Source: Tautonia plasticadhaerens (GTDB taxonomy: Bacteria > Planctomycetota > Planctomycetia > Isosphaerales > Isosphaeraceae). Taken from it: a DNA stretch of 64,000 nucleotides. Position numbers and translations under genes: made by a program. The stretch spans positions 5,146,001-5,210,000 of the forward strand of contig NZ_CP036426.1 in assembly GCF_007752535.1 (NCBI RefSeq). Direction: 5' to 3'. How positions within the stretch are numbered: position 1 is the stretch's first letter; every line of letters starts with the position of its first letter. Shown here in pieces: positions 1 through 64,000 of this stretch. The notes under the pieces are model-generated. The model saw only the letters and a list, made by a program, of their open reading frames with translations. It did no database searches and was not told the DNA's origin.

Positions 1-198
1 GGAGCGGTTGGCTCTCCTCGTCGCCATGCGTCGCGATGGAATGCCGCGGGCCGTTCCGCAGCCCGGCCAGAGCGACGCGGAGCGTGGGGACGACAGTCCA
101 ACGGCGACACTCTTCTTGTTATTTCTGCGTGCTAGAGTGATTTCGGAAAGTCGGGGCGAGCTCGGTCTGGCCGCCTAGGTTTCACCGAGCCGCGGCCT
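1..198. other. Upstream region without a recognised gene
   Basis: I see no convincing coding sequence here. The stretch at 105-150 is less GC-rich than its surroundings and could hold the promoter of the large operon that starts near 199, but I cannot assign -35 and -10 boxes with confidence. The window edge may cut a neighbouring gene. Confidence 0.4.
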
Positions 199-1719
199 GT
201 GAGGCTGGCGGAAATGGTCAAAGAGATGAAGGGATGGGGCTCCATTGGGGAGAGATACACCTTCGGCTCATTCCAGACGGCCGAGGACGCCCTCATCAGC
301 GGCGTGCGATGCACGGTGGCCTCGGGCGTCGTATACCTGGGCCCAGTACCCCCGGCAACCGGGATGCGCGGGTGGCAGGGGGACGGCCAGGATCTCCTGC
401 ATTTCCTCATGCCCCTCGGCGATGACCCGATGGAGCCGAGCCACCAGTCGCTCGGAGCCCTGGCCCGCGTCCTGAGGGAGCGGGCCGAGTCGGCGGCAAG
501 GGGCGAGGCCAACCTGGTCCCGGGCGACGAGGACCAGCGGAGGCTCGACTGGGCTGTCGACCGGCTGGTCGAGATCGCGCAGCGGATGAGGGACGCCGGG
601 ACCTGGCTCGGCCAAGTTCACCTCGATAATGTACTGATCGTCGAGCCGGGCGGCTTCGGCAAACCGGAGATCATCTTGACCGACTGGGGATTCGCCTTCC
701 AGCAGTCGCTCAGCTTCCGGCCGGACGGTGACGCCCCGCAATGGGTCCGCGCCTCCCCCTGGGCCATCCTGTGGGACGCGACGCCCGAGGAGATGAACCA
801 GATCGCGTTGGAAGGGGGACGCCCGCCGGACGACCGCACCGATAGCCGCACCCTGGCGAGGCTGCTGGCCTGCCTGCTGGTCGGCCGAGAGGCGGTCGAG
901 TCTTGGTTCGAGCCGGGGGGGCGGCACCCCGGTCGGGGGACGCCCTTCGCCGGCCTCCCCGAGGGGCGTGTCCGCACCTCAGCCGGGATCTGGCCCGTCC
1001 TGAAGAAGGCCCTGGAGGGCCGTTCGGGCCTGGACGAGCTGGGCGCCGGGATCAGGGCCAACCCGCCGAGCGGCCACTTCGTGGACCTCGTCGAGGCCAG
1101 TCGTCGGGAGGTTGAGGAAGAGCGCCATCGACAGCGCCTCCGCCGCCGACGGCTGTCCATGCAGCTCGGGGTCGGCATCCCCCTGCTGCTGGCCTCCGCC
1201 GCCGGAGGGTTCCTGGCCCTGAAGGCGAGCGGGCTCTTCGATCCGGAGCCGCCCTCCCACCCGCTCTGCCCGACGTGCCCCGGTTCCAGCCCGCTGACCG
1301 GAGCCCTCGAGCAGTTCGCCGAGGCAAGGGGACGGGCCGAGGAAGTCGTGCAGGCCGAGCAGGGGGACCTGGCACGGGCCGTCGGGGCGATCGCTCCCGC
1401 TCGGGACGGTCAGCTCGACGCGCTGGCTGAGCTTCATCGAGTGGCGATCGCCGACGGCCGCACTCCGACCGAGGCCGAGCGCGGGTGCCTGGCCAAGGTC
1501 TCCCGGGGGACGACGGACGACCTGCGCCGCGACTATGATCGCCTGTTCCGCCGGCTCGACGGACTCTCCGACGACCCCCGGACGGAATGCGAGCTCATCG
1601 ACAAGCTCATCTCCCAGGTCGAGGTGGTCGGTCAATTCGACCCAGAATTGGCGTCGGCCGATTGGGTCGCTCAACTCAAGGAGACGCGACGATGGAACTG
1701 CGGAGATCCCGAGCCCTGA
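199..1719 (+). CDS. Membrane-anchored protein-kinase-like (probable pseudokinase) protein
   Basis: First gene of the large operon. Residues of about 1-300 resemble the C-lobe of a protein kinase: HLDNVLIV near residue 139 matches the end of a catalytic loop (usually HRDxKPxN), and TDWGF near 162 matches DFG. The position of the catalytic Asp appears to be Gln (LGQVHLDN), and I see no clear glycine loop or VAIK lysine, so it is probably catalytically dead or very divergent. An Arg-rich stretch precedes one transmembrane segment at about 320-343. The remaining 150 residues, with several Cys including a CPTC motif, would be periplasmic. The start is uncertain: GTG 199, ATG 214 and ATG 226 are all in frame and none has a strong ribosome site. 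The end overlaps the next gene by 28 bases, implying translational coupling. Confidence 0.7.
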   Translation: MRLAEMVKEMKGWGSIGERYTFGSFQTAEDALISGVRCTVASGVVYLGPVPPATGMRGWQGDGQDLLHFLMPLGDDPMEPSHQSLGALARVLRERAESAARGEANLVPGDEDQRRLDWAVDRLVEIAQRMRDAGTWLGQVHLDNVLIVEPGGFGKPEIILTDWGFAFQQSLSFRPDGDAPQWVRASPWAILWDATPEEMNQIALEGGRPPDDRTDSRTLARLLACLLVGREAVESWFEPGGRHPGRGTPFAGLPEGRVRTSAGIWPVLKKALEGRSGLDELGAGIRANPPSGHFVDLVEASRREVEEERHRQRLRRRRLSMQLGVGIPLLLASAAGGFLALKASGLFDPEPPSHPLCPTCPGSSPLTGALEQFAEARGRAEEVVQAEQGDLARAVGAIAPARDGQLDALAELHRVAIADGRTPTEAERGCLAKVSRGTTDDLRRDYDRLFRRLDGLSDDPRTECELIDKLISQVEVVGQFDPELASADWVAQLKETRRWNCGDPEP

Positions 1720-3083
1720 TCGCGCTCGTCGTTGCGGCCGGGGTGTGCCCGGCCGCGCCGGGGCAGGAACCGGAGCCGGAACCGAAGGCGGCCGAGTCCG
1801 CGGGCGACGGGGGCTCGCCGGGGGTCCGGGCCGTGGTCCGGGACGACCCGGGACAAGCCGAGGCCCCGCGACCGTCGAACCTCTATATGGTCGTCCGGAC
1901 CGAGTCGTTCCAGGACTCCCGCGAGCTCGAGGACAAGATCCGGCTGGCAGCCGAGGCGATCGGCGACACTCAGGCGCGGCCCGAAGCGCGGCCGATCTCG
2001 CGTGTGACCTACGAGGAATTGAAGAAGATTCTCGACCCGGGCGCGCCAGGCAACCCGTTCGAGGGGGACTCGGGCCGGGCGGTCGCCCGGGGGGGGGACG
2101 TGATCATCACCCCGTACGTCGGCGACGACTCGACCTGGGAGATCAACACGGGCGACCCCGATCTCCGGCTGCTGAAGCTGGAGCTGCTGGCCGGCGACGG
2201 GGGCAGCCCCCCCAAGATCTATGAGACGGCCCCGAAGAACGAGGTGGGCGCGCCGCTGAGCTACTACAAGCCGGGCCTGTACTTGCTCAGGCTCGAGTCG
2301 AACAGCCCCCCCAAATCGGCCACCCTGACGCTGCAGCACGCCAAGGAAGAGGGGACGCGGACCTCGTCGCTGAGCTGGCCGGTCTCGGACCGCTACTTCA
2401 TCGTCTCGATCACCGACTTCGCCTCCGACCCGAGGAGGCTGACCGAGACGCTCAAGGACGCGAGCATCATGGGGACCCCCTACTCGACCGTCAGCCCCGT
2501 GACCACGACCTCGCTGCTGCTGGCGGACCTGCGGCCGGAGGCGGGGGGCACGGGGGTCGGTTGGACGAGCAACGTCATGACGGTCAACATCCCCAACCCC
2601 GAGGGCATCGTCACCTCGCGCGTCTGGGCCCTCTTCCCGCTGACCCGAGAGCAGCGGGACAAGGCGCTGCGCGACCTGGAGGAGAAGGTGCTCGCGGAGA
2701 GCTACACGGTGGTCCCGAAGCACATTCGCAGCCAGAGCGTCTCCGCCTCCCCGGTGGACCCCTCCGACCCGTCCAAGGGGTTCGAACCGTACCCGATCCG
2801 GCCGCAGTCCGAGCCGAAGTGGTACGAGCTGGCCGGTAACGGGAAGACCTTTACCGGCAAGTTCGCCGTCGAGGACATCCCCGGCTGGAAGGAGAAGGAC
2901 CGGCTCCCGGAGTGCTACTGGTTGCTCGTGTACGAGTTCGGCGACGGCGACCGGGCGAGGCCCAACCGGGTCCGCAAGGAGCTGACGGTCGACGGCACGA
3001 CCGAGGAGGTCCAGGTCTACGCCTACGACCAGGAGGTCAGCGACTGGCCGACCGGGATCCGGAGGCTCCGCGTCCCCGAATGA
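1692..3083 (+). CDS. Exported protein of unknown function
   Basis: The product is 463 residues starting at ATG 1692, inside the end of the pseudokinase gene. I chose this start because it gives a good signal peptide (MELRRSRALIALVVAAG, then a Gln-rich cleavage region). An earlier in-frame ATG at 1587 would add residues with no such character. A low-complexity Glu/Pro/Gly segment follows, then a soluble region without a family I recognise. Translational overlap with the preceding gene, whose C-terminal part should also be periplasmic, makes a periplasmic partnership plausible. Function is unknown. Confidence 0.7.
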   Translation: MELRRSRALIALVVAAGVCPAAPGQEPEPEPKAAESAGDGGSPGVRAVVRDDPGQAEAPRPSNLYMVVRTESFQDSRELEDKIRLAAEAIGDTQARPEARPISRVTYEELKKILDPGAPGNPFEGDSGRAVARGGDVIITPYVGDDSTWEINTGDPDLRLLKLELLAGDGGSPPKIYETAPKNEVGAPLSYYKPGLYLLRLESNSPPKSATLTLQHAKEEGTRTSSLSWPVSDRYFIVSITDFASDPRRLTETLKDASIMGTPYSTVSPVTTTSLLLADLRPEAGGTGVGWTSNVMTVNIPNPEGIVTSRVWALFPLTREQRDKALRDLEEKVLAESYTVVPKHIRSQSVSASPVDPSDPSKGFEPYPIRPQSEPKWYELAGNGKTFTGKFAVEDIPGWKEKDRLPECYWLLVYEFGDGDRARPNRVRKELTVDGTTEEVQVYAYDQEVSDWPTGIRRLRVPE

Positions 3084-3183
3084 CGGCCGCGCCCGGGCAT
3101 TGTTCTGTGGTGCTGGAGGATCGCCCGGCTGGGCGAGGGCTGGCGGCCGGCTTGCGTCCGGCCCGCGAGGAGGCGAGATTGAC

Positions 3184-5277
3184 GTGAGCGGAACCCCGAC
3201 CGAGCCCTATCCGCTGATGCGTCCCGACCAGCGCTCCAGGCTCGAGGCGACTGGCTCGGTGTACGCCGAGGTCGTCGCGCAGCTCCCACGCCTCGCCGCG
3301 CGGGAAGAGATCGCCTCGCTGCGCGAGCGCCTGGCCAGGCTGCAGACCCTGATGGGCCTGGATTGCCTGAGGATCGGCCTCCTCGGCTCGAGCGGGGCGG
3401 GCAAGTCGACGACCGTGGCGAATCTGCTGGGCATCCCCGAGCACGAGAGCCCGACGCCGCCCGGCGGGGGCGGCGCCGGCACGGGGGTGGCCACCCGCAT
3501 CCGCCCGGCCCCGCCGGGCTCCCCGGTCCGGATGCGGCTGGAGTTCATGGATCGGGAGGCGTACAACCGCCGGGTCTCGGATCTCGTGGGGCTGGTCCCC
3601 GAGCTGGGCGAGGCCGAGCCGTCGGAGCTGCTCCACAGGGCGCGGGCCCTCCCGCCCAGCTCGCCGGCCCGCCCCGAGGAGGTCCGTTCGTTGATCCGGC
3701 TCCTGGAGGCGTTCCAGGGCCACGGGCACCTCCTGGGGACTTTCGACGACACGGTGCCCTACGAGGACCGGGCCCAGATCTTGATGCACCAGGAGGCCGG
3801 CACGGCGACCGGCTTCACCCCCTTGCTCCGGCAGGTGATCATCGAGTTCCCAACCGATCGGATCGACCCCCGCCTGGAGCTGATCGACCTGCCGGGCCTC
3901 GGCGTGGCAAACCGCGCCGACGAGATGCTCACGGTCAGCTTCCTCCCCGAGCTCAACGGGGCCTTTATCCTGATCAAGGCGGCCTCGGCCAACGACGAGC
4001 AGGTCGCCCGCCTGATCGCGAAGATGAAGGAGCAGTTCCCCGACCTCGGCCCCAGGGTGTGGGTGATCGCCAGCGGCTTCGACTCGCTCGACTCCAACAA
4101 CCTCGGCGACGGGCCGTCGGGGCGCCCGGTCCTCTCCCACCTGTCCGACTATCTGATCGACCGGGGGGTCAGGACCGACCGCGTCCTGCTGCTCGGCAAC
4201 CACCTCTACCAGGCCCTGCTCCACGCCGAGGCCCGGACCGCCCCGGCGTCCGTCGCGCCGGCCCGGCTCGACGGCGCGCTGATCGACGAGGCCGTCCGGG
4301 CCCGCAACCTGAAAATCAACCTGCCCCGGGATCCCGAGGGTCGGCTGGTGGTGCCCACCAAGTTCCGCCGGTACAAGGAGCTATCCGACGCGTTCGAGCG
4401 GACTGTCCTCGTCGACGGCGGGATCGGCCGGCTCCGCGACACGATCAAGGAGCACGTCTTCAAGGCGGTCCAGGTCGAGGTCCAGGGGCAGGTCGATGCC
4501 GAGCTGGCCGCCCTCGGCCGGTCGATGGCACTCGAGCTGGAGAGCGCCCGGGTCCGCTCCCACATGGAGCCGGCCGACCTGATCCGGGCCAGCCAGTGGA
4601 TGTCGGAGCTACAGGACATCGGCCGGAACGCCCTGCAACGCAGCCGCGACCTGTACCTGGAGGAGGCGACGAAGTTGGAGGCGGTGCTGGGGACCTACCT
4701 GGAGTCGGTGATCAAGAATGACCTGCCGATCCAGGACCCCGACCACCCGAACAAGAACATGCTCGATATGGTCCATCGCCAGCACTCGAAGAACCTGCGC
4801 GATCAGGGGCTCGACCTCGCACCCCGCCTCGTCCGGTCGATCTTCGAGCGGATCGACGGCAAGGTGCAGGCGATCGGGATCAATCGGCTCGGGACCGGCC
4901 CGGTAGGACTACGGGACCCGAAGGCGGCATGGGAGGGGCGGACGGCCGCCGACCGCGCCGACTCCGGCTGGTACCGGGCGGTCTTCGACTCGTTTCAGGA
5001 CGAGATGAAATTCGTCAAGGACCTGGAGGAGGCGGCCTCGGTTTACCCCAAGGACCACTACCTCGAGCTCATGAGGCACAAGGTGCAGGCCGTGGTCCGC
5101 GAGTTTATCCGGACGGTGCTCGGCCAGCTCGGGCGCCAGCTCAAGACGCTCGGCGACGAACTGCTGCTGATCGGCGACTCGCCCGACGAGGAGGACTCGG
5201 CGACCGACCTGGTCTACTCGAAGCTGCTCGACAAGCTCTCTATGCTGGGCGGTAGCCCGTCGGGGGTGACATCATGA
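3184..5277 (+). CDS. Dynamin-like large GTPase
   Basis: 697 residues from GTG 3184, preceded at ten bases by the strong ribosome site GAGGAGG (3167-3173). The frame is open further upstream to 3100 but that extension looks like leader. The P-loop GSSGAGKST lies near residue 66, LIDLPGLG (the DxxG switch-II motif) near 235, and VWVIASGFDS near 290 follows the strand where a GTPase specificity motif would lie. The C-terminal half is helical and charged, with repeated acidic and basic heptad-like stretches, as in dynamin-family or SrfC-like proteins. Such proteins bind GTP and act on membranes or on partner assemblies. The gene overlaps the Hsp70-like gene by four bases (ATGA). The family call is from motifs only; subfamily is not known. 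Confidence 0.75.
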   Translation: MSGTPTEPYPLMRPDQRSRLEATGSVYAEVVAQLPRLAAREEIASLRERLARLQTLMGLDCLRIGLLGSSGAGKSTTVANLLGIPEHESPTPPGGGGAGTGVATRIRPAPPGSPVRMRLEFMDREAYNRRVSDLVGLVPELGEAEPSELLHRARALPPSSPARPEEVRSLIRLLEAFQGHGHLLGTFDDTVPYEDRAQILMHQEAGTATGFTPLLRQVIIEFPTDRIDPRLELIDLPGLGVANRADEMLTVSFLPELNGAFILIKAASANDEQVARLIAKMKEQFPDLGPRVWVIASGFDSLDSNNLGDGPSGRPVLSHLSDYLIDRGVRTDRVLLLGNHLYQALLHAEARTAPASVAPARLDGALIDEAVRARNLKINLPRDPEGRLVVPTKFRRYKELSDAFERTVLVDGGIGRLRDTIKEHVFKAVQVEVQGQVDAELAALGRSMALELESARVRSHMEPADLIRASQWMSELQDIGRNALQRSRDLYLEEATKLEAVLGTYLESVIKNDLPIQDPDHPNKNMLDMVHRQHSKNLRDQGLDLAPRLVRSIFERIDGKVQAIGINRLGTGPVGLRDPKAAWEGRTAADRADSGWYRAVFDSFQDEMKFVKDLEEAASVYPKDHYLELMRHKVQAVVREFIRTVLGQLGRQLKTLGDELLLIGDSPDEEDSATDLVYSKLLDKLSMLGGSPSGVTS

Positions 5278-7748
5278 TCCCGCCGGTGACGTTCACGAGG
5301 GGTTTCGCCCAGACGGGGACCCACACCAAGCAGGTCGCCGGCCTCAAGGGCCGGGATCTGGTCTCGCCGGACCGGGTGCAGGAATTCACGTCCGGCACCT
5401 TCCTGACGCTGATCGCGTGGAGCCCGGACCCGAGGAACCCCAACCGCTGGCTGCGCGTAAGGGCCGAGCACCGCTCGAAGCCCGACGCGCCGCCCGAGGA
5501 CCGCGAGCCGTTCGCCGCGATGGGCCCCGGCGTCCTGGGGGCCGAGCTGCGGCTCGACTCGGAGGTGTACCTGACTTTCGAGATCCTGACCGACGGCGAG
5601 GCCTATTGCCAGGCGGTCGAGGCCGAGCCGAGGACGATCCGCCGCCGTCTGATCGTGGGGGCGGCGCAGGAGCGGGATGGCCGGCGGTACGAGTCGCAGA
5701 TTCCCGTCGAGCTGACCGTCACCGACGCCTCGCCGATGCCCACCTACCAGGGGTTCGTGGCCTTGGACCTGGGCAACACGAGCAGCACCCTCGTCTGCCG
5801 CTCCAGTGACATGAACGCCCCGCCCGAGATCAACCTGGTGCCGACCAGGGAGCTGCCCGGCGCGCCTGCCGAGCCGGCGACCTCGGCCCTGCGCATCGTG
5901 AAGCTGAGGAGGCCGCCCGAGTCAGGCCAATACACCGCCTGCGACTACCAGATCGGGGACGACGCCCTGGCCGGCAACCCGCCCGTCGACAGCCTGTTCC
6001 TGGGAGCGAAGCGCCTGCTGTCCGACCAAGCCGGCCTCGATGCCCCCGACAAGGTCGATTTCATGCTCAACGGCGCGGCGGAGAGCCTCGGGAGGACCGA
6101 GCCGGCCGAGCTGTTCGTCGCCAAGATGCTCCAGTCCTTCCACCGGCTCGAACGCAGCTTCCCCGACCGGCTCGGGCTGACCTGCCCGACGACGTTCTCC
6201 CGCCACGAGGTCGAGCAGCTCCGGATCGCCGCCTATCATGGCGGCCGCCGGTCGCGCGGCGTAAACCCGAGGCCGTCGTCCCCGTCGGGGGACGACCTCG
6301 ACGGCTACGTCCCCTGGGTCATCGACGAGGCCTCGGCGGCGGCATTCTACTTCGTGCACGACGAGTTCCTCGAGCGGCCCGGCCGGGTGGCCGGGTTCCG
6401 CTACATCTACCCCCGGGGCATGAACCTGCTGCTCTACGACTGCGGCGGCGGCACGACCGACATCGCACTCGTCCACGTCGAGGTCGGCGAGAGCGATAGC
6501 GACCAATTCGTCGTCCGGTTCGAAGTCCTCGGCCGGGCCGGGCACCGCAACTTCGGCGGCGACGCGATGACGATCGCGGCCTTCCGCCTGCTGAAGGTCA
6601 AGCTCGCCGCGGTGCTCGACGGGACCTCCGTCTGGCCGTCCCCCGGCGACCTGAAGGAGCTGCGGCGATTCCTGACCGAAGGCGGGAAGGTCGCCGAGGT
6701 GGACCGATGCCTGCGGACCGCGTTCCACGCCGAGCTTGACGACCCGTCGCTGCCCGAGACCCGGGAGCGTAAGGAGGCGACGCTGCTGCTCTGGCAGGTG
6801 GCCGAGCGGGCGAAGCGGAGGCTGGCCGAGGCCGCCGCGGGCAAGGGCGGCAAGGGGCACGTGGAGATCTCCCTTGACGGCCAAGTGCACCAGGGCGGCG
6901 GCGCCTCGCAGGGCGCCGCCAAGACCGACCCGGCGATGACCCAGAAGGAGTTCCAGCGCCTCTCCCGTGTCGAGGACAACTCCAGGCTCACCGAGCTGTG
7001 GCAGAAGGCCCAGCAGATCCGCATCAGCACAGCCGAGGTGGACTGGTTGCTCGATGCGGACGTCCGCGAGAGCGTCCGCTACGCCCGCTGCCTGATCGAG
7101 TCGCGGCTGCCGCGTGACCAGGAGGTCCACTGGGTCTACGTCGTCGGCAACGCGTCCCGCTACCCTTTGATCCGGCGGGCGATCCTCGACGCCGTGGGCG
7201 GGCTCCCGATCCGGTTCCTCGAGGAGCGGCTTCGCAAGGTCGCCCCGGCCGACCTGAAGAACTCGGTGGCCAAGGGGGCCGTCCGCGTCATGCAGGTCCG
7301 CGAGCGCCACGAGGACTACTGGGTCCGCTTCGATGAGAAGCTCATGGAGCGGCTCCCCTTCGACATCCAGCGCAAGGGGGCGGGGGCGCTGGAGCGCCTT
7401 CTCTTCAAGGAGAACACCCTCTACGACGACCTGCTCCCTCGAGACATCGTCATCGAGCCCCCCAAGGAGGGCCAGGCCGCGACCCGCGAGGTGGTGCTCA
7501 GCCGGGTCTGGCCCGGGGACAATCGGGGTGAGGAGTACATCCGGTTCCGGACCGGACGGCCAGGGGAGACGTTCCGCGGCAGCTACCGGATCGAGTACGA
7601 CCGCCACAACCACCGCTTCAAGATGCGGAAGCTCGACGACGACGGCGAGCCGTTCGGCGAGACGTTCGTCGGCATGACACAGGAGGTCAAGTTCCGCAAC
7701 GCCCCCGTCCAGGTCGGAGAACGAGCATGGCCCCCAGTCCAGGCCTGA
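5274..7748 (+). CDS. Hsp70/actin-fold ATPase (DnaK- or SrfB-like)
   Basis: 824 residues starting in the ATGA overlap with the GTPase gene. About 150 residues precede the ATPase core, which is not usual for DnaK. Phosphate-1 motif ALDLGNTSST lies near residue 162, phosphate-2 LYDCGGGTTDIAL near 387, and the adenosine-type motif VVGNASRYP near 623. A Gly/Ala/Gln-rich insert (near 530-550) separates the lobes. The C-terminal 150 residues do not look like a DnaK substrate-binding domain. The pairing of an Hsp70-fold ATPase with a dynamin-like GTPase recalls the SrfB/SrfC pair of Gram-negative bacteria; this is an analogy from architecture, not a demonstrated orthology. Likely cytoplasmic, assembling with the neighbours. 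Confidence 0.75.
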   Translation: MIPPVTFTRGFAQTGTHTKQVAGLKGRDLVSPDRVQEFTSGTFLTLIAWSPDPRNPNRWLRVRAEHRSKPDAPPEDREPFAAMGPGVLGAELRLDSEVYLTFEILTDGEAYCQAVEAEPRTIRRRLIVGAAQERDGRRYESQIPVELTVTDASPMPTYQGFVALDLGNTSSTLVCRSSDMNAPPEINLVPTRELPGAPAEPATSALRIVKLRRPPESGQYTACDYQIGDDALAGNPPVDSLFLGAKRLLSDQAGLDAPDKVDFMLNGAAESLGRTEPAELFVAKMLQSFHRLERSFPDRLGLTCPTTFSRHEVEQLRIAAYHGGRRSRGVNPRPSSPSGDDLDGYVPWVIDEASAAAFYFVHDEFLERPGRVAGFRYIYPRGMNLLLYDCGGGTTDIALVHVEVGESDSDQFVVRFEVLGRAGHRNFGGDAMTIAAFRLLKVKLAAVLDGTSVWPSPGDLKELRRFLTEGGKVAEVDRCLRTAFHAELDDPSLPETRERKEATLLLWQVAERAKRRLAEAAAGKGGKGHVEISLDGQVHQGGGASQGAAKTDPAMTQKEFQRLSRVEDNSRLTELWQKAQQIRISTAEVDWLLDADVRESVRYARCLIESRLPRDQEVHWVYVVGNASRYPLIRRAILDAVGGLPIRFLEERLRKVAPADLKNSVAKGAVRVMQVRERHEDYWVRFDEKLMERLPFDIQRKGAGALERLLFKENTLYDDLLPRDIVIEPPKEGQAATREVVLSRVWPGDNRGEEYIRFRTGRPGETFRGSYRIEYDRHNHRFKMRKLDDDGEPFGETFVGMTQEVKFRNAPVQVGERAWPPVQA

Positions 7749-10700
7749 GCCCCTCGGCCCGGGCCGCGACGCCCGGCAGCCCGACCGACCCGGCCACCGG
7801 GCTGAGGTTGCGCCTTGAGGAGGGGCTCCGCCAGCTCCATCTCTGCCTGTACTGGATCAACTACCGCAGGCAGCTCACCAAACTGCGGGACAGGGACCAT
7901 GATCGACGCGCCGAGGAGTTGGCCAATCAAATCATGAAGGGAGTGATTGGTCCGTTCCTCGAAAGGGCACGGTGGATCCCTGGGCTCGTACACCTCGTGC
8001 AGCGGGCTAAGGAAGAACCGGCCACCTACAACGAGCTAATAGATCAGCTGAACAAGCCGCGCGAGGATCTCATCGGCCGCCTCATCGCCGCGGTCGATCC
8101 GGATCGTACTCCCTCCACCGACCGGCTCCTGCCCCTGCTCGAGCGATGCCTGCTGGGGACATCCCATCTGTCTGACCAGAACCCTAATCGCGGCTGCGAG
8201 GTCGGGCCGGTCGACTCGGCCACCTTCTGGTTGCACCAGGGCAAGGCCTTGGCCGGTTGGCTCCGGCTGGGCCCCGAGCTGAATAAATTTGAGAATAAAT
8301 GGCAATTTGACGCTGAAATCGACAGGTACGCTGCCAAGCTCAATAAGCTCGTGGCCAGTCTGCTGGAGCATCGGGATCCTCGCCTGGAAAATCATCTCTC
8401 CGAGATTGGTGGGGGACTGCGTGTGCTCGCCACTAAGATGCGGAGTAACCTTGAGCAGGGCGGTGAGATCGACCCCAGATGGCGGTTCCACTGTGCGGAG
8501 ATCTTCGAATCCATGCCGGAAGGCTGGCCGCCGCGGGCGCTATCCGAGATGTCCCTCATCCTGGACGCGGGCGGGACCGGCGGCGATTGGCTCGACGCGA
8601 TCCGCGAGGCAAGGTCGACCGGCGCCACGGATGGCCGGGTCGTGCTGGCTGAGTGGCTCCTCGGCTGCCTTGACGGACTGGACCAGAAGCGGCCACTGCC
8701 CGAACTCGCTTGGTCTCAGGTCGAGCAAGGGCTCAGTTCGATGTTGGGCCGGGAGTGTACACTGGTCCGGACGCAGGCCGTCGATTCGGCCGGCCGGGAG
8801 AGTTGGAGGGTCGAGGAGCCGACTCGGCCGTCCGGCAAGCTCCCCCGATTGAAGCAGACGGGCCTAGTACTCGACGGCTCCACGGTCGTTCGGCCGGCGA
8901 TCATCCAGGTGCCCCGGGACGTGGAGTCGATCCTCGCCCTGCCGCTCGATCGGCTCGGGGCCGAGGCGTCTGGAGAGCTAGGCGGCCTGGCCCGCCAACT
9001 TCGAGGGCTTCTGGCCCGCTCGCCGACGCTGGAGCAGGGCCGCATGGAGCCCGACGACCTAGTCCTGGTCTGGCGGACCTTGGTGAGGGCCGCGATCTCC
9101 CCGTCCCCGGCGTCGGGGTTGTTGGTAGACGGGCTGCGGCGGCTCGGCTACGTGCTGGCGGCCGCCCCGGCCGGGCCCGGGCAAACGCCGGTCGATGGCT
9201 GGGTCGCGGTCCTGCCAGACCCCCTCGCCGACTGCCCGACCCCGCTAGAGACCGAAGGGGTGCACGGCCCCGGGGCTGTCGCGCTGCGGTGCCCCGACAA
9301 GACTCATCTCTTCCCCGCCGTCTGGCTGCGGGTCCCGCACCCCTGGGCCGGCCGGGAGCGTTGGCTGGATGTCCTGATCAAGCACGAGGCGACGTTGCTC
9401 CGCCTGGCCGACCCGGCGACTGGCTGGGTCCGTGCCTCAGGCCTCGGCGATCTGGTCAGGGGGCTGGCCGCGGCCCGCTCTGGGGGGAGCCCGCCCGATC
9501 GCCAGGGAGCCGACCTGGCTGCCGAGATCTTCGCCGTGTTCCACGACCGGTGGAGGCGAGTGGCGAGGCCCGACGCACCCCCGGGCGATCGGGAGAGGCG
9601 GCAAGAGGCGGGGATGATCGCCCGCGATCTCTACCAGGCGCTGGAGGAGCCGGCGAGGCGACACCTGGGGCTCCCGCTCCGTCCCCAGGACCTTGCCCCC
9701 GACCTGGAGGCGATGGAACAGGGCGTCCCCGGGGACGACGTGGTCGTCGAGTGGGAGCCCTCGCCCGGGTCGAAGTCCCGCGTCGAGGTCGCGGAGGTGG
9801 TCCTGGGTGGCCGCGGAAGGCCGGCCTGCCTTCGGCTGGTCGCCCCGAAGCGGTGCGACGACCGCGTGCTGGCGTGGGCCCGCCTTCCCGGCCCCGAGGG
9901 GCTGCTCACCGGTCGACTCCGGCCGATCCGCCAACGCCTGCTCTGGATGCCGCGATCGGACCGACCGGCCCTCGAGGCGCCCCTGGCCGAGCTCGCATCG
10001 CTGCTCGCCTCCGATGCCGCCCTTGGGGAGTTGGTCGCGGCCGGTCGCCTCGGCGACGAGGCCGCTCGGGCCTGGCTGCGTCGCCTCCTGACCGACCGGG
10101 TCGTGGCTGTCTACCCGGCGATCGACCCGGAATCGCTCGACTTCCTGCCGCCCGAGGCCGCGGCGGCCCCGGGGCTGGCCTGGACCTATCACGACGACAT
10201 CCCCGCCGGGTCGATCGTCCCCGACGCCCCGGTGAACTTCTCGACCGATCCAGCCAGGGCCCGCGCGACCCTCAGCCTCGGCCCCCGGGGTCGTCACCCC
10301 TGGCTCGATGCGGCGATTGACCTCGAGGGCTGGCTGGAGCGGCGGCCCCCCTCCCGCCTCGCCGAGACGCTCCGGGGACCGGCCGGGCGACTGGCCGCGG
10401 AGGCCCGATCGACGATCGGGGCCAGGGAGTCGGCCCCGAAGGAGGTCCTCCAGGCACCCTTCGAGGCGGTCCTCTCCGCCCTAATCGACGGGGGCGCCCC
10501 GGACTCGCCGGGAGCCGCCGACGAGGCCATGCGGCACCTCGCCAGGGTCGCCGACGGGTTGGGCCTGAGGCTCCGGCCGTCCGGCTGGTCGTTCGCAGCT
10601 CCCCCCGCCCAGGGGACCGTCCCGGTCGACGAGGCGGTCGCCGACCCCGACGCGCACCCTGCCCGATTCGAGGCGGCCGGTCCGCCGGCTGGCTTCCTCG

Positions 10701-11167
10701 TCCTGCGGCGGTTCGGCCTGGGGTCGACACCGGGCCACTACATCGTCTCGGCCGGCCCGCCCCCGCCACACTTCGACGCCCTCCGCACCGCCTTGGTGGC
10801 CATCGGGGAGCCTGCGGCCCCGCTCGTCGTCATGGCGCAGAGCTGGCCGGCGTCGGCCCCGGCCGGTCGACTCGAGCTCGACGCCATCCAGCTGTTCCTC
10901 CGGTTCTGGGAGTCGCTTGGCGGCGGGTTTCGCCGCGAGGCGTACGACAGTTTTCGCGTCGCCGAGGAGGCGCTGACCTCGCTGCTCGAGGCGGGCTTCG
11001 GCCTGACAAAGTTCGAGCCCCGGATGCTCCAGGATTACCGGGACGAGTGGGTCGAGATCACCTCCCGGGGCGACCTGGGGACCGGTCGGGTGCGCCGGGT
11101 CGTGCGACCCGGCCTCCGGACCCGTGACAACCTGCTGAGGGTCGCTGCCCTCGTGGAGGCCGAGTGA
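7727..11167 (+). CDS. Large protein of unknown family in the GTPase/Hsp70 operon
   Basis: 1146 residues, start ATG 7727 with GGAGAACG upstream and a 22-base overlap with the Hsp70-like gene. I recognise no domain. There is no signal peptide and no transmembrane segment, so it should be cytoplasmic. The N-terminal third is helical with many charged residues and could be a coiled scaffold; the rest is rich in Leu, Ala, Arg and Pro. DNA from about 7900 to 8490 is clearly richer in A and T (for example around 8281-8330) than the rest of the gene and operon, suggesting that this segment has a different history or slower amelioration. Position suggests a structural partner of the GTPase and the ATPase. 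Confidence 0.65.
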   Translation: MAPSPGLSPSARAATPGSPTDPATGLRLRLEEGLRQLHLCLYWINYRRQLTKLRDRDHDRRAEELANQIMKGVIGPFLERARWIPGLVHLVQRAKEEPATYNELIDQLNKPREDLIGRLIAAVDPDRTPSTDRLLPLLERCLLGTSHLSDQNPNRGCEVGPVDSATFWLHQGKALAGWLRLGPELNKFENKWQFDAEIDRYAAKLNKLVASLLEHRDPRLENHLSEIGGGLRVLATKMRSNLEQGGEIDPRWRFHCAEIFESMPEGWPPRALSEMSLILDAGGTGGDWLDAIREARSTGATDGRVVLAEWLLGCLDGLDQKRPLPELAWSQVEQGLSSMLGRECTLVRTQAVDSAGRESWRVEEPTRPSGKLPRLKQTGLVLDGSTVVRPAIIQVPRDVESILALPLDRLGAEASGELGGLARQLRGLLARSPTLEQGRMEPDDLVLVWRTLVRAAISPSPASGLLVDGLRRLGYVLAAAPAGPGQTPVDGWVAVLPDPLADCPTPLETEGVHGPGAVALRCPDKTHLFPAVWLRVPHPWAGRERWLDVLIKHEATLLRLADPATGWVRASGLGDLVRGLAAARSGGSPPDRQGADLAAEIFAVFHDRWRRVARPDAPPGDRERRQEAGMIARDLYQALEEPARRHLGLPLRPQDLAPDLEAMEQGVPGDDVVVEWEPSPGSKSRVEVAEVVLGGRGRPACLRLVAPKRCDDRVLAWARLPGPEGLLTGRLRPIRQRLLWMPRSDRPALEAPLAELASLLASDAALGELVAAGRLGDEAARAWLRRLLTDRVVAVYPAIDPESLDFLPPEAAAAPGLAWTYHDDIPAGSIVPDAPVNFSTDPARARATLSLGPRGRHPWLDAAIDLEGWLERRPPSRLAETLRGPAGRLAAEARSTIGARESAPKEVLQAPFEAVLSALIDGGAPDSPGAADEAMRHLARVADGLGLRLRPSGWSFAAPPAQGTVPVDEAVADPDAHPARFEAAGPPAGFLVLRRFGLGSTPGHYIVSAGPPPPHFDALRTALVAIGEPAAPLVVMAQSWPASAPAGRLELDAIQLFLRFWESLGGGFRREAYDSFRVAEEALTSLLEAGFGLTKFEPRMLQDYRDEWVEITSRGDLGTGRVRRVVRPGLRTRDNLLRVAALVEAE

Positions 11168-12159
11168 TGGTCGATGCCCCCCGCCAGCACCCCTCGGCCC
11201 GGCCTGCCGTTGGCGCCGAGCCCGTTCGCCTGATGCCGTCCATGCGGCGGCCCTGGCTCGGGATGGTCGCCGCGGCCGCCGTCGTGGCGGCCCTGGCGAC
11301 GCTGCTCCCGCCGCGGCAGGCCCGGCTCGCGAGCCCGCTGGCGCTCGCCTGCCATGCCCTGTCCGTCGTCGCATTGGTGACACTGGCCCTCGAGGCGATC
11401 GCCCAGGCCCGGGCGTCCCGGGCGTTGCAGCGAGCCGGCCGGGACGGGATGGAGGACCGGTCGGCCTGGCCGGCCCGGATGGTCCGCCGGGCGTTGCACG
11501 GCCGCCTCAGGGGGGTCTTCGGCCAAGTGGAAATCGACCATCACCTCGACCGCCTCGCCGAGCTGGAGCAGGATGCTTACGCGCGTCGCTGGGACTTCTA
11601 TCGCTATGTGGCCTTCGTGCCCCCGCTACTCGGCCTGCTCGACGGCTGGCGAGTCGTCCAGATCGAGTCGAACCTGACCCCCTTCGCGGAGGCGTTCCAG
11701 TCGCTGGCGGTCGCATGGGTCGAGGCGGGCGTCTGGCTGGCGTTGAGCGGCCTGCTGGCGATGCGGGGTCGCGCCCTGCTGGAGGACTGGCGGTCGCTCG
11801 CCGGCCGCCTCGCCTCGCCGGGCTCGACCCTGGTGGCCGACGCCCTCGAGTCCGCTCCTCGGCCAGGACCGCACGCGGTCGGGTCTGCGGCGGCCGACCC
11901 GACGGCGGACTGGCCGGAGAGGGGCACCTCCCCATCCTTCCAGGGACGTCCGACCCCAGCCAACCCGGCCGGAGCCCCGCTGGCGGCCGCGCACGGGCCC
12001 GATGCGGGGGACCCGGCCGACAAAGCCCCCCCGATGGATCGAGTTCCCAAGACCGAGGACCGGGACCCGCCCCCGTCCACCTCCCTCGCCGACATCTACG
12101 ACAAGTTCTTCGCCGGCAACTCGTCGGCCTCCCCAGACGGGGAGGGCTCCGATGGATAA
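11164..12159 (+). CDS. MotA/TolQ/ExbB-like polytopic membrane protein
   Basis: 331 residues from GTG 11164, or ATG 11167, both overlapping the preceding stop. Two hydrophobic segments occur near 29-50 and 57-80, then a cytoplasmic stretch of about 75 residues, then two more segments near 155-175 and 180-200. The third and fourth follow the pattern PPLLGLL...F...L...W..AGVWLALSGLLAM, which resembles the pore helices of MotA/TolQ/ExbB proton-channel subunits. The C-terminal 120 residues are Pro/Ala/Gly-rich and probably disordered. The following genes each carry one N-terminal membrane segment, as a MotB/TolR-type partner would, but neither shows the TolR Asp motif clearly. The assignment to this superfamily is an inference. 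Confidence 0.55.
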   Translation: MMVDAPRQHPSARPAVGAEPVRLMPSMRRPWLGMVAAAAVVAALATLLPPRQARLASPLALACHALSVVALVTLALEAIAQARASRALQRAGRDGMEDRSAWPARMVRRALHGRLRGVFGQVEIDHHLDRLAELEQDAYARRWDFYRYVAFVPPLLGLLDGWRVVQIESNLTPFAEAFQSLAVAWVEAGVWLALSGLLAMRGRALLEDWRSLAGRLASPGSTLVADALESAPRPGPHAVGSAAADPTADWPERGTSPSFQGRPTPANPAGAPLAAAHGPDAGDPADKAPPMDRVPKTEDRDPPPSTSLADIYDKFFAGNSSASPDGEGSDG

Positions 12160-13879
12160 GCGACGCTCGGCCCGGTTCCCCGGGTCGCGTTCCGGCAACC
12201 TGCTCGCTTGGATCGTCTGGGTCGGCTACATCCACCTCCTGGCCGGGGCGGCCCTGGTGATCCACACACGGGACGGCACCGCCGGCGTGCCAGCCCTCGT
12301 CGGGTTCGACCCAGGCGCCCCGACCCGGGCCGGCGGGCCCGGCGTCCTTCACCTGCCCATCCTGATCGACAGGCCCTCGCCAGGCGCCACGGTCTCCGTC
12401 GCCGCCGAGGAGGTGGACGGCGCCGCGGTCGCCGGGCGTGACTACCGCCTGCAAGCCGACCGCCTCTCGCTCCCGGCCGACGGCGGCCCGGCCGTCGTCG
12501 CCGTCGAGGTGCTCGACGACCCGACTCGCCGCGAGGATCGGCTGCTGCGGCTCACGCTCCGGGCCGAGGGGGGCGTCGCGGTCGACCCGGCGCGGTCGAG
12601 CTGGACGGTGCTCCTGCCTCGCCGGGAGAGGGCCGGCGACTCGCCGCCCGAGGTGGTCGAGGTGGTCGAGGTCTCCTTCGAGGCGACCACGCTGGAGGCG
12701 GTCGAGGGGGTCGGCGCCTCGGAGGCCGGGCTCCTGCTGAGCCCCCCCGCGGCGTCGCCGGTCGTCGTGAGCTACCGCGTCGGTGACGGCCCCGAGGAGT
12801 TCTTCCCGGTGGCCGCTGGCGTCCGGCGTGCTACCCTCCCGATCGTCGTGCCGGACGACTTGATCTACCGCGGCGACCGGACCATCGAGGTCTCCCTCGC
12901 CGACGGGCCCGGCTCCCGGGCGGGCCAGCCGTCTCGGCTGTCACTGAAGGTCCGCGACGACGAGTCGATGCCGACGCTGAGGGCCTCGGCCTCCCGGGAC
13001 ACCGTCGCCGAGGGGTCCGGCGAGCCCCTACTGCTACGCCTCTGGCTCGAGGGGCCGGCCACCGGCTCCGAGGTGTCGGTCCGCTGCATCGTCGCCCCGT
13101 CCTCCTCCGGCCCCGGCGTGCCCGTATCCCCGCCCCCCGAGCGGATCGTCCTGCGGCCGGGCGAGTCCGAAAAACGCATCGAGATCCCCATCCGGGACGA
13201 CCGCGAGAAGGGTCCCGACTGTTCGTTCGAGCTGGTCCTGAGCGATGCCGAGGGTGCCTCGTTCGAGCCGGACCGCCAGCGGCTGGAGTTCCGCATCACC
13301 GACGACGACGGCTTGCCGGGGCACGTCCTGCTGGTCGTCGTACACACCAGGGATCTGGACGCCTTCGGCGAGCAGATCCGGTCGGAGCTGGCCAAGCTGT
13401 TCCTCGTTCCGGACTTCCGCGGGGTCTTCCTCGGGGGCGACCCGGTCCTCGTGCGCAAGGGCGCCGGGCCGGCCTCCTGGTCCCCCGCGCAACCGGCGCC
13501 GACGAACGAGGGCCGGCCCTTCGCCGAGGGCGACCCGCTCGAGCAAGCGTTCAACGCGGCGTTCGACGTGGCCCGCGAGCTGGAATCGGAGGCCATCGAC
13601 GACCGGTTCGTCGTGTTCGTCCTCTGGCCCAACCAGGAGCCGCTCGATCGCTTCCGACTGGACACCTCGGGCCTGAATCGCCCGGAGGGACACCCCGTCC
13701 GGGTCTTCGCCCTGGGGACTTCCCCCCAGGGTTCGGAGGAGAGCCTAGACCGGGCCTTCCGCCCGGGCGAGGTCCGCTACATCAACCCGAGGGCCCTGGA
13801 GTCCCTCCAGATCGACCTGGAGCGCGTCATCCGACCCTTCCTCGACGAGAACGGCCGAGGGCGCCAGAGCGGCCCCTGA
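12152..13879 (+). CDS. Membrane-anchored protein with Calx-beta-like repeats
   Basis: 575 residues from ATG 12152, overlapping the preceding gene by eight bases. The frame is open back to 12002 but the upstream part lies inside the previous gene, and GGGGAGGG sits just before 12152. A short basic N-terminus precedes one membrane segment (about residues 17-38). The periplasmic part has two or three repeats with the Calx-beta signature of paired strands ending in RDD, EDGxP-like turns (VRDDES, ITDDDG), usually Ca-binding adhesion modules. The last 150 residues (VLLVVVHTRDLD, FVVFVLWPNQEP) look like a Rossmann or VWA-like fold without an obvious metal site. A role in extracytoplasmic protein contacts is likely. 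Confidence 0.6.
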   Translation: MDKRRSARFPGSRSGNLLAWIVWVGYIHLLAGAALVIHTRDGTAGVPALVGFDPGAPTRAGGPGVLHLPILIDRPSPGATVSVAAEEVDGAAVAGRDYRLQADRLSLPADGGPAVVAVEVLDDPTRREDRLLRLTLRAEGGVAVDPARSSWTVLLPRRERAGDSPPEVVEVVEVSFEATTLEAVEGVGASEAGLLLSPPAASPVVVSYRVGDGPEEFFPVAAGVRRATLPIVVPDDLIYRGDRTIEVSLADGPGSRAGQPSRLSLKVRDDESMPTLRASASRDTVAEGSGEPLLLRLWLEGPATGSEVSVRCIVAPSSSGPGVPVSPPPERIVLRPGESEKRIEIPIRDDREKGPDCSFELVLSDAEGASFEPDRQRLEFRITDDDGLPGHVLLVVVHTRDLDAFGEQIRSELAKLFLVPDFRGVFLGGDPVLVRKGAGPASWSPAQPAPTNEGRPFAEGDPLEQAFNAAFDVARELESEAIDDRFVVFVLWPNQEPLDRFRLDTSGLNRPEGHPVRVFALGTSPQGSEESLDRAFRPGEVRYINPRALESLQIDLERVIRPFLDENGRGRQSGP

Positions 13880-13911
13880 GCCGCATCGAGTCCCCGACGC
13901 AGGAGCCCGCG

Positions 13912-15177
13912 ATGAGCAATGACGCGCAAATTCCAAGTGGAGCGCCGCCAGAACCCAGGCCCAATCCGGCGGCCGCCAGGCTCCCCGGTCAGGGTCAGGG
14001 TGAGCTGAAGCTGTTGTTGGGAACGATCGAGACGCGCCTGAGGCGGATCGAATCGGCCATCGAGCGCCCCGTCTCGCCCGAGGCAGAGACCAGGCGTGGC
14101 AAGCGGATCACGACGCTGGCCGGCCGGTTCGGCACCTGGGCGGCGGTCGCCGCCTCGGCATTGGTGGCGGCGGGCCTGCTGGTCGGGCTCGGGCTGGCGA
14201 TCCAGGCCATGCGGCAGCTCCAGCTCTCCGACCTTGAGATGCGGGCCGCCGAGGTCGACCGCCGGCTCGATGATACCCAGGCTCAGCTCGAGGCGATCCG
14301 CCGCTCGTCCGCCGGCATCGACACGCTGGTGGTCGAGGTCGCCGGCGTCCGCGACGGCTATCGTCAGCTCGACGCGGACGCCAGGATGCTGCTCGGGGAG
14401 ATCGGCTCCTACATGGGCAAGGCCGAGGAGTTCAACGGCCGGCTCCGAGGGCATGCTGAACGGCTCGACGAGAAGCTGGAAGGCCTCGGCAGCGCGGTCG
14501 CGGGGCAGGTCGGCCCATACGTCGAGAAGGCCTACGTCCGCCCCGTCGAGGAGAGCCGGGCGACCCTCGATGACCTGGTGGCCCAGGTCCGGATGCTCCG
14601 CGACTCGATGCGGCAACGCGTGGGGCCGGAGCGGGTGGCGGTCGTCGTCTTCGACTCGTCGAGGCTCCGGGCCGAGACCTCCCGCGAGTCCCTCCGCCGC
14701 CTCTTCCGCGAGACCCCGCTGCGAGGCGGGTATCGGGGTTTCGAGCCGTCCCTGCACCTGGCCAGTGAGGGAAGGGTCAGAGAGACCCTCATCCCGTTCG
14801 GCGAGGAGCCCGTCCCCGCCCGGCCGTTCTCCTCGGAGTGGACGACCGAGGAAGGCAGCGTCGAGCGGGTCGCTTCGTTCGACCCGAAGGTCATCTTCGA
14901 CGGAGGGCCGGACGACGTGCCACGTCGGGTGGTCCTGGTCGTCAGCCCCCAGGCCGAGGCCCCGGCCGAGGGCGATCCGAACTGGCCGGAGTCGTTGCGG
15001 GTCGACGCCGTGATCGTCGGCGAGGGCGAGCCGACGCGGCTCGCATCCTGGGAGGCATTCTGCGGCTCGCAGGGCGGAGGACGGACGCTGACCGTCCCGG
15101 AAGCTGGCGAGCCGCTCCTCCGATCGCTCGAGGCGCTGCTCCGCCCCGCTCCCCTTCCTATCGCCGAGGGCTCGTAA
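13912..15177 (+). CDS. Single-pass membrane protein with coiled coil
   Basis: 421 residues, ATG 13912 with AGGAGC at a good distance. A Pro-rich cytoplasmic N-terminus of about 70 residues contains a short amphipathic helix and is followed by one membrane segment (about 77-98, AAVAASALVAAGLLVGLGLA). Residues of about 99-240 are a strong coiled coil (repeated Leu/Val heptads, few Gly/Pro). The C-terminal domain (VAVVVFDSSRLRAE and later strands) is alpha/beta and periplasmic. The topology, a short inside tail plus a long outside coil, resembles motor stator or secretion adaptor partners, but I find no named family. It is co-transcribed with the MotA/TolQ-like gene. Confidence 0.6.
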   Translation: MSNDAQIPSGAPPEPRPNPAAARLPGQGQGELKLLLGTIETRLRRIESAIERPVSPEAETRRGKRITTLAGRFGTWAAVAASALVAAGLLVGLGLAIQAMRQLQLSDLEMRAAEVDRRLDDTQAQLEAIRRSSAGIDTLVVEVAGVRDGYRQLDADARMLLGEIGSYMGKAEEFNGRLRGHAERLDEKLEGLGSAVAGQVGPYVEKAYVRPVEESRATLDDLVAQVRMLRDSMRQRVGPERVAVVVFDSSRLRAETSRESLRRLFRETPLRGGYRGFEPSLHLASEGRVRETLIPFGEEPVPARPFSSEWTTEEGSVERVASFDPKVIFDGGPDDVPRRVVLVVSPQAEAPAEGDPNWPESLRVDAVIVGEGEPTRLASWEAFCGSQGGGRTLTVPEAGEPLLRSLEALLRPAPLPIAEGS

Positions 15178-15179
15178 CC

Positions 15180-17780
15180 ATGCGACGACGAACCGGACCC
15201 GCCGCCGCCCGAATCCCCGCGCCCTGGGCCCTCGCCGTGGCGCTGCTCCTCACCGCGGGGACCGCCGCGAGGGGGCAGCAGGTCGAGATCCCGGGCGGCA
15301 AGCCCGTGCCCCAGGCCTTCATGCCCGCCCCGGTCGACCCCGACCCGATCACCGGCGAGATCCCCGAGAACGCGCCTAGGGTCGCCTGGCGCGTCTGGGC
15401 CGCCCACGCCGACTTCCGGCCCCGATCTCGCCCCGAGCTGGCCTCCCCGCCCGCCTTCGGGAGCCGCGGCCTGTCGTTCCTGGAGCCGAGCCATGTGCTC
15501 ATGAAGTACCAGGGCAGCGACAACCACGAATACCTGCTGCTGGCTAGCGGCACGCCGGCGACCAACCTCAGCGGGGTCCGGCAGGTCCTCGGCTGGGTCC
15601 CGCGCGATTACGTCATCGACGAGGCCCGCGCCGAGCGGTCGGCCGGCAGCGCCGTGCCGGTCAAGGCGATGCTGGTCAACGACGCCGAGCGTCCAGACAC
15701 GTTCACCGAGGACACGGGGGCCTTCCAGGAGGCGGTTTGGACCCAGGCCGTGCCCGAGCCGCTGGACGACGAGGCGGGCCGGAAGGCCTACCGCCTCAAG
15801 CAGTACGCCCTCTTCAATATCTTCTGGATCTACGCCCGGACCCCGCACGGGCCGCTGACGTCGACCGCCGAGGATCGCGACCGGGCGTGGCTACTGATCG
15901 GAACGTCGCCCAACCTGACGATCGACGCGATGACCGGCAGCGACAACGCGAGCGAGGTCATCCAGGGCTGGGTCCCGGAGCGCCGGGCGCTGCTCTGGCT
16001 AACCCGCGAGGGCCTCGCGTGGGACCGGGCCTCCACCCTGCCCCAGGCCCGCGACCGGAGGAAGGATCGCGGGGCCGTCTACACGTCGGCCGGCGATGCC
16101 TACGCGGCCTCCTACCCCGAGACCTTCGCCCAGATGGCCGGCGGCCCGGCCCCGGCGCAGGTCGAGGCAATTGCCACCGAGGGGGCCGTCGAGAGCGACG
16201 AGGGGGGCTGGGAGTCCGTCGCCTACAAGCCGCACCACATGCGGATGCCCCGGCTGAACTGGCCTGGCCCCTTCGACGAGGACAAGACCGAATTCCCCGA
16301 GCGCGGCGACCCCACGGGCAAGAACGAGCTGATCCGCGTCGGCAGTATCAGCGGCTTCGACGGCCTCAGTCCCGAGGAGGTCGCCGACCGCAACCAGAAG
16401 CTCGACGAGATCGGCCGGCTGCTGGAGGTGACCGAGATCCTCTTCGTCATCGACGACACCATCAGCATGGGGGTCCACTTCGAGGCGGTGGCGAAGGCGG
16501 TCGAGGCGATCGAGAAGGACGCCAAGTCCCTGGAGTCCCGGCAACGCAGCGAGGGCGGCAAGGCGCCCCTGATCCGGGCCGCCGTGTCGTTCTACAACGA
16601 CACGGACGGGAGGCCCGAGGGCGCGGTCCCCTACTCGGTGATGCCGCTCCGCCCCGCTGCGGAGTTCGGCGGGTCGATCGCCCGGGAGGTCCGCGGCCAC
16701 GCGACGAACAACGGCGGCGACGAACGCGAGATGGTCTTCTTCGGGCTGGCCAAGGCGATCGAGGCCGCCCACTTCTCCGCCTTCTCCCGCAAGGTCGTCG
16801 TCCTGATCGGCGACGCTGGCGACAAGTCCGACCCTGAGGACCCCAGCCACGCCGAGGCGGTCGGGCGGCTTTTCCGGCCCGCGAGCGACGCGCCGATCGA
16901 GCTCGTCTCGGTCCAAGTCGTCCCGCCCCAGCCGGGGGCCGAGAGCGGCGCTTTCGATCGCCAGGTGAGGCACCTGGCCGCCTTCCTCAACGGGAGCCGG
17001 CGTGAGGGCGGCCGGACGCTCGGACGCAACGAGATCCTCCGGCCGGGCCAGGAGCTCGACGAGTTGCTCTCAGAGACCTACGAGGAGGTCGTCGCCGAAG
17101 CCCGGAGGAAGCGACTGGAGATCGACCAGCTCCGAGCCGGCGACTTCAACACCGAGATCGGCGGCGACATCAAAGCGATCCTCCGACGCCTGGGCATCGA
17201 CGTCGACGCCATCCGTCGCCAGAGCGAGGGCAAGTTCCAGCTCTTCCGCCCAGGCTACGTCTGGCGCTACCCGCAGGGAATGGAGGGTCGATCCCGCCAG
17301 GTGCGGGACGTAGTGCTGCTCAACGGCGCCGAGATCCAGGACCTGATCACCAGCCTGGAGAAGATCGCCGACTGGCGGTTCGGGGGGCCTCAGCGCAGCC
17401 GGGCGACGAAGGAGGGCCTCCGCGAGCTGATCGACGCGTTGGTCGGCGAGTATGCCGACGACAACATCTCCTTCCAGGAGGCGATGCGGCGCAGGATGGA
17501 GCTGAGGCTCCGCACCGGGCTGCTCGCCCTACGCCCCAAGGCCGGCGAGCTCGACGTCTCGCTCCAGCACATCGAGGACATCCACCATCGCGTCTCACTG
17601 CTGCGGGACATCGTGGCCGACCAAGAGCGTGACTGGGTCGTCCGCAGGGTCCCCGACGGCAATCAAGAGCTGATTATCCACACCCCCGGCCCCGAGGTGC
17701 GTCAGAGCCGGCGATGGTTCACCATCCCCGGGGGGTCGGCCCGCTGGTACTGGATCGACGTCGAGGACGAGCTGCCCTGA
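15180..17780 (+). CDS. Exported SH3-like and VWA domain protein
   Basis: 866 residues from ATG 15180, two bases after the preceding stop. I chose this start because it gives a clear signal peptide (hydrophobic ALAVALLLTAGTAARG). The frame upstream to 14838 is a shadow of the previous gene. Two SH3-like modules can be read, each ending in GWV (VLGWVPRDYV near 140; IQGWVPERRA near 263). A von Willebrand A domain begins near 420 with ILFVIDDTISM, a degenerate MIDAS (DxTxS in place of DxSxS), and includes VVVLIGDAGDKSD. The combination resembles the periplasmic part of PpkA-type kinases of type VI secretion, but no kinase domain is present here. The upstream pseudokinase could be its separated counterpart. 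Confidence 0.65.
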   Translation: MRRRTGPAAARIPAPWALAVALLLTAGTAARGQQVEIPGGKPVPQAFMPAPVDPDPITGEIPENAPRVAWRVWAAHADFRPRSRPELASPPAFGSRGLSFLEPSHVLMKYQGSDNHEYLLLASGTPATNLSGVRQVLGWVPRDYVIDEARAERSAGSAVPVKAMLVNDAERPDTFTEDTGAFQEAVWTQAVPEPLDDEAGRKAYRLKQYALFNIFWIYARTPHGPLTSTAEDRDRAWLLIGTSPNLTIDAMTGSDNASEVIQGWVPERRALLWLTREGLAWDRASTLPQARDRRKDRGAVYTSAGDAYAASYPETFAQMAGGPAPAQVEAIATEGAVESDEGGWESVAYKPHHMRMPRLNWPGPFDEDKTEFPERGDPTGKNELIRVGSISGFDGLSPEEVADRNQKLDEIGRLLEVTEILFVIDDTISMGVHFEAVAKAVEAIEKDAKSLESRQRSEGGKAPLIRAAVSFYNDTDGRPEGAVPYSVMPLRPAAEFGGSIAREVRGHATNNGGDEREMVFFGLAKAIEAAHFSAFSRKVVVLIGDAGDKSDPEDPSHAEAVGRLFRPASDAPIELVSVQVVPPQPGAESGAFDRQVRHLAAFLNGSRREGGRTLGRNEILRPGQELDELLSETYEEVVAEARRKRLEIDQLRAGDFNTEIGGDIKAILRRLGIDVDAIRRQSEGKFQLFRPGYVWRYPQGMEGRSRQVRDVVLLNGAEIQDLITSLEKIADWRFGGPQRSRATKEGLRELIDALVGEYADDNISFQEAMRRRMELRLRTGLLALRPKAGELDVSLQHIEDIHHRVSLLRDIVADQERDWVVRRVPDGNQELIIHTPGPEVRQSRRWFTIPGGSARWYWIDVEDELP

Positions 17781-18604
17781 TGTTCCACCTCAGCGAGCTA
17801 GTCTTCCGCTACCCGGGCCCGCGGCCGGCTCGGCCGACGATCGACCTCTCCGGCGTGCGGCTCGACCTGCCGATCAGCGGGACCCTGGTCCTGCTCGGCG
17901 AGTCGGGCTCGGGCAAGACGACGCTTCTCAGCCTCCTCGGCTTGCTCTGGGATCGGCCGGCCGAGTCCGGCGAGCTCACCTACGGGGGCGTCGCCCCGGC
18001 GCGGGGCGACACCCGCACCCGGGCCATCCTCCGGCGGTCCGAGTTCGGCTTCGTGCTGCAGTCGGCGTTCTTGCTGCCGCACTTCACCGTGTCCCAGAAC
18101 GTGGCCGTCCCGCTGGAGCTGGCCGGAATCGATGCGGCCTCGATCCGGGAGCGGGTGGGGCACCTGCTGGGGGCGGCCGGCCTGTCGGACCTCGCGAGGA
18201 GGCGGGCACGCACGCTCTCCGGCGGCCAGCGACAGCGAGTCGCGGTGCTCCGGGCGCTGGCACACGACCCTCGGGTCGTCTTCGCCGACGAGCCGGTGAG
18301 CAACCTCGACCGCCAGAACGCCGAGGTCGTCCTGGATCTGTTGGCCCGCTGGCGCCTCGGGTCGCTCTTCGAGCGGCAGGAGCGGCGGGATCGCCTGCTC
18401 GTGCTCGTCTCCCACAGCCTGCGCCAGGCCAGGAAGATCGCCGACGGCGAGGGGATGGCCCTGCTGCTGCACGAGGGGCGGCTCGTCGGGGGCCGCCCCT
18501 ACCCGCTGGCCCAGATCGACGACGCGACGATCTACCGGGCGACCGAATCCGGTCTCGAGCCCGGCACCGGTCCGCAGGTCTCCGCCGCGGAGGTGTCGCC
18601 ATGA
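17780..18604 (+). CDS. ABC transporter ATP-binding protein, LolD/MacB type
   Basis: 274 residues from ATG 17780, which shares its A with the preceding TGA. Walker A is GESGSGKTT (near residue 39), the Q-loop is FVLQS, the signature motif is LSGGQRQRVA and Walker B is VVFADEPVSNLD, so all ATPase motifs are present. The length and the single following permease match LolD/FtsE/MacB-type complexes, which act on lipoproteins or on periplasmic partners by mechanotransmission rather than by classical transport. It probably powers the envelope end of this operon's machine. Confidence 0.85.
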   Translation: MFHLSELVFRYPGPRPARPTIDLSGVRLDLPISGTLVLLGESGSGKTTLLSLLGLLWDRPAESGELTYGGVAPARGDTRTRAILRRSEFGFVLQSAFLLPHFTVSQNVAVPLELAGIDAASIRERVGHLLGAAGLSDLARRRARTLSGGQRQRVAVLRALAHDPRVVFADEPVSNLDRQNAEVVLDLLARWRLGSLFERQERRDRLLVLVSHSLRQARKIADGEGMALLLHEGRLVGGRPYPLAQIDDATIYRATESGLEPGTGPQVSAAEVSP

Positions 18605-20166
18605 GACCATCCGGACCCCGGTTGCCCTATCTGGCTCGGTTCGCCGCCTGCGACCTGTTCGAGCGGACGAGCCTCCGGATTACCGTCGCCGTGATCACGA
18701 CGATTGCCGCCGTCGTCGCCTTCTCCGTCCTGGCGCGCGGCCTGGCCCTCGGCGCCCATCGGGTCAACGTCCAGCGGCTCCAGGACGACCCGCTCAACCG
18801 GTCGCTCTGGTACGGCGTCCGCTCCTCTCGCTTGATGACGGGTGGCCGGATCGCCGAGATCGACGAGGCACTCCGAGCCGCTCTCCCGGCGGGCGCGATC
18901 GAGGGGCTCTACCCATACAGCAAGACCCCCGACGACTGGGAATGGCTCACCGCCGACGGCACGAGCATCGAACGCCCGGTCGGCCGGACGATCAGGCCCG
19001 AGGACCGCCTGCTCGAGAGCTTCCCGCTGCGGGAGGGTCGACCCCCGATCCTCCGCCTGGACGACGACGAGGGGATCGTCGCCAGTCCGAAGATGCTCGA
19101 ACTGCTCGGCTACGACCCGGAGTCCCCGCCGCCGGAGTCCCTGTCGCTCCGCAGGGGCCGCCGCGACACGGTTCCTGTGCCCCTGCTCGGCGTCACCGAG
19201 AAACCGTTGCCGGACTACGCCGACTTCGTCGTGGGCGAGCGATACGAGGCGAAGCTCAGGCAAATCGACCCCGACCCGGTCCTCGGCCAGCTCCGCAGCG
19301 GCCCAGTCCCTCCGGACTGGGCCGCTGCGGCCCGGGAGGGCAGCCTCCCACCAAACGTCTCCGAGACGCTCGACAAGGCCCGGTTGTTCCTGGAGGTCGA
19401 GGATCTGTCCTCCGGCTCGCACTGGAACCTCACCTTCATCGGGGACGTCTCCGAGGCGCCCGGCCTGCGAGCCTGGAGAGACCTGCTCGTCGCCCTTGCC
19501 GGCGAGATGCTCCGCGCCGGCATGCCGCCGGCACCCCGCCTCACCGAGATCCCCGAAGGGCAGTATGCCTCGGAGGAGGCGGTCCCGTGGGAGGACCATC
19601 AGTTCGTCGCCGTCGTGGCCGCCGACATCGAGTACCTCCCCGAGATCGAACGGATCGTCAACGAGACGCTCGCCCGATCGATACGCCCGGAACTGGCCGT
19701 CCCGCTCAATCAGGGCGTCTCCGACGAGGTCATCAAGTTCAGCCGGCAGACGAGGGAGGCCTTGAACATCCTGACCTACCTGAGCCTCGGGATTGCCCTG
19801 GTCGCCATGCTGAACCTGATGGTCGTCGAGTGGCTACGTGCCGAACGCAAGATCCCCGAGTGGGGGTTGCTCAAGGCCGTCGGCATGACCGAGGCCGAAT
19901 TGGCCGCACTGAGCGTCTTGGAGGGGGTCGTGCTCGGCACGCTTGGCGTCGCCGCGGGAGCGGCCTTCGGGATCGGCGTCGGCCGATGGGCCAGCGCCTC
20001 CTACTACAGGGACCGTCCCCTCGACTCGGAGATGGGCTTCATCTGGTCTCCCCTCCTGCTCCTCGCGATGTCCGGGTTGGTCGTGTGCCTCTGCGGCTTT
20101 GGGACCTGGCTCGCCAACCGAACCTCCCGGCGCTCTCCCCCCTGCGAATCCCTTAAAATGCGATAA
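18601..20166 (+). CDS. ABC transporter permease, FtsX/MacB type
   Basis: 521 residues, start in the ATGA overlap with the ATPase gene. Topology is one N-terminal membrane segment (about 24-46), a large periplasmic domain of about 330 residues, and three C-terminal segments (about 395-415, 440-465, 480-505) linked by the motif EWGLLKAVGMTEAEL. This motif is the typical cytoplasmic coupling helix of FtsX/MacB/LolE permeases. The periplasmic domain does not look like standard MacB_PCD in detail. It is the last gene of the tightly overlapping run; 144 bases separate it from the next gene. Confidence 0.85.
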   Translation: MRPSGPRLPYLARFAACDLFERTSLRITVAVITTIAAVVAFSVLARGLALGAHRVNVQRLQDDPLNRSLWYGVRSSRLMTGGRIAEIDEALRAALPAGAIEGLYPYSKTPDDWEWLTADGTSIERPVGRTIRPEDRLLESFPLREGRPPILRLDDDEGIVASPKMLELLGYDPESPPPESLSLRRGRRDTVPVPLLGVTEKPLPDYADFVVGERYEAKLRQIDPDPVLGQLRSGPVPPDWAAAAREGSLPPNVSETLDKARLFLEVEDLSSGSHWNLTFIGDVSEAPGLRAWRDLLVALAGEMLRAGMPPAPRLTEIPEGQYASEEAVPWEDHQFVAVVAADIEYLPEIERIVNETLARSIRPELAVPLNQGVSDEVIKFSRQTREALNILTYLSLGIALVAMLNLMVVEWLRAERKIPEWGLLKAVGMTEAELAALSVLEGVVLGTLGVAAGAAFGIGVGRWASASYYRDRPLDSEMGFIWSPLLLLAMSGLVVCLCGFGTWLANRTSRRSPPCESLKMR

Positions 20167-20310
20167 TTAGGGGATTTTTCTGGCCTCTTACAAGGTGGGG
20201 ATGTTATAGAGGTTGGGAAGCTGAGGAGGGCGTGGGACGCGGCCAAAGTGTCCCTCTCCCGACACCGTCCCGCGTGGGGTGGAGATCAGCGACAGCTCAG
20301 GGGGTGAATC

Positions 20311-21504
20311 ATGCGCAACTGGAGCAGAGTGTTCGCGGTGCTGATGGTCGGCTGGTTCGCCCCGTCGCAGGCCGAAGCCCAACAGGGTGGGACCGAAGAG
20401 TTGCTGAATTCATGGTTCCAGGAATGGGCGGGGAACCCCTCGAATTTCAACGAGGCCGCCGACGAATTGCCGGGGTGGTTTGCGGTCGATCGCGGGCGGT
20501 TGAGCGTCTTCCCGGAGGGCGTCCGATACACGTACGACTTGCCCGAGGGGCGGAAGCTCGAACCGCCCGAGGAGCAGCAGATCCGGGGCGCGATGACCAG
20601 CCTGCTCGCGAAGTTCCTCAAGTCCGACATCGACCAGTTCTTCCCCAGGGTCGGCGATGCCGAGCGCCAGTCGATCCGAACGACGGTCCAGGGGAGTCTC
20701 GAGGTCGTCGTCCAAGAGGCTCGTGGCGAGCGGATAGATCCGCCCGCCCCGGTCGCCGACGAGGGACCGGTCCAGGCGTCTCCGCAGGGCTGGTTCCTGG
20801 CTTCGCCTCAGCACCTTTCCTCGCCGCAACTGGCCAGCAGCCCGACCTCGACAGTGCAGACCTACGCGCCGGCAGATGCCTACGAGAGCTACTGGTCGGG
20901 CCGATATGCTGAGGCGGCGGCGAGGCTTCGCGGGCTCGTCGAGGCCGACCCCGACGACGCCCGGGCCTGGTACTTCCTGGCGTTGAGCGAGCGGGCCTCG
21001 GGCGCGCCGGCCCGGGCCGAGGCCTCGCTCCGCCGGGGCGCCGTCGCCGAGTCGCGCGGGGGCTCGGGCCGGGAGGTCTCCCTGGCGCTGACCCGCGTCC
21101 AGGGGCCGGATCGCCAGTGGCTCGAGGCCGCCCGGTCCCTGCCGGCGGGCCGGGTGGGGATGGACCACTCCCTGGATGTGGCGACGCAGAGCTACTGGTC
21201 GGGCCGATATGGCGAGGCGGCGGCGAGGCTTCGCGGGCTCGTCGAGGCCGACCCCGACGACGCCCGGGCCTGGTACTTCCTGGCGTTGAGCGAGCGGGCC
21301 TCGGGCGCGCCGGCCCGGGCCGAGGCCTCGCTCCGCCGGGGCGCCGTCGCCGAGTCGCGCGGGGGCTCGGGCCGGGAGGTCTCCCTGGCGCTGACCCGCG
21401 TCCAGGGGCCGGATCGCCAGTGGCTCGAAGCCGCCCGGTCGGTCGCCCGCGGGCGACCGACCGGTGAGACGGACCTGGCTTCCCGATTCGTCTCCATCCC
21501 ATGA
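20311..21504 (+). CDS. Exported TPR-like protein with internal duplication
   Basis: 397 residues with a signal peptide (VFAVLMVGWFAPSQAEA). A globular segment of about 150 residues is followed by two near-identical 101-residue units, each starting SYWSGRY.EAAARLRGLVE and containing ARAWYFLALSERASG, a TPR-type helix pair. The units come from a 303-base tandem duplication. The gene is separated from the operon upstream by 144 bases and has a fair ribosome site (GGGGGTGA), so it may be transcribed with it or alone. TPR-like units normally bind partner proteins. Confidence 0.7.
   Translation: MRNWSRVFAVLMVGWFAPSQAEAQQGGTEELLNSWFQEWAGNPSNFNEAADELPGWFAVDRGRLSVFPEGVRYTYDLPEGRKLEPPEEQQIRGAMTSLLAKFLKSDIDQFFPRVGDAERQSIRTTVQGSLEVVVQEARGERIDPPAPVADEGPVQASPQGWFLASPQHLSSPQLASSPTSTVQTYAPADAYESYWSGRYAEAAARLRGLVEADPDDARAWYFLALSERASGAPARAEASLRRGAVAESRGGSGREVSLALTRVQGPDRQWLEAARSLPAGRVGMDHSLDVATQSYWSGRYGEAAARLRGLVEADPDDARAWYFLALSERASGAPARAEASLRRGAVAESRGGSGREVSLALTRVQGPDRQWLEAARSVARGRPTGETDLASRFVSIP
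20887..21189 (+). repeat. Tandem repeat copy 1 (303 bases)
   Basis: This copy matches 21190-21446 almost perfectly over its first 257 bases. Differences seen are GCT versus GGC at the codon after CGATAT and GAG versus GAA near the end. The last 46 bases form a spacer. The unit is a whole number of codons (101), so the reading frame is kept. Confidence 0.9.
21190..21446 (+). repeat. Tandem repeat copy 2
   Basis: Second copy of the TPR-like unit starting at AGCTACTGG. The near absence of synonymous differences from copy 1 shows either a very recent duplication or continuing gene conversion. Confidence 0.9.
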
Positions 21505-21808
21505 CACGCATCGGCTCGTCGGTCCTTCCGGTGTGGATCAGACGCTGATTGTCCCCTGGCGGCCCGCCTGGCGAGGCCGTGCGACTGCGTACCGGGGGGT
21601 GGAAATCCCCGGGGCGGTGCTGCCGCCCCGGGATCGAGTCGATTGATCGAGATGATATAACTGGTCGAAGCGTAGGGAAGTTGACTCCGTGGCCCCTCAG
21701 AACCGGCGAGTTCCGGCCTTTTCGAAGGCGGAGGCGTCGGCGGCGGATTCGTCCCACCGGCCGGCCCCCCCCCCCGCGACGATCCCCGTCCCGGTGGTCA
21801 TGCCGGGC

Positions 21809-22029
21809 TCACTCGACGAAACTGGCCCGCACCCGGCGGTGGGCGTCGGTGACGCCGACAAAGTTGCGGTAGACCTCTCCGGGGTCGTCCTACTCGATCG
21901 CGTTCTTGAGCCGCTCGACCTTGTTGCGAGCGGGTTGTCCTGCTCCATCCGGTCCCCCAGGATCCCGAGCGGCAGGGCGGCGTTGAGCAGCACGACCCTA
22001 AGTAAGCCGACGAGGATATAGCCCGACAC
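21809..22029 (-). pseudogene. Decayed membrane-protein fragment
   Basis: Read on the minus strand, the start encodes MSGYILVGLLRVVLLNAALP and continues to DRMEQDNPL. After a frameshift near 21925 the codon pattern resumes as NKVERLKNAIE, a TAG stop, then DDPGEVYRNFVGVTDAHRR and a final stop at 21809. Regular codon use across the breaks suggests a real gene broken by one frameshift and one stop. I do not recognise the family. Genuine coding in a different arrangement cannot be excluded. Confidence 0.4.
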
Positions 22030-22383
22030 CGCGACCGGCCGCTACCGGGGCCTCCGTCTCGGCGAGTCGACGATCGTCTCGGCCGACGGCGCCGGGATAG
22101 GCTGGGCCCCAGCCTCGCAGCAGTGCCTCCCGACGGCGTTCCACGACCAATCCGGACGGGCCTGCTTCGGCGTCGAAGTCGTCGAAAGCGGGGTCGCGAC
22201 GTACCACTCGGCATCTCCCACGTCGGGAGGAGCAACGAGTAGCAGCGAGCTTCGGTGTGGTCGGCCGGGGCGGCGGCCGGAGTCTCCCGGCCGCCCGCCG
22301 GCACTCATCAGTCCCTCCTGCAAGGCCGCAGGGTGATGCCCGGGCCCGCAGTTGCCGGAGCCGTCCGCTGGGGCAGAGGGGCC
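22030..22383. other. Region without an intact gene; possible minus-strand coding debris
   Basis: No intact gene. On the minus strand short pieces such as DAEWYVATP and AFDDFDAEAGPSGLVVERR look like coding sequence in different frames, so this may be the decayed upstream part of the fragment at 21809-22029. Positions 21505-21808 likewise hold nothing I can identify. Confidence 0.3.
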
Positions 22384-23553
22384 TCAGCGGAGATACCCAT
22401 CCAGCCAGCCGCGGGAGCCCTGGGGCGGGATCCGGTCGGCGACGTCGGTGCCGTCGGCGATCTCGAAGGTGACCGCCAGGGGAAACCGCCCCTCGGGCGC
22501 GCCGCCGGTGAACGGGCCGGCGCCCCAGAACTCGCCGAGGGCAACGAGCTCCAGCCGCACGACCCAGCCCCCCTCGACCTCCACGACGCCGAGCAGCTCG
22601 GCCTCGTACCCGCGGTCGCCGCGGTTGGTCTCGAGGTGGACGGAGCCTTCGAGCCGGCCGTCGCGGAGCCGCAGCTCGATCGAGCGAATCTCGCCCTCCT
22701 CCCACATCGGCGGCTCGCCCCGGGTGTTGTCGATGAGGTGGAACCGGGCGATCCGCCGCCGGAGAGGCTCCGGGACTTCGCCCCGGGCCAGCGCCTCGTG
22801 CTCGGCGGCCGTGACCCAGAGGTTGTCGCGGGAGACGGACTCCTGGAAGATCCGCCGCCAGGGGTCGTCCGTCGGCCCGTAGCCGCCGAGTACCTTGGCC
22901 CGGACGCGGAGGACGAGGCCGCCCACGGGCGGCTCGACGTTGTATCGCGGGTCGGCCTCGTCGCTCGAGATCGCCTCGACGGCCCGGCCGGCCGCGGGGC
23001 TCGCCTCGAACTCGGCGAGCTTCTGCGTCATCAAGCGCCGGAGCTTGGCCGGGTCGCGGTTGTTGTTGTAGAGCAGGAGGTCGCCGCCGGCCGTGGCGAT
23101 GTAGAACCCCTGCGTCGTGTCCTCGAAGTCGTCCCGGGGGCCCTGAGCGGCGATCCGGCGGTAGAAGTCGCCCTCCGCGTCGTCCTGCCGGCGCTGGTAG
23201 GCTTGGTCAATCGCGACGGGGACGAAGCGGGTCTTCAGCAGGTCGACGATGATCGGTTCGGCGAAGGTCGACGCACGGTCGAGCACCCCGTTGTTTCAGG
23301 TGCAGCCGAGCGGGTGGCCGTCCATCGACCAGATGAAGATCGGCTTGCCTTCCTGTGCGGCGGCCCGCTGGGCGTCCAGCAGGCTGACCTTCCAGGGGAT
23401 CGTCCGCCAGGCGTCGTCGGGGTCCGGCCGAAGCTCCGCGAGCAGGCGGCGGGTCTCGACCTCCGTGAGCTCGCCGCCGCGGCCGTCGGCCGCCGGGGCC
23501 CACAGGGCGAGCGACCCGCAGAGGAGGCCCGTCGCGGTTCGTATCATTCGCAT
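22384..23553 (-). CDS. Thioredoxin-like exported protein with in-frame TGA (candidate selenoprotein)
   Basis: One frame of 390 codons from ATG 23553 to the stop at 22384, crossed by a single TGA at 23296-23298 (codon 86). The N-terminus is a signal peptide (TATGLLCGSLALWAPAADG). Before the TGA the protein reads GKPIFIWSMDGHPLGCT, and after it NNGVLDRASTFAEP. The first part matches the strand leading into the redox loop of a thioredoxin fold, so the TGA falls two residues after a Cys, where a redox Cys or Sec is expected (C-T-U). Codon use is uniform on both sides and no other stop or shift occurs in 1.1 kb. Without readthrough, two separate products of 85 and 300 residues would result, the second lacking a ribosome site. 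Alternatives are a recent nonsense mutation or a sequence error. Confidence 0.6.
23268..23282 (-). promoter_or_regulatory. Possible bacterial SECIS hairpin
   Basis: On the minus-strand transcript, 13 bases after the in-frame TGA, TCGAC pairs with GTCGA around the loop CGTGC. Bacterial SECIS elements are small stem-loops just after the Sec codon with a G near the apex of the loop, and the spacing fits. The stem is only five pairs, so this is weak support. Confidence 0.3.
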
Positions 23554-24006
23554 CGTGATGGTCGTCTCCGGGACCGAGGTGTCCGGGGCGGGTACCGTAC
23601 CGAGGATATAATCGAGGTGGGCTTCGATGCAACCAGGGACGCGGCTGGCCCATCCCCAGTCTCATTCGGAGCCCAGAAAAATGGCGGCCTTCGCCGCATC
23701 GGTCTGAATGCCTGCGGCGTTTCGGACCGAGGCATGTAACCGGCCGGCGCCCGAGGCGCCCGCGATGTGGACGCCGGGCCTCGGTGCTTTGATCCTCGAG
23801 CCTGCGTCGATGGCCGAGATGGTCGGGGCACTCACATGGGGGCGGCACCACCCGTGAGGGCAGGCCAGCACCTCCCTCCCCCAATCGCCTCCTGGCAACG
23901 ACTCCGGGATGTCGGAAGGCGCCAAGCTACGCCCCGTGCTGTCGAAATCTCAAATCCGGAGATCGTGCGAAAGAGCCGGGCTGAATACGATCAGGCCCGT
24001 CCGTCC
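23554..24006. other. Intergenic region upstream of the thioredoxin-like gene
   Basis: No gene recognised. It should contain the promoter of the minus-strand thioredoxin-like gene. Open frames here have irregular codon use. Confidence 0.35.
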
Positions 24007-24303
24007 TCAGGTCGCCCCGCCCGCGAGCTTCGCCGCCTCGGCATCGATCATGTCGGGCTCGCCGATCCTCGCGATCAGTTGATCGGTGCTGGTCGGGTCG
24101 ACGACCCGGCAGCTCTCGGTCAGCTTCGCGGCCAGCTCGCGCAGCTTGTCCCGCCAGGCGAAGGCGGAGGGGCCTGCGTCGACATCGAGGGCGCAGGCCC
24201 GTTCGAACTCGCCTCAGAGCATGATCACCCGCTGGACGTGGCGGAAGACGATCCCCTCCTGCTTGGTCAGGTCGACGCTCGTCACGAACTCGTTGAAGTA
24301 TGG
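24007..24303 (-). pseudogene. C-terminal remnant of a DEAD/DEAH-type helicase
   Basis: Read on the minus strand: FNEFVTSVDLTKQEGIVFRH, then an in-frame TGA at 24215-24217, then GEFERACALDVDAGPSAF and LTESCRVVDPTSTDQL, ending at 24007. From memory, TKQEGIVFRH followed by LTExCRxVDPxST fits the C-terminal end of a superfamily II helicase found in planctomycetes. The N-terminal helicase motifs are absent, so only debris remains. The upstream end lies near the regulatory palindrome at 24333. Confidence 0.5.
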
Positions 24304-24332
24304 CGAGCTTGGTCATCTCAGGATTGATGCCG

Positions 24333-24370
24333 CGAGATTTCGTGCGCGTCCACGAAATCTCGTGGACGCG
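24333..24370 (+). promoter_or_regulatory. Enhancer-type operator for the sigma-54 activator (site A)
   Basis: Two overlapping perfect inverted repeats: CGAGATTTCGTG (24333-24344) with CACGAAATCTCG (24351-24362), and CGCGTCCACGA (24345-24355) with TCGTGGACGCG (24360-24370). The core CCACGAAATCTCGTGG recurs at 27062 with one base changed in its centre. The core centre is 120 bases upstream of the -24 GG of the promoter at 24476, the usual place for an activator binding site. Confidence 0.7.
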
Positions 24371-24475
24371 GATCCAAAGATGATTCATGACAGCCCTGGG
24401 ACTGACATCAGGGACATGCTCCAAATTACGTTGAAGTGAGACGTTGCGGCCGCGTACCGGGAACGACGTGAGGAA

Positions 24476-24491
24476 CGGCACGGTCTTCGCT
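24476..24491 (+). promoter_or_regulatory. Sigma-54 (-24/-12) promoter of the STAS gene
   Basis: CGGCACG at 24476-24482, then four bases, then TCGCT at 24487-24491. This matches TGGCACG-N4-TTGCW with two mismatches and the required ten-base gap between GG and GC. The STAS start codon is 41 bases further on. Confidence 0.6.
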
Positions 24492-24531
24492 ACCACCTTC
24501 GCGGGTCAAGAACCAATGAGCTGGGTTACCG

Positions 24532-24804
24532 ATGCTGAGAATCTCGGTTTCCGAACAGGACCCGTCGTGCCGCATCATCAAGCTCGAGGGCAAGCTGCTC
24601 CAGGCGTGGGTCGATGAGGTGCGTCGCATTTGCGTCGAGGCCGAGGAGGGCTCACTTCCCAGCCTCGATCTTTCCGGTCTGAGTTTTGTCGATCGTCACG
24701 GTGCGGAGATGCTACAGCAGCTTCTGCGGCAAGGTCTTCGCATTCACGCCTGCTCCCCGTTCGTGGCGGAGTTGCTGCATTGGGACCGCAAACCAAACCC
24801 TTAA
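24532..24804 (+). CDS. STAS-domain protein
   Basis: 90 residues. LEGKLLQAWVDEVRRIC, SLPSLDLSGLSFVD and GAEMLQQLLRQGLRI follow the STAS fold (anti-sigma antagonist-like): a strand with LxG, a helix, then LDLSxLxxVD with the phosphoacceptor-region Ser/Asp, then a helix. STAS proteins act as switch partners in partner-switching control or as ligand sensors. A putative sigma-54 promoter and activator site lie upstream, so it is probably controlled by the activator encoded convergently just downstream at 24825-26858. Confidence 0.75.
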   Translation: MLRISVSEQDPSCRIIKLEGKLLQAWVDEVRRICVEAEEGSLPSLDLSGLSFVDRHGAEMLQQLLRQGLRIHACSPFVAELLHWDRKPNP

Positions 24805-24824
24805 GCTCATGGGCTCATTGATAA

Positions 24825-26858
24825 TCACGGTCGGCCTTCATGTGGCGCCCGGGCGATGCCGAGCTTCTGCATCCGGCTGCGGAGCGTGTTGGGATGAAGG
24901 GCGAGGATCTTCGCCGCGCCGTGGGGACCATCAATGGTCCACCCCGACTGCTCAAGGGCAGCTACGATATGATTCCGCGTGATCGCTTCCAGGCTTTCGA
25001 GCGGCGTCGTCTGCTGCACGCAAGTTACTGCCCGCCCCTCGTCTTCGGGACCCGGCGACCTCGGCGGATTCGCGTCCGGAGGGCGATCGGCCGGCGTGGA
25101 GGCGAACACTTCCGGATCGATCTCAAGGGTCGGCCCGTTTGACAGGATGACCGCCCGTTCCAGGACGTTCTCGAGCTCGCGAATGTTTCCGGGCCAGGGA
25201 TAGCGGTTCAGGCGCTCCAGGGTCGCCTTTCCGACCGACTCGATCCGCACGCCGACGCGGGCCGCGAACCGGGTCACCAGGAGATGCACCAGCAGCGGCA
25301 CGTCCCCCTCCCGGTCGCGCAGCGGCGGAAGGGCGATCGGAAAGACGTTCAGGCGGTAAAACAAATCCTCGCGGAACGTCCCCTCGCGGATCAACTTCAC
25401 GAGATCCCGGTTGGTTGCCGCGATGACGCGGACATCGACCTTGATCGGCTCGGCCCCGCCGACCCGCTCGAACTCGCGTTCCTGGAGCACGCGGAGGAGT
25501 TTGACCTGGACCTCGATCGGAACTTCGCCGATCTCATCCAGGAAAATCGTCCCCCCGTGGGCCAATTCGAAGCGCCCCACGCGACGACTGATCGCCCCCG
25601 AAAACGCGCCTTTCTCGTGGCCGAATAATTCGGACTCGACCAGCCCGCTGGGCAGGGCGGCACAATTCAGCTTGATCAGCGGTTTATCGTGCCGGCGGCT
25701 GGCGGAGTGGATGGCGCGGGCGATCAGTTCCTTGCCGGTCCCCGTCTCTCCGGTGATGAGGACGGACGCATCGGTCCTGGCGACACGATTGACCTTGTCG
25801 AGCGCCTCCAGCAGGGCCGGGCTTTGGCCGACGATCTCGTCGAAGTTGTGGACCGATTTGATCTCTTCCTGGAGGTAGACGTTCTCGGCGGCGAGACGGG
25901 CCTTTTCCTGTTCCATGCGGACACGCTCGGTGATGTCCACGAACATCGAGCGTGTGTATTTGCCGCCGGGTTCCGGCTTCGACCACCACTGCACCCAGAC
26001 GGAATTGCCGTTGTCTTTGCGGCGAAACTCCAGCACGGCGCCACGGGTGTCCGTGCCGCGACCGACCGACGCGAACGCCTCCTGGACGCGGCGCTGGGCG
26101 TCGGGCGTGTCAGGGACGAGCGATCTCCCCACCAGGCCGGGCACGTCCTCGGGCTTGATCCCCAGGATGCGCCGGGCGGCATGGTTGGCGCGGATGAACC
26201 GCGATTGGAGGTCTTCTTTGACGTAAGCGATCGGGGCTTCTTCATACAAGTCCCGCAGGCGCTCCTCGCTGGCGCGAAGCTCCCACTCCAGGTGAAGGCG
26301 TGCTAGCTCCGCAGCGGCGCGTGCCGCGAAGATGCGAAAAATGAGCAGCTTGCGCGGCTCCTCCGGCATCGAACGGTCGTCGAAGACGGCGAGATGGCCG
26401 AGAACCTTGCCTTCCGGATCGCACAGCGGCACTCCCAGGTAACTTTCGAGTCCCAACTCGACCACGAGTCTGTCTTCTGGGAAGTTTTGCCTTACCCCCG
26501 AGGGATGGTGGCACAGGTTGCCGTGGACCACGTCTTCACAGGGCGTGCCCGCGAGCGTCCACTCGAAATTCTCAGCGAAACCGTCTCTGGACCAGAAGGC
26601 GATCGTGCGGGCCCGGGTACGGGTTCCGGGCGAGGCGAACTCGGCGACGAAGGCGTAGTGCGCGCCGACCGCCTGTGCCAGGTGACGGACGAGGGTCTGA
26701 AAAAACTCCGCGCCGGTGCTGTGGGCAGTCCCCTCGACGATCACACGGAGCGCGGCGAGCTCTTCAACGACTCCGCCGGGCAAGTCGTCGGAGTCGTTAG
26801 CGGGAGTTCGCTTCTCTCCCACCTTTGTCGAAGTGGTGCGAGTCTCGGCCATAGACAT
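24825..26858 (-). CDS. Sigma-54-dependent transcriptional activator (GAF-PAS-AAA+-Fis)
   Basis: 677 residues. A GAF-like sensor (about 40-190), PAS (about 200-315), a short coiled linker, then the AAA+ domain with Walker A GETGTGKE (370-377), the sigma-54 contact loop GAFSGA (417-422; the usual form is GAFTGA), and Walker B TIFLDE (437-442). The C-terminal Fis-type helix-turn-helix (about 626-668) ends GAAKILALHPNTLRSRMQKL. The layout resembles FhlA-type activators. The sensed signal is unknown; a GAF domain may bind a small molecule or a redox centre. The gene lies between two sites sharing the palindrome CCACGAAATNTCGTGG, each 120 bases from a -24/-12 promoter, so these are its likely targets. 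Confidence 0.9.
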   Translation of the reverse strand: MSMAETRTTSTKVGEKRTPANDSDDLPGGVVEELAALRVIVEGTAHSTGAEFFQTLVRHLAQAVGAHYAFVAEFASPGTRTRARTIAFWSRDGFAENFEWTLAGTPCEDVVHGNLCHHPSGVRQNFPEDRLVVELGLESYLGVPLCDPEGKVLGHLAVFDDRSMPEEPRKLLIFRIFAARAAAELARLHLEWELRASEERLRDLYEEAPIAYVKEDLQSRFIRANHAARRILGIKPEDVPGLVGRSLVPDTPDAQRRVQEAFASVGRGTDTRGAVLEFRRKDNGNSVWVQWWSKPEPGGKYTRSMFVDITERVRMEQEKARLAAENVYLQEEIKSVHNFDEIVGQSPALLEALDKVNRVARTDASVLITGETGTGKELIARAIHSASRRHDKPLIKLNCAALPSGLVESELFGHEKGAFSGAISRRVGRFELAHGGTIFLDEIGEVPIEVQVKLLRVLQEREFERVGGAEPIKVDVRVIAATNRDLVKLIREGTFREDLFYRLNVFPIALPPLRDREGDVPLLVHLLVTRFAARVGVRIESVGKATLERLNRYPWPGNIRELENVLERAVILSNGPTLEIDPEVFASTPADRPPDANPPRSPGPEDEGRAVTCVQQTTPLESLEAITRNHIVAALEQSGWTIDGPHGAAKILALHPNTLRSRMQKLGIARAPHEGRP

Positions 26859-27041
26859 CTGCCCGAGGACGAAGTCCCCAGTCAGTCACCCCCGAATGAT
26901 CGAATCGACGCACGGTTTCGCGGGACGGTCGGCTGGTCGTCATTTTACCTGCTGTCAGCAAGAATCCGTAGCCGTCGCGCGCGACATTCGCCCCCTTTGT
27001 TCGCCGAGAAGGTTCCCGATCGGCGAACGTGCGTGTTGATC

Positions 27042-27077
27042 CCACGAAATGCCGTACGCTTCCACGAAATATCGTGG
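27042..27077 (+). promoter_or_regulatory. Enhancer-type operator for the sigma-54 activator (site B)
   Basis: CCACGAAATATCGTGG at 27062-27077 is a 16-base palindrome. A direct half-site CCACGAAAT occurs 20 bases upstream at 27042. The palindrome centre lies 120 bases before the -24 GG at 27189. It also sits about 200 bases upstream of the activator gene on the other strand, so it may serve for autoregulation. Confidence 0.7.
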
Positions 27078-27187
27078 CTGTGGAGGCCCGTTTTTCACGT
27101 AAAATACCAATTTTTTCATTCGTGGATATGACAAAAATACTTTGTCCGTAATAATTTGCAGCCACGGCCAGGTAAAGCTCCGGGAGA

Positions 27188-27202
27188 TGGCACAGCGTTC
27201 GC
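27188..27202 (+). promoter_or_regulatory. Sigma-54 (-24/-12) promoter of the RclC-like gene
   Basis: TGGCAC at 27188-27193, five bases, then TCGC at 27199-27202. The GG-to-GC gap is ten bases, and only one base differs from TGGCAC-N5-TTGC. Confidence 0.7.
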
Positions 27203-27288
27203 GTTGCCATTTTCATCAAAGAGTCGCGATGGAACTCATGCCGGAGAACCGGCTGGACGCGGCTCCAAGATGGGCCGAGGAGCGAGTG

Positions 27289-27789
27289 ATGACGACCTTG
27301 ATACACGATTCCGCCCATCGGAAGAGGGCGATGAGTTCCCAGGCGGAGGCGGTTGGCCGCGAGCTAACTCGCTACGGCCTGGTGGTCGTGGTGGGGTGGA
27401 TCGGCCTCATGAAGTTCACGGGATACGAGGCCGAAGGGATTCGCCCGTTCGTCGCCAACAGCCCGCTGACGAGCTGGGCGTACGGACTCATGAGCGTACG
27501 AGGCTTCTCGGCCGTGCTTGGCGTCGTCGAGGTCACCATCGCGTTGCTCATCGCCGCTCGCCCGTTCTCGCCTCGGGTTTCCGCCCTCGGCAGCGCCCTG
27601 GCGGTCGGGATGTTCCTCACGACCCTGAGCTTCCTCGTCACGACGCCGGGCGTCTGGGAGCCGAGTCTCGGTGGCTTCCCCGCCCTGTCGGCGGTCCCGG
27701 GGCAGTTCCTCATCAAGGATCTGGCCCTGCTCGGGATTTCGCTCTGGACGCTCGGCGAGGCATGGCGAGTGAGCGATCAAATACGTTGA
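27289..27789 (+). CDS. RclC/YkgB-like (DUF417) inner-membrane protein
   Basis: 166 residues from ATG 27289, preceded by GAGGAG at six bases. In-frame ATGs at 27229 and 27331 are alternatives. TRYGLVVVVGWIGLMKFTGYEAEGI followed by VANSPL and SVRGFSAVLGVVE is typical of the DUF417 family, whose E. coli member RclC contributes to reactive chlorine resistance. Four hydrophobic segments are visible. It is the first gene downstream of the predicted sigma-54 promoter and should be the main target of the activator. A fragment of a second copy lies at 35163. Confidence 0.85.
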   Translation: MTTLIHDSAHRKRAMSSQAEAVGRELTRYGLVVVVGWIGLMKFTGYEAEGIRPFVANSPLTSWAYGLMSVRGFSAVLGVVEVTIALLIAARPFSPRVSALGSALAVGMFLTTLSFLVTTPGVWEPSLGGFPALSAVPGQFLIKDLALLGISLWTLGEAWRVSDQIR

Positions 27790-27794
27790 TCGCT
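27772..27794 (+). promoter_or_regulatory. Perfect hairpin at the end of the RclC-like gene
   Basis: AGCGATCAA pairs with TTGATCGCT around ATACG and overlaps the stop codon. No T-tract follows, so it is not a classical terminator. It could be an operator for the downstream gene or an mRNA-stabilising element. Confidence 0.4.
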
Positions 27795-27835
27795 AACACT
27801 TACATTTATCAAATTAAACTTCAGGGAGGCGGACG

Positions 27836-28780
27836 ATGAGGGCGATCGTGGTCACGGATCAGGCTGCGGGAACGGCCGGGATGACGCTGGCCGAGCGGCC
27901 CGAGCCGCAGGGGGCGGCGCTCGCCGGCCTCTCGGGCGCGAACTACGGCGATGTCGTTGTTCAGGTTCATGCGTCGGGATTCACCGGGGATGAGCTGTCG
28001 TGGCCCTCGACCTGGGTCGATCGACTCGGCCGTGACCGGACGCCGTCGATCCCCGGCCACGAGGTGGCCGGAGTGGTCACCGCCCTCAGCTATGGGACGA
28101 CGGGGCTGTCGGTGGGACAGCGGGTGTTCGGCCTCACGGACTGGGTTCGCGACGGCACGCTGGCGGAGTACGTCGCCGTCGAGGCGCGCAACCTCGCGCC
28201 GCTGCCGGGCGACGTCGACTTCACGGAGGGCGCGGCCCTCGTGATGTCGGGCCTGACCGCGTGGCAGGGGCTGTTCGAGCACGGTCGCCTCCGGGCGGGG
28301 CAGACCGTCCTCGTGCACGGTGCGGCCGGCGTCGTCGGTTCGATGGCGACCCAGCTCGCACGTGAGGCCGGCGCCTACGTCATCGGCACCGGGCGCGCCG
28401 CCGGCCGTCAGACGGCGCTCGACTTCGGCGCGCAGGAGTTCGTCGACCTCGAGAACGACGCCCTTGAAGAGATCGGCCGAGTCGATCTGGTCTTCGATGT
28501 CCTCGGCGGCGACATCGCGATGCGGTCCGCACGCCTGATCCGGGCCGGAGGGACGCTGGTGACCATCACCGGCCCGACCGAGGCACGACCCGCTCAAGGC
28601 CTCGCGGTTGACTTCGTCGTCGTACCCGATCGCGCCCAGCTGAGCGAGATCGTCCGGCGGGCGCGCGACGGGCGAGTGCGGACGAACATCGGCGAGGTCG
28701 CGACCCTCGATGACGCCGTCGCGGCCTTCAACCCGACCGAGCGGGTCAACGGCAAGACGATCATCCGCGTTCGTCCGTGA
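27836..28780 (+). CDS. NAD(P)-dependent MDR oxidoreductase (quinone reductase-like)
   Basis: 314 residues, GGGAGG ribosome site seven bases before ATG 27836. The MDR fold shows PGHEVAGVV near 75, a nucleotide-binding stretch VHGAAGVVGSMATQLA near 162 and DFGAQEFVDL. The Cys zinc ligands of alcohol dehydrogenases are missing, so it belongs with zinc-free quinone oxidoreductases, which reduce quinones or reactive enones using NADPH. It is 46 bases after the RclC-like gene and probably in its operon, fitting a detoxification role. Confidence 0.85.
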   Translation: MRAIVVTDQAAGTAGMTLAERPEPQGAALAGLSGANYGDVVVQVHASGFTGDELSWPSTWVDRLGRDRTPSIPGHEVAGVVTALSYGTTGLSVGQRVFGLTDWVRDGTLAEYVAVEARNLAPLPGDVDFTEGAALVMSGLTAWQGLFEHGRLRAGQTVLVHGAAGVVGSMATQLAREAGAYVIGTGRAAGRQTALDFGAQEFVDLENDALEEIGRVDLVFDVLGGDIAMRSARLIRAGGTLVTITGPTEARPAQGLAVDFVVVPDRAQLSEIVRRARDGRVRTNIGEVATLDDAVAAFNPTERVNGKTIIRVRP

Positions 28781-28871
28781 GCGACACGTACCTATTGATT
28801 CTTTACTTCAACCTCCCCGGCGCTGACCAACCGGGGCAATCCAACCACCTCCTGGAAAGGCAGGCCCACTG

Positions 28872-29303
28872 ATGCGCACCGTGATCGCGATCGCCCTCGG
28901 GGCGGCTCTGGGGGCCGGGGGCCTCGCGCCGGCCCAGCACGAGAAACACGGGGATGCCGCGAAGGTCGAGTCGCTGCTGGTGCAGGACATCTCCGAGAGG
29001 ATCGACGGCAAGGAGGCGCGGGTCTCCGTGCTCGAGGTCTCGTACGGGCCGGGGGGCTTCACCCCGCCGCACCGCCACCCCGGGGCGGTCTTCGGGCACG
29101 TGCTGGAGGGAGAGCTCGAGGCCCAGCTCGAAGGCCAGCCGCTGCGGAAGCTGGAGGCCGGCGACACGTTCTACGAGCCGACCATGGCGCTCCACTCCGT
29201 CTCGCGGAACCCGAGCAAGACGGCGAACACGCGGCTCCTCGCCGTCATCCTGCACCCGAGGGACGCCAAGGAGTTGGTGATCCTGGAGGAGCCCAGGCGT
29301 TGA
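28872..29303 (+). CDS. Exported cupin protein
   Basis: 143 residues with a short signal peptide ending near AQH. The cupin metal-binding motif PPHRHPGAVFGHVLEGE is followed by GDTFYEP and a later His, enough for one metal site. Single-domain cupins of this kind are often associated with quercetinase-like or stress genes; the substrate is not known. A related intact gene lies at 42786-43202 and a broken one at 32065. AGGCAG lies shortly before the start. Confidence 0.8.
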   Translation: MRTVIAIALGAALGAGGLAPAQHEKHGDAAKVESLLVQDISERIDGKEARVSVLEVSYGPGGFTPPHRHPGAVFGHVLEGELEAQLEGQPLRKLEAGDTFYEPTMALHSVSRNPSKTANTRLLAVILHPRDAKELVILEEPRR

Positions 29304-29509
29304 GCCCCCTCGCCCGGGGAATGACGACGACCCGGCCCGCGTTCGGGATGGCGGACGGGTGCGGGGGCGCGAGTGTCGCCCGGGTCCTGATTCTCGCTCC
29401 GGATGATTCCGGCCGATTTTCGGGTCGACTGTGCCTTGTCGGGCTTGTGGACCGGGGCCCTGGCAGGGCGGACTTTGGGCTCCTCGCTGCGGCGAATGGG
29501 GATCGAACC

Positions 29510-30019
29510 ATGCGATCGACGAAGCGACTCTCCAACGCGGCCCCCGTCGTCATGCGCATGGCGCTGGCCGCCGGATTCTTATCGGCGGTGGCCGACCGTT
29601 TCGGACTCTGGGGGCCGATCGGCACACCGGGGGTGTCGTGGGGCGGGTTCGCCGAGTTCCTGGATTATACCGCGACGCTCCTCCCCTTCCTGCCGGCCAC
29701 GCTCGTGGCGGTTGCCGGCTGGGCGGCGACAGCGGCCGAGACCTTGCTGGGGGTCGCACTCCTCGCCGGCGTGCGCGTTCGCCTGGCCGCGCTCGCCAGC
29801 GGAGTCCTGCTCCACACCTTCGCCATCGCCATGACGACCGCGCTCGGCCCCGAGGCGCCGCTGTCGTACTCGGTCTGGACCGCGGCGGCCGGGGCCTTCT
29901 TGCTGGCCCGCGACCAGCCGGCCGCGTCGTGGGCCCTTCACTCACGAGAAGAACCCTCGACCGAGGTGGCATCCTCGGGGATTTCCTCGGGTCCAGTGTC
30001 CACCTGCCACTCTCCGTGA
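29510..30019 (+). CDS. DoxX-family membrane protein
   Basis: 169 residues from ATG 29510; the frame is open back to 29300 but the upstream part overlaps the cupin stop and lacks membrane character. Four hydrophobic segments and the LLGVALLAGVRVRLAALASG stretch fit the DoxX family. DoxX proteins are linked to quinone or thiosulfate electron transfer and to oxidative stress. The last 35 residues are polar and probably not part of the fold. No clear ribosome site beyond GGGGATCG. Confidence 0.7.
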   Translation: MRSTKRLSNAAPVVMRMALAAGFLSAVADRFGLWGPIGTPGVSWGGFAEFLDYTATLLPFLPATLVAVAGWAATAAETLLGVALLAGVRVRLAALASGVLLHTFAIAMTTALGPEAPLSYSVWTAAAGAFLLARDQPAASWALHSREEPSTEVASSGISSGPVSTCHSP

Positions 30020-30142
30020 AACGGCCGGGGAATAACGGGCGCAACATCGGGCACTGCGAAATCGGCCACACCGTCAGCGTGATGACAGACAGGTTTCCCC
30101 TCGGCGATTCTCAACTTCTGCGGGTGACCCGTCGCGGACCAG

Positions 30143-30162
30143 GAGTCGCCTTCCCGCGACTC
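30143..30162 (+). promoter_or_regulatory. Short perfect hairpin upstream of the first P460 gene
   Basis: GAGTCGC pairs with GCGACTC around CTTCCC. It lies about 60 bases before the P460 start codon. It could be a regulatory structure or a weak terminator after DoxX. Confidence 0.3.
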
Positions 30163-30221
30163 GTCACATGACGCAGGACGAGGGCACAACAATTATTTCC
30201 CGAAAGCGACGAGGTAACACC

Positions 30222-30824
30222 ATGCTTGGATCATTCAGGTCGAACGTGACCGTGGGTATCGCGGTCCTGGTCGGGATCGCCGGACTCTCTTACGTGCTGG
30301 TCGCCTCGGCCGCGCCGCCCGGCGGGACGACGGCGGCGGTCGAGTTCACGCCCGACGGCAAGCTCAAGCGGCCCGTCGGATATCGCAACTGGGTGTACGT
30401 CGGCGAGGTCGTGACCCCCAACGACATGAACGACGGCGAGGCCTCGTTCCCCGAGTTCCACTCCGTCTACATGGACCCGGAGAGCTTCGCCGAGTACGAG
30501 AAGACCGGCAAGTACCGGGATGGCACCGTCCTGGTGAAGGAACTCAGCAGCGTCGGCTCAAAGAAAGCCCCCAGCGGCAATGGCTATTTCCAGGGCGAGT
30601 TCACGGGCCTGGAGGCCTCGATCAAGGACTCGAAGCGCTTCAAGGACGAGCCCGGCAACTGGGCGTACTTCAGCTTCGGCCATAAGTATCCGCTCAAGGC
30701 GGAGGTGTCCAAGAACGCTGCCGTTGCGTGCAATCAGTGCCATCAGGACAACGCTCAGAAGGATGATTGGGTCTTTAGCCAGTATTACCCCGTCCTGCGT
30801 GCGGCGGCCCCTCATTCGAAGTGA
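30222..30824 (+). CDS. Cytochrome P460-family protein (copy 1)
   Basis: 200 residues from ATG 30222 (GACGAGG upstream); the frame extends to 30168 without signal-like features. Signal peptide or anchor at about 10-35. The body reads YRNWVYVGEVVTPNDMN and EFHSVYMDPESF, followed by a heme-binding CNQCH and KDDWVFSQYYPVL near the end, as in cytochrome P460. P460 proteins carry a heme cross-linked to Lys and oxidise hydroxylamine or related nitrogen species. The cross-link Lys cannot be identified by eye. A second copy follows directly. Confidence 0.85.
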   Translation: MLGSFRSNVTVGIAVLVGIAGLSYVLVASAAPPGGTTAAVEFTPDGKLKRPVGYRNWVYVGEVVTPNDMNDGEASFPEFHSVYMDPESFAEYEKTGKYRDGTVLVKELSSVGSKKAPSGNGYFQGEFTGLEASIKDSKRFKDEPGNWAYFSFGHKYPLKAEVSKNAAVACNQCHQDNAQKDDWVFSQYYPVLRAAAPHSK

Positions 30825-30895
30825 AGCTGGCAGGGCGTGTCCGGGTCGGTCCCATCCCGGATACGCCCACATCCCCACCCCGAGGAGACTCGACC

Positions 30896-31492
30896 ATGAA
30901 TACCAAGACCCCGGGCCGGCTCGCCGCCGGATTCCTGGCCGCGATGGCTCTCGTCGCGGCGACGATCGCGCCGGCTTCATCGGGGCGGGACGGCCCGCCC
31001 GCCCGAGCGGCCGGCGACTTCTCGCCGTACGTCACCAAGGACGGCGGAATCTCGCGGCCGACCGATTACCGAGACACGTTCGAATATCTGGGCTCGTATG
31101 CGGTGGCCACGAAGCCGGACAAGCCGCTCGACGAGATGCACGTCGTCTATGCGCGGCCCGAGGACGTCCGGGCGTATCGCCGTGACGGCAAGTTCCCGGA
31201 CGGCGCGACGTTGGTGAAGGAGGTCACCCGGGTCGGCTCGGAGAGGCTCACCACGGGGCAATCCCACTGGGCCACCGACGTCAAGCTCTGGTTCGTGATG
31301 ATCAAGGACGCGGAGGGACGTTTCCCGGGCAACGACCTGTGGGGCGACGGGTGGGGCTGGGCCCTCTTCCTGGCGGACGAGCCGGCACGCAACGTGGCGA
31401 CCGACTACTCGACCGACTGCAGGACGTGCCACGTCCCGGCCAAGAAGGACGACTGGGTGTATGTCCGCGGATACCCGGTGCTCCAGAAATGA
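30896..31492 (+). CDS. Cytochrome P460-family protein (copy 2)
   Basis: 198 residues from ATG 30896, with CGAGGAGA ten bases upstream; 71 bases after copy 1. Signal peptide (GRLAAGFLAAMALVAATIAPASS). YRDTFEYLGSYAV, EMHVVYARPEDV and the C-terminal CRTCH with KKDDWVYVRGYPVL match copy 1 in order, but the sequence is only moderately similar, so the duplication is old. Both are exported heme proteins and may work as a pair. Confidence 0.85.
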   Translation: MNTKTPGRLAAGFLAAMALVAATIAPASSGRDGPPARAAGDFSPYVTKDGGISRPTDYRDTFEYLGSYAVATKPDKPLDEMHVVYARPEDVRAYRRDGKFPDGATLVKEVTRVGSERLTTGQSHWATDVKLWFVMIKDAEGRFPGNDLWGDGWGWALFLADEPARNVATDYSTDCRTCHVPAKKDDWVYVRGYPVLQK

Positions 31493-31633
31493 CGGGCGTA
31501 AATCGAATCGTCGGGGACTCGGATCAGGGCCCGCATCGCGGAATCGCAATCCGTGTCGAAGTCCTGCGGTTCAAGGATAAGGGCTTCGTTTCGCAACTGA
31601 ACGAGGAAACGCCGGACTCTCGAGGAGATAGCC

Positions 31634-32017
31634 ATGCAGACGAACGCGGACGCGCAACGCGATCTCGATGCACTGACCGCCCTGAACCTCGACTTCTTCG
31701 CGTCGGTGCAGGAGGGGGATGTGAAGCGTTTCGAGGAGATCCTGGCCGACGACTTCATGAGCTCGCAGCCGGACGGCACGCTGCTCGACAAGGCCAAGTT
31801 TCTCGAGCTGACGGCGCAGCCGGTGACGATCAGCGGGCTCGTGGCCGAGGACGTGCGAATCCGCGTGCTGGGCGATTTCGCGATCATCCATGGGCGCTTC
31901 GACTCCCGCTCGGCTGACGGCAAGCCGCGCCGGGGCCGTTACACCGACAACTGGGCACGCCGCGACGGCACCTGGGCTGCCGTCTCGGCACACTTCCATC
32001 TCGACCAGGACGGATAG
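31634..32017 (+). CDS. NTF2-like (SnoaL/DUF4440) protein
   Basis: 127 residues, with GAGGAGAT before ATG 31634. LDFFASVQEGDVKRFEEILADDF and the later HGRFDS, RYTDNWARRDGTWAAVSAHF follow the NTF2 fold, an alpha-beta barrel often used as a small-molecule isomerase or binding module. No signal peptide, so cytoplasmic. It lies in the detoxification island between P460 and alcohol dehydrogenase genes. Confidence 0.75.
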   Translation: MQTNADAQRDLDALTALNLDFFASVQEGDVKRFEEILADDFMSSQPDGTLLDKAKFLELTAQPVTISGLVAEDVRIRVLGDFAIIHGRFDSRSADGKPRRGRYTDNWARRDGTWAAVSAHFHLDQDG

Positions 32018-32064
32018 GTCGGACCGCCGGGTGGCATCGGGCTGCTTGAGGACAAGTCCGGCCC

Positions 32065-32514
32065 TTGTTAACGCTCGCGGCCGGCATTGGTGTCGGAGTG
32101 GCCGTTGCGTTTGCAGCCGACCAGGACCACCGCAAGGCCGTGGAGGTGCCCCGGCTTTCCCAGCGGGACATCATCGAGAAGCATGACGGGAAGGCTGCCA
32201 GTGCGACGGTGGTAGAAGTGACCATCGAGCCCGGCCAGAAGGATTCACCGCACCTGCATACCGGCACCAGGACCCGCCTCCTCGCAGTGATCCTGCGCCC
32301 CCGCGGCACCAGAGAAACGACAGTCCCGGAGCAGGGCAAGGAATCGGGATCGTGGCTCGTGACCGCTCGCTGCACTACGAACTCCCGAAGGGCGGTCCAT
32401 GAAAACCCGCCGACCTGGGATCGCGGCGGGCCCGAGTCACTCGCCTTCGAGGACGCACGCCGGGCGGGCGACCATAACCAAGCCGAACAAACAGGAATCC
32501 CGGCGAGTCCGTGA
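32065..32514 (+). pseudogene. Cupin gene with internal deletion
   Basis: The N-terminal part (AVEVPRLSQRDIIEKHDGKA, VVEVTIEPGQKDSPHLHTG) and the C-terminal part (TRTRLLAVILRPRGTRETTVPE) match the two ends of the intact cupin at 42786-43202, but about 60 residues between them, the core with GFGYVLEGE and GETFYEP, are missing. The start would have to be TTG 32065 without a ribosome site, and the normal stop has been lost so that the frame runs on. It is almost certainly non-functional. Confidence 0.65.
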
Positions 32515-32555
32515 CACCGACCGCAACATCACAGGAGACAGACAGGAAGATCCTC

Positions 32556-33572
32556 ATGAAAACAATGCGTGTCGCCCAGGTCTCTCGACCCGGCGGGCCC
32601 CTCGAGCTCGTCGAGCGCCCGATCCCCGACCCGGGGCCGGTGTCCGTTCGGATCAAGGTCCAGGCCTGCGGCATCTGCCACAGCGACGCGATGACCAAGG
32701 AGGGCCTCTGGCCCGGCATCGCCTTCCCGCGCGTCCCGGGGCACGAGGTGGTCGGCGTGATCGACGCCGTGGGTGAGGACGTCCCGGGGCGGTGGCAGCC
32801 CGGCCGGCGCGTCGGCGTCGGGTGGCACGCCTGGCACTGCCTCTCCTGCGACAACTGCCGCCGAGGCGACTTCTTCGCCTGCCAGACCGGCGCACGGGTG
32901 ACCGGCATCTCGTTCGACGGCGGCTACGCCGACTACATGGTCGCCCCCGCGACGGCCCTCGCACGAGTGCCCGCGGAGCTGCCCGCCCCGGACGCCGCGC
33001 CGCTGATGTGCGCCGGCGTGACGACCTTCAACGCGCTCCGCAACAGCGGCGCCCGGCCGGGCGACCTCGTCGCGGTCCTCGGCCTCGGCGGGCTCGGCCA
33101 CCTGGGCGTCCAGTACGCGGCGCGGATGGGGCTCCGCACCGCCGCGATCGCCCGGGGTAAGGACAAGGAGCCGCTCGCCCGGCGGCTCGGCGCGGCGCAC
33201 TACATCGACAGCCAGGCCGCCGACCCCGCCGCGGAGTTGGCGAAGCTGGGCGGCGCCAGGGTCGTCCTCGCCACCGTGACGCACGGCCCGGCGATGGGCG
33301 CCACCGTGGGCGGGCTGGCGCCGCGCGGCCGGCTGATGGTCCTGGGGGCCGCCGAGTCACTGGAGACCTCCCCGCTGCTGCTCATCGGGGGCCGCCGGTC
33401 CGTCGAGGGCTGGTACGCCGGCACGTCCATCGACACGGAGGACACGCTGGCGTTCAGCGTCCAGTCCGGTGTCCGTCCGATGAACGAAGTGTACCCCCTG
33501 GAACGGGCCGCCGAGGCCTACGACCGCATGATGAGCGGCAAGGCGCGCTTCCGGGTCGTGCTGACGATGTGA
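32556..33572 (+). CDS. Zinc-dependent alcohol dehydrogenase
   Basis: 338 residues from ATG 32556 with AGGAAGA upstream. Catalytic zinc ligands are visible in CGICHSDAM and PGHEVVG; structural zinc Cys in CLSCDNCRRGDFFAC. The nucleotide fold reads VLGLGGLGHLGVQYA. This is the Cys/His/Cys type of AdhP/YahK-like enzymes that reduce aldehydes or oxidise alcohols with NAD(P)H. In this island it could remove aldehydes formed under oxidative stress. Confidence 0.9.
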   Translation: MKTMRVAQVSRPGGPLELVERPIPDPGPVSVRIKVQACGICHSDAMTKEGLWPGIAFPRVPGHEVVGVIDAVGEDVPGRWQPGRRVGVGWHAWHCLSCDNCRRGDFFACQTGARVTGISFDGGYADYMVAPATALARVPAELPAPDAAPLMCAGVTTFNALRNSGARPGDLVAVLGLGGLGHLGVQYAARMGLRTAAIARGKDKEPLARRLGAAHYIDSQAADPAAELAKLGGARVVLATVTHGPAMGATVGGLAPRGRLMVLGAAESLETSPLLLIGGRRSVEGWYAGTSIDTEDTLAFSVQSGVRPMNEVYPLERAAEAYDRMMSGKARFRVVLTM

Positions 33573-33589
33573 GCCGGGAGGGCTGAACG

Positions 33590-33712
33590 ACGGCGCACCC
33601 CATTCTTGTCACGGGCGCCGCGGGCCGGGTTGTCGGCGTGGGCGTCGTCGCCTCCCGGCTCGTGCGGCCCGAGTTTCCGGTCGTGATCGAAATCGTCGCC
33701 GCCAAGGCATGA
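33590..33712 (+). pseudogene. Remnant of an NAD(P)-binding (NmrA-like) protein
   Basis: TAHPILVTGAAGRV is the typical start of an NmrA or epimerase-type Rossmann protein, but after about 15 residues the sequence runs into VVIEIVAAKA and a stop. No start codon. It is a short leftover between the alcohol dehydrogenase and flavoprotein genes. Confidence 0.45.
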
Positions 33713-33748
33713 AAACAACGCGAGGAATGAACTCGAAGGGGGAAAAAC

Positions 33749-35125
33749 GTGCCGCATCCCGAGGAATACGACGTGGTGGTGCTCGGCAGCGGGAGGGCCA
33801 GATTCTTCGCCTGGTCGCTGGCCTCGCAGGGGAAGCGCGTGGCGGTCGTCGAGCGGCGGAATCTCGCGGGATCCTGCCCGACCGTCGCTTGCGCCCCGAG
33901 CAAGAACGTGATCCACGGTGCGAAGGTCGCCAATTACTTCCGCAGGGGCGCCGAGTTCGGCATCGCCGCGGGCGACTGGAAGGTCGTGATGCCGGCTGTC
34001 CGCGACCGCAAGCGGAAGATGGTCGATGGCATTGTCGCTCGCAATGTCGATGCGTATCGGGAGAGCGGCGCGGAGCTCGTCAAGGGGCAGGGCCGCTTCG
34101 TCGGGCCGAGGACGATCGAGGTGACGGCCGACGACGGTACGCGCACCCTTCGCGGCGAAGTCGTCGTGATCTGCACGGGCTCCCGCGCGCGGATTGACCC
34201 GATCCCCGGTCTCGCCGAATCGCGGGCGATGACGCACGTCGAGGCCCTCGAACTGGACCGAGTCCCGAAGCACCTCCTCGTCCTGGGGGGCGGCTACGTC
34301 GGACTCGAGATGGCCCAGGCCCTGAGACGCTTCGGCAGTCGCGTCACGGTCATCGAGCGGAACGACGCCCTGGCCCCCCGCGAAGATCGCGACGTCTCGG
34401 AAGCGCTGCGGGAACTCTTCGACGACGAGGGGATCGAGGTGCTGACGGCCACGCCCGTCGCGCGCGTGGAGGGGCGATCCGGCGAGTCCGTGAGGCTGCT
34501 CGCGACGCACGGCGTGATCGAGGGATCGGACCTCCTGGTTGCGAGCGGCCGGACGCCGAACACCGACGGCATCGGCCTGGAGACCGCCGGGATCGAGCGG
34601 GACGACTGGGGCTACATCAAGGTCGATGAACGGCTGCGGACCACGGCCGCCGGCGTGTGGGCAGTGGGCGATTGCGCCGGCAGCCCCCACTTCACACACA
34701 TGGCCGACGACGACGTCCGCGTGGTCCGCGATAATCTCGCCGGCATTGACCGGACGACGACCGGGCGTCTGGTACCCTTCTGCCTGTTCACCGACCCCGA
34801 ATTGGCCCGCGTCGGCATGAGCGAGTCGGAGGCGGAGCGTCGCGGGATCGCCTACCGTCTCGCGAAGATCCCGGTGACCGCCATCCTCCGCTCCAGGACC
34901 CTCTCCGAGCCGCGCGGCTTCTACAAGACGCTGGTCGCCGCCGAGAGCGATCGCATCCTCGGCTTCACCGCGTTCGCCCCCGAGGCCGACGCTGTCATGA
35001 CGACCGTCCAGGTCGCGATCTCGGCGGGTCTCCCCTACACGGCCCTGCGCGACGCGACCTTGACCCACCCGACGATGTCGGAAGGCCTCGCCGCGCTGTT
35101 CCACGCAGTGCCCGACCGATCCTGA
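33749..35125 (+). CDS. Flavoprotein disulfide reductase (RclA/MerA-like), copy 1
   Basis: 458 residues from GTG 33749 (GAAGGGGG upstream). Redox pair C43-PTVA-C48 in GSCPTVACAPSKN; second nucleotide motif LGGGYVGLEMAQ; FAD-contact VWAVGDCAGSP; C-terminal THPTMSEG with the His and Glu of the acid-base pair. The family includes mercuric reductase, glutathione reductase and RclA (a Cu(II) reductase of the reactive chlorine response). The N-terminal FAD motif is degenerate: GSGRARFFA in place of GxGxxG, while the paralogue at 43900-45279 keeps it. With an RclC-like protein in the same island, an RclA-like role is a reasonable guess. Confidence 0.85.
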   Translation: MPHPEEYDVVVLGSGRARFFAWSLASQGKRVAVVERRNLAGSCPTVACAPSKNVIHGAKVANYFRRGAEFGIAAGDWKVVMPAVRDRKRKMVDGIVARNVDAYRESGAELVKGQGRFVGPRTIEVTADDGTRTLRGEVVVICTGSRARIDPIPGLAESRAMTHVEALELDRVPKHLLVLGGGYVGLEMAQALRRFGSRVTVIERNDALAPREDRDVSEALRELFDDEGIEVLTATPVARVEGRSGESVRLLATHGVIEGSDLLVASGRTPNTDGIGLETAGIERDDWGYIKVDERLRTTAAGVWAVGDCAGSPHFTHMADDDVRVVRDNLAGIDRTTTGRLVPFCLFTDPELARVGMSESEAERRGIAYRLAKIPVTAILRSRTLSEPRGFYKTLVAAESDRILGFTAFAPEADAVMTTVQVAISAGLPYTALRDATLTHPTMSEGLAALFHAVPDRS

Positions 35126-35162
35126 TCCGCCGTCGGCCGCCACAACCCAGGCTTCACCTGCG

Positions 35163-35232
35163 AGGGAGACTTACCTCACCCGCTACGGCCTGGTGATCGT
35201 GCTGCTCTGGATCGGCGGCATGAAGTTCACGC
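35163..35232 (+). pseudogene. Fragment of a second RclC-like (DUF417) gene
   Basis: YLTRYGLVIVLLWIGGMKFT is nearly the same as residues after the start of the intact gene at 27289 and is closer to the common DUF417 pattern (VLLWIGGMKFT). After this the similarity stops. It marks a lost rclC-like gene directly behind the flavoprotein gene. Confidence 0.6.
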
Positions 35233-35319
35233 GCTCTCGTGGCGGCCACCACTCAGGGTGCAGTTCACAACGACCAGGGATGAGGGCAAGTTGACTCGGG
35301 TTTACGGGACGGGGTCGCC

Positions 35320-35472
35320 ATGGCGAGACAGAACCGGGCCACACCCTTCGACGATGCGCCCCCCGCAGGAAGCGACCTCCTGGCCCGGCCCTATCACGCC
35401 AGGCAGCTTGCCCCGCAGGCGGCCATGGAGATCACCGAACGGCCGATCCTGGCCAACGAGATTCGAGTTTGA
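35320..35472 (+). CDS. Small hypothetical protein
   Basis: 50 residues starting ATG 35320, beginning MARQNRATPFDDAPPAG and ending ITERPILANEIRV. Codon use is regular for the genome, and there are no relatives that I recognise. No good ribosome site. The 530-base stretch from 35126 to 35659 otherwise holds only the RclC fragment and leader sequence. It may be the end of a lost gene. Confidence 0.3.
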   Translation: MARQNRATPFDDAPPAGSDLLARPYHARQLAPQAAMEITERPILANEIRV

Positions 35473-35659
35473 TCCGGCTCACGGGCTGTAGGGTTGTGGT
35501 TCGCTGCCGAATTCTGTGGCCAGAGCGTTCTTCCGGGAAGCGAGCCATCGAACCGAGTTGAAAATATCAGTTCACGTGATGGCAATACTGAGGTCCGCCG
35601 CGCGGTGCGCCCACGTTGCTCCCTTTGCGCGCGATTGCCGATGACGAGGAGTCACCCCC

Positions 35660-36649
35660 ATGACGACGAGGATTATCCGCCTGACAGCGCTGGCGATGGC
35701 CCTACTCATCCCACTGGCCCCGACACGCGCAGGTTGGGCTGGCGGGATCGGGGTGCTCGGCGACAGCTACTCCGACGAGTATCAATTCTACCCCCCGCAC
35801 CGGAGCACGGCCCGCAACTGGGTCGAGATCCTCGCCGCGACGCGGGGGCTGGACTTCGGTGCGTTCAGCACCGCGAGCCGGGGCGAGCCCCGGAACCAGG
35901 GCTTCGCCTACAACTGGGCCCGCAGCGGCGCGACGACCGAGGACATGATCGCGACCGGTCAGCATACCGGCCTGGCCGCGCAGGCCGCCCGCGGCGAGGT
36001 CAGCCTCGTGGTCGTCTTCATCGGCGGCAACGACTTCATCGTCGCGATGAAGACCTCCGACCCGGTGGAGGCATTCCAGGACGTTGGCCCGCGTGCCGAG
36101 GCGAACCTCGAGCGTGCCATCGCGACGATCCTCAAGGCCCACCCGGACGTCAAGGTGGTCATCTTCACCGTGCCCGATATCCGCGACTTACCCGAGTTCC
36201 GCGTGCCGCTCCACGCCGGCCGCTTGCCCCGCGCCTACGCCGATGCCGCCACCGCCACCATCCGGCAGTACAACGCCCGGATCAGGGCTCTCGCGGCGCG
36301 TGAACCGCGGGTCGCGGTCCTTGACTTCGAACTGTTCACGCGGGCCTCAGAGCTGATCTACCCCGAATCGGTCCCGGTCGCAGGCCATCCCATCGTGCGG
36401 TCCGGTCCCAGCGACGACCCCCACCATCTCTTCCTGGGCGATGTCCGCCATCTCGGGACCGTGGGCCAGGGTCTGCTCTCCGCCCTGCTCATCGTGACGA
36501 TCGACGCCAAGTTCGCCGCCGGCGTGCCGCCGCTTTCGGAGCGCGAGGTCCTCGAATTCGCCGAGAACCTCGACCGGACCGCGACGAAGCTTGCCGCCTG
36601 GCCGGCAGTCGGCGGTTCGGATTCACCTGACCCGGGCGGGGTGAAATGA
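35660..36649 (+). CDS. Exported SGNH/GDSL-type hydrolase
   Basis: 329 residues, signal peptide (IRLTALAMALLIPLAPTRAG). Block I GVLGDSYSD has the nucleophile Ser near residue 36, block III VVFIGGNDF has the oxyanion Gly and Asn, and GDVRHLGTVGQ near the C-terminus has the catalytic Asp and His three residues apart. It is probably a periplasmic or secreted esterase or carbohydrate deacetylase; the substrate is unknown. GACGAGGAG lies before ATG 35660. Confidence 0.85.
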   Translation: MTTRIIRLTALAMALLIPLAPTRAGWAGGIGVLGDSYSDEYQFYPPHRSTARNWVEILAATRGLDFGAFSTASRGEPRNQGFAYNWARSGATTEDMIATGQHTGLAAQAARGEVSLVVVFIGGNDFIVAMKTSDPVEAFQDVGPRAEANLERAIATILKAHPDVKVVIFTVPDIRDLPEFRVPLHAGRLPRAYADAATATIRQYNARIRALAAREPRVAVLDFELFTRASELIYPESVPVAGHPIVRSGPSDDPHHLFLGDVRHLGTVGQGLLSALLIVTIDAKFAAGVPPLSEREVLEFAENLDRTATKLAAWPAVGGSDSPDPGGVK

Positions 36650-36759
36650 GGCGCGTCGCCGTTGATGACCCCGCGGCCTGCTGTGGGTCCCGGATCGTGA
36701 GCGCTGAAGCGGTGGCTCTTGGGAAGATGGGCGGTTCGAGCCGAGGGAGTCTCCAGGAC

Positions 36760-37836
36760 ATGCGTCCCCGAATCGTCTGGGTAACTGCCGCGGCGATCTC
36801 CCTGATTTCGGCCCTCGGAGCGGGACCAGCTGGGGGTGATGGCCAGGCGGACCAGCCAGCCGGGCTTGTGCTGGCCCGCCCCTACTCCCGGGGGAAGATC
36901 CCCGTAATTCTCATCCACGGACTCGGATCCAGCCCAAGGTCGTGGGCCCCGATGATCGAGGCGCTGGAGGCCGACCCATCACTGCGCGAGGGCTACCAGT
37001 TCTGGACCTTCGGTTACGCGACGTGCGCCCCGATCCTCTACTCGGCCCACCTGCTGAGGCAGGACTTGCACGCGGCGCGGGGCCGGCTCGACCCTGATCG
37101 CACGGACTGCGCCTTTGATCACATGATCCTCATCGGCCACAGCATGGGAGGTTTGCTGGCCAAGATGATGGCCCAGGACAGTCGGTCGTATCTCTGGGAG
37201 CTCCGCAGCCCCCAGCAGTTCGAAGAGCTCGTCGGCCCGCCCGAGGACCGCGACCTGTTGCGTCAGGTGGTGTTCTTCAAGTCCCAGCCCGAGGTCCGGC
37301 GGCTGATCTTCATCGCGACACCACACCGGGGTAGTCGGCTCGATCGAGGGATCATCCGCCGAGTTGGGGGGCGGCTCTGTCGGCTGCCGGAGCCATTGAA
37401 ACAGGCTCACCAGAGGCTGCTGGCGAGCAACGGACCCGCCTTCTTCACACCCATGATCAGGCGGCTGCCCACGAGCATCGATCAATTGGCCTGGGAGTAT
37501 CCCGAACTCCAGGCGTTGGTCGCGTTGGGCATCGACCCGGGGGTGACGTACCACTCGATCATCGCCGACCTCCGCGATCCACCCCTCGCAGGCGGGACCG
37601 ACGGTGTCATACCTTACGCCAGCGCGCACCTCGATGGCGCGAGCTCCGAGCTCCTGGTCCACGGCGGCCATCTCTGCCAGGCCCACCCCCTCGTCATCCG
37701 GGAGGTCGGGCGAATCCTTACGGAGCATCTTCGGCTCCCGGTCGCCACGCGGCTGGGAGGACGCCCTCAAGACGTTTCCTCCCGATATCGAGCTTCCCAT
37801 GAAGCGGCTCGGCCATGCGCCGCCGGGTTTCCTTAA
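36760..37836 (+). CDS. Exported alpha/beta hydrolase (lipase-like)
   Basis: 358 residues from ATG 36760, chosen because it begins with a signal peptide (WVTAAAISLISALGAG). The frame extends back to 36646, overlapping the previous stop by four bases, so coupling from there is an alternative. IPVILIHGLGSS is the oxyanion region and LIGHSMGG holds the nucleophile Ser (near 128). A C-terminal GGHLCQAHP has the likely catalytic His. Fits PGAP1/LipA-type lipases or esterases. It forms a unit with the SGNH hydrolase. Confidence 0.85.
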   Translation: MRPRIVWVTAAAISLISALGAGPAGGDGQADQPAGLVLARPYSRGKIPVILIHGLGSSPRSWAPMIEALEADPSLREGYQFWTFGYATCAPILYSAHLLRQDLHAARGRLDPDRTDCAFDHMILIGHSMGGLLAKMMAQDSRSYLWELRSPQQFEELVGPPEDRDLLRQVVFFKSQPEVRRLIFIATPHRGSRLDRGIIRRVGGRLCRLPEPLKQAHQRLLASNGPAFFTPMIRRLPTSIDQLAWEYPELQALVALGIDPGVTYHSIIADLRDPPLAGGTDGVIPYASAHLDGASSELLVHGGHLCQAHPLVIREVGRILTEHLRLPVATRLGGRPQDVSSRYRASHEAARPCAAGFP

Positions 37837-37960
37837 ATGGCTGACCACAGCCCGCTCCCCAGCGTCCTCCCGCTCCCGGTTCACCTGGACCACCACCGCC
37901 ACGCCCGGCCGCTCGGCCGGCTGGCCCTCGGGGTCGTAGACGACGGTCACCTACCGCTCC

Positions 37961-38527
37961 TCATGCCGGCCGTGGCCGTCCTCCTCCGACGTCGTGCCCG
38001 TTACACCGGCCCCCCTCGAAGTCGGCCTCACACGCCCGGTCGAACACCGCCTGGACCGCATCGTGCAGCGCCGTCTGGTTGTCCTTCAGGCCGAGCAGGA
38101 GGCGGTCGTTGTACTGGCCGGGGTCGTAGAGGCCGTCCTGATCGGCGATGAGCACGCCGAAGACGGAGGCCAGCTCGAGCAACTGGTACCAGTCCTTGCA
38201 GGAGCGGGCCAGCCGGCTCATCTCCGACCCCAGGATGAGCCCCATATGGTTCAGGCCGACCTCGGCTAGGAGCCTTTGGAACCCGACGCGGTCGGCGGCC
38301 GAACTGCCGCTGCGGCCGAGGTCGTCGTCGATCACCAGGACGCGGTCGGGCCGCCACCCGAGTTCCTCAGCCCGGCGGGCGAGCTTGTACTGGAGGTCGG
38401 TTGACTCCCGGTTCTCGAGGACCTGTCGCTGGGTCGACTGGCGGACGTAGACGACGGCGAGGCGTTCGAGATGAGGGCGGCGGATCTTGTTCGACGTGCC
38501 TGACGGCCACGGATCAGACCGGGTCAT
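37961..38527 (-). pseudogene. Truncated serine recombinase (resolvase domain only)
   Basis: VVYVRQSTQRQVLENRES begins the resolvase domain with the nucleophile Ser near 31; GLILGSEMSRLARSCKDW is the second conserved block. Large serine recombinases have 500-700 residues, but here the frame ends after 188 and the last 25 residues look unrelated. The recombinase and zinc-ribbon domains are missing. On the minus strand its ATG overlaps the end of the small upstream fragment by 14 bases, as in intact relatives. Confidence 0.7.
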
Positions 38528-38697
38528 TGCCCACCCCCTTCGGCGGCCGGGGGCGCAGCCGCTCGGCGAGGACGCGTCCCAGGACGCCGAGCACGCGTCG
38601 TCGGTCTTGATCCGGAAGAACCGCCCAGAGGCGGGTCAGCTGAGGTTGGGTGTCGTGGAGGTGGGGAGGCGTCGCCTCCGTGTTGTGCGTGGCATGG
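38514..38697 (-). pseudogene. Small protein fragment upstream of the serine recombinase
   Basis: Minus-strand frame reading HDTQPQLTRLWAVLPDQDRR and VLAERLRPRPPKG, stopping at 38514 inside the recombinase start. Codon use is good but no start codon is present in frame, so the 5' end is lost. Function unknown. Confidence 0.35.
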
Positions 38698-38831
38698 TCG
38701 ATCCTTCCGGGTGTCCGCCTGGCGTCGCTGGAGCCAGCTCGCCAGACTCAAGAGAGAGGGGAGAGACGGCGCAGGTGCACCTTGAGTATCGCCCGAGACA
38801 CGGGGTGTGTCGATCGGTGCAGTCTGTCCAG

Positions 38832-38912
38832 CAGGTGAAGACGATCAAGCGGCAGATGTACGGTCGGGCGGGATTCCCGCTCTTGAAGGCCCGCGTCGTG
38901 AACGCGGCATGA
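38832..38912 (+). pseudogene. C-terminal fragment of an ISL3-type transposase
   Basis: QVKTIKRQMYGRAGFPLLKA ends a plus-strand frame at 38912. From memory the pattern KxIKRxMYGRAxFxLLxxRV is the usual C-terminal end of ISL3-family transposases. Nothing upstream fits the rest of the protein. Confidence 0.5.
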
Positions 38913-38955
38913 TCCCGAGGCTCGATTGCAGTCAGTGAAGATGGGGGCTTTGTCA

Positions 38956-39390
38956 TCAAGAGTGCGGGAGAACCCCTCTTACACGATCATTTCCACCGCC
39001 CCGGCGGGGGGCCTGCAGGTGGTGCTCCCGCATCAGCCGCCGGACCCGCTCGGAGGCCGTTCGGATGCCCTGATGGCGGAGGCGTGCCCAGACCTTGCGA
39101 TAGCCCTCGCCGTGGAACGGGCTCTCGGCCAGGACCCGGCGGATGTGGACGACCAGGTCGGCGTCGGTGGCGGCCCCGACCGGGCCCCGCTTCCTGGGGG
39201 CCGGTCGCTGCTCCGGCGGGACCGCCTCACGGGCCTTGAGGAAGTAGGCCGTGGAGCGGGCCATGCCGAAGATGCGGCAGACCCGCTGCATGCCGTAGGG
39301 CTTGCCGGTCGAGGGGGAGGCGGAGCGGCTCAGGTGCTCCGCCTCCTCGACGCAAAAGGGCGGCCGCTCTCCATCTGCTGGCACTTCCGG
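38956..39390 (-). pseudogene. IS3-family transposase OrfB, truncated
   Basis: SPSTGKPYGMQRVCRIFGMA, ADLVVHIRRVLAESPFHGEG and YRKVWARLRHQGIRTASERV match the N-terminal HTH_21 region of OrfB. After LMREHHLQAPRRG the rve domain with the DDE residues does not follow. Truncated and inactive. Confidence 0.7.
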
Positions 39391-39692
39391 CCGAGCAGCT
39401 CGTTGTCCATCGTGAGTTGGCCGACCTTGGACTGGAGCCGGGCCACCAACTCGTCCCGGTCGTCGGCCGGTCGGCTCTTCATCGCCGCGGTGCCGCCGTC
39501 GAGGAAGGCGTCCCGCCAACCCGAGAGGGTGGCGGCGACGGCTCCCAGCTCCCGGGAGAGGGTGTCGAGGTCCTCGCCCCGGAGGAGGCGGAGGACGGCC
39601 TCGGTCTTCCGCCTGGCCGAGAAGCGTCCACGATCCTGGCTGTCGGTCTTGGTGCTGGGCTTGGTCATCTCGGGCACTCCTTCCAGAGCCAT
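39330..39692 (-). CDS. IS3-family transposase OrfA
   Basis: 120 residues. RGRFSARRKTEAVLRLLRGE followed by DTLSRELGAVAATLSGWRDA is the helix-turn-helix of OrfA, then a leucine-rich coiled coil (LVARLQSKVGQLTMDNELL). In IS3 elements the fused OrfAB transposase arises by -1 frameshift near the end of orfA; the overlapping orfB fragment here is in a different frame, as expected. Confidence 0.75.
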   Translation of the reverse strand: MALEGVPEMTKPSTKTDSQDRGRFSARRKTEAVLRLLRGEDLDTLSRELGAVAATLSGWRDAFLDGGTAAMKSRPADDRDELVARLQSKVGQLTMDNELLGRKCQQMESGRPFASRRRST

Positions 39693-39720
39693 TATGGCTC
39701 AAGGGAATGTCCAGAGAAAA

Positions 39721-40132
39721 TCCCCGGCGAGGGACGATGTTGGTGTTCGAGAGCACGGCCAAGCATCGGGAAAGAGCCCCCCCTTGGCACCGCACCGATC
39801 GTGCTCGGCTGCCCAGCCTTGATCCGACGACCGACCTGTCATGGACAGATTGCGTCGATCCGACCGTCGACCTATACCATTCAACGCGATGGCCTTACGG
39901 TCGCGGCCCAGGCACATGCCCAAGACCGGCCGCAAGGGCTTCGCGGCCCTCATGAACCGCTATCTGCCGGCGTCAGGCGGGAGAGCTTGACCCGGTCAAG
40001 CCCCGCCCGGCCGCGAGCCGATAAGACACCTGTGCTTTGCCAGTGCTCCGCGCCAAAAACCCATGCTAACCGGCGGCTCGCCGCCCGTTATTGCACCCGC
40101 CGCGAGCGGCAGGCGAGGCACCCACAACCGAG
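39721..40132. other. Region without an intact gene
   Basis: Between the IS3 remnant and the terminator-like hairpin I find no intact gene. A short plus-strand frame at about 39916-39990 (MPKTGRKGFAALMNRYLPAS) has good codon use and may be debris of a mobile element. Confidence 0.3.
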
Positions 40133-40157
40133 GCCGGGTAGGGCTTGCCTACCCGGC
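40133..40157 (+). terminator. Strong terminator-like hairpin
   Basis: GCCGGGTAGG pairs perfectly with CCTACCCGGC around GCTTG and is followed by CTTTGGTGTTTCTT. It is downstream of the minus-strand operon that ends at 40242; the T-rich side lies on the plus strand, so the best direction is plus. Confidence 0.6.
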
Positions 40158-40241
40158 CTTTGGTGTTTCTTAAGATCCCTCTCGTTCAGCGCTCTCGCTT
40201 ATCCGTCACCAGCCACGACCGCCTCTCCCAAGCCCAGACGG

Positions 40242-41006
40242 TCAACGAACCGGGGCGACGCTCGCGGTGCCGTACCGAGCGAACCAGTCCTCGAACCGCG
40301 TCGTCCCGATGATGGCCCCGTCCCCGGGATTGAGCCCGCGCTCGTCCAACGCCGCCCCGAAGTAGCCGGCCTGCGGGTCGGCGATCACCTTCCGCTCGTC
40401 CCCACTCGCGGAGAGGTAGCGTCCTACGAACTCGGCGATGGAGAGCGACTCGGGCCCCGCCACCTCGAGCATGCCGTTCGCTGGCGGCTTCATTGCGACA
40501 TCGGCCAGGGTGGAGGCCACGTCGTCGGCCGCCAGCGGCTGCATGCGGGCGATCGACAGCCGGACCTCGCCGTCGCCCTTCCCGGCGATCCCGCCCAGGA
40601 ACTCGAAGAACTGGGTGGCCCGGAGGATCGTGTACGGCACCCCGCCGGCCTGGATCAGGCCCTCCTGGGCGACCTTGGCACGCATGTACCCGCTGTCCTT
40701 CATCCGGTCGGCCCCGACCACCGACAGCGCGACGTGGTGCCCCACGCCCGCGGCCTTCTCGGCGACCAGGATGTTGCCGGTCGAGGTCCTGAAGAACTCC
40801 ATCACGGCGTCCTCCGACCAGGACGGGGAGTTCGACACGTCCACAACGACACGGGCGCCCGCGAAGGCCTCGGCCAGGCCCTCGCCGGTGAGCGTGTTTA
40901 CGCCCGTCGACGGTGACGCCGACACGACCTCATGTCCCCGCCCGGTGAGGTTCGCCACGAGCTTCTTGCCGATGAGCCCGCTGCCGCCGATGACCACGAT
41001 CTTCAT
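40242..41006 (-). CDS. NAD(P)-binding SDR-like protein (NmrA/azoreductase-like)
   Basis: 254 residues from ATG 41006. Rossmann motif VVIGGSGLIGKKL at the start; VVDVSNSPSW and GHHVALSVVGADR follow the atypical SDR a5/NmrA pattern. No YxxxK active site is obvious, so it may bind NAD(P)H as a sensor or reduce small quinone-like compounds. It is the last gene of the four-gene operon led by the cupin, 23 bases after the sigma factor gene; a ribosome site AGGGAGGA precedes it. Confidence 0.8.
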   Translation of the reverse strand: MKIVVIGGSGLIGKKLVANLTGRGHEVVSASPSTGVNTLTGEGLAEAFAGARVVVDVSNSPSWSEDAVMEFFRTSTGNILVAEKAAGVGHHVALSVVGADRMKDSGYMRAKVAQEGLIQAGGVPYTILRATQFFEFLGGIAGKGDGEVRLSIARMQPLAADDVASTLADVAMKPPANGMLEVAGPESLSIAEFVGRYLSASGDERKVIADPQAGYFGAALDERGLNPGDGAIIGTTRFEDWFARYGTASVAPVR

Positions 41007-41029
41007 GCTGTCCTCCCTTGGGAATCGTC

Positions 41030-41890
41030 CTATTCGATCTCGGCCACCGCCCAGCGGCCGAGCTTGTCCGGGTTGGCCGTGATGTAGATCGCCCGCACGT
41101 CTCCCTCGACCCTGAGCGACAACACCGCGTGGATCGCGTCGCCGGAGCGGAATACCAGCCCCGGCTCGCCGTTGACCGTCGCGACGCCGACGTCCTGCAT
41201 GTACGGCTTGCGCAGCACCCCGACCAGGAAGCGGGCGACCTTGTCCCGGCCGCGGATCACCACCCGGGCCGCCGTCGCCTTGCCGCCGCCGTCGGAATGG
41301 AGCTCGATGTCCTCGGTGAGCATGGCCTCGACCGCCTTCACGTCTCCAGATCGGCATGCCGCCAGGAACCGCTCCGCCAGGCCATCCGCCCGCGCCGAGG
41401 CCGCCGGGAACCGGCGATGGCCTTCGAGGCCCAGACGCCCTCGCGCCCTGCTCACCAATTGACGGGCGGCCGCCTCGGTCTTGCCGACCGCCTCGCCGAT
41501 CTCGGCGTATTCGTAGTCGAAGACGGTGCGGAGCAGGAACGCCGCCCGCTCGTCGGGCGTGAGCCGCTCCAGCAGGAGCAGGAACGCCTGGGTGAGCGAC
41601 TCGGCCAGGGCGTCGCCACGCGCCACCTCCCGCGTCTCCACCGGCTCGGGCACCCACGGGCCGACGTATTCCCGCCGCTTCCGCTCCCGCAGCCGGTCGA
41701 TGCAGATGCGGGTGGTGGTGCGGACCAGGAAACCCTCGGGCGAGGAGACGCCCCCGGTCGTCTGGTAACGGACGAAGGCGTCCTGCACGGCGTCCTCGGC
41801 GTCGGCCACGCTGCCGAGCATCCGGTAGGCGACGGACATCATCTTCGGCCGCAGGGCGGTCACGTCGTCGATCATGGCGTCCTCAGCCAC
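41030..41890 (-). CDS. ECF41-type RNA polymerase sigma factor
   Basis: 286 residues. The sigma-2 region (LRPKMMSVAYRMLGSVADAEDAVQDAFVR) and sigma-4 region (LTPDERAAFLLRTVFDYEYAEIGEAVGKTEAAARQLV) are followed by a fused SnoaL-like domain of about 110 residues. This is the ECF41 architecture, in which the C-terminal domain modulates activity without a separate anti-sigma factor. Start may be ATG 41890 or 41875, both overlapping the preceding gene. ECF41 factors usually control a neighbouring gene for an oxidoreductase, epimerase or carboxymuconolactone decarboxylase; two NAD-binding genes flank this one. Confidence 0.9.
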   Translation of the reverse strand: MAEDAMIDDVTALRPKMMSVAYRMLGSVADAEDAVQDAFVRYQTTGGVSSPEGFLVRTTTRICIDRLRERKRREYVGPWVPEPVETREVARGDALAESLTQAFLLLLERLTPDERAAFLLRTVFDYEYAEIGEAVGKTEAAARQLVSRARGRLGLEGHRRFPAASARADGLAERFLAACRSGDVKAVEAMLTEDIELHSDGGGKATAARVVIRGRDKVARFLVGVLRKPYMQDVGVATVNGEPGLVFRSGDAIHAVLSLRVEGDVRAIYITANPDKLGRWAVAEIE

Positions 41891-42783
41891 TCCTGCCGCC
41901 GCGGGAGGAACCCGAACGTCTCCTTAGCCTTGGCGTTCGACGCCCCCCGAAGTTTCGTCCCGTAGTACACCGCGTCCTCCCCCGCGGACGCCAGGGCCTG
42001 CTCAACCGTAACATGCGGAGGCGGCGGGCCGCCGACGAACCGGGCAAAGGCCGGCAGCCAGAGGGCGACCGGCGACGGGTCGTCATCGACGATGTGATAC
42101 GCGCCGGGCGGGATGGTCAACGCGTCGGCGGTGGCGACGGCCGCGTCGTCGATGTGGACCCACGACCAGACGCCCTCGCCGTCGCCGATGATGGGGAACT
42201 CGCCCCTGCGGACCTGATCGGCCGAGGCGCCTTCCTGGTGATACCATGTGCCCGGCCCGTAGAAGAAGCCGTACCGCATGGCGACCCCCTCGATGCCCTC
42301 TGCTCCCAGGACCCGCGACTCCAGCTCGGCGTAGGTGCGGGCGTGGTCCGCGATGCGGGGGCTGGCGTCGACCGCCATCCCCTCGGATTCATCACCGAGC
42401 CCGGGGCCGGGCCGGAGGAAGAATCCGCTCGCCTGCTGGATGTACCTCCGCGCCCCGCAGGCCAGCGCGGTGCGGTGGAGGTTGCCGCCGCCCTCGAGCC
42501 TCAGCTTCCGGTCGCCTGCGGCGGCGTCGGACATCCGGGACGGATCCGCGGGCAGCGCCGTCAGCTCGTCGATGACGACCTCGGCCCGGGCTTCCTTCAT
42601 GGCCCGCCCGACGGCATCCGCGTCGAGTGCGCTCACCCGCGCGACGGTCGCCCCCAGAGCGGCCAGGGCCTTCGCCCCCGCGTCCGACCGGGTCATGCCC
42701 GTGACCATATGGCCACGGCGGATCAGCTCCGCGACGAGCGGGCGGCCGATGGCCCCGCTCGCCCCGGCGACGAGGACGTTCAT
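41872..42783 (-). CDS. NAD-dependent epimerase/dehydratase-family protein
   Basis: 303 residues from ATG 42783, three bases after the cupin stop. VLVAGASGAIGRPLVAEL is the Rossmann motif; EGVAMRYGFFYGPGT and HIDDAAVAT are typical extended-SDR segments. A Tyr-xxx-Lys pair is not evident (RRYIQQASGFFL region), so the enzymatic role is uncertain. The end overlaps the ECF41 gene. Confidence 0.8.
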   Translation of the reverse strand: MNVLVAGASGAIGRPLVAELIRRGHMVTGMTRSDAGAKALAALGATVARVSALDADAVGRAMKEARAEVVIDELTALPADPSRMSDAAAGDRKLRLEGGGNLHRTALACGARRYIQQASGFFLRPGPGLGDESEGMAVDASPRIADHARTYAELESRVLGAEGIEGVAMRYGFFYGPGTWYHQEGASADQVRRGEFPIIGDGEGVWSWVHIDDAAVATADALTIPPGAYHIVDDDPSPVALWLPAFARFVGGPPPPHVTVEQALASAGEDAVYYGTKLRGASNAKAKETFGFLPRRQEWLRTP

Positions 42784-42785
42784 GG

Positions 42786-43202
42786 TCAGTGCTTCTCCGG
42801 CACGGCGATGTCCTTGGCGCCCCTGGGGTGAATCACCCACGCCAGCAGGCGGGTCTTGACCTTGCCGGGATTCGCCGACACCCGGTGCAGGCACCCGGCC
42901 GGTTCGTAGAAGGTCTCGCCCGCCTTCAGGACCTTCGCGGGCTTGTCGTCGATCGCCCACTCGTACTCGCCCTCGAGGACGTAGCCGAAACCCGGGCCGG
43001 GGTGGCGGTGGGCGACGCCCGCCTTGCCGGGCTCGATGGTCACCTCGACCACGGACGCGGTCGTGTCCTTGCCGTCGAGCTTCTCGACGATGTCGTAGGC
43101 CGCCACGGGCTTGACCGACTCGGCGTCCTCGTCGTGGCGGGCCGCGGCGATCCCGGCCACCGCCAGGAGTCCGACGCCGATTGCCAGGGCTGCACGGGCC
43201 AT
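42786..43202 (-). CDS. Exported cupin protein
   Basis: 138 residues from ATG 43202, with AAAGGAGA upstream; the frame extends to 43343 but that part covers the promoter. Signal peptide (ALAIGVGLLAVAGIAAA). HRHPGPGFGYVLEGEYE and GETFYEP are the two cupin motifs. Closely similar to the cupins at 28872 and, in part, 32065. It is the first gene of the ECF41 operon. Confidence 0.8.
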   Translation of the reverse strand: MARAALAIGVGLLAVAGIAAARHDEDAESVKPVAAYDIVEKLDGKDTTASVVEVTIEPGKAGVAHRHPGPGFGYVLEGEYEWAIDDKPAKVLKAGETFYEPAGCLHRVSANPGKVKTRLLAWVIHPRGAKDIAVPEKH

Positions 43203-43260
43203 GGTTGGGGTCTCCTTTCGGGTTACGGCCGGGAGTTCACCCCCGGCTCTCGGCACCAAG

Positions 43261-43288
43261 GACGAACGAGGGGGCCGGTTTTGTGACG
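43261..43288 (-). promoter_or_regulatory. ECF41-type promoter of the cupin operon
   Basis: On the minus strand CGTCACA (43288-43282), 17 bases, then CGTC (43264-43261). Known ECF41 promoters have TGTCACA about 16-17 bases before CGTC. It lies 59 bases before the cupin start codon, so the sigma factor probably drives its own operon. Confidence 0.65.
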
Positions 43289-43402
43289 AGGCCCGAAAAA
43301 ATCTGCGGGGAGGGTTCGCGATGAGCCCGAGCCGCCCCGGCACGGGACTCGCATCCTCCCGTATCAGTCGCTGACTGGGGGCTCAGCCACGGCCGAATTC
43401 CC

Positions 43403-43888
43403 GTGACCGCCATGGACGAGCCCAGCTACCTGGACTTCGACAAGACGAAGTACGCGTGGAAGCCCGATGTGGACTACCGGGAGCACCCGGAGCTCTACCT
43501 CGCTGGCAAGGGCGAGCAGGGCGTCCTGATCTGCGAGCCCTACAAGGGCGAGCTCGTGCCCCTCTGGCGGTTCAAGACGCCCGACATCGCCCGCGAGAGC
43601 AGCCAGGCGATCTACAAGAGGTTCCTGGCCTACCTCCGCGAGGGCGACTTCGTCGGCGCGGACATGGCCCGCAAGTTCCTGCAGATGGGCTTCACCCGCT
43701 CCCGGTGGTACACCAACTACAAGGGCGGCCGGAAGTACGACGCGATCGACAAGCACCAGCTTGAAAGGGACACGGGCGACCCGGCGAACGCAGAGTCGTC
43801 GCGAATCTTCTTCGACGCCTGGAAGAAGGCCGAGGCCAGGCCCGCCCATGCCAAGATGAAGGCCGAGTGGAAGGAGAAGTACGGGTAA
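43403..43888 (+). CDS. DUF4385-family protein
   Basis: 161 residues. FDKTKYAWKPDVDYREHPELY, CEPYKGELVPLWRFKTP and FTRSRWYTNYKGGRKYD are the conserved blocks of this family of unknown function, rich in Tyr, Trp and Lys. Cytoplasmic. It stands alone on the plus strand between two minus-strand operons. The ATG at 43412 is an alternative start. Confidence 0.8.
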   Translation: MTAMDEPSYLDFDKTKYAWKPDVDYREHPELYLAGKGEQGVLICEPYKGELVPLWRFKTPDIARESSQAIYKRFLAYLREGDFVGADMARKFLQMGFTRSRWYTNYKGGRKYDAIDKHQLERDTGDPANAESSRIFFDAWKKAEARPAHAKMKAEWKEKYG

Positions 43889-43899
43889 GGTCCCGTTCC

Positions 43900-45279
43900 T
43901 CAGCCATTCGGCACCGAGCCAAACAGCCCGGCAAGCCCCTCGGCCATCGTCGGGTGGGTCAGGACGGCATCTCGCAGGGCCGTGTACGGCAGCCCCGCCA
44001 GCATCGCCACCTGGACGACCGCCATGACCTCACCGGCCTCGGGGCCGAAGGCCGTGAAGCCGAGGATGCGGTCGCCACCCGCCTCGACCAGCGCCTTGTA
44101 GAAGCCCCGCGTCTCGGAGAGCGTCCGGGCACGGAGCACGCCCTGCAGCGGGAGCTTGGACAGTCGGTAAGAGACGCCCCGCTCCCTGGCCTCCCGCTCG
44201 CTCAGGCCCACGCGGGCCAGTTCCGGGTCGGTGAACAGGCAGTAGGGCACCTGCCGACCGGTCGTCACGCGGTCACCGCCGGTGAGGTTGGCCAGCAGCA
44301 CGCGGAAGTCGTCCTCGCCGATATGCGTGAAGTAGGGGCTCCCGGCGCAGTCGCCCGCCGCCCACACGCCCTCGGCCGTCGTCTTCAGCCGCTCGTCGAC
44401 CTTGACGTGCCCCCGCCCGTCCACCTCCACCCCGACCGGTTCCAGCCCGATGCCGTCGGTGTTCGGCGTACGCCCGCCGGCGACGAGCAGGTCCGTCCCC
44501 TCGATCGGGCCACCCGCCGTGCGCAGGCGGACGGACTCGCCTGACCGCCCCTCGACGCGATCGACCGCCGTGCCGGTCCGGATCTCGATCCCCTCGTCGC
44601 GCAGGAGCTGCTCCACCGCCTCGGTGACGTCCGGGTCTTCGCGGTGGATCAGGGCGGCGTTGCGTTCCACGACCGTCACGCGGCTGCCGAAGCGGCGGAA
44701 GGCCTGCGCCAGCTCAAGGCCGACGTAGCCGCCGCCCAGGACGATGAGGTGCTCCGGCAGCCGGTCCAGTTCCAGGGCCTCGACATGCGTGAGGGGGCCG
44801 GAATCCGCGAGGCCGGGCGTGTCGTCGAGCCGGGCACGCGACCCGGTGTTGATGACGACGTTCCGGCCGCGGAGCGTCCGCGTGCCGCCGGCGTTGAGCG
44901 CGACCTCGATGGTCCTGGGTGCCACGAACCGTCCGCTCCCCATGACGAGTTCCGCCCCGCTCTCCCGGTACTTCGCCAGGTGCATCTCCACCAGGCCGTC
45001 GACCATCCGCCGCTTGCGGTCGCGGACGGCGGCCATGTCGACCTTCCAGCCGTCGTGCGAAATCCCGAACTCGGCGCTCGTCCGGACGTAGTGGGCGACC
45101 CTGGCGCCGTGGATGACGTTCTTGCTCGGCAGGCAGGCGACGTTCGGGCAGGAGCCGCCCACGTAGCGCCGCTCGACGACCGCCACCCGCGGCCCACGCG
45201 ACGCCAGGGCCCAGGCGACGAGCTTGCCGGGCGCCCCGCTGCCCAGGACGACGAGGTCATAGTCTTCGGCATTCGGCAT
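43900..45279 (-). CDS. Flavoprotein disulfide reductase (RclA/MerA-like), copy 2
   Basis: 459 residues. FAD motif LGSGAPGKLVAW, redox pair C44-PNVA-C49 in GGSCPNVACLPSKN, second motif LGGGYVGLELAQ, VWAAGDCAGSPYF, and HPTMAEGLAG with the His-Glu pair. All key residues of the disulfide reductase family are present. It is a paralogue of 33749-35125, with similarity along the whole length, and all motifs in better condition. Located 25 bases before the MDR gene's end on the same strand. Confidence 0.9.
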   Translation of the reverse strand: MPNAEDYDLVVLGSGAPGKLVAWALASRGPRVAVVERRYVGGSCPNVACLPSKNVIHGARVAHYVRTSAEFGISHDGWKVDMAAVRDRKRRMVDGLVEMHLAKYRESGAELVMGSGRFVAPRTIEVALNAGGTRTLRGRNVVINTGSRARLDDTPGLADSGPLTHVEALELDRLPEHLIVLGGGYVGLELAQAFRRFGSRVTVVERNAALIHREDPDVTEAVEQLLRDEGIEIRTGTAVDRVEGRSGESVRLRTAGGPIEGTDLLVAGGRTPNTDGIGLEPVGVEVDGRGHVKVDERLKTTAEGVWAAGDCAGSPYFTHIGEDDFRVLLANLTGGDRVTTGRQVPYCLFTDPELARVGLSEREARERGVSYRLSKLPLQGVLRARTLSETRGFYKALVEAGGDRILGFTAFGPEAGEVMAVVQVAMLAGLPYTALRDAVLTHPTMAEGLAGLFGSVPNG

Positions 45280-45304
45280 GGCTTGCTCCCTGGAATCCGG
45301 CCTG

Positions 45305-46279
45305 TCAGTCGTGGACGACCACCATCTTGCCGCCCGCCTCGTTCGCTTCCATCACCCGATGCGCCTCGCGGATCTCCTCGAAGCGGAAGACGCGCGACGG
45401 CTTCGCCTCCAGCCGCCCCGCCGCCACGTCCTCGGCGATCTGCTGGAGCGGGACGTCGGAGAGCGAGAAGCCGGGTGTGCCGAAGACGAAGCTACCGAAG
45501 AAGGTCAGGTAGACGCCGCTGGCCATCTGCAGGAGTGGGTTGAAGTTGGCGATCGGCGCGAGGCCACCCAACCACCCCGCGAGGCAGGCGCAGCCCCCGC
45601 GGCGGAGCATCCTGAGCGAGTCGAGGATCGTGCTGTTGCCGACCAGGTCGAGCACCGCGTCGAGCTGCTTCGCCTCGTCAATGCGGGCGGAGAGGTCCGG
45701 CACCTCCAGCTCGGCCCTCTCGATACCGAGTTTCTCCAGCACGGGGAATCGCTCCCGGGTGCGGCTGGTGGCGATGACCTTCGCCCCGGCGTTCACGGCC
45801 AGCTTCACGGCCGCCTGGCCGAAGGAGGATGTCGCCCCCCGGATCACCAGCGTCTGCCCACGCTGGATCTCGAGGTTGCGAAACAGGCAGGTCCAGGCCG
45901 TGGCGTAGGTCTCCGGCAGCGCCGCCAGGTCGGCCCACGGGAGGTCGGCCTCGATGGCCGCCACATTCGTCACCGGGGCGCGGGTGAACTCGGCGTAGCT
46001 GCCGTTGATCGTCCGCCCCAGGCCGCCCATGAGCGCGGCCACCTTGGCACCGGCCGGGAATTCGCCGCCGGGGCAGGACTTGACGACGCCGACGCACTCG
46101 ATGCCGCTGACGTCGGCGATCTCGGCCCACTCCCCCTTGCGCATGTGCAGCTCGGCGTGGTTGAGGCCGAATGCCTTGACTTCGATCACCGCGTGGCCGT
46201 CCCTGGGCTCCGGCTCCGGCATCTCGCGGATGACGAGCACATTCGGGCCGCCGAACGCCGTCCTGAGAATCGCACGCAT
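45305..46279 (-). CDS. Zinc-free MDR oxidoreductase (quinone reductase-like)
   Basis: 324 residues from ATG 46279, with GGGAGGGGC upstream. FGGPNVLVIREMPEPEPRDG opens the family; GIECVGVVKSCPGGEFPAG and LVIRGATSSFGQAAVKLAVN are the substrate and NAD(P) segments. It lacks zinc ligands. The same class as 27836, which shows the parallel content of the two islands. Probably co-transcribed with the flavoprotein gene 25 bases downstream. Confidence 0.85.
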   Translation of the reverse strand: MRAILRTAFGGPNVLVIREMPEPEPRDGHAVIEVKAFGLNHAELHMRKGEWAEIADVSGIECVGVVKSCPGGEFPAGAKVAALMGGLGRTINGSYAEFTRAPVTNVAAIEADLPWADLAALPETYATAWTCLFRNLEIQRGQTLVIRGATSSFGQAAVKLAVNAGAKVIATSRTRERFPVLEKLGIERAELEVPDLSARIDEAKQLDAVLDLVGNSTILDSLRMLRRGGCACLAGWLGGLAPIANFNPLLQMASGVYLTFFGSFVFGTPGFSLSDVPLQQIAEDVAAGRLEAKPSRVFRFEEIREAHRVMEANEAGGKMVVVHD

Positions 46280-46375
46280 GGGGCGCCCCTCCCGCAGTGG
46301 TGAGCTGGCATTCTCAGCGAGGCCGCCGAACATTGACAGCGGCCCATCTGGCTTCGCCGCGAATCCATCACGCTT

Positions 46376-46882
46376 TCAACCGGCTCTGGAGGGCTGCTCC
46401 TGCTCACTCGGGCGATCAGACGGCTTTCCTCGGCGAGAGAGAAGCCGGTCGACGGACATCACGCCTGCGCCGCCCAGGATCAGCGAGACGAGGCCCGCGA
46501 TATACAGGAGCTTGACCTCGTAACCCGGCGGGCCGAACCTCGGGCCGTCCGCGGTCAGGCCGATCGTGTGGATGGAGCTGAAGCCGTACTTCAGGTGCAC
46601 GGTGAACATCGCCACGAGCATCATGACGATCAGCGGAACACACACGACCTCGACGAACGCCCCGACGAAGATCGCCAGGCCGCCGACCAGTTCCACGAAC
46701 GTGGAGACCCACGCCGTCGTCTCCGGCAGCGGCGCGCCGATCCGATCGAGCAGCTTCGCGAAGCCAGCCGGGCCCCGGCTGAGCTTGGCCCACCCGTGGG
46801 CCATGAAACCGAAGCCAATGATCAGGCGAAGCGGCAGGGGCGCCCAGCGGCTCCAGAAGGCATTGTTTCGCAGCTTGAGCAT
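46376..46882 (-). CDS. DoxX-family membrane protein
   Basis: 168 residues from ATG 46882 (GGGAGGCC upstream). PLRLIIGFGFMAHGWAKLSR opens the family, followed by three more membrane segments (FVELVGGLAIFVGAF, VVCVPLIVMMLVAMFTVHL, VKLLYIAGLVSLILGGAG). The C-terminus is polar. DoxX proteins may couple to quinone or thiol redox systems; paralogue at 29510. Confidence 0.85.
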   Translation of the reverse strand: MLKLRNNAFWSRWAPLPLRLIIGFGFMAHGWAKLSRGPAGFAKLLDRIGAPLPETTAWVSTFVELVGGLAIFVGAFVEVVCVPLIVMMLVAMFTVHLKYGFSSIHTIGLTADGPRFGPPGYEVKLLYIAGLVSLILGGAGVMSVDRLLSRRGKPSDRPSEQEQPSRAG

Positions 46883-46955
46883 CTCGGCCTCCCTGGGCGG
46901 ATCGCGTCGACCTCGGGCTCTTCTCACTCCCTTGCCAGCGGGGCGAACCTCCGGT

Positions 46956-47801
46956 TCATTTGGGCAGGAATTCCCGGATCGCCTCGGCGATCGGCCCGGC
47001 GTGCGTCTCGAGCGCGATATGCCCGGTGTCGAAGAAGCGGACGTCCGCCTCCGGGATGTCGCGGCGATACGCTTCGGCCCCAGCGGGGAGGAAGAACGGG
47101 TCGTTCCGGCCCCAGACCGTCAGCAACGGCGGCTGGTGGGTCCGGAAGTAGTCCTGGAAGGCCGGGTACAGTGCCACGTTGCTCGCGTAGTCGCGGAACA
47201 GGTCGAGCTGGATCTCGTCGGCCCCGGGCCGCGCCAGGTAGAAGTCGTCGAGCGAATAGCCGTCAGGCGAGACGGCGGTCGCGTCGGGCACGCCGCGGGT
47301 GTATTGCCAGAGCGTCGCCTCGGGAGCCAGCAGGGACCGGAGCGCCTCCCGGTTGGCGGGCGACGGCTCTTGCCAGTACGCGCGGATGGGGCCCCAGCCG
47401 TCGCTCAGGCCCTCCTCGTAGGCGTTGCCGTTCTGGGAGATGATCGCCGTGATCCGCTCGGGGTGCCGCATCGCCACGCGGTAGCCCGTCGGGGCCCCGT
47501 AGTCGAATACATAGACGGCGAACCGGTCGAGGCCGACGATCTCGGTGAACCGGCCCACGACCCGGGCGAGATTGTCGAAGGTGTACTCGAACTTGTCCCG
47601 AGGCGGCATCGCCGTGCGGCCGAAGCCTGGGAGGTCGGGTGCGAGGATGTGAAAGCGATCGGCCAGGAGGGGGATGAGGTCGCGGAACATGTGGCTCGAG
47701 CTGGGGAAGCCGTGGAGCAGCAGCAGGTTGGGGGCTCTCGGTTCCCCGGCCTCGCGGTAGAAGACGTCCAGCCCGTCGACGCCAATCGTGCGGTAACGCA
47801 T
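46956..47801 (-). CDS. Alpha/beta hydrolase (haloalkane dehalogenase/epoxide hydrolase-like)
   Basis: 281 residues. LLLLHGFPSSSHMFRDL is the oxyanion strand, VFDYGAPTG has Asp as nucleophile (near residue 100) and DTGHIALETH the catalytic His (near 261). Asp instead of Ser separates this group from esterases and suggests an epoxide hydrolase or dehalogenase mechanism. Cytoplasmic. It starts 116 bases from the divergent CGNR regulator, which probably controls it. Confidence 0.85.
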   Translation of the reverse strand: MRYRTIGVDGLDVFYREAGEPRAPNLLLLHGFPSSSHMFRDLIPLLADRFHILAPDLPGFGRTAMPPRDKFEYTFDNLARVVGRFTEIVGLDRFAVYVFDYGAPTGYRVAMRHPERITAIISQNGNAYEEGLSDGWGPIRAYWQEPSPANREALRSLLAPEATLWQYTRGVPDATAVSPDGYSLDDFYLARPGADEIQLDLFRDYASNVALYPAFQDYFRTHQPPLLTVWGRNDPFFLPAGAEAYRRDIPEADVRFFDTGHIALETHAGPIAEAIREFLPK

Positions 47802-47917
47802 CGGTTCCCCTTGCCGTGTGGTACCTTGGACGAGAGGCTACGCTAACTACATCACCTTCACCTGAGAGGTTACGGCGGCCTCGATAACCGGTCAAGTGGG
47901 GCCAGCCTGGTTACGGG

Positions 47918-48562
47918 GTGGACGGGAGGCACCAGATGAGCACGCAGAAGCCGCCGGCGTTCTTCATCTCCGGCTCCCTAGGGCTCGACTTCCTGAATAC
48001 CTTGGCGACCCCGGTGGATACCCCGGTCGATTGGATCGACTCCGGCGAGGGGCTGCTCGCCTGGCTGGAAGAAGCGGGGCTCGTGATAGCGGAGGAGCTC
48101 ATGGCGGTGCGGAACCGGGCAATCCCGGGCGAGTTCGACGCGATAGCCGCCCAGGCCCGGAGCCTGCGCGAGTGGTTCCGAAGCTTCGTCCGGGAACGGA
48201 GCGGCAGGAAGCTCGTCGCCGACGACCTGCGCGACTTGGAGCCGCTGAACCGCCTGCTTGGCCGGGACGAACGATTCGCCCAGATCGTGACAGGGCCTTC
48301 CGGAGGGGAGCCCGTCCTGGAACTGAAGGCGCTGCGACGCTGGCGCACCCCGGAATCCCTGCTCCTGCCGCTGGCCGAGGAGGTCGGCAGGTTCGTGTGC
48401 GGCGAGGACTTCGAGTACGCGAAAGCGTGCCAGGGCTCGACCTGCACGCTCCTGTTCGTCGATCGCACGCGCGGCCGTGCGCGGCGATGGTGCAGCATGG
48501 CGATCTGCGGAAATCGGGCGAAGCAGGCGGCCCACCGCCATCGCCGGAAGGCTGACCGGTGA
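47918..48562 (+). CDS. CGNR zinc-finger (ABATE-domain) regulator
   Basis: 214 residues (or from ATG 47936, MSTQKPPAFF). N-terminal ABATE domain with FISGSLGLDFLNTL; C-terminal CGNR zinc finger with CTLLFVDRTRGRARRWC, SMAICGNRAKQAAHRHR. CGNR proteins are probable DNA-binding stress regulators. The divergent intergenic region (47802-47917) holds short inverted sequences (CTAACTAC... ...GAGGTTACGG) that may be its operator, but this is weak. Confidence 0.85.
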   Translation: MDGRHQMSTQKPPAFFISGSLGLDFLNTLATPVDTPVDWIDSGEGLLAWLEEAGLVIAEELMAVRNRAIPGEFDAIAAQARSLREWFRSFVRERSGRKLVADDLRDLEPLNRLLGRDERFAQIVTGPSGGEPVLELKALRRWRTPESLLLPLAEEVGRFVCGEDFEYAKACQGSTCTLLFVDRTRGRARRWCSMAICGNRAKQAAHRHRRKADR

Positions 48563-49260
48563 TCTGGTCGAGAGTGGTGGAGCCACAATCTCCCTCCCGA
48601 CCGGGAGGTAGCCGTACTTGAGTGCGTCGGTGTGGTCGACCGAGGTTGCTCCGGCATCCCGGCCCGAGGCATCTCCTTCGCCGCGAAAGGGCCGGTCTTC
48701 GGGACCGGCCCCGGCCGCCGTCCCGGGACGTCCCGGGACGCATCCGGCGCGGCCGCAGGGACCCGTCCCGGGCCTCCCATACGCCTCCCCATAGGCCTAC
48801 CCGCTCCTGCCAGGCTGGGGTGGGCTGCCGCCGCCGGGGCCGCGGCACATGCCTCCCTCCGCCTCCGCGACGGCCACGAGGCCCTGTGCACCGCCGCCCG
48901 ATGCCACGACGGCCGCCCCGATGCGCATACGCCGCCGCATAGGCCTGCACCGCACGGTGACCGGCCCGCGGCCCCGCAATCCGACCCGCCCGGAGAACTC
49001 CGGGCCGAGCTCCCTGGCGGACGACGACCCGGAAGGTTCCCACGCCCATCCCCCGGGGCCGACGGGCGGCCGCCGGGCCGGTGATCGACTGGGCGACATC
49101 AGATATGGCCGGTACACGTCCAAGCCGACCCCGCGGGGCCCGAGGGTCCCCTCCGGGCCGCGATATCCCGACCGCCCGCCGGGGCCCCTCGGACTCCCGG
49201 CATCCGAGCCCCTGGCCATCGGACACGATCGACGGTCCGAACCATCCGAGTGACGCATGC
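48563..49260. other. GC-rich region without a recognised gene
   Basis: About 700 bases with no gene that I can support. Frames on both strands are rich in Pro, Gly and Arg with no regular codon pattern. A small direct repeat (CGTCCCGGGA twice) lies near 48720. It may be decayed sequence. Confidence 0.35.
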
Positions 49261-50109
49261 TCAGCACCAGTGCACCGGGCTGCTCGTCTCGACCGCGGCC
49301 CGGAAGATCCGCTCGAGGGCGTCCACCGTCTCGGCGAAGCCCGCCGGCCGGATCGGCCGCCGCTCGACGTGCAGCAGCTCCGGGTACTCCCAGTCGGGGA
49401 AGGCCGGCAGTGCCTCCTCCTCCGTCTGCCCGGCCGGCGCCATCGGCTTGGGGATCGGGCACGCCGCGACGTGCGTCGCCCCCGTGTCGAGGTCGGTGAA
49501 CTCGGCCTGCTCGCGCCGCAGCCGGCCGTCGCCCGGGTCCGGCTGCAGCAGGATCTGTCGGAAGCGCCGGGCCCGGAAGACCTCGATCGCGAAGTCCGCG
49601 TCCTCGATAATTAACTCGTCGTCGGCCAGGGAGACGCGGTAGGTCGGGCCGCTGAGGACGACACCGTCCCCGGCCTCGGTCCGGCGGGCGACCTCCCCGC
49701 CGGTCCGCGTGTCGATCAGGAAGGTGTCCCGGCCGACTTCAGGGAGCCGTCGGAATCGATCCAGCTCCCGCAACGCCACCTTTGCGGCCTTGGCCGTGGT
49801 CCGGCCGGAGTTCTCCCCGGGCAGCTCGCGGGCGAGGACGGGGAAGCGCGACGGCCCGGCCCGGTCGATCGCCTCTCGGAAGGCATCCACCTGGTCCCAG
49901 CTGCCGATCCGCTCGAGGGCATACATCAGGAGCGGGTGGGGGCAGCAGGATTGCAGCCAATCGAAGTACCGCGACATGGCCATCCCGCCGCTGTCGTCAG
50001 CCGGCTCGAAGTCCGGGAGCCCGTCCCGGTCGCGTGCGACCGGGAACGGCGGGGGCGAAGTCATCCCCATCGCGAAGCAGGAGCAATGCACGACCGCGTC
50101 CAGTCCCAT
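49261..50109 (-). CDS. Hypothetical protein, Cys-containing N-terminus
   Basis: 282 residues from ATG 50109, with GGAGGAGA seven bases upstream. The N-terminus contains VVHCSCFAMGMTSPPPFPVA; the middle (RYFDWLQSCCPHPLLMYALE) is helical, and later parts are alpha/beta with no recognised motif. Codon use is strongly coding. No signal peptide or membrane segment. I do not recognise the family. It stands alone. Confidence 0.7.
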   Translation of the reverse strand: MGLDAVVHCSCFAMGMTSPPPFPVARDRDGLPDFEPADDSGGMAMSRYFDWLQSCCPHPLLMYALERIGSWDQVDAFREAIDRAGPSRFPVLARELPGENSGRTTAKAAKVALRELDRFRRLPEVGRDTFLIDTRTGGEVARRTEAGDGVVLSGPTYRVSLADDELIIEDADFAIEVFRARRFRQILLQPDPGDGRLRREQAEFTDLDTGATHVAACPIPKPMAPAGQTEEEALPAFPDWEYPELLHVERRPIRPAGFAETVDALERIFRAAVETSSPVHWC

Positions 50110-50428
50110 GAGTCTCCTCCTCCGGGCGATCCGCCCGGCATGTCGACAGGTCACACCACCTCGGATGCCGGGGAACCCGGGCTCCGTCCTACCTGGGCCC
50201 ACCTCCCGCTCCTGGCCCGATGGCCCGCGGAGCATGGTCCTCCGACGTCCCGCGCCGCCCCCAGGGTGGGGGACGGACAGGAGCCGCTTGTCGGGCGTCC
50301 CGGCCGGGCGTACACCCGACCTCCCCTGCGACCGCTTGCCCTCAGCCGGTGCCGGCGGACCGGGATCAACGCCGGTCGGCGGGCTCCGGAGCTTCGTCGG
50401 GGGGGCAGTCCGACGACCCTGGCGTCGG

Positions 50429-50950
50429 TCACGGCCGGTCGTCCTGCGTCTCGTAGAGCCCGACCGCCGGTAGGGCCTCGACCGCCTCGGCCAGCTCGGC
50501 GAACTCCCGGTGCGTGTACCGCTCCAGCAAGGCCCGGCTCGACCCCCGCGCCAGCCTCCGCGCCAGCCCCTCCGACAGCCCCGCCCGGTCCAGCGCCGAC
50601 ACGTAGCTGTGACGCAGCGAGTGGAAGTCCAGCACCCGGCCCCCGTTGGCCTCCCGGCCCGAGCGGCCGACGACGATCCCCGCCCGCCTCGCGTCCCGCC
50701 GCAGCAGCTCCCCGGCGTCCTTGCCCGCGACCCAGCCGACCACGGCCCAGCGTCCCTTCTCCGTCCGCTTCCAGCCCCCCGGCCAGAGGAACTCCTCCTC
50801 GGCCAGCCCCGCCAGCGCCTCGGCCAATGCCGGCCGCGGGAACGAGGCGATCGGCTGGTGGGCCTCCTTGCCGTTCCCGGTGAACGCGCCCGCGACGCGG
50901 ACGCCGGCCCAGCCGCTCCTGGAGATCTTGTTCGGTCCGGTCGGAGACCG
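50429..50950 (-). pseudogene. C-terminal part of a tyrosine recombinase (integrase)
   Basis: DFHSLRHSYVSALDRAGLS gives the conserved His-x-x-Arg, and ALLERYTHREF the catalytic Tyr. The frame is open upstream to at least 50950 (ISRSGWAGVRVAGAFTGNGK), but the N-terminal DNA-binding domain and the first catalytic Arg region are not visible. It may be a remnant of an integrated element. A hairpin repeat lies about 140 bases beyond its upstream end. Confidence 0.65.
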
Positions 50951-51088
50951 TCCTTCGCCCGTCCGGGCCTGCCGTGCAGCCCGGGTCGGGGCTCCCGAGC
51001 AACCGGCGGGGCTGCTCCCGTGGCTTCAGACCCGTGCCCGGGCCCGTTGTGCCGGCCCGGCGGGGCCGTCTGTTGCCCCTCCCCCGGG

Positions 51089-51146
51089 GGGGCTGCAAAG
51101 CGCCCTTGGGAAGAAGGAGTTCTTTACAAGGGCCGTTTGCAGCCCC
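51089..51146. repeat. 58-base hairpin repeat, copy 1
   Basis: Outer arms 51089-51099 (GGGGCTGCAAA) and 51136-51146 (TTTGCAGCCCC); inner arms GCCCTT (51102-51107) and AAGGGC (51128-51133); apical arms AAGAA (51111-51115) and TTCTT (51120-51124). A nearly identical copy lies at 61166-61222. Sequence before it (51005-51085) also resembles 61078-61160. It could be a mobile non-coding repeat, or an attachment- or transcript-level structure. Confidence 0.7.
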
Positions 51147-51276
51147 GGCGGTCGAGGGCTTCTGCGGCCGAGCCCGATGGGACGGGCCGGGATCGATTTC
51201 CGATGGCACGCGACCCAACGAGACCCGCCCCAGCGTCAGCCGCCTCGGAGCGGCCGGGCCGTGCTATCATCGCCCT

Positions 51277-51534
51277 ATGATCGCCATCCCGACCTATCAC
51301 CTGAAGGGCATCGAGGCCGAGCCGGCCGACGTCCTGGTCGAGACCGGGGCGGGGGAAGTCACCGCCCGGGTCATTGATCGCTCGACGGGCCTCGTCCTGG
51401 CAGGTCATACGACACGCATAAGAGGTTCGCAATGTAGCCTCGCCCCGGCCGAGCTCGAACGCGACAAAAAAATCAAGGAAAGCTCTCGTCCCTTCCATTC
51501 CAAAGCCCCGACTCCATTCAGACACAACGGTTGA
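51277..51534 (+). CDS. Small hypothetical protein related to a minus-strand piece at 60.6 kb
   Basis: 85 residues from ATG 51277; a TATCAT box at 51265 could be the -10 of a promoter giving a very short leader. The segment VLVETGAGEVTARVIDRS resembles FLVEAGVGEVTARVVSRT encoded on the minus strand at about 60752-60625. No ribosome site. Whether it is coding or a repeat is uncertain. Between 51535 and 52052 I see nothing else. Confidence 0.3.
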   Translation: MIAIPTYHLKGIEAEPADVLVETGAGEVTARVIDRSTGLVLAGHTTRIRGSQCSLAPAELERDKKIKESSRPFHSKAPTPFRHNG

Positions 51535-52052
51535 ACTCCCCGGTCGGCCCCTCGACCAGGGCGCCCTCGTTCTCGGCCCCCAAGGCCGCCTCCCCACCCA
51601 CCTCACCGTCGAAGGCTCGGATATCGATCCGGGCGGCCCCTCGATTGCTTCGACCGCGTCGGTCACCGTCCCGACTCATCCGTTCCGAGGGCGGCCCGTT
51701 CCGGCCCCGAGGTCGTCACCGCCCCCGGCGCGAAGCACTACGAGGTGGCCATCTCTGGGTGCCACTGTTAGCTTGTGCCAGTGCTCCGGCTTGTTCGGAG
51801 TCGAGCATCGGCGGGCAAGCCGCCGCCAGTGGCACCCGACTTGAGGCGAACCGCGCCTCGTCGTCGGTCGCAGCGGCGCGTGGCCCGGACCCCGTCCGCG
51901 TGGTCCGGACGGCGCCGTCGCAAGCGGTCATCGAGCGGGCCTCGCCTTCTCCCTCAGCCGGATTCACCAGAAATCCGCTTGTCACCGCGCGACCCGACCA
52001 CGCAGACGGGGTCCGGGCGACCTTCGTGACAATGTGTTGGAGCGAGCGAACG

Positions 52053-53402
52053 ATGCGCCGGCGAGACTTCATCAGAGGTGGTTTGGTCCTGGCCACAGGC
52101 GGGGCGGTGGGCCCAGGGCTCTCGGCCCGCTCGTATGCCCGGGTGGTGGGGGCCAACGAGCGCGTGAACGTCGCCGTCATCGGCGCCGGTGGCCGAGGCT
52201 GGCGCAACCTGGCCTCCATCTCCGGTCGGGAGGAGCAGGAGTTCGCCGGCGGCCGCGTCACCGGCACGCGCGTCGTCGCCCTGTGCGACGTGGACCTTCG
52301 ACGCGAGGGCCCACGCCAGCCCGGCGCCGCCCGCGCCTTCGACGAGTTCGAGGACGCCGCCAAGTATCACGACTACCGCGATATGCTCGACGAGCTGGAC
52401 CGCGACATCGACGCGGTCCTCGTCAGCACGCCCAACCACCACCACGCCCCGGCCAGCATCATGGCCATGCGCAGGGGCAAGCACGTCTATTGCGAGAAGC
52501 CGGGCGCCCACTCGGTCTCCGAGGCCCGCGCGATGTCCCGGGTCGCCTCCGAGCGGGCCGTCGCCACGCAGCTCGGCACGCAGGTGCACTCCTCGGAAAA
52601 CTATCGCCGGGTCGTCGAGCTGATCCGCCACGGGGCGATCGGCGAAGTCTCCGCCTGCCACCTCTGGCTGCGCTCCGGCTGGCCCGCCACGGATCGGCCC
52701 GCCGGGACGCCCCCCGTCCCGCCCGATCTGCAATGGGACCTGTGGCTCGGCCCGGCCCCGGAGCGTCCCTATCATCCATCCTACATCCCGACCCGCTGGC
52801 ACCAGTGGTGGGACTTCGGCGGCGGCATGCTCGGCAACATGGGCTGCCATTACGTGGACTTGGCCTTCTGGACGATGGAGCTAGAGGTCCCCTCGACCGT
52901 CGAATCCGACGGCCCCCGGCCGCCGCATCCCGAGTCGGCCCCCGGCTGGCAGCACGTGCGTTACACCTTCGATCGCGGCCCGGGACGGCCGCCGTTCACC
53001 CTGACCTGGACCCACGGGCCCGAGCCGCGCGGCGACCTCGCCGACTACCACCTGCCCGACTGGGCGTGGGGCGTATTCGTCGGCAGCGAGGGCCAGCTCC
53101 TGGTCAGCTACCCGCGTCACGAGCTCCTGCCCGAGCGGAAGTTCGCCGATTACCGCAGACCGACCCCGAGTCTCCCGCCCTCCGTCGGCCATCATCAGGA
53201 GTGGATCAACGCGTGCCGGGGGAAGGGCCGGCCGTCGTGCCATTTCGGCGACTCGATGCGTGTCACCGAGGCCGTCCTGCTGGGCAATGTCGCCTATCGC
53301 AGCGGACGGAGGCTGCGATGGGACGCCTCCCGGCTTGCCATCGACGACGCCCCCGAGACCGAATCCTTGCTCCGCCGCGATTACCGGCCGGGATGGATGT
53401 GA
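52053..53402 (+). CDS. Tat-exported Gfo/Idh/MocA oxidoreductase
   Basis: 449 residues from ATG 52053, chosen because it begins with a twin-arginine signal (MRRRDFIRGGLVLATGGAVG). The frame extends further upstream to 51531 without signal-like sequence. VNVAVIGAGGRGWRNLA binds NAD(P); VLVSTPNHHHAPASIMAM and VYCEKPGAHSVSEAR are the typical second and third motifs with the conserved EKP. Planctomycetes have many such exported sugar oxidoreductases. The substrate is not known; the genomic neighbours are cytochrome-like PSD1 and DUF1501 genes. Confidence 0.9.
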   Translation: MRRRDFIRGGLVLATGGAVGPGLSARSYARVVGANERVNVAVIGAGGRGWRNLASISGREEQEFAGGRVTGTRVVALCDVDLRREGPRQPGAARAFDEFEDAAKYHDYRDMLDELDRDIDAVLVSTPNHHHAPASIMAMRRGKHVYCEKPGAHSVSEARAMSRVASERAVATQLGTQVHSSENYRRVVELIRHGAIGEVSACHLWLRSGWPATDRPAGTPPVPPDLQWDLWLGPAPERPYHPSYIPTRWHQWWDFGGGMLGNMGCHYVDLAFWTMELEVPSTVESDGPRPPHPESAPGWQHVRYTFDRGPGRPPFTLTWTHGPEPRGDLADYHLPDWAWGVFVGSEGQLLVSYPRHELLPERKFADYRRPTPSLPPSVGHHQEWINACRGKGRPSCHFGDSMRVTEAVLLGNVAYRSGRRLRWDASRLAIDDAPETESLLRRDYRPGWM

Positions 53403-53830
53403 CACGCGGGAGCTCGGCACCTCGATCCGGCGTCACCGATCGCCGATCGGGCCTCCCGAAGCGGCCGCATCCCGTACGGTCGGCCGGGGACCTCGCCCGG
53501 TGACGATCGCATCCACCGCCCCCGTCGCCAGGGGCCGCGGTTCGGCCGGTGGAAGCCGGCGGCATGGAGCGCCCACTCCGCCAGCTCGCGGGGCAGGTCG
53601 AACAGGTCCCCGAAGGCCCGCTCCTCCGACGCCTCGGCCTCCCGCCGGGCCGCCGATCCGTCCGCCGGGCCCCTCGCCTGATCGGGAGGAGTTCGGTCAC
53701 CAATTCCGCGACCGCGCCGGCATCTCCCCGTACAGTCGCTCGCGCGGACCGCTGCGTCGACGGTCATGGGGCGCGGACCTCGCACTCTAGGATGAGAACG
53801 GAGGAGCCGGAGAGGCCGTGGAACCGGGCA
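53403..53830. other. Convergent intergenic region with possible coding debris
   Basis: Between two convergent genes. On the minus strand a short piece (FGDLFDLPRELAEWALHAAG then FHRPNRGPWRRGR) looks like coding sequence and may be left over from a small gene. No terminator hairpin with a T-tract is evident. Confidence 0.3.
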
Positions 53831-56281
53831 TCAATGTTGGAACAAGAATTCGGGGTGATTCATCAAGGTCCAGAGCAGGTCCTCGGCGGACTGCCGACGG
53901 TCGGAAGGCCGGGCGGCGAGTTCGGATACGGCAAGCTCGCGCTCCTGCGTCCCGGGATAGCGGGATAACGTTGCCAGGAAGAGCGTCTCCACGAGCGTGT
54001 CGTCATCTGCACCCGATTCGATCAGCGCGCCGATCCGGTTCTCCCGGGCGATGACCTTGCCGTGGAGCGTACGGCCGCCGATGAGCTGGAGTGCCTGCCC
54101 GAGGGTGGTATCGGTGCCCCGCTCACACTCGCAGGCGTCGGCCCGAGCCGGCTGGCCGAAGTCCCTCAGGAACGGGTGGACGAGCTCGCCGTCGGGTACC
54201 TGGGCCGCCCGGGAACCCGGGGGCAGGTAGAAGAGTCCCTCGGGCACGCCCGTGGCAAGGCACGCCGAGTCGAGCATCTGCTCGGCCATCATCAGGCGCA
54301 CCATCGCATGCGAGAAATAGCGATTGTCCTCCTCGTTGAACGCGTTCGGCCGCGACGAGAGCTGATAGACGCGGCTGTTGAGGATCAGCCGGATCGCCCG
54401 CTTGGCGTCGAATCCGTGCGCGACGAGGTCGTCCGCCAGGGCCTGCAGGAGCTCGGCCGACGCCGGGGGATTCGACTCGCGGAAGTCGTCCACCGGGTCG
54501 ACGATGCCGCGTCCCATCAGGTGGTACCAGATGCGGTTCACCATCGCCTTGGCGAAGAAGGGGTTCGCCGGGTCGACGAGCCAGTCGGCCAGCGCCTCGC
54601 GGCGGTCCTCGTCCGCCGCCACGTCAACCGGCTCGTCGCCCAGCGGCTTGGGCTGCATCACGACCCCGGTCCGTGGCTGGCGGACCTCGGCGTCGGGGTC
54701 CAGGTAGACGGTCTCCTCCTTGTTGTACTGCGCGAAGTTCTGCGGCCCGTTCTTGTACTCGACCTGGCTGAAGAACGAAGCCATGCCGTAGTAGTCGTCC
54801 TGCGTCCAGCGCTCCGCGACGTGGTTATGGCACTTGGCGCAGCCCAGGCGCACGCCCATGAAGATCTGGCTGACCGACTCGACCGCATCCTCGGGGCTGC
54901 GGATCCGGCGGTAGAAGCTGGCGGGAGGGTTCGTGAAGTTCGGGCCCTGCGACGTGATGATCTCGCGCACGAACCGGTCGAGCGGCACATTGTAAGCGAC
55001 CTGGTCGCGGATCCACCGGTGGTAGCTGATGGCCCCCTTCGTGCCCGTGAAGCGCCGATTGCAGCCCAGCAGGTCGGCCCACTTCAGGGTCCAGAAATCG
55101 ACGTACTCGGGTCGCTCGAGCAGCTCATCGATGAGCCGCGCACGCTTCTCGGGGCGAGGGTCCTCGAGGAATGCGACGAGCTCCTCGGGCGTGGGGATCA
55201 GGCCGATCACGTCGAGATAGACCCGACGGCAGAACTGCGCATCGTCGCTCAGCTCCGACGGGGGGATGCTCAGCAGCTTCAGCTTCTCGAAGATGTGCTC
55301 GTCGATGAAGTTGTTCTCGGGGGGATCGGCCCAGACCAGCCCCGGCACCGGCTCCCGGAAGACGAGGCGGACCGCGGCGACCAGGTGCTCGAACGAGACC
55401 AGGACGGTCGATTCGCCCCGCGACTCCTTGACGACGCGCCCCGCGTCGTCGACGCTCGCGACGGAGGTGTCGGTCGTGCTGTAGCGGGCGAGCCGCGTCA
55501 CGTCGCGGGTCGAGCCGTCGGCGAACTCCGCCCGGACGACCAGCTGCTGTTCGCGTGCCGGGTCGTCCAGGATGCGCCCCGGGGGCGTGACGACCAGGCT
55601 GACCAGCTCGGGCGTGTCGTCCGGGTCGGGTCGGACTCCCTCGGCCACCCAATCTCGGAGGGCGCGGTAACAGACGTCCTCGGCCTCCAACCGCTTGCCG
55701 CCCTCGTGAGGGGTCTGGCCGGTCCCCTTGAGCAGGATCAGGCTCGATTCCGGCTTGAACGGGTTGGTGCGCCGGGAACCGACCTCGCGAGCGAGGGACT
55801 GGAAGTCGACGGCCGCATCGTAGCCCCGCAGGCTGAGCCGGAATCCGTTCTTGCCCGTGGGGGTGCCGTGGCAGGCGCCCATATTGCAGCCGGCCTTGGT
55901 CAAGGCGGGCAGGACCTCATGCGCGAACTGGATGGGATGCGCCTCGTCGGCGTTGCGGACCCGGACGACCGCCCTCGCCTCGCTCGACCCGAGGCGCACG
56001 ATCACCTCGGCCTGCCCGTCCCCACGCGGCTCGATCCGGCCACCCGGGCCGACGGCGACGACCGACGGATCCGAGCTCGTCCAGCCGCCCTCATGCGTCA
56101 GGTCGCGGACAGTCTCGCCGGGGTAATGGCCCGTCGCGATCAGCTGCGCCGTGGCCCGGCGTCCATCCAGGACCGTCTCGGGCGGTTCGATGCGGATCCG
56201 GTCGGGCACCGACCCCGCCGCCTGGACGATAGCCGGGGCGAGGCACAACGCCAGAAGCTGCCATGCGGTGCGGGGGGGCAT
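53831..56281 (-). CDS. PSD1/DUF1549-DUF1553 cytochrome-like exported protein with BIG2 domains
   Basis: 816 residues, signal peptide (WQLLALCLAPAIVQAAG). Two bacterial Ig-like (BIG2) domains surround a heme-type motif CNMGACHG near residue 133; a second one, CAKCHNH, lies in DUF1549 near 482. DUF1549 then DUF1553 fill the rest (FRESNPPASAELL, HGFDAKRAIRLI, LATLSRYPG). This is a planctomycete-specific family of exported c-type cytochrome-like proteins, often next to DUF1501 genes. Its function is unknown. Confidence 0.9.
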   Translation of the reverse strand: MPPRTAWQLLALCLAPAIVQAAGSVPDRIRIEPPETVLDGRRATAQLIATGHYPGETVRDLTHEGGWTSSDPSVVAVGPGGRIEPRGDGQAEVIVRLGSSEARAVVRVRNADEAHPIQFAHEVLPALTKAGCNMGACHGTPTGKNGFRLSLRGYDAAVDFQSLAREVGSRRTNPFKPESSLILLKGTGQTPHEGGKRLEAEDVCYRALRDWVAEGVRPDPDDTPELVSLVVTPPGRILDDPAREQQLVVRAEFADGSTRDVTRLARYSTTDTSVASVDDAGRVVKESRGESTVLVSFEHLVAAVRLVFREPVPGLVWADPPENNFIDEHIFEKLKLLSIPPSELSDDAQFCRRVYLDVIGLIPTPEELVAFLEDPRPEKRARLIDELLERPEYVDFWTLKWADLLGCNRRFTGTKGAISYHRWIRDQVAYNVPLDRFVREIITSQGPNFTNPPASFYRRIRSPEDAVESVSQIFMGVRLGCAKCHNHVAERWTQDDYYGMASFFSQVEYKNGPQNFAQYNKEETVYLDPDAEVRQPRTGVVMQPKPLGDEPVDVAADEDRREALADWLVDPANPFFAKAMVNRIWYHLMGRGIVDPVDDFRESNPPASAELLQALADDLVAHGFDAKRAIRLILNSRVYQLSSRPNAFNEEDNRYFSHAMVRLMMAEQMLDSACLATGVPEGLFYLPPGSRAAQVPDGELVHPFLRDFGQPARADACECERGTDTTLGQALQLIGGRTLHGKVIARENRIGALIESGADDDTLVETLFLATLSRYPGTQERELAVSELAARPSDRRQSAEDLLWTLMNHPEFLFQH

Positions 56282-56710
56282 GGGTGTGTTCTCCGGGGCG
56301 AGATCGAGGCGTCGCGATGAGTGTCACACGAACGCTCATTCTGAACGGATGTGCCGGCTCCCGGCCGACCTGTCGAGGTCGAGGATGCAGATCAATACTT
56401 GTTGTACCTGTGCCGGTCGGTCGCGTAAACCCCGGGCCTGCTGGAGGGCACCCGCCCGGATCTCGGCGGACCGGTGACGCGGGGAGGGCGGCATGTGATT
56501 ATGCCGATCTTCTCTCGATCCCTCCCGGGTTTCGGGTTTGCGTCTCGGCGATCGGGTGCTTATAAAGAATTTAACGTCGCGGGCCGGCATCAATCCACCC
56601 TGAGCGGTCCCCTCGCCGGGCCCCATGAAAGTCAGGGCTCGCCCCGCCTTGCGAAAACTGGATTGGCCGGTGTCCGAAATTACCACGAATCAGCTCGGAG
56701 GACGGCAGCG
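56282..56710. promoter_or_regulatory. Divergent promoter region of the PSD1 and DUF1501 genes
   Basis: About 430 bases with no gene. CTTATAAAGAATTT near 56560 is an A/T-rich island in GC-rich DNA and a plausible -10 region for the plus-strand DUF1501 gene. Confidence 0.35.
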
Positions 56711-58072
56711 ATGAGAGCTGAACACGCCTGCGCGGACTTTCGCCATGCCAAGCTGTCGCGGCGGCAGATGCTCCAGGTCGGCGCCCTGGGGACCCTGGGC
56801 CTGAGCCTGCCGGCGGCCTTGCGGGCCGAGTCCCAATCGGGGCTGAAGGTGCGGGCCAAGTCCGTGATCTTCCTGCACCAGTTCGGCGGCGTGCCCCAGC
56901 AAGACACCTTCGACATGAAGCCGGACGCGCCCGCCGAGTTGCGTGGCGAGTTCAAGCCGATCCACTCGAGCTTGCCCGGCCTCGACGTCTGCGAGCTCCT
57001 CCCTCGGGTCTCCCGGATCATGCATCAGGTCGCGGTGGTCCGTTCCGTGAACCACCGCATCGGCGCGCACAACTCGGCGGCCTACTACTCCCTGACGGGC
57101 CACACCCCTCGGGTGGACAACGTCTCGGCCACGGCTTCGGCCTCGGACTATCCCGCATACGGTTCGATTGTCAGTAAGCTCGCCCCGAGCGAGGCACGTG
57201 TGCCCACGTTCGTCTCGATGCCCTGGATGATCGCCGACGGCGTCTTCCGTACGCCGGGCCAGTTTTCGGGCTATCTCGGCAAGGAGCACGATTCGCTGTT
57301 CATCACCAAGGACCCGAATGACCCGAAGTTCTCGGTCGAGGAACTCACGCTGCCGATCGAGGTGCCGCTGGAGCGGATATCGTCCCGCCGGGCGCTGCGC
57401 TCCGGGCTGGCCGCGTACTCCCAACTCAGCGAGTCGATCGCGGCGGTCCACGGCCTGGACGCCTACCAGCAGAAGGCCCTCTCGCTCCTGACCTCCTCCG
57501 AGACGAAGAAGGCCTTCGACATCCAGGCCGAGGACCCTCGGCTCCGCGAGCGCTACGGCCGCACGCCCTACGGCCAGAGCGTGCTCATGGCCCGGCGGCT
57601 GATCGAGGCCGGGGTGCGGTTCGTGACCGTCTTCTACTCGCCCGGCATCGTCGGCTGGGATACGCACAGCAACAACTTCGGCCTCCTGCGCGATAAGCTC
57701 CTCCCCGCCACCGAGCAGACCTTGCCGACCTTGATCGAGGACCTCGATCAGCGTGGCCTGCTCGACGATACGCTCGTCGTCTGGACGGGAGAGTTCGGCC
57801 GCACCCCGAAGATCAACAAGGACGCCGGACGCGACCACTGGCCGCAGTGCTACACCCTGCTGATGGCCGGCGGCGGCATGAAGCGAGGGTTCGTCTACGG
57901 CGCCTCGGACTCCACGGCGGCCTACCCCAGGGACAACCCCTGCACGCCCGACGACGTCGCCGCGACCATGTTCTACTGCATGGGCATCGATCCCGCCTCC
58001 GAGCTCCACAACCATCTCAACCAGCCGGTGCCCGTGTCGTACGGGACGCCCATCATGCCCCTGCTGGCCTGA
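56711..58072 (+). CDS. DUF1501-family exported protein
   Basis: 453 residues from ATG 56711 (CGGAGGACGG upstream); the frame extends to 56474. A Tat-like signal (LSRRQMLQVGALGTLGLSLP) follows about 14 residues. VIFLHQFGGVPQQDTFDMKP, VRSVNHRIGAHNSAAYYSLT and VVWTGEFGRTPKINKDAGRD, then HWPQC, belong to DUF1501, a sulfatase-like (alkaline phosphatase superfamily) fold. Typical planctomycete partner of PSD1 proteins. Function unknown. Confidence 0.9.
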   Translation: MRAEHACADFRHAKLSRRQMLQVGALGTLGLSLPAALRAESQSGLKVRAKSVIFLHQFGGVPQQDTFDMKPDAPAELRGEFKPIHSSLPGLDVCELLPRVSRIMHQVAVVRSVNHRIGAHNSAAYYSLTGHTPRVDNVSATASASDYPAYGSIVSKLAPSEARVPTFVSMPWMIADGVFRTPGQFSGYLGKEHDSLFITKDPNDPKFSVEELTLPIEVPLERISSRRALRSGLAAYSQLSESIAAVHGLDAYQQKALSLLTSSETKKAFDIQAEDPRLRERYGRTPYGQSVLMARRLIEAGVRFVTVFYSPGIVGWDTHSNNFGLLRDKLLPATEQTLPTLIEDLDQRGLLDDTLVVWTGEFGRTPKINKDAGRDHWPQCYTLLMAGGGMKRGFVYGASDSTAAYPRDNPCTPDDVAATMFYCMGIDPASELHNHLNQPVPVSYGTPIMPLLA

Positions 58073-58078
58073 TCGCCA

Positions 58079-60472
58079 TCACCGTTGTCCCTCGATCGCA
58101 TCCCGCGTGAGGACCTTCAAGTTCAGGGGGCCATGCGTCACGCGCCCCTCCCGGTCCCCGAGCTCGTATGTCAGGACCGCACGGGGCCGGGCCTCGGTGC
58201 GGGCCGCGTCGGCAGCCGCCCGGAGCGTGACGGTGAACTCGGAGGCGTCGGCCGCGATTTCGACGGGCTCGGCCGTAACCCCGGGGGGCAAGTCATCGAG
58301 CCGGACCACGACGTCCCCGGCGAAGGGCTCGACGCGGGCGACCTTGCCATCGATCGCGACGGTCCCTGCCGGCGCGATCGCGATCTCCCCCTCGGGCAGT
58401 TCCAGGCTCACCGGGGGCACCACCTCGACCTCGATCAGGGCCGCGGCGACGGGCGATCCTTCGGATACCGAGGGGCGGGCGACCAGGCCGACCTGATACG
58501 GGCCGGGCGTCGCGTCCGCCGCCGCCGTGACCTCGATCTCGGCCGTCGACTCGCTCCCGTCGACCTCCAGCTCCTCGACGCTCAGGCCGTCCGGGGGCGA
58601 CAGGGCGATGATCTGATAGGTCGCCTCCTCCTCGATCATCCGTACGATCTGGAGCGGGGCCTCAACCCTGCATCCTTGCGGCACCACGAGCGTCCGGGTC
58701 TCCGGGTTCAGGAGGATCGGGCCGGGCCTGGTCACGGCCGCGGTGAGGCTGACCGTGGGCCGCGTGTAGCTGGGGATCGTCCCGGACATGCCGAAGCCGC
58801 GGACATCGAGGGTCTGCTGCGCGAAGACGGTCGTCCCGGACGCCACAACGGTCTGCCCGTCGCCCCCCGTGCCGACCACCTGGATCTCCCGGACAAGGGG
58901 GTCGCCCCCGGCGACGGCCTCCAGCCCGACCACGCCGCCGGTCTGGCCGGCGGGCGCGGTCCCCGGGAGGACGGCCACGCCGGACCCCTCCGGGATGCCT
59001 CGAAGATCCAGGGCGATGGGCCCATCATATCCGGAGCGCGTGACGGTCACAGGGATCAGCGCGGTGCCGCCCCGAGGGACGGCGACCTGCCCATCCTCGA
59101 GGGTGAGCCGGAAGGAGGACGCGGCCGGCTCCACGACCAGCCGGTAGGTGAACCCGACGCCCCCGCGATCCGCCAGATCCGTGACGACAAGCTTAACCTC
59201 GTCCTGACCCTCTGGGATCGTCAGATCGAACCACGGGTCGGGCGAGGTCGGGGCCCTCCCGCGCCGGCCCCCTCCCCCGGAGCGACGCCCGGCGGACGGC
59301 CTGCCGTCGTCGCTCTCTCCCAGCAAGTTCCCGTCCTCCCCGATGACGCGCAACTGACCGTCCAGCGCGGAGCCCAACCCCCAGGCCTCGACGCGGACCT
59401 CGTACTTGCTCCCCGGCGGGGCCGTGATCGCGAACTCGTCCCGCTCGCCGGCGACCGACAGCCGGCCGAGGATCGTCACCGGGGGCGAGAGCGGGGGGAG
59501 CTGCTGCGCGGGATCCGCCGGCTCAAGGATGGCGACCGGCGAGCCCAGCGGGACCGGGGTGGGCAGCTCCACATCCAGCTCGGAATCCACCCAGGCGGGA
59601 TCGCCCAGCGACCGGGCGGGGATCGTGGGGTAGATCATCGAGCACAGCGGGTCGGAGGGCGTCCGCAGGGCGAAGAGGCAGTCGATCGACAGCGTCCCCC
59701 CACGCAATTCGAGCGCGGTGTTCTGCCCACGCGGCAGGGCGAGCGGGTGCACCTCGCCCGCGAACGGGACCGCGCCGATCAGCAGGCGATAGCCCGTCCG
59801 CCCCTTGCCCGCGAAGCGCGAGTCGCAGAACTCCAGGATGTACGCCCCGTCCTCGGGCAGGACTGCCGTGAAGTAGCCATCGGTGACGAGGCCCGGGCTA
59901 TCGTCCGCGGAGGCCACGAGCCGCCCGCCGGCGGTCGTCAGCCGGATCATCGGATCCACTTCCGATCCGACCCGCGCGCACACCGCATCGACGACGATCC
60001 GCTCGCCCTTCCGGCCCGAGAACCGGAAGAAGTCCAGGTCGTTGCCCGAACACTCCCCTTCGACCACCACCGGGTTCGGGATCGGTTGCGCGCCGTCGGG
60101 CGTGTTGTTCGGCTCGACCTCGGTGACCTGCAGCAGCTGGCCGACCGCAAACAGGATCGGGTTGGAGACACCCGAGTCCGTCACGACACGGACGGGGTAC
60201 ACCCCGACCGCAGTCCGCTCATCAACGGTCAGCCGGATCTTCCAGTGGGTCGCCCCGTGATCACTCCCGGCCGACTCCTCGAGCTCGAACCCGAAGGGCG
60301 CGACCAACCTCGGGCCATCGACGAGCCCCGATCCCTCGAACGTGACCTCCATCGTCTCGCCGCGCCGGACCCCGAGGGGAGCGATACCGGTCAGGCGGGG
60401 AGGATCGGCCCAGGCGAGTGCGGGAACGACCAACAGCCCTGCCAAGAGACCGGCACGTGGGAGGTAGATCAT
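58079..60472 (-). CDS. Exported pre-peptidase (PPC) domain protein
   Basis: 797 residues with signal peptide (LLAGLLVVPALAWA). An N-terminal Ig-like or IPT domain (LTGIAPLGVRRGETMEVTFE) is followed by PPC domains (VEPNNTPDGAQPIPNPVV, DLDFFRFSGRKGERIVV) and several beta-sandwich modules. No catalytic domain is present, so this is a binding or structural surface protein. It ends convergently, seven bases from the DUF1501 stop; PSD1, DUF1501 and PPC proteins are a recurring planctomycete trio. Confidence 0.85.
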   Translation of the reverse strand: MIYLPRAGLLAGLLVVPALAWADPPRLTGIAPLGVRRGETMEVTFEGSGLVDGPRLVAPFGFELEESAGSDHGATHWKIRLTVDERTAVGVYPVRVVTDSGVSNPILFAVGQLLQVTEVEPNNTPDGAQPIPNPVVVEGECSGNDLDFFRFSGRKGERIVVDAVCARVGSEVDPMIRLTTAGGRLVASADDSPGLVTDGYFTAVLPEDGAYILEFCDSRFAGKGRTGYRLLIGAVPFAGEVHPLALPRGQNTALELRGGTLSIDCLFALRTPSDPLCSMIYPTIPARSLGDPAWVDSELDVELPTPVPLGSPVAILEPADPAQQLPPLSPPVTILGRLSVAGERDEFAITAPPGSKYEVRVEAWGLGSALDGQLRVIGEDGNLLGESDDGRPSAGRRSGGGGRRGRAPTSPDPWFDLTIPEGQDEVKLVVTDLADRGGVGFTYRLVVEPAASSFRLTLEDGQVAVPRGGTALIPVTVTRSGYDGPIALDLRGIPEGSGVAVLPGTAPAGQTGGVVGLEAVAGGDPLVREIQVVGTGGDGQTVVASGTTVFAQQTLDVRGFGMSGTIPSYTRPTVSLTAAVTRPGPILLNPETRTLVVPQGCRVEAPLQIVRMIEEEATYQIIALSPPDGLSVEELEVDGSESTAEIEVTAAADATPGPYQVGLVARPSVSEGSPVAAALIEVEVVPPVSLELPEGEIAIAPAGTVAIDGKVARVEPFAGDVVVRLDDLPPGVTAEPVEIAADASEFTVTLRAAADAARTEARPRAVLTYELGDREGRVTHGPLNLKVLTRDAIEGQR

Positions 60473-60624
60473 GGTCGATCTCCGGGCTGCGTGCCGGGGC
60501 TGGACTTCTCATGCAGATCCGGACGGCCGGCCTGCCGAGGTAGACAACGGCCACTTGCACGCACGGGTTCCTTCCGGCCTCGTTCACACTCATTCAAACT
60601 CCCATAGGCCTCACACTCGGTCAA

Positions 60625-60752
60625 GGCATTCGAGCACGCCGGGCGAGGACGCATCGAAAATCTTCGATTAATAGGATGTGAGCTGGCAGGACCCAGTCGT
60701 CGGTTCGGCTGACGACCCGGGCGGTGACCTCCCCAACCCCGGCCTCGACCAG
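60625..60752 (-). repeat. Inverted relative of 51333-51462
   Basis: Reading the minus strand, CCTGGTCGAGGCCGGGGTTG and the following bases match the plus strand from 51333 in many positions, including the piece coding VEAGVGEVTARVV and the end TCGAATGC. It shows that a sequence of about 130 bases exists twice in the window in opposite directions. I see no gene between 60753 and 61165. Confidence 0.5.
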
Positions 60753-61165
60753 GAACTCGGTCGGGGAGGGCGACCGGCTGCGCGACGCCCGGCGTCGCCG
60801 GGGCCGCCCGGCCACCGACTCCGTCGAGGCGTAGACAGCGGATCGACCGTTGCCCGCTCGGCGGGCAGCATGTGAATCAGGCGCCACATGTTTCACCCGC
60901 CCGGCGGGGGCGAGCCGGGGCTTGGTTCCTCCGGCGTGGGATCGAATCAGGGGCCGGTTCGTCGGGCGACATGGCGGGTCTCCCTGTCGACGCAACCGGG
61001 CGGGTCGCGGCCAAGGGGGGGCGGAGGCGTCCCGGGCTGGGAGGGGCATCGGGGGTGCCGCGTCACGGTTCCCGCGGCCGGCGGGGCTGCGCCCGCGGCC
61101 CCGGACCCATGCCCGGGCTCGTCGCGCCGGCCCGGACGGGGCGGGCGGATGCCCCCCCGGGCCCA

Positions 61166-61222
61166 GGGGCTGCAAGGCGCCCTTGGGAAGAAGAAGTTCT
61201 TTATAAGGGCCGTTTGCAGCCC
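61166..61222. repeat. 58-base hairpin repeat, copy 2
   Basis: Arms GGGCTGCAA (61167-61175) and TTGCAGCCC (61214-61222), inner arms GCCCTT (61179-61184) and AAGGGC (61205-61210), and apical AGAA/TTCT. It differs from copy 1 at a few bases, most of which keep pairing or fall in loops. From 61223 to 61791 I see no gene. Confidence 0.7.
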
Positions 61223-61791
61223 GCCCGTCCCGGAACCGGAGGCCAGTCGCCGGGCCGTGCTCCCGGGAGGGGGCGCCGGGAGGTCGTCGGGGAGGGTTGG
61301 GACACGCCCCCAGCAGAACAGATGGGCACGGAGGCGCTCTTCCCGAGCTCCGACCGGCTCGTCGCTGGCCTGGTAGGCCGAGCGGGATGGTCGGGGCGGG
61401 GGTCGGAGGGGCCGGCCCCATCCCATGAGATATGGCCGTTGCCCGGGCGGGCAACGGCCCGGAGGGGACCCGATTCGCTCCCCCGCACGACATGGTTCCG
61501 TGACGACCGGGGGGCTCGGATGTGGCGTGTCCGCTTCTGTGTCCCGGCGGGAACTCGCAGCCCGGCGACGGCCGTGGCCCCGCGCTGGGCCCCGGAGCGA
61601 GGTTCGGGCGACTCAACGATCGGGCTTGCTCCGGCTCGCTCGCGACGCCCCAGCCGCACTGCGGCAGGGCCCTGCGTCTCGGGCAGCCCGACGCCACTCC
61701 CCGGGCGAGCAGCGCGGGATCGAGGCCTGAAGGGCCGTCCCATCCCGGCCATGGCCCGGATCGCGGCTCACCGAAGGCCGTAGATGGACTC

Positions 61792-62451
61792 GTGCTCCTC
61801 CGCCCGCAAGGCCCGGCCGCGGTTCGCGACGGCCCGGCCCCGGCCGATTTCTCCGCCCGCGTCGTCGGCATCTCCGACGGCGACACGCTCACCGTGCTTG
61901 TCGAGGGGAACCGGCAGGTGAAGGTACGACTGCACGGCATCGACACGCCGGAGACTGGCCGGGACTTCGGCACGCGGGCGCGGCAGGCGAGCTCGGAGCT
62001 GGCGTTCGGCAAGACGGTCACGATCCGCGATCGGGATACCGATCGCTACGGGCGCACCGTCGCCGAGGTGATCCTGTCCGACGGAACCAGCCTGAACCGG
62101 ACGCTGGTTGCTCAGGGCTACACCTGGTGGTACAGGACCTATACCCCGACGGATACCGAGCTGGAGCGGCTCGAAGCGGGGGCGAAAGCCGCGAAACGCG
62201 GCCTCTGGGCCAGGCCGGACCCGGTCGCGCCGTGGGATTGGCGAAGAGGTGAGAGGGGCCCGGCGGTCGGCGGGTCCCAGCCCGCCATCCCGGCCTTGTC
62301 AGGCGGGGTCATCAGCAACCGCAACAGCCGCGTCTACCATGCTTCTCATTGCCGGAGCATCGGCAAGATGAAGGAGGGCAACAAGGTGCCGTTTAGCACG
62401 GCGGCGGAGGCGCAGGCCGCCGGGTACCGCAAGGCGGGCGATTGCGATTAG
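61792..62451 (+). CDS. Thermonuclease (SNase)-family protein with Ada-type metal-binding end
   Basis: 219 residues if started at GTG 61792; the frame is open to 61522 and the true start is unclear, and no signal peptide is seen. SNase motifs: GISDGDTLTVLVEGNRQVKV, RLHGIDTPE, DRYGRTVAEVIL. The last 45 residues (SNRNSRVYHASHCRSIGKM, then NKVPFSTAAEAQAAGYRKAG) match the Ada zinc-binding-like module common at the end of bacterial nucleases. It degrades nucleic acid, probably outside the cytoplasm if a signal is missed. Confidence 0.8.
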   Translation: MLLRPQGPAAVRDGPAPADFSARVVGISDGDTLTVLVEGNRQVKVRLHGIDTPETGRDFGTRARQASSELAFGKTVTIRDRDTDRYGRTVAEVILSDGTSLNRTLVAQGYTWWYRTYTPTDTELERLEAGAKAAKRGLWARPDPVAPWDWRRGERGPAVGGSQPAIPALSGGVISNRNSRVYHASHCRSIGKMKEGNKVPFSTAAEAQAAGYRKAGDCD

Positions 62452-62472
62452 GACGAAATACCCGGAGGCCCC

Positions 62473-62691
62473 ATGCGTGCCCCGACCTACCCGAAGTGCT
62501 CGCAAGCAATGAAGGAGGGCTTCATTCTCGACCACACGCGCAACGGCCGCTTGCCATCGGAATGGGTCGAGGGGCCGCCACAGCACTCGTTCTGGACCGG
62601 CCTGAGGCTCCGGGGCAAGGAGCGGCACAAGGTCGCCACCTTCCGCTGCCCCAAGTGCGGCTACCTCGAGTCCTACGCCATGGAGGCGTAA
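62473..62691 (+). CDS. Small zinc-ribbon protein (DUF6487-like)
   Basis: 72 residues. MKEGFILDHTRNGRLPSEWV and SFWTGLRLRG, then TFRCPKCGYLESYAMEA, follow a small family with two CxxC knuckles. The C-terminal knuckle CPKC is intact, but the N-terminal one reads YPKC where Cys-Pro-x-Cys is expected, so it may bind zinc weakly or not at all. It begins 21 bases after the nuclease gene; a GGAGG ribosome site precedes it. Confidence 0.7.
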   Translation: MRAPTYPKCSQAMKEGFILDHTRNGRLPSEWVEGPPQHSFWTGLRLRGKERHKVATFRCPKCGYLESYAMEA

Positions 62692-62713
62692 CCGTTCAGA
62701 ATTCCGGCTTGTC

Positions 62714-63217
62714 CTAGGCCTTCGGCTCCTCAAGGCCGAGCAGCCTGGTCCGCAGCGAGGCCTGCTCCCCTTCGGTGAGCGCCCCGGCATCGACGAGCTT
62801 CCGGACCATCTCCAGGTCGGTCCGCAGGTCTTCGGGGTTGAGCTGCCTGGAGAGCACCTGCTCCTTCTTCGCCTGCCATTCCGCCTCGGAAATGACGCCC
62901 TCGCCCTGGAGCTGCTTCAGCGTGGCGAGCTCGCGGTAATGCACCGTCATCGAGTCGGAGCGCGCCATGCCGCTCATCATGCTGGCCACGCCCATATCCG
63001 ACGCCATCTCCGTCGTGATCCACTCCGCCGGTTGCGTGGACGGCGGCAGCGGGGCGGCGATAACCGTCGACCTCATCGAGGGCTCCACGCGGCCGAAGCG
63101 GGGAAAGCCGATCAGCAGCGCCAGCACGGCCGCCTGGACGACCAGCAGCAGGGCCAGCACGAGTCCGTGACGCCGCTCCAGCCGGGTCATGCGCGCGTCG
63201 AGTTCGAGCTTGTCCAT
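62714..63217 (-). CDS. Membrane protein with SHOCT-like C-terminus
   Basis: 167 residues. One membrane segment (LVLALLLVVQAAVLALLIGF, about 20-40), an extracytoplasmic linker rich in Met and Ser, then ELATLKQLQGEGVISEAEWQ, similar to the SHOCT module (a short oligomerisation domain), followed by a second helical hairpin (VRKLVDAGALTEGEQASLR) of the same kind. Function unknown. Confidence 0.7.
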   Translation of the reverse strand: MDKLELDARMTRLERRHGLVLALLLVVQAAVLALLIGFPRFGRVEPSMRSTVIAAPLPPSTQPAEWITTEMASDMGVASMMSGMARSDSMTVHYRELATLKQLQGEGVISEAEWQAKKEQVLSRQLNPEDLRTDLEMVRKLVDAGALTEGEQASLRTRLLGLEEPKA

Positions 63218-63392
63218 CGGTGCCTCGCGGTGGGGAAAGTCCGGGCTCCATCCAGGATTCGGACGCCGGGCCCGGATATTCTGGGCGATATCCCCCGCCA
63301 GCCGTATCTAAACGCCTGGCCAGATCGAACCTTGCGGCGATCTCCCGTACAATCCCGCCTGAGAACCTTCATCCCCGGCGCGGATCGCACCC

Positions 63393-63617
63393 ATGATCGA
63401 CCACGACGACGCGATCGAGGCGGCGGCAGGCGACCTGGACGAGGCCCGCCTGCGGATCGAGGACGCCCGCGACGCCTTGCGGCGGGCGATCGACAATGGC
63501 GGGGAGTCGGAAGCGACGCGCAGGCTCGCCGCCCGGCTGGACCGGATGGCGGCGGAAGTCGGTAGGATCGAACGGGTTTGCGCCGAACGATCCCCGGCGG
63601 TCAGCGAGGTGGGCTGA
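63393..63617 (+). CDS. Small coiled-coil protein
   Basis: 74 residues, almost wholly helical: repeated Ala, Leu, Arg, Glu in heptads (DLDEARLRIEDARDALRRAI, ATRRLAARLDRMAAEVGRI). No recognised family and no clear ribosome site. Its size and composition make it less certain than its neighbours. Confidence 0.5.
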   Translation: MIDHDDAIEAAAGDLDEARLRIEDARDALRRAIDNGGESEATRRLAARLDRMAAEVGRIERVCAERSPAVSEVG

Positions 63618-63707
63618 ATCGGTGTTCGCCCCAACTCGCGCCGATCGCACGCCGAACGGCCTTCCTCCCAGTGTTCGGGTAGCAACCCGAACCTGGGGGG
63701 CACAGCC

Positions 63708-63998
63708 ATGTCCAACCGACACATCGGCAAGCTGCTGGTGTCGACCCTCGGCCGCTCGCTCTTGGTCGCCCTCATCACGCTCCTTGTCGCGGCCTGCGGG
63801 CTGGCCGTCGGCTACTTCCGGGGCATGGAGGAGGCCAACCCCGACGCGCAGATGACGACGCTCGGGGGCGAGACGGCGGGGATCGCCTCCATGATCGTCG
63901 TCGCCTTCAACCTCGCCCTCGGCACCGCCGGAGGGGCGATCGCGGGGCTGGTGATCGGCGTGGTGATGGCGATCCTCTGGCCGCGTCGCGCCGCCTGA
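63708..63998 (+). CDS. Small membrane protein with two hydrophobic segments
   Basis: 96 residues. SLLVALITLLVAACGLAVGY and the Gly-rich LALGTAGGAIAGLVIGVVMAIL are membrane segments, the second one with a glycine-zipper pattern. Ends just before the window edge. Function unknown. Confidence 0.65.
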   Translation: MSNRHIGKLLVSTLGRSLLVALITLLVAACGLAVGYFRGMEEANPDAQMTTLGGETAGIASMIVVAFNLALGTAGGAIAGLVIGVVMAILWPRRAA

Positions 63999-64000
63999 CT

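Follow-up and report, generated by a model that had tools for sequence, protein, structure and literature searches.

A 2026 review and catalogue states that it covers 119 families and subfamilies, and among the entries in its accessible part VPGUxxT (NF041383/NF041382, catalogue name OS_HP5) is assigned one selenocysteine (Sec, U), whereas Sec.1 (PF13192) is thioredoxin-like with a CxU motif (PMC13188914). In the available portion of an account of 2006, GrdA is a selenoprotein without known Cys homologues, and FdhA, SelW-like and GrdB are given few or no Cys homologues in Sec-containing organisms (PMC1794560). Selenoproteins without Cys homologues may be missed, according to the accessible text of the paper on deep-Sep (PMC12013277), and selenoproteins have been described in two planctomycetes, as stated in the part of that source at hand (PMC4807772).

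Here we describe a gene from the planctomycete Tautonia plasticadhaerens, located in a window of 64,000 nucleotides (the whole stretch of DNA analysed, in which all positions below are counted). On the evidence of its sequence, and without biochemical demonstration, this gene very probably encodes a selenoprotein: SelB and a Sec-tRNA(UCA) would decode the UGA at codon 86, aided by a SECIS hairpin that lies 18 nt further on, to give a full-length product of 389 residues. The features are the following:

22384..23553, minus strand: selenoprotein gene (reading of the open frame, and homologues aligned over most of its length)
23482..23553, minus strand: residues 1-24, putative export signal, MRMIRTATGLLCGSLALWAPAADG (judged by eye; pLDDT below 50 over residues 1-26)
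22993..23421, minus strand: predicted thioredoxin-fold domain, residues 45-187 (AlphaFold2 model and structural matches)
23302..23304, minus strand: Cys84 (conserved as Cys in 89 of the 96 core Sec members that are occupied at this position)
23296..23298, minus strand: in-frame UGA, codon 86, read as Sec86 (column in homologues, and Sec machinery)
23268..23282, minus strand: bacterial SECIS hairpin at a spacing of 18 nt from the UGA, its CGUGC loop (23277-23273) closed by a stem in which 23282-23278 pairs with 23272-23268
22387..22986, minus strand: predicted C-terminal domain, residues 190-389, mostly antiparallel strands

The frame opens with an ATG at 23553 and closes with a terminal TGA stop at 22384-22386, its 390 codons yielding 389 residues when the internal UGA is read as Sec. 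The first-pass annotation had given the coordinates 22384-23553, which are correct, without stating that the gene lies on the minus strand; it had also claimed a single TGA at 23296-23298 within a 390-codon frame ending in a normal stop, as the translation bears out, and a similar coding character on either side of it, with which both base composition and substitution pattern agree. This sole internal TGA stands in the context GHPLGCT-TGA-NNGVLD, two residues past Cys84. In the 85 codons that precede the TGA the G+C content at codon positions 1, 2 and 3 is 0.71, 0.56 and 0.93, and in the 303 codons that follow it 0.75, 0.47 and 0.95. In comparisons with four homologues, synonymous change (pS) always exceeds non-synonymous change (pN), both upstream and downstream of the TGA, for example 0.49 vs 0.21 before and 0.45 vs 0.19 after the TGA for L018, the smallest gap being that of L030 (0.39 vs 0.31 and 0.43 vs 0.28, respectively).

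The open reading frames around family members (loci L018-L135, and a second set of 24 loci, 20 of them new) include no widely conserved partner. The largest neighbour cluster, found at 14 of the 24-locus set, was rejected, being by position mostly an antisense shadow of the gene itself. One upstream gene recurs in 8 related genomes, two copies of which were scanned without a Pfam match, and the Pfam matches of nine neighbours (PhoD, DUF7133/NPCBM/HEAT, FG-GAP, VWA, sulfatase, PfkB) have no common theme. Separately, the plus strand of the window carries at 20311-21504 a gene for a TPR protein (Pfam) with a block of about 75 residues repeated almost unchanged.

Homologues are frequent among planctomycetes. 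The family is present in at least 102 of the 392 sampled Planctomycetota genomes (about a quarter), and a rerun of the profile over the 392 genomes returned matches of E 1e-8 or lower in at least 105; only part of the genome matches were taken on to locus comparison. With tblastn over 34 loci, 34 of 34 rows spanning residue 86 stop exactly there, with no other stop in the aligned part (the rows derive from 33 loci, own copy included, L043 having no row across residue 86). A 38-row profile searched over 134 loci (L018-L051, L056-L135 and L198-L217) returned 144 matches, of which the 120 scoring at least 100 bits are taken as the core; 116 of these have a residue at the Sec column, counts being of sequences, some of them closely related. 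The codon there is TGA in 108 of the 116 (own copy included), with 6 Ser (TCA 2, TCG 2, TCC 1, AGC 1), 1 Asp, 1 Pro and no Cys. Weaker matches have 7 TGA and 2 gaps between 60 and 100 bits, 6 TGA, 1 TGC and 1 gap between 30 and 60 bits, and 1 TGC and 6 gaps under 30 bits. The proposal that homologues would have Cys or Sec at this position holds for Sec; the remainder of the core has Ser, Asp or Pro, and Cys (TGC) is confined to two remote relatives under 40 bits, L198 (36.7 bits) and L067 (24.3 bits), whose own relatives have TGA.

The surroundings of the column are also conserved in core Sec members, with T, V or G at position -1, mostly N or G at +1, Asn at +2 in 96 of 97 and Gly at +3 in 93 of 97. 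The eight non-Sec members are all devoid of Cys at -2 as well, and they require at least 4 changes on a tree of 103 rows. This tree was built by a quick method, is unrooted (the midpoint root serves for drawing only), joins the long branches of L057 and L133 in a grouping that is not trusted, and omits 8 of the 111 rows in which the column is occupied (five from L071-L075, L033 and L049 as truncated sequences, and the one that L135 gives on the plus strand). From it we infer, with these reservations, that Sec was lost several times without conversion to Cys. Neighbouring copies on the same strand are seen at three loci: two with TGA in L038, one with TGA beside one with Asp in L056, and one with TGA beside one with Ser in L065.

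An exact-peptide scan of genome contigs found 13 candidate stretches, 4 of which are relatives; these are all in planctomycete records, and all 4 have a stop at residue 86. A plasmid search for relatives and a search of viral contigs with a single peptide pattern each gave 0 matches. Since the searches outside Planctomycetota were limited to exact peptides and a single pattern, a Cys form in another phylum is not excluded.

More distant loci show other arrangements. In eight of them (L200, L203, L204, L205, L206, L071, L073 and L208), which form related groups of selenoprotein-like character scoring 30-90 bits to the profile, a Cys directly precedes the TGA (C-U), as in DDxRC-TGA-VFAGAxREAVFS; NCBIfam models scanned on L203, L204, L206, L071, L073 and L208 gave none over cut-off. 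A related group (L072, L074, L075) has a TGA in or near GGL-TGA-SAGHSLRAVTLSE, without Cys at -2. One of the C-U relatives, L206:9-1934, matches Metal_resist (CpxP/Spy-like, PF13801) with 36.1 bits against a cut-off of 29.2.

The protein was modelled with AlphaFold2 from five sequences, the TGA being read as Cys (mean pLDDT 79.1, pTM 0.81). In this model the N-terminal domain adopts a thioredoxin fold: residues 45-187 find their best structural match in 3f9u_B (Z 13.2, rmsd 2.8, 124 residues aligned), followed by AGR3, 3ph9_B (Z 12.7, rmsd 2.4, 117 aligned), 7tkv_A (Z 11.7, rmsd 3.5, 130 aligned) and 2dlx (Z 11.4, rmsd 3.6, 125 aligned). By itself Foldseek found nothing that reached E 0.001, its best match being again 3ph9_B at 9.5e-3. 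A strand ends at residue 77 of the model, the following loop bears Cys84 and Sec86, and a helix runs from residue 87; Sec86 is thus placed just before the helix by the model, and at the second Cys of VPG[U/C]xxC by profile alignment. The motif Cys84-Thr85-Sec86-Asn87 is of the CxU type and does not conform to CxxC. The thioredoxin-like redox loop first put forward is refined in that its motif is neither the classical CxxC nor UxxC, and in that the fold rests on the structure model, no Pfam thioredoxin model scoring over its cut-off.

Pfam gives the window protein no match at E 0.01, and among 38 family members PF03190 is found in 2 (best 0.0057) and PF13899 in 1 (0.0011); on the window protein PF03190 reaches 12.1 bits against a cut-off of 27, and PF13899 is not listed. 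NF041383 is its only NCBIfam match, at 20.3 bits vs a cut-off of 275, and a sequence-profile search of solved structures returned 5 matches up to E 1, none of them below 0.5. The C-terminal domain, when folded alone, has a mean pLDDT of 77.9 and a pTM of 0.77; none of the 999 chains aligned to it attained Z 8, and the best match (Z 6.3, rmsd 4.5, 131 aligned) is, on the scale of the comparison tool, too low to indicate anything beyond a shared arrangement.

Broadly, the product would probably be exported, an inference, with an N-terminal thioredoxin fold followed by a separate beta-rich domain, both as modelled. We infer, as a probable though unsettled assignment, that Sec86 is the attacking residue of a cell-envelope thiol/selenol redox enzyme and that Cys84 would usually serve as its resolving partner through a selenenylsulfide. 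The Cys84-Sec86 pair cannot be general, since 7 of the 96 core Sec members are without Cys84; these would draw on a thiol from elsewhere. The chemistry of the family seems to depend on selenium, the site having either Sec or a non-redox residue with no Cys form seen. As for the role, our best guess is the repair or protection of envelope proteins against oxidation, the substrate remaining unidentified; this guess is drawn from VPGUxxT, which joins Thioredoxin_7 to a segment matching methionine sulfoxide reductase (over the Pfam cut-off in 1 of 2 members).

Sec86 could also be real and yet act mainly as a ligand of a metal or metalloid, outside thiol redox. A Cys and a Sec two residues apart might by inference bind soft metals, and the Metal_resist domain of L206 points the same way; against this, that fusion is the only one among 10 relatives scanned, and a thiol-redox character is shared by the fold matches and by the nearest named family, so that we regard metal binding as the main function as doubtful and retain the redox assignment.

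The machinery for Sec insertion is complete in the genome of T. plasticadhaerens (9.4 Mb, 6 contigs). A search for selA, selB, selD and a tRNA-Sec had been suggested as a check of the selenoprotein reading, and all four were found: tRNA-Sec with 65.9 bits (cut-off 47) and the anticodon TCA (the UCA decoding tRNA), selA with 513.2 bits (cut-off 267.9) adjoining selB on the same strand with 348.5 bits (cut-off 242.25), and selD with 351.8 bits (cut-off 125). This selD (L052, C1:1193090-1194028) has one in-frame TGA, and its product is for that reason probably a selenoprotein too.

Across the sample, selA is found in 246 of the 392 Planctomycetota genomes (239 over cut-off), and in 93 of the 102 family-carrying genomes among the matches listed (Fisher p = 2e-13, which is only a guide because the genomes are related). 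Nine family genomes are without selA. Five of them (G164, G214, G264, G280 and G082) have selB over cut-off; TGA copies occur in G214, G264 and G280 (core) and in G164 (peripheral), these four being fragmented drafts of 480-990 contigs, and in G082 the aligned portion begins past the Sec column. The other four have neither selA nor selB, and their column codon is TCA (Ser) in G097, TGC (Cys, in a remote relative) in G141, TCG (Ser) in G174 and CCC (Pro) in G296. The remote relative L198, with its TGC, comes from G356, absent from the selA list as well. TGA copies co-occur with selA or selB in the sampled genomes, a scope that excludes the four named MAGs L018-L021. Non-Sec copies are also present in selA-bearing genomes (G110, G161, G170, G309 and G375), which counts against a strict rule.

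The hairpin that had been pointed out past the TGA at a SECIS-like distance could be confirmed, 18 nt downstream and covarying across relatives. The bSECIS model, as given in the accessible portion of the catalogue, comprises a loop of 3-9 nt, a stem of 4-16 bp, a G in the first two loop positions, a spacing of 16-37 nt and an MFE of -7.5 or lower (PMC13188914); here a loop of 5 nt, a stem of 5 bp, a G in second position and a spacing of 18 nt all fit. The energy limit of -7.5 is met with flanking pairs (-8.5 kcal/mol over 29 nt, -11.1 over 42 nt) and missed by the bare 5-bp stem (-4.3).

Covariation was scanned over position pairs 4-33 nt apart in the 54 nt from the TGA, against a null in which codons were exchanged at random between sequences sharing the amino acid at that codon (2000 permutations, relatedness ignored). 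Among 30 window-like members the top pair of the scan is +17/+29 (z 7.1, p at most 0.0005), which joins 23281, the third base of Leu91, to 23269, the third base of Ser95, both of them synonymous positions. This wobble-wobble pair is Watson-Crick in 29 of 30 members (G-C 13, C-G 10, U-A 6) and U-G in the thirtieth, vs a null of 0.36. All five stem pairs form in 26 of the 30 and the inner four in 29, and the loop is CGUGC, CGUGA or CGUGU in 27. Arg93, whose codon contributes the GU of the loop, is encoded by CGT in 27 of 30 members vs 85 of the 978 other Arg codons of the same genes, and 26 of 30 have a hairpin with a 5-nt NGUNN loop and at least 4 pairs, a number that never exceeded 6 in 300 synonymous resamplings.

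When the stem was tested over 29 distinct rows, 89.1% of cells were paired vs 77.5 in shuffles, and the covariation score was 0.318 vs 0.116 (0 of 500 shuffles as high in either case; versions of the stem slid along the alignment scored 0.024-0.078). One of the five measures, further pair types, was not distinctive (9 vs 8.3, a value reached in 202 of 500 shuffles), and the outermost drawn pair is unpaired in 15 of the 29 rows. RNAalifold gives the same 5-bp stem unprompted.

The signal is weaker and shifted in the other 64 sequences. The hairpin rule, which was defined after the data had been seen, is met by 30 of the 64 (null mean 4.8, maximum 10 in 300 resamplings), in several registers with loops at +21, +24, +25 or +29; the top pair of their scan, +29/+43 (z 4.0), lies outside the stem, and +17/+29 is Watson-Crick in 53% vs 35%. 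The 8 non-Sec members all fail this rule, which against 30/64 amounts only to p about 0.01. Folding energy compared with synonymous resampling in 48-nt windows shows no clear excess past the TGA: the mean z is -0.44 at offset -12 (93 sequences), -0.21 at 0 and +0.44 at +24 (94 each), and an equally low value, -0.46, recurs at +240. With folding energy unremarkable, the evidence for a SECIS is its covariation, not its stability. Bacterial SECIS elements are not expected to appear in an Rfam scan, and Rfam run over the whole 64-kb window at gathering thresholds gave 0 matches.

The UGA might be read in some other way, by plain readthrough, by a near-cognate tRNA such as tRNA-Trp, or under a reassigned code. 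Readthrough would likewise yield conservation over the full length, but TGA copies accompany selA or selB in the sampled genomes, UGA also terminates this same gene, the SECIS-like hairpin covaries, and Trp codons are absent from the column in all members; such decoding is in our judgement very improbable. A pseudogene, or else an ordinary gene of thioredoxin-like type interrupted by a nonsense mutation or an error of sequencing, is still harder to sustain, for although a single in-frame stop in an otherwise open frame resembles a recent lesion, the same TGA column is shared by 108 of the 116 core relatives (own copy included), non-synonymous change stays below synonymous change on both sides of the TGA, and the hairpin covaries. 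Nor is there any real prospect that two products are made, one a peptide of 85 residues and the other a protein of 300 residues with a new start at the GTG at 23286, since the two mechanical open reading frames listed (23296-23553 and 22384-23286) join within the modelled thioredoxin fold, at the loop directly before a helix, with strong residue conservation on either side. The selenoprotein reading of the first-pass annotation is thus supported by the Sec machinery, the TGA column in homologues and the covarying hairpin.

Gene callers treating UGA as a stop would, we infer, cut each TGA copy, and the family offers a direct test of selenium retention, Sec against Cys. It also looks like one of those selenoproteins that may go unnoticed for want of Cys homologues. 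We can advance only tentatively, as somewhat less likely to be right than wrong, the broader view of a large superfamily of exported planctomycete selenoproteins with CxU or CU thioredoxin folds, the chemistry of whose main family would be impossible with sulfur, the site having been kept as Sec or abandoned over the sampled history, without conversion to Cys. If true, the family escapes search methods based on Cys/TGA pairs and becomes a test case for selenium-requiring reactions.

No Pfam or NCBIfam 20.0 model claims the family (38 members scanned), and no row in the accessible part of the catalogue table could be matched to it, rows with only CDD or PANTHER identifiers lying outside the comparison (PMC13188914). 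The family is apparently uncatalogued, an earlier listing in the supplement of the planctomycete study remaining possible in view of the portion of that source available (PMC4807772). Sec.1 resembles it in being thioredoxin-like with a CxU motif, but none of the 38 family members matches PF13192 at E 0.01. GrdA is alike in lacking known Cys homologues, as stated in 2006, but its motif is CxxU in the available text of the catalogue (PMC13188914), and it is not matched by the 38 members. Among the chains compared, the closest predicted folds are those of Thioredoxin_7 (PF13899), Thioredox_DsbH (PF03190) and the AGR/UAS proteins; unlike Thioredoxin_7 and Thioredox_DsbH, the family has CxU instead of CxxC and an extra C-terminal domain, and the window protein does not reach the gathering cut-off.

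VPGUxxT occurs in 19 of 149 sampled Planctomycetota genomes (13 over cut-off). Five of its members (L163, L169, L170, L173 and L175) have a second in-frame TGA about 120 residues past VPGU, in the context F[AG]M[TG]-U-[YF]W.GE or one close to it, and the other 9 of the 14 members read have Cys at that position; against PF01625, the segment scores 28.7 bits in L170 (cut-off 23.7) and 17.2 bits, under the cut-off, in L172. The likeness to our family consists of a weak profile match over residues 52-121 (E 3.6e-4, 20.3 bits) and a profile-profile probability of 89.6% over residues 51-185, and NF041383 matches 3 of the 38 family members at E 0.01 or better (best 0.00035). The two differ in several respects. 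The score of the window protein is far under the cut-off of 275; the VPGUxxT motif is UxxC or CxxC, and core Sec members do not show VPG[U/C]xxC; Cys forms are common in VPGUxxT (5 of the 14 members read, the other 9 having Sec); and the VPGUxxT members scanned have Thioredoxin_7 over cut-off in 2 of 2 and PMSR (methionine sulfoxide reductase) in 1 of 2, whereas the window protein has neither. VPGUxxT is the nearest named family, and the family described here stands apart from it, failing both its score and its motif.
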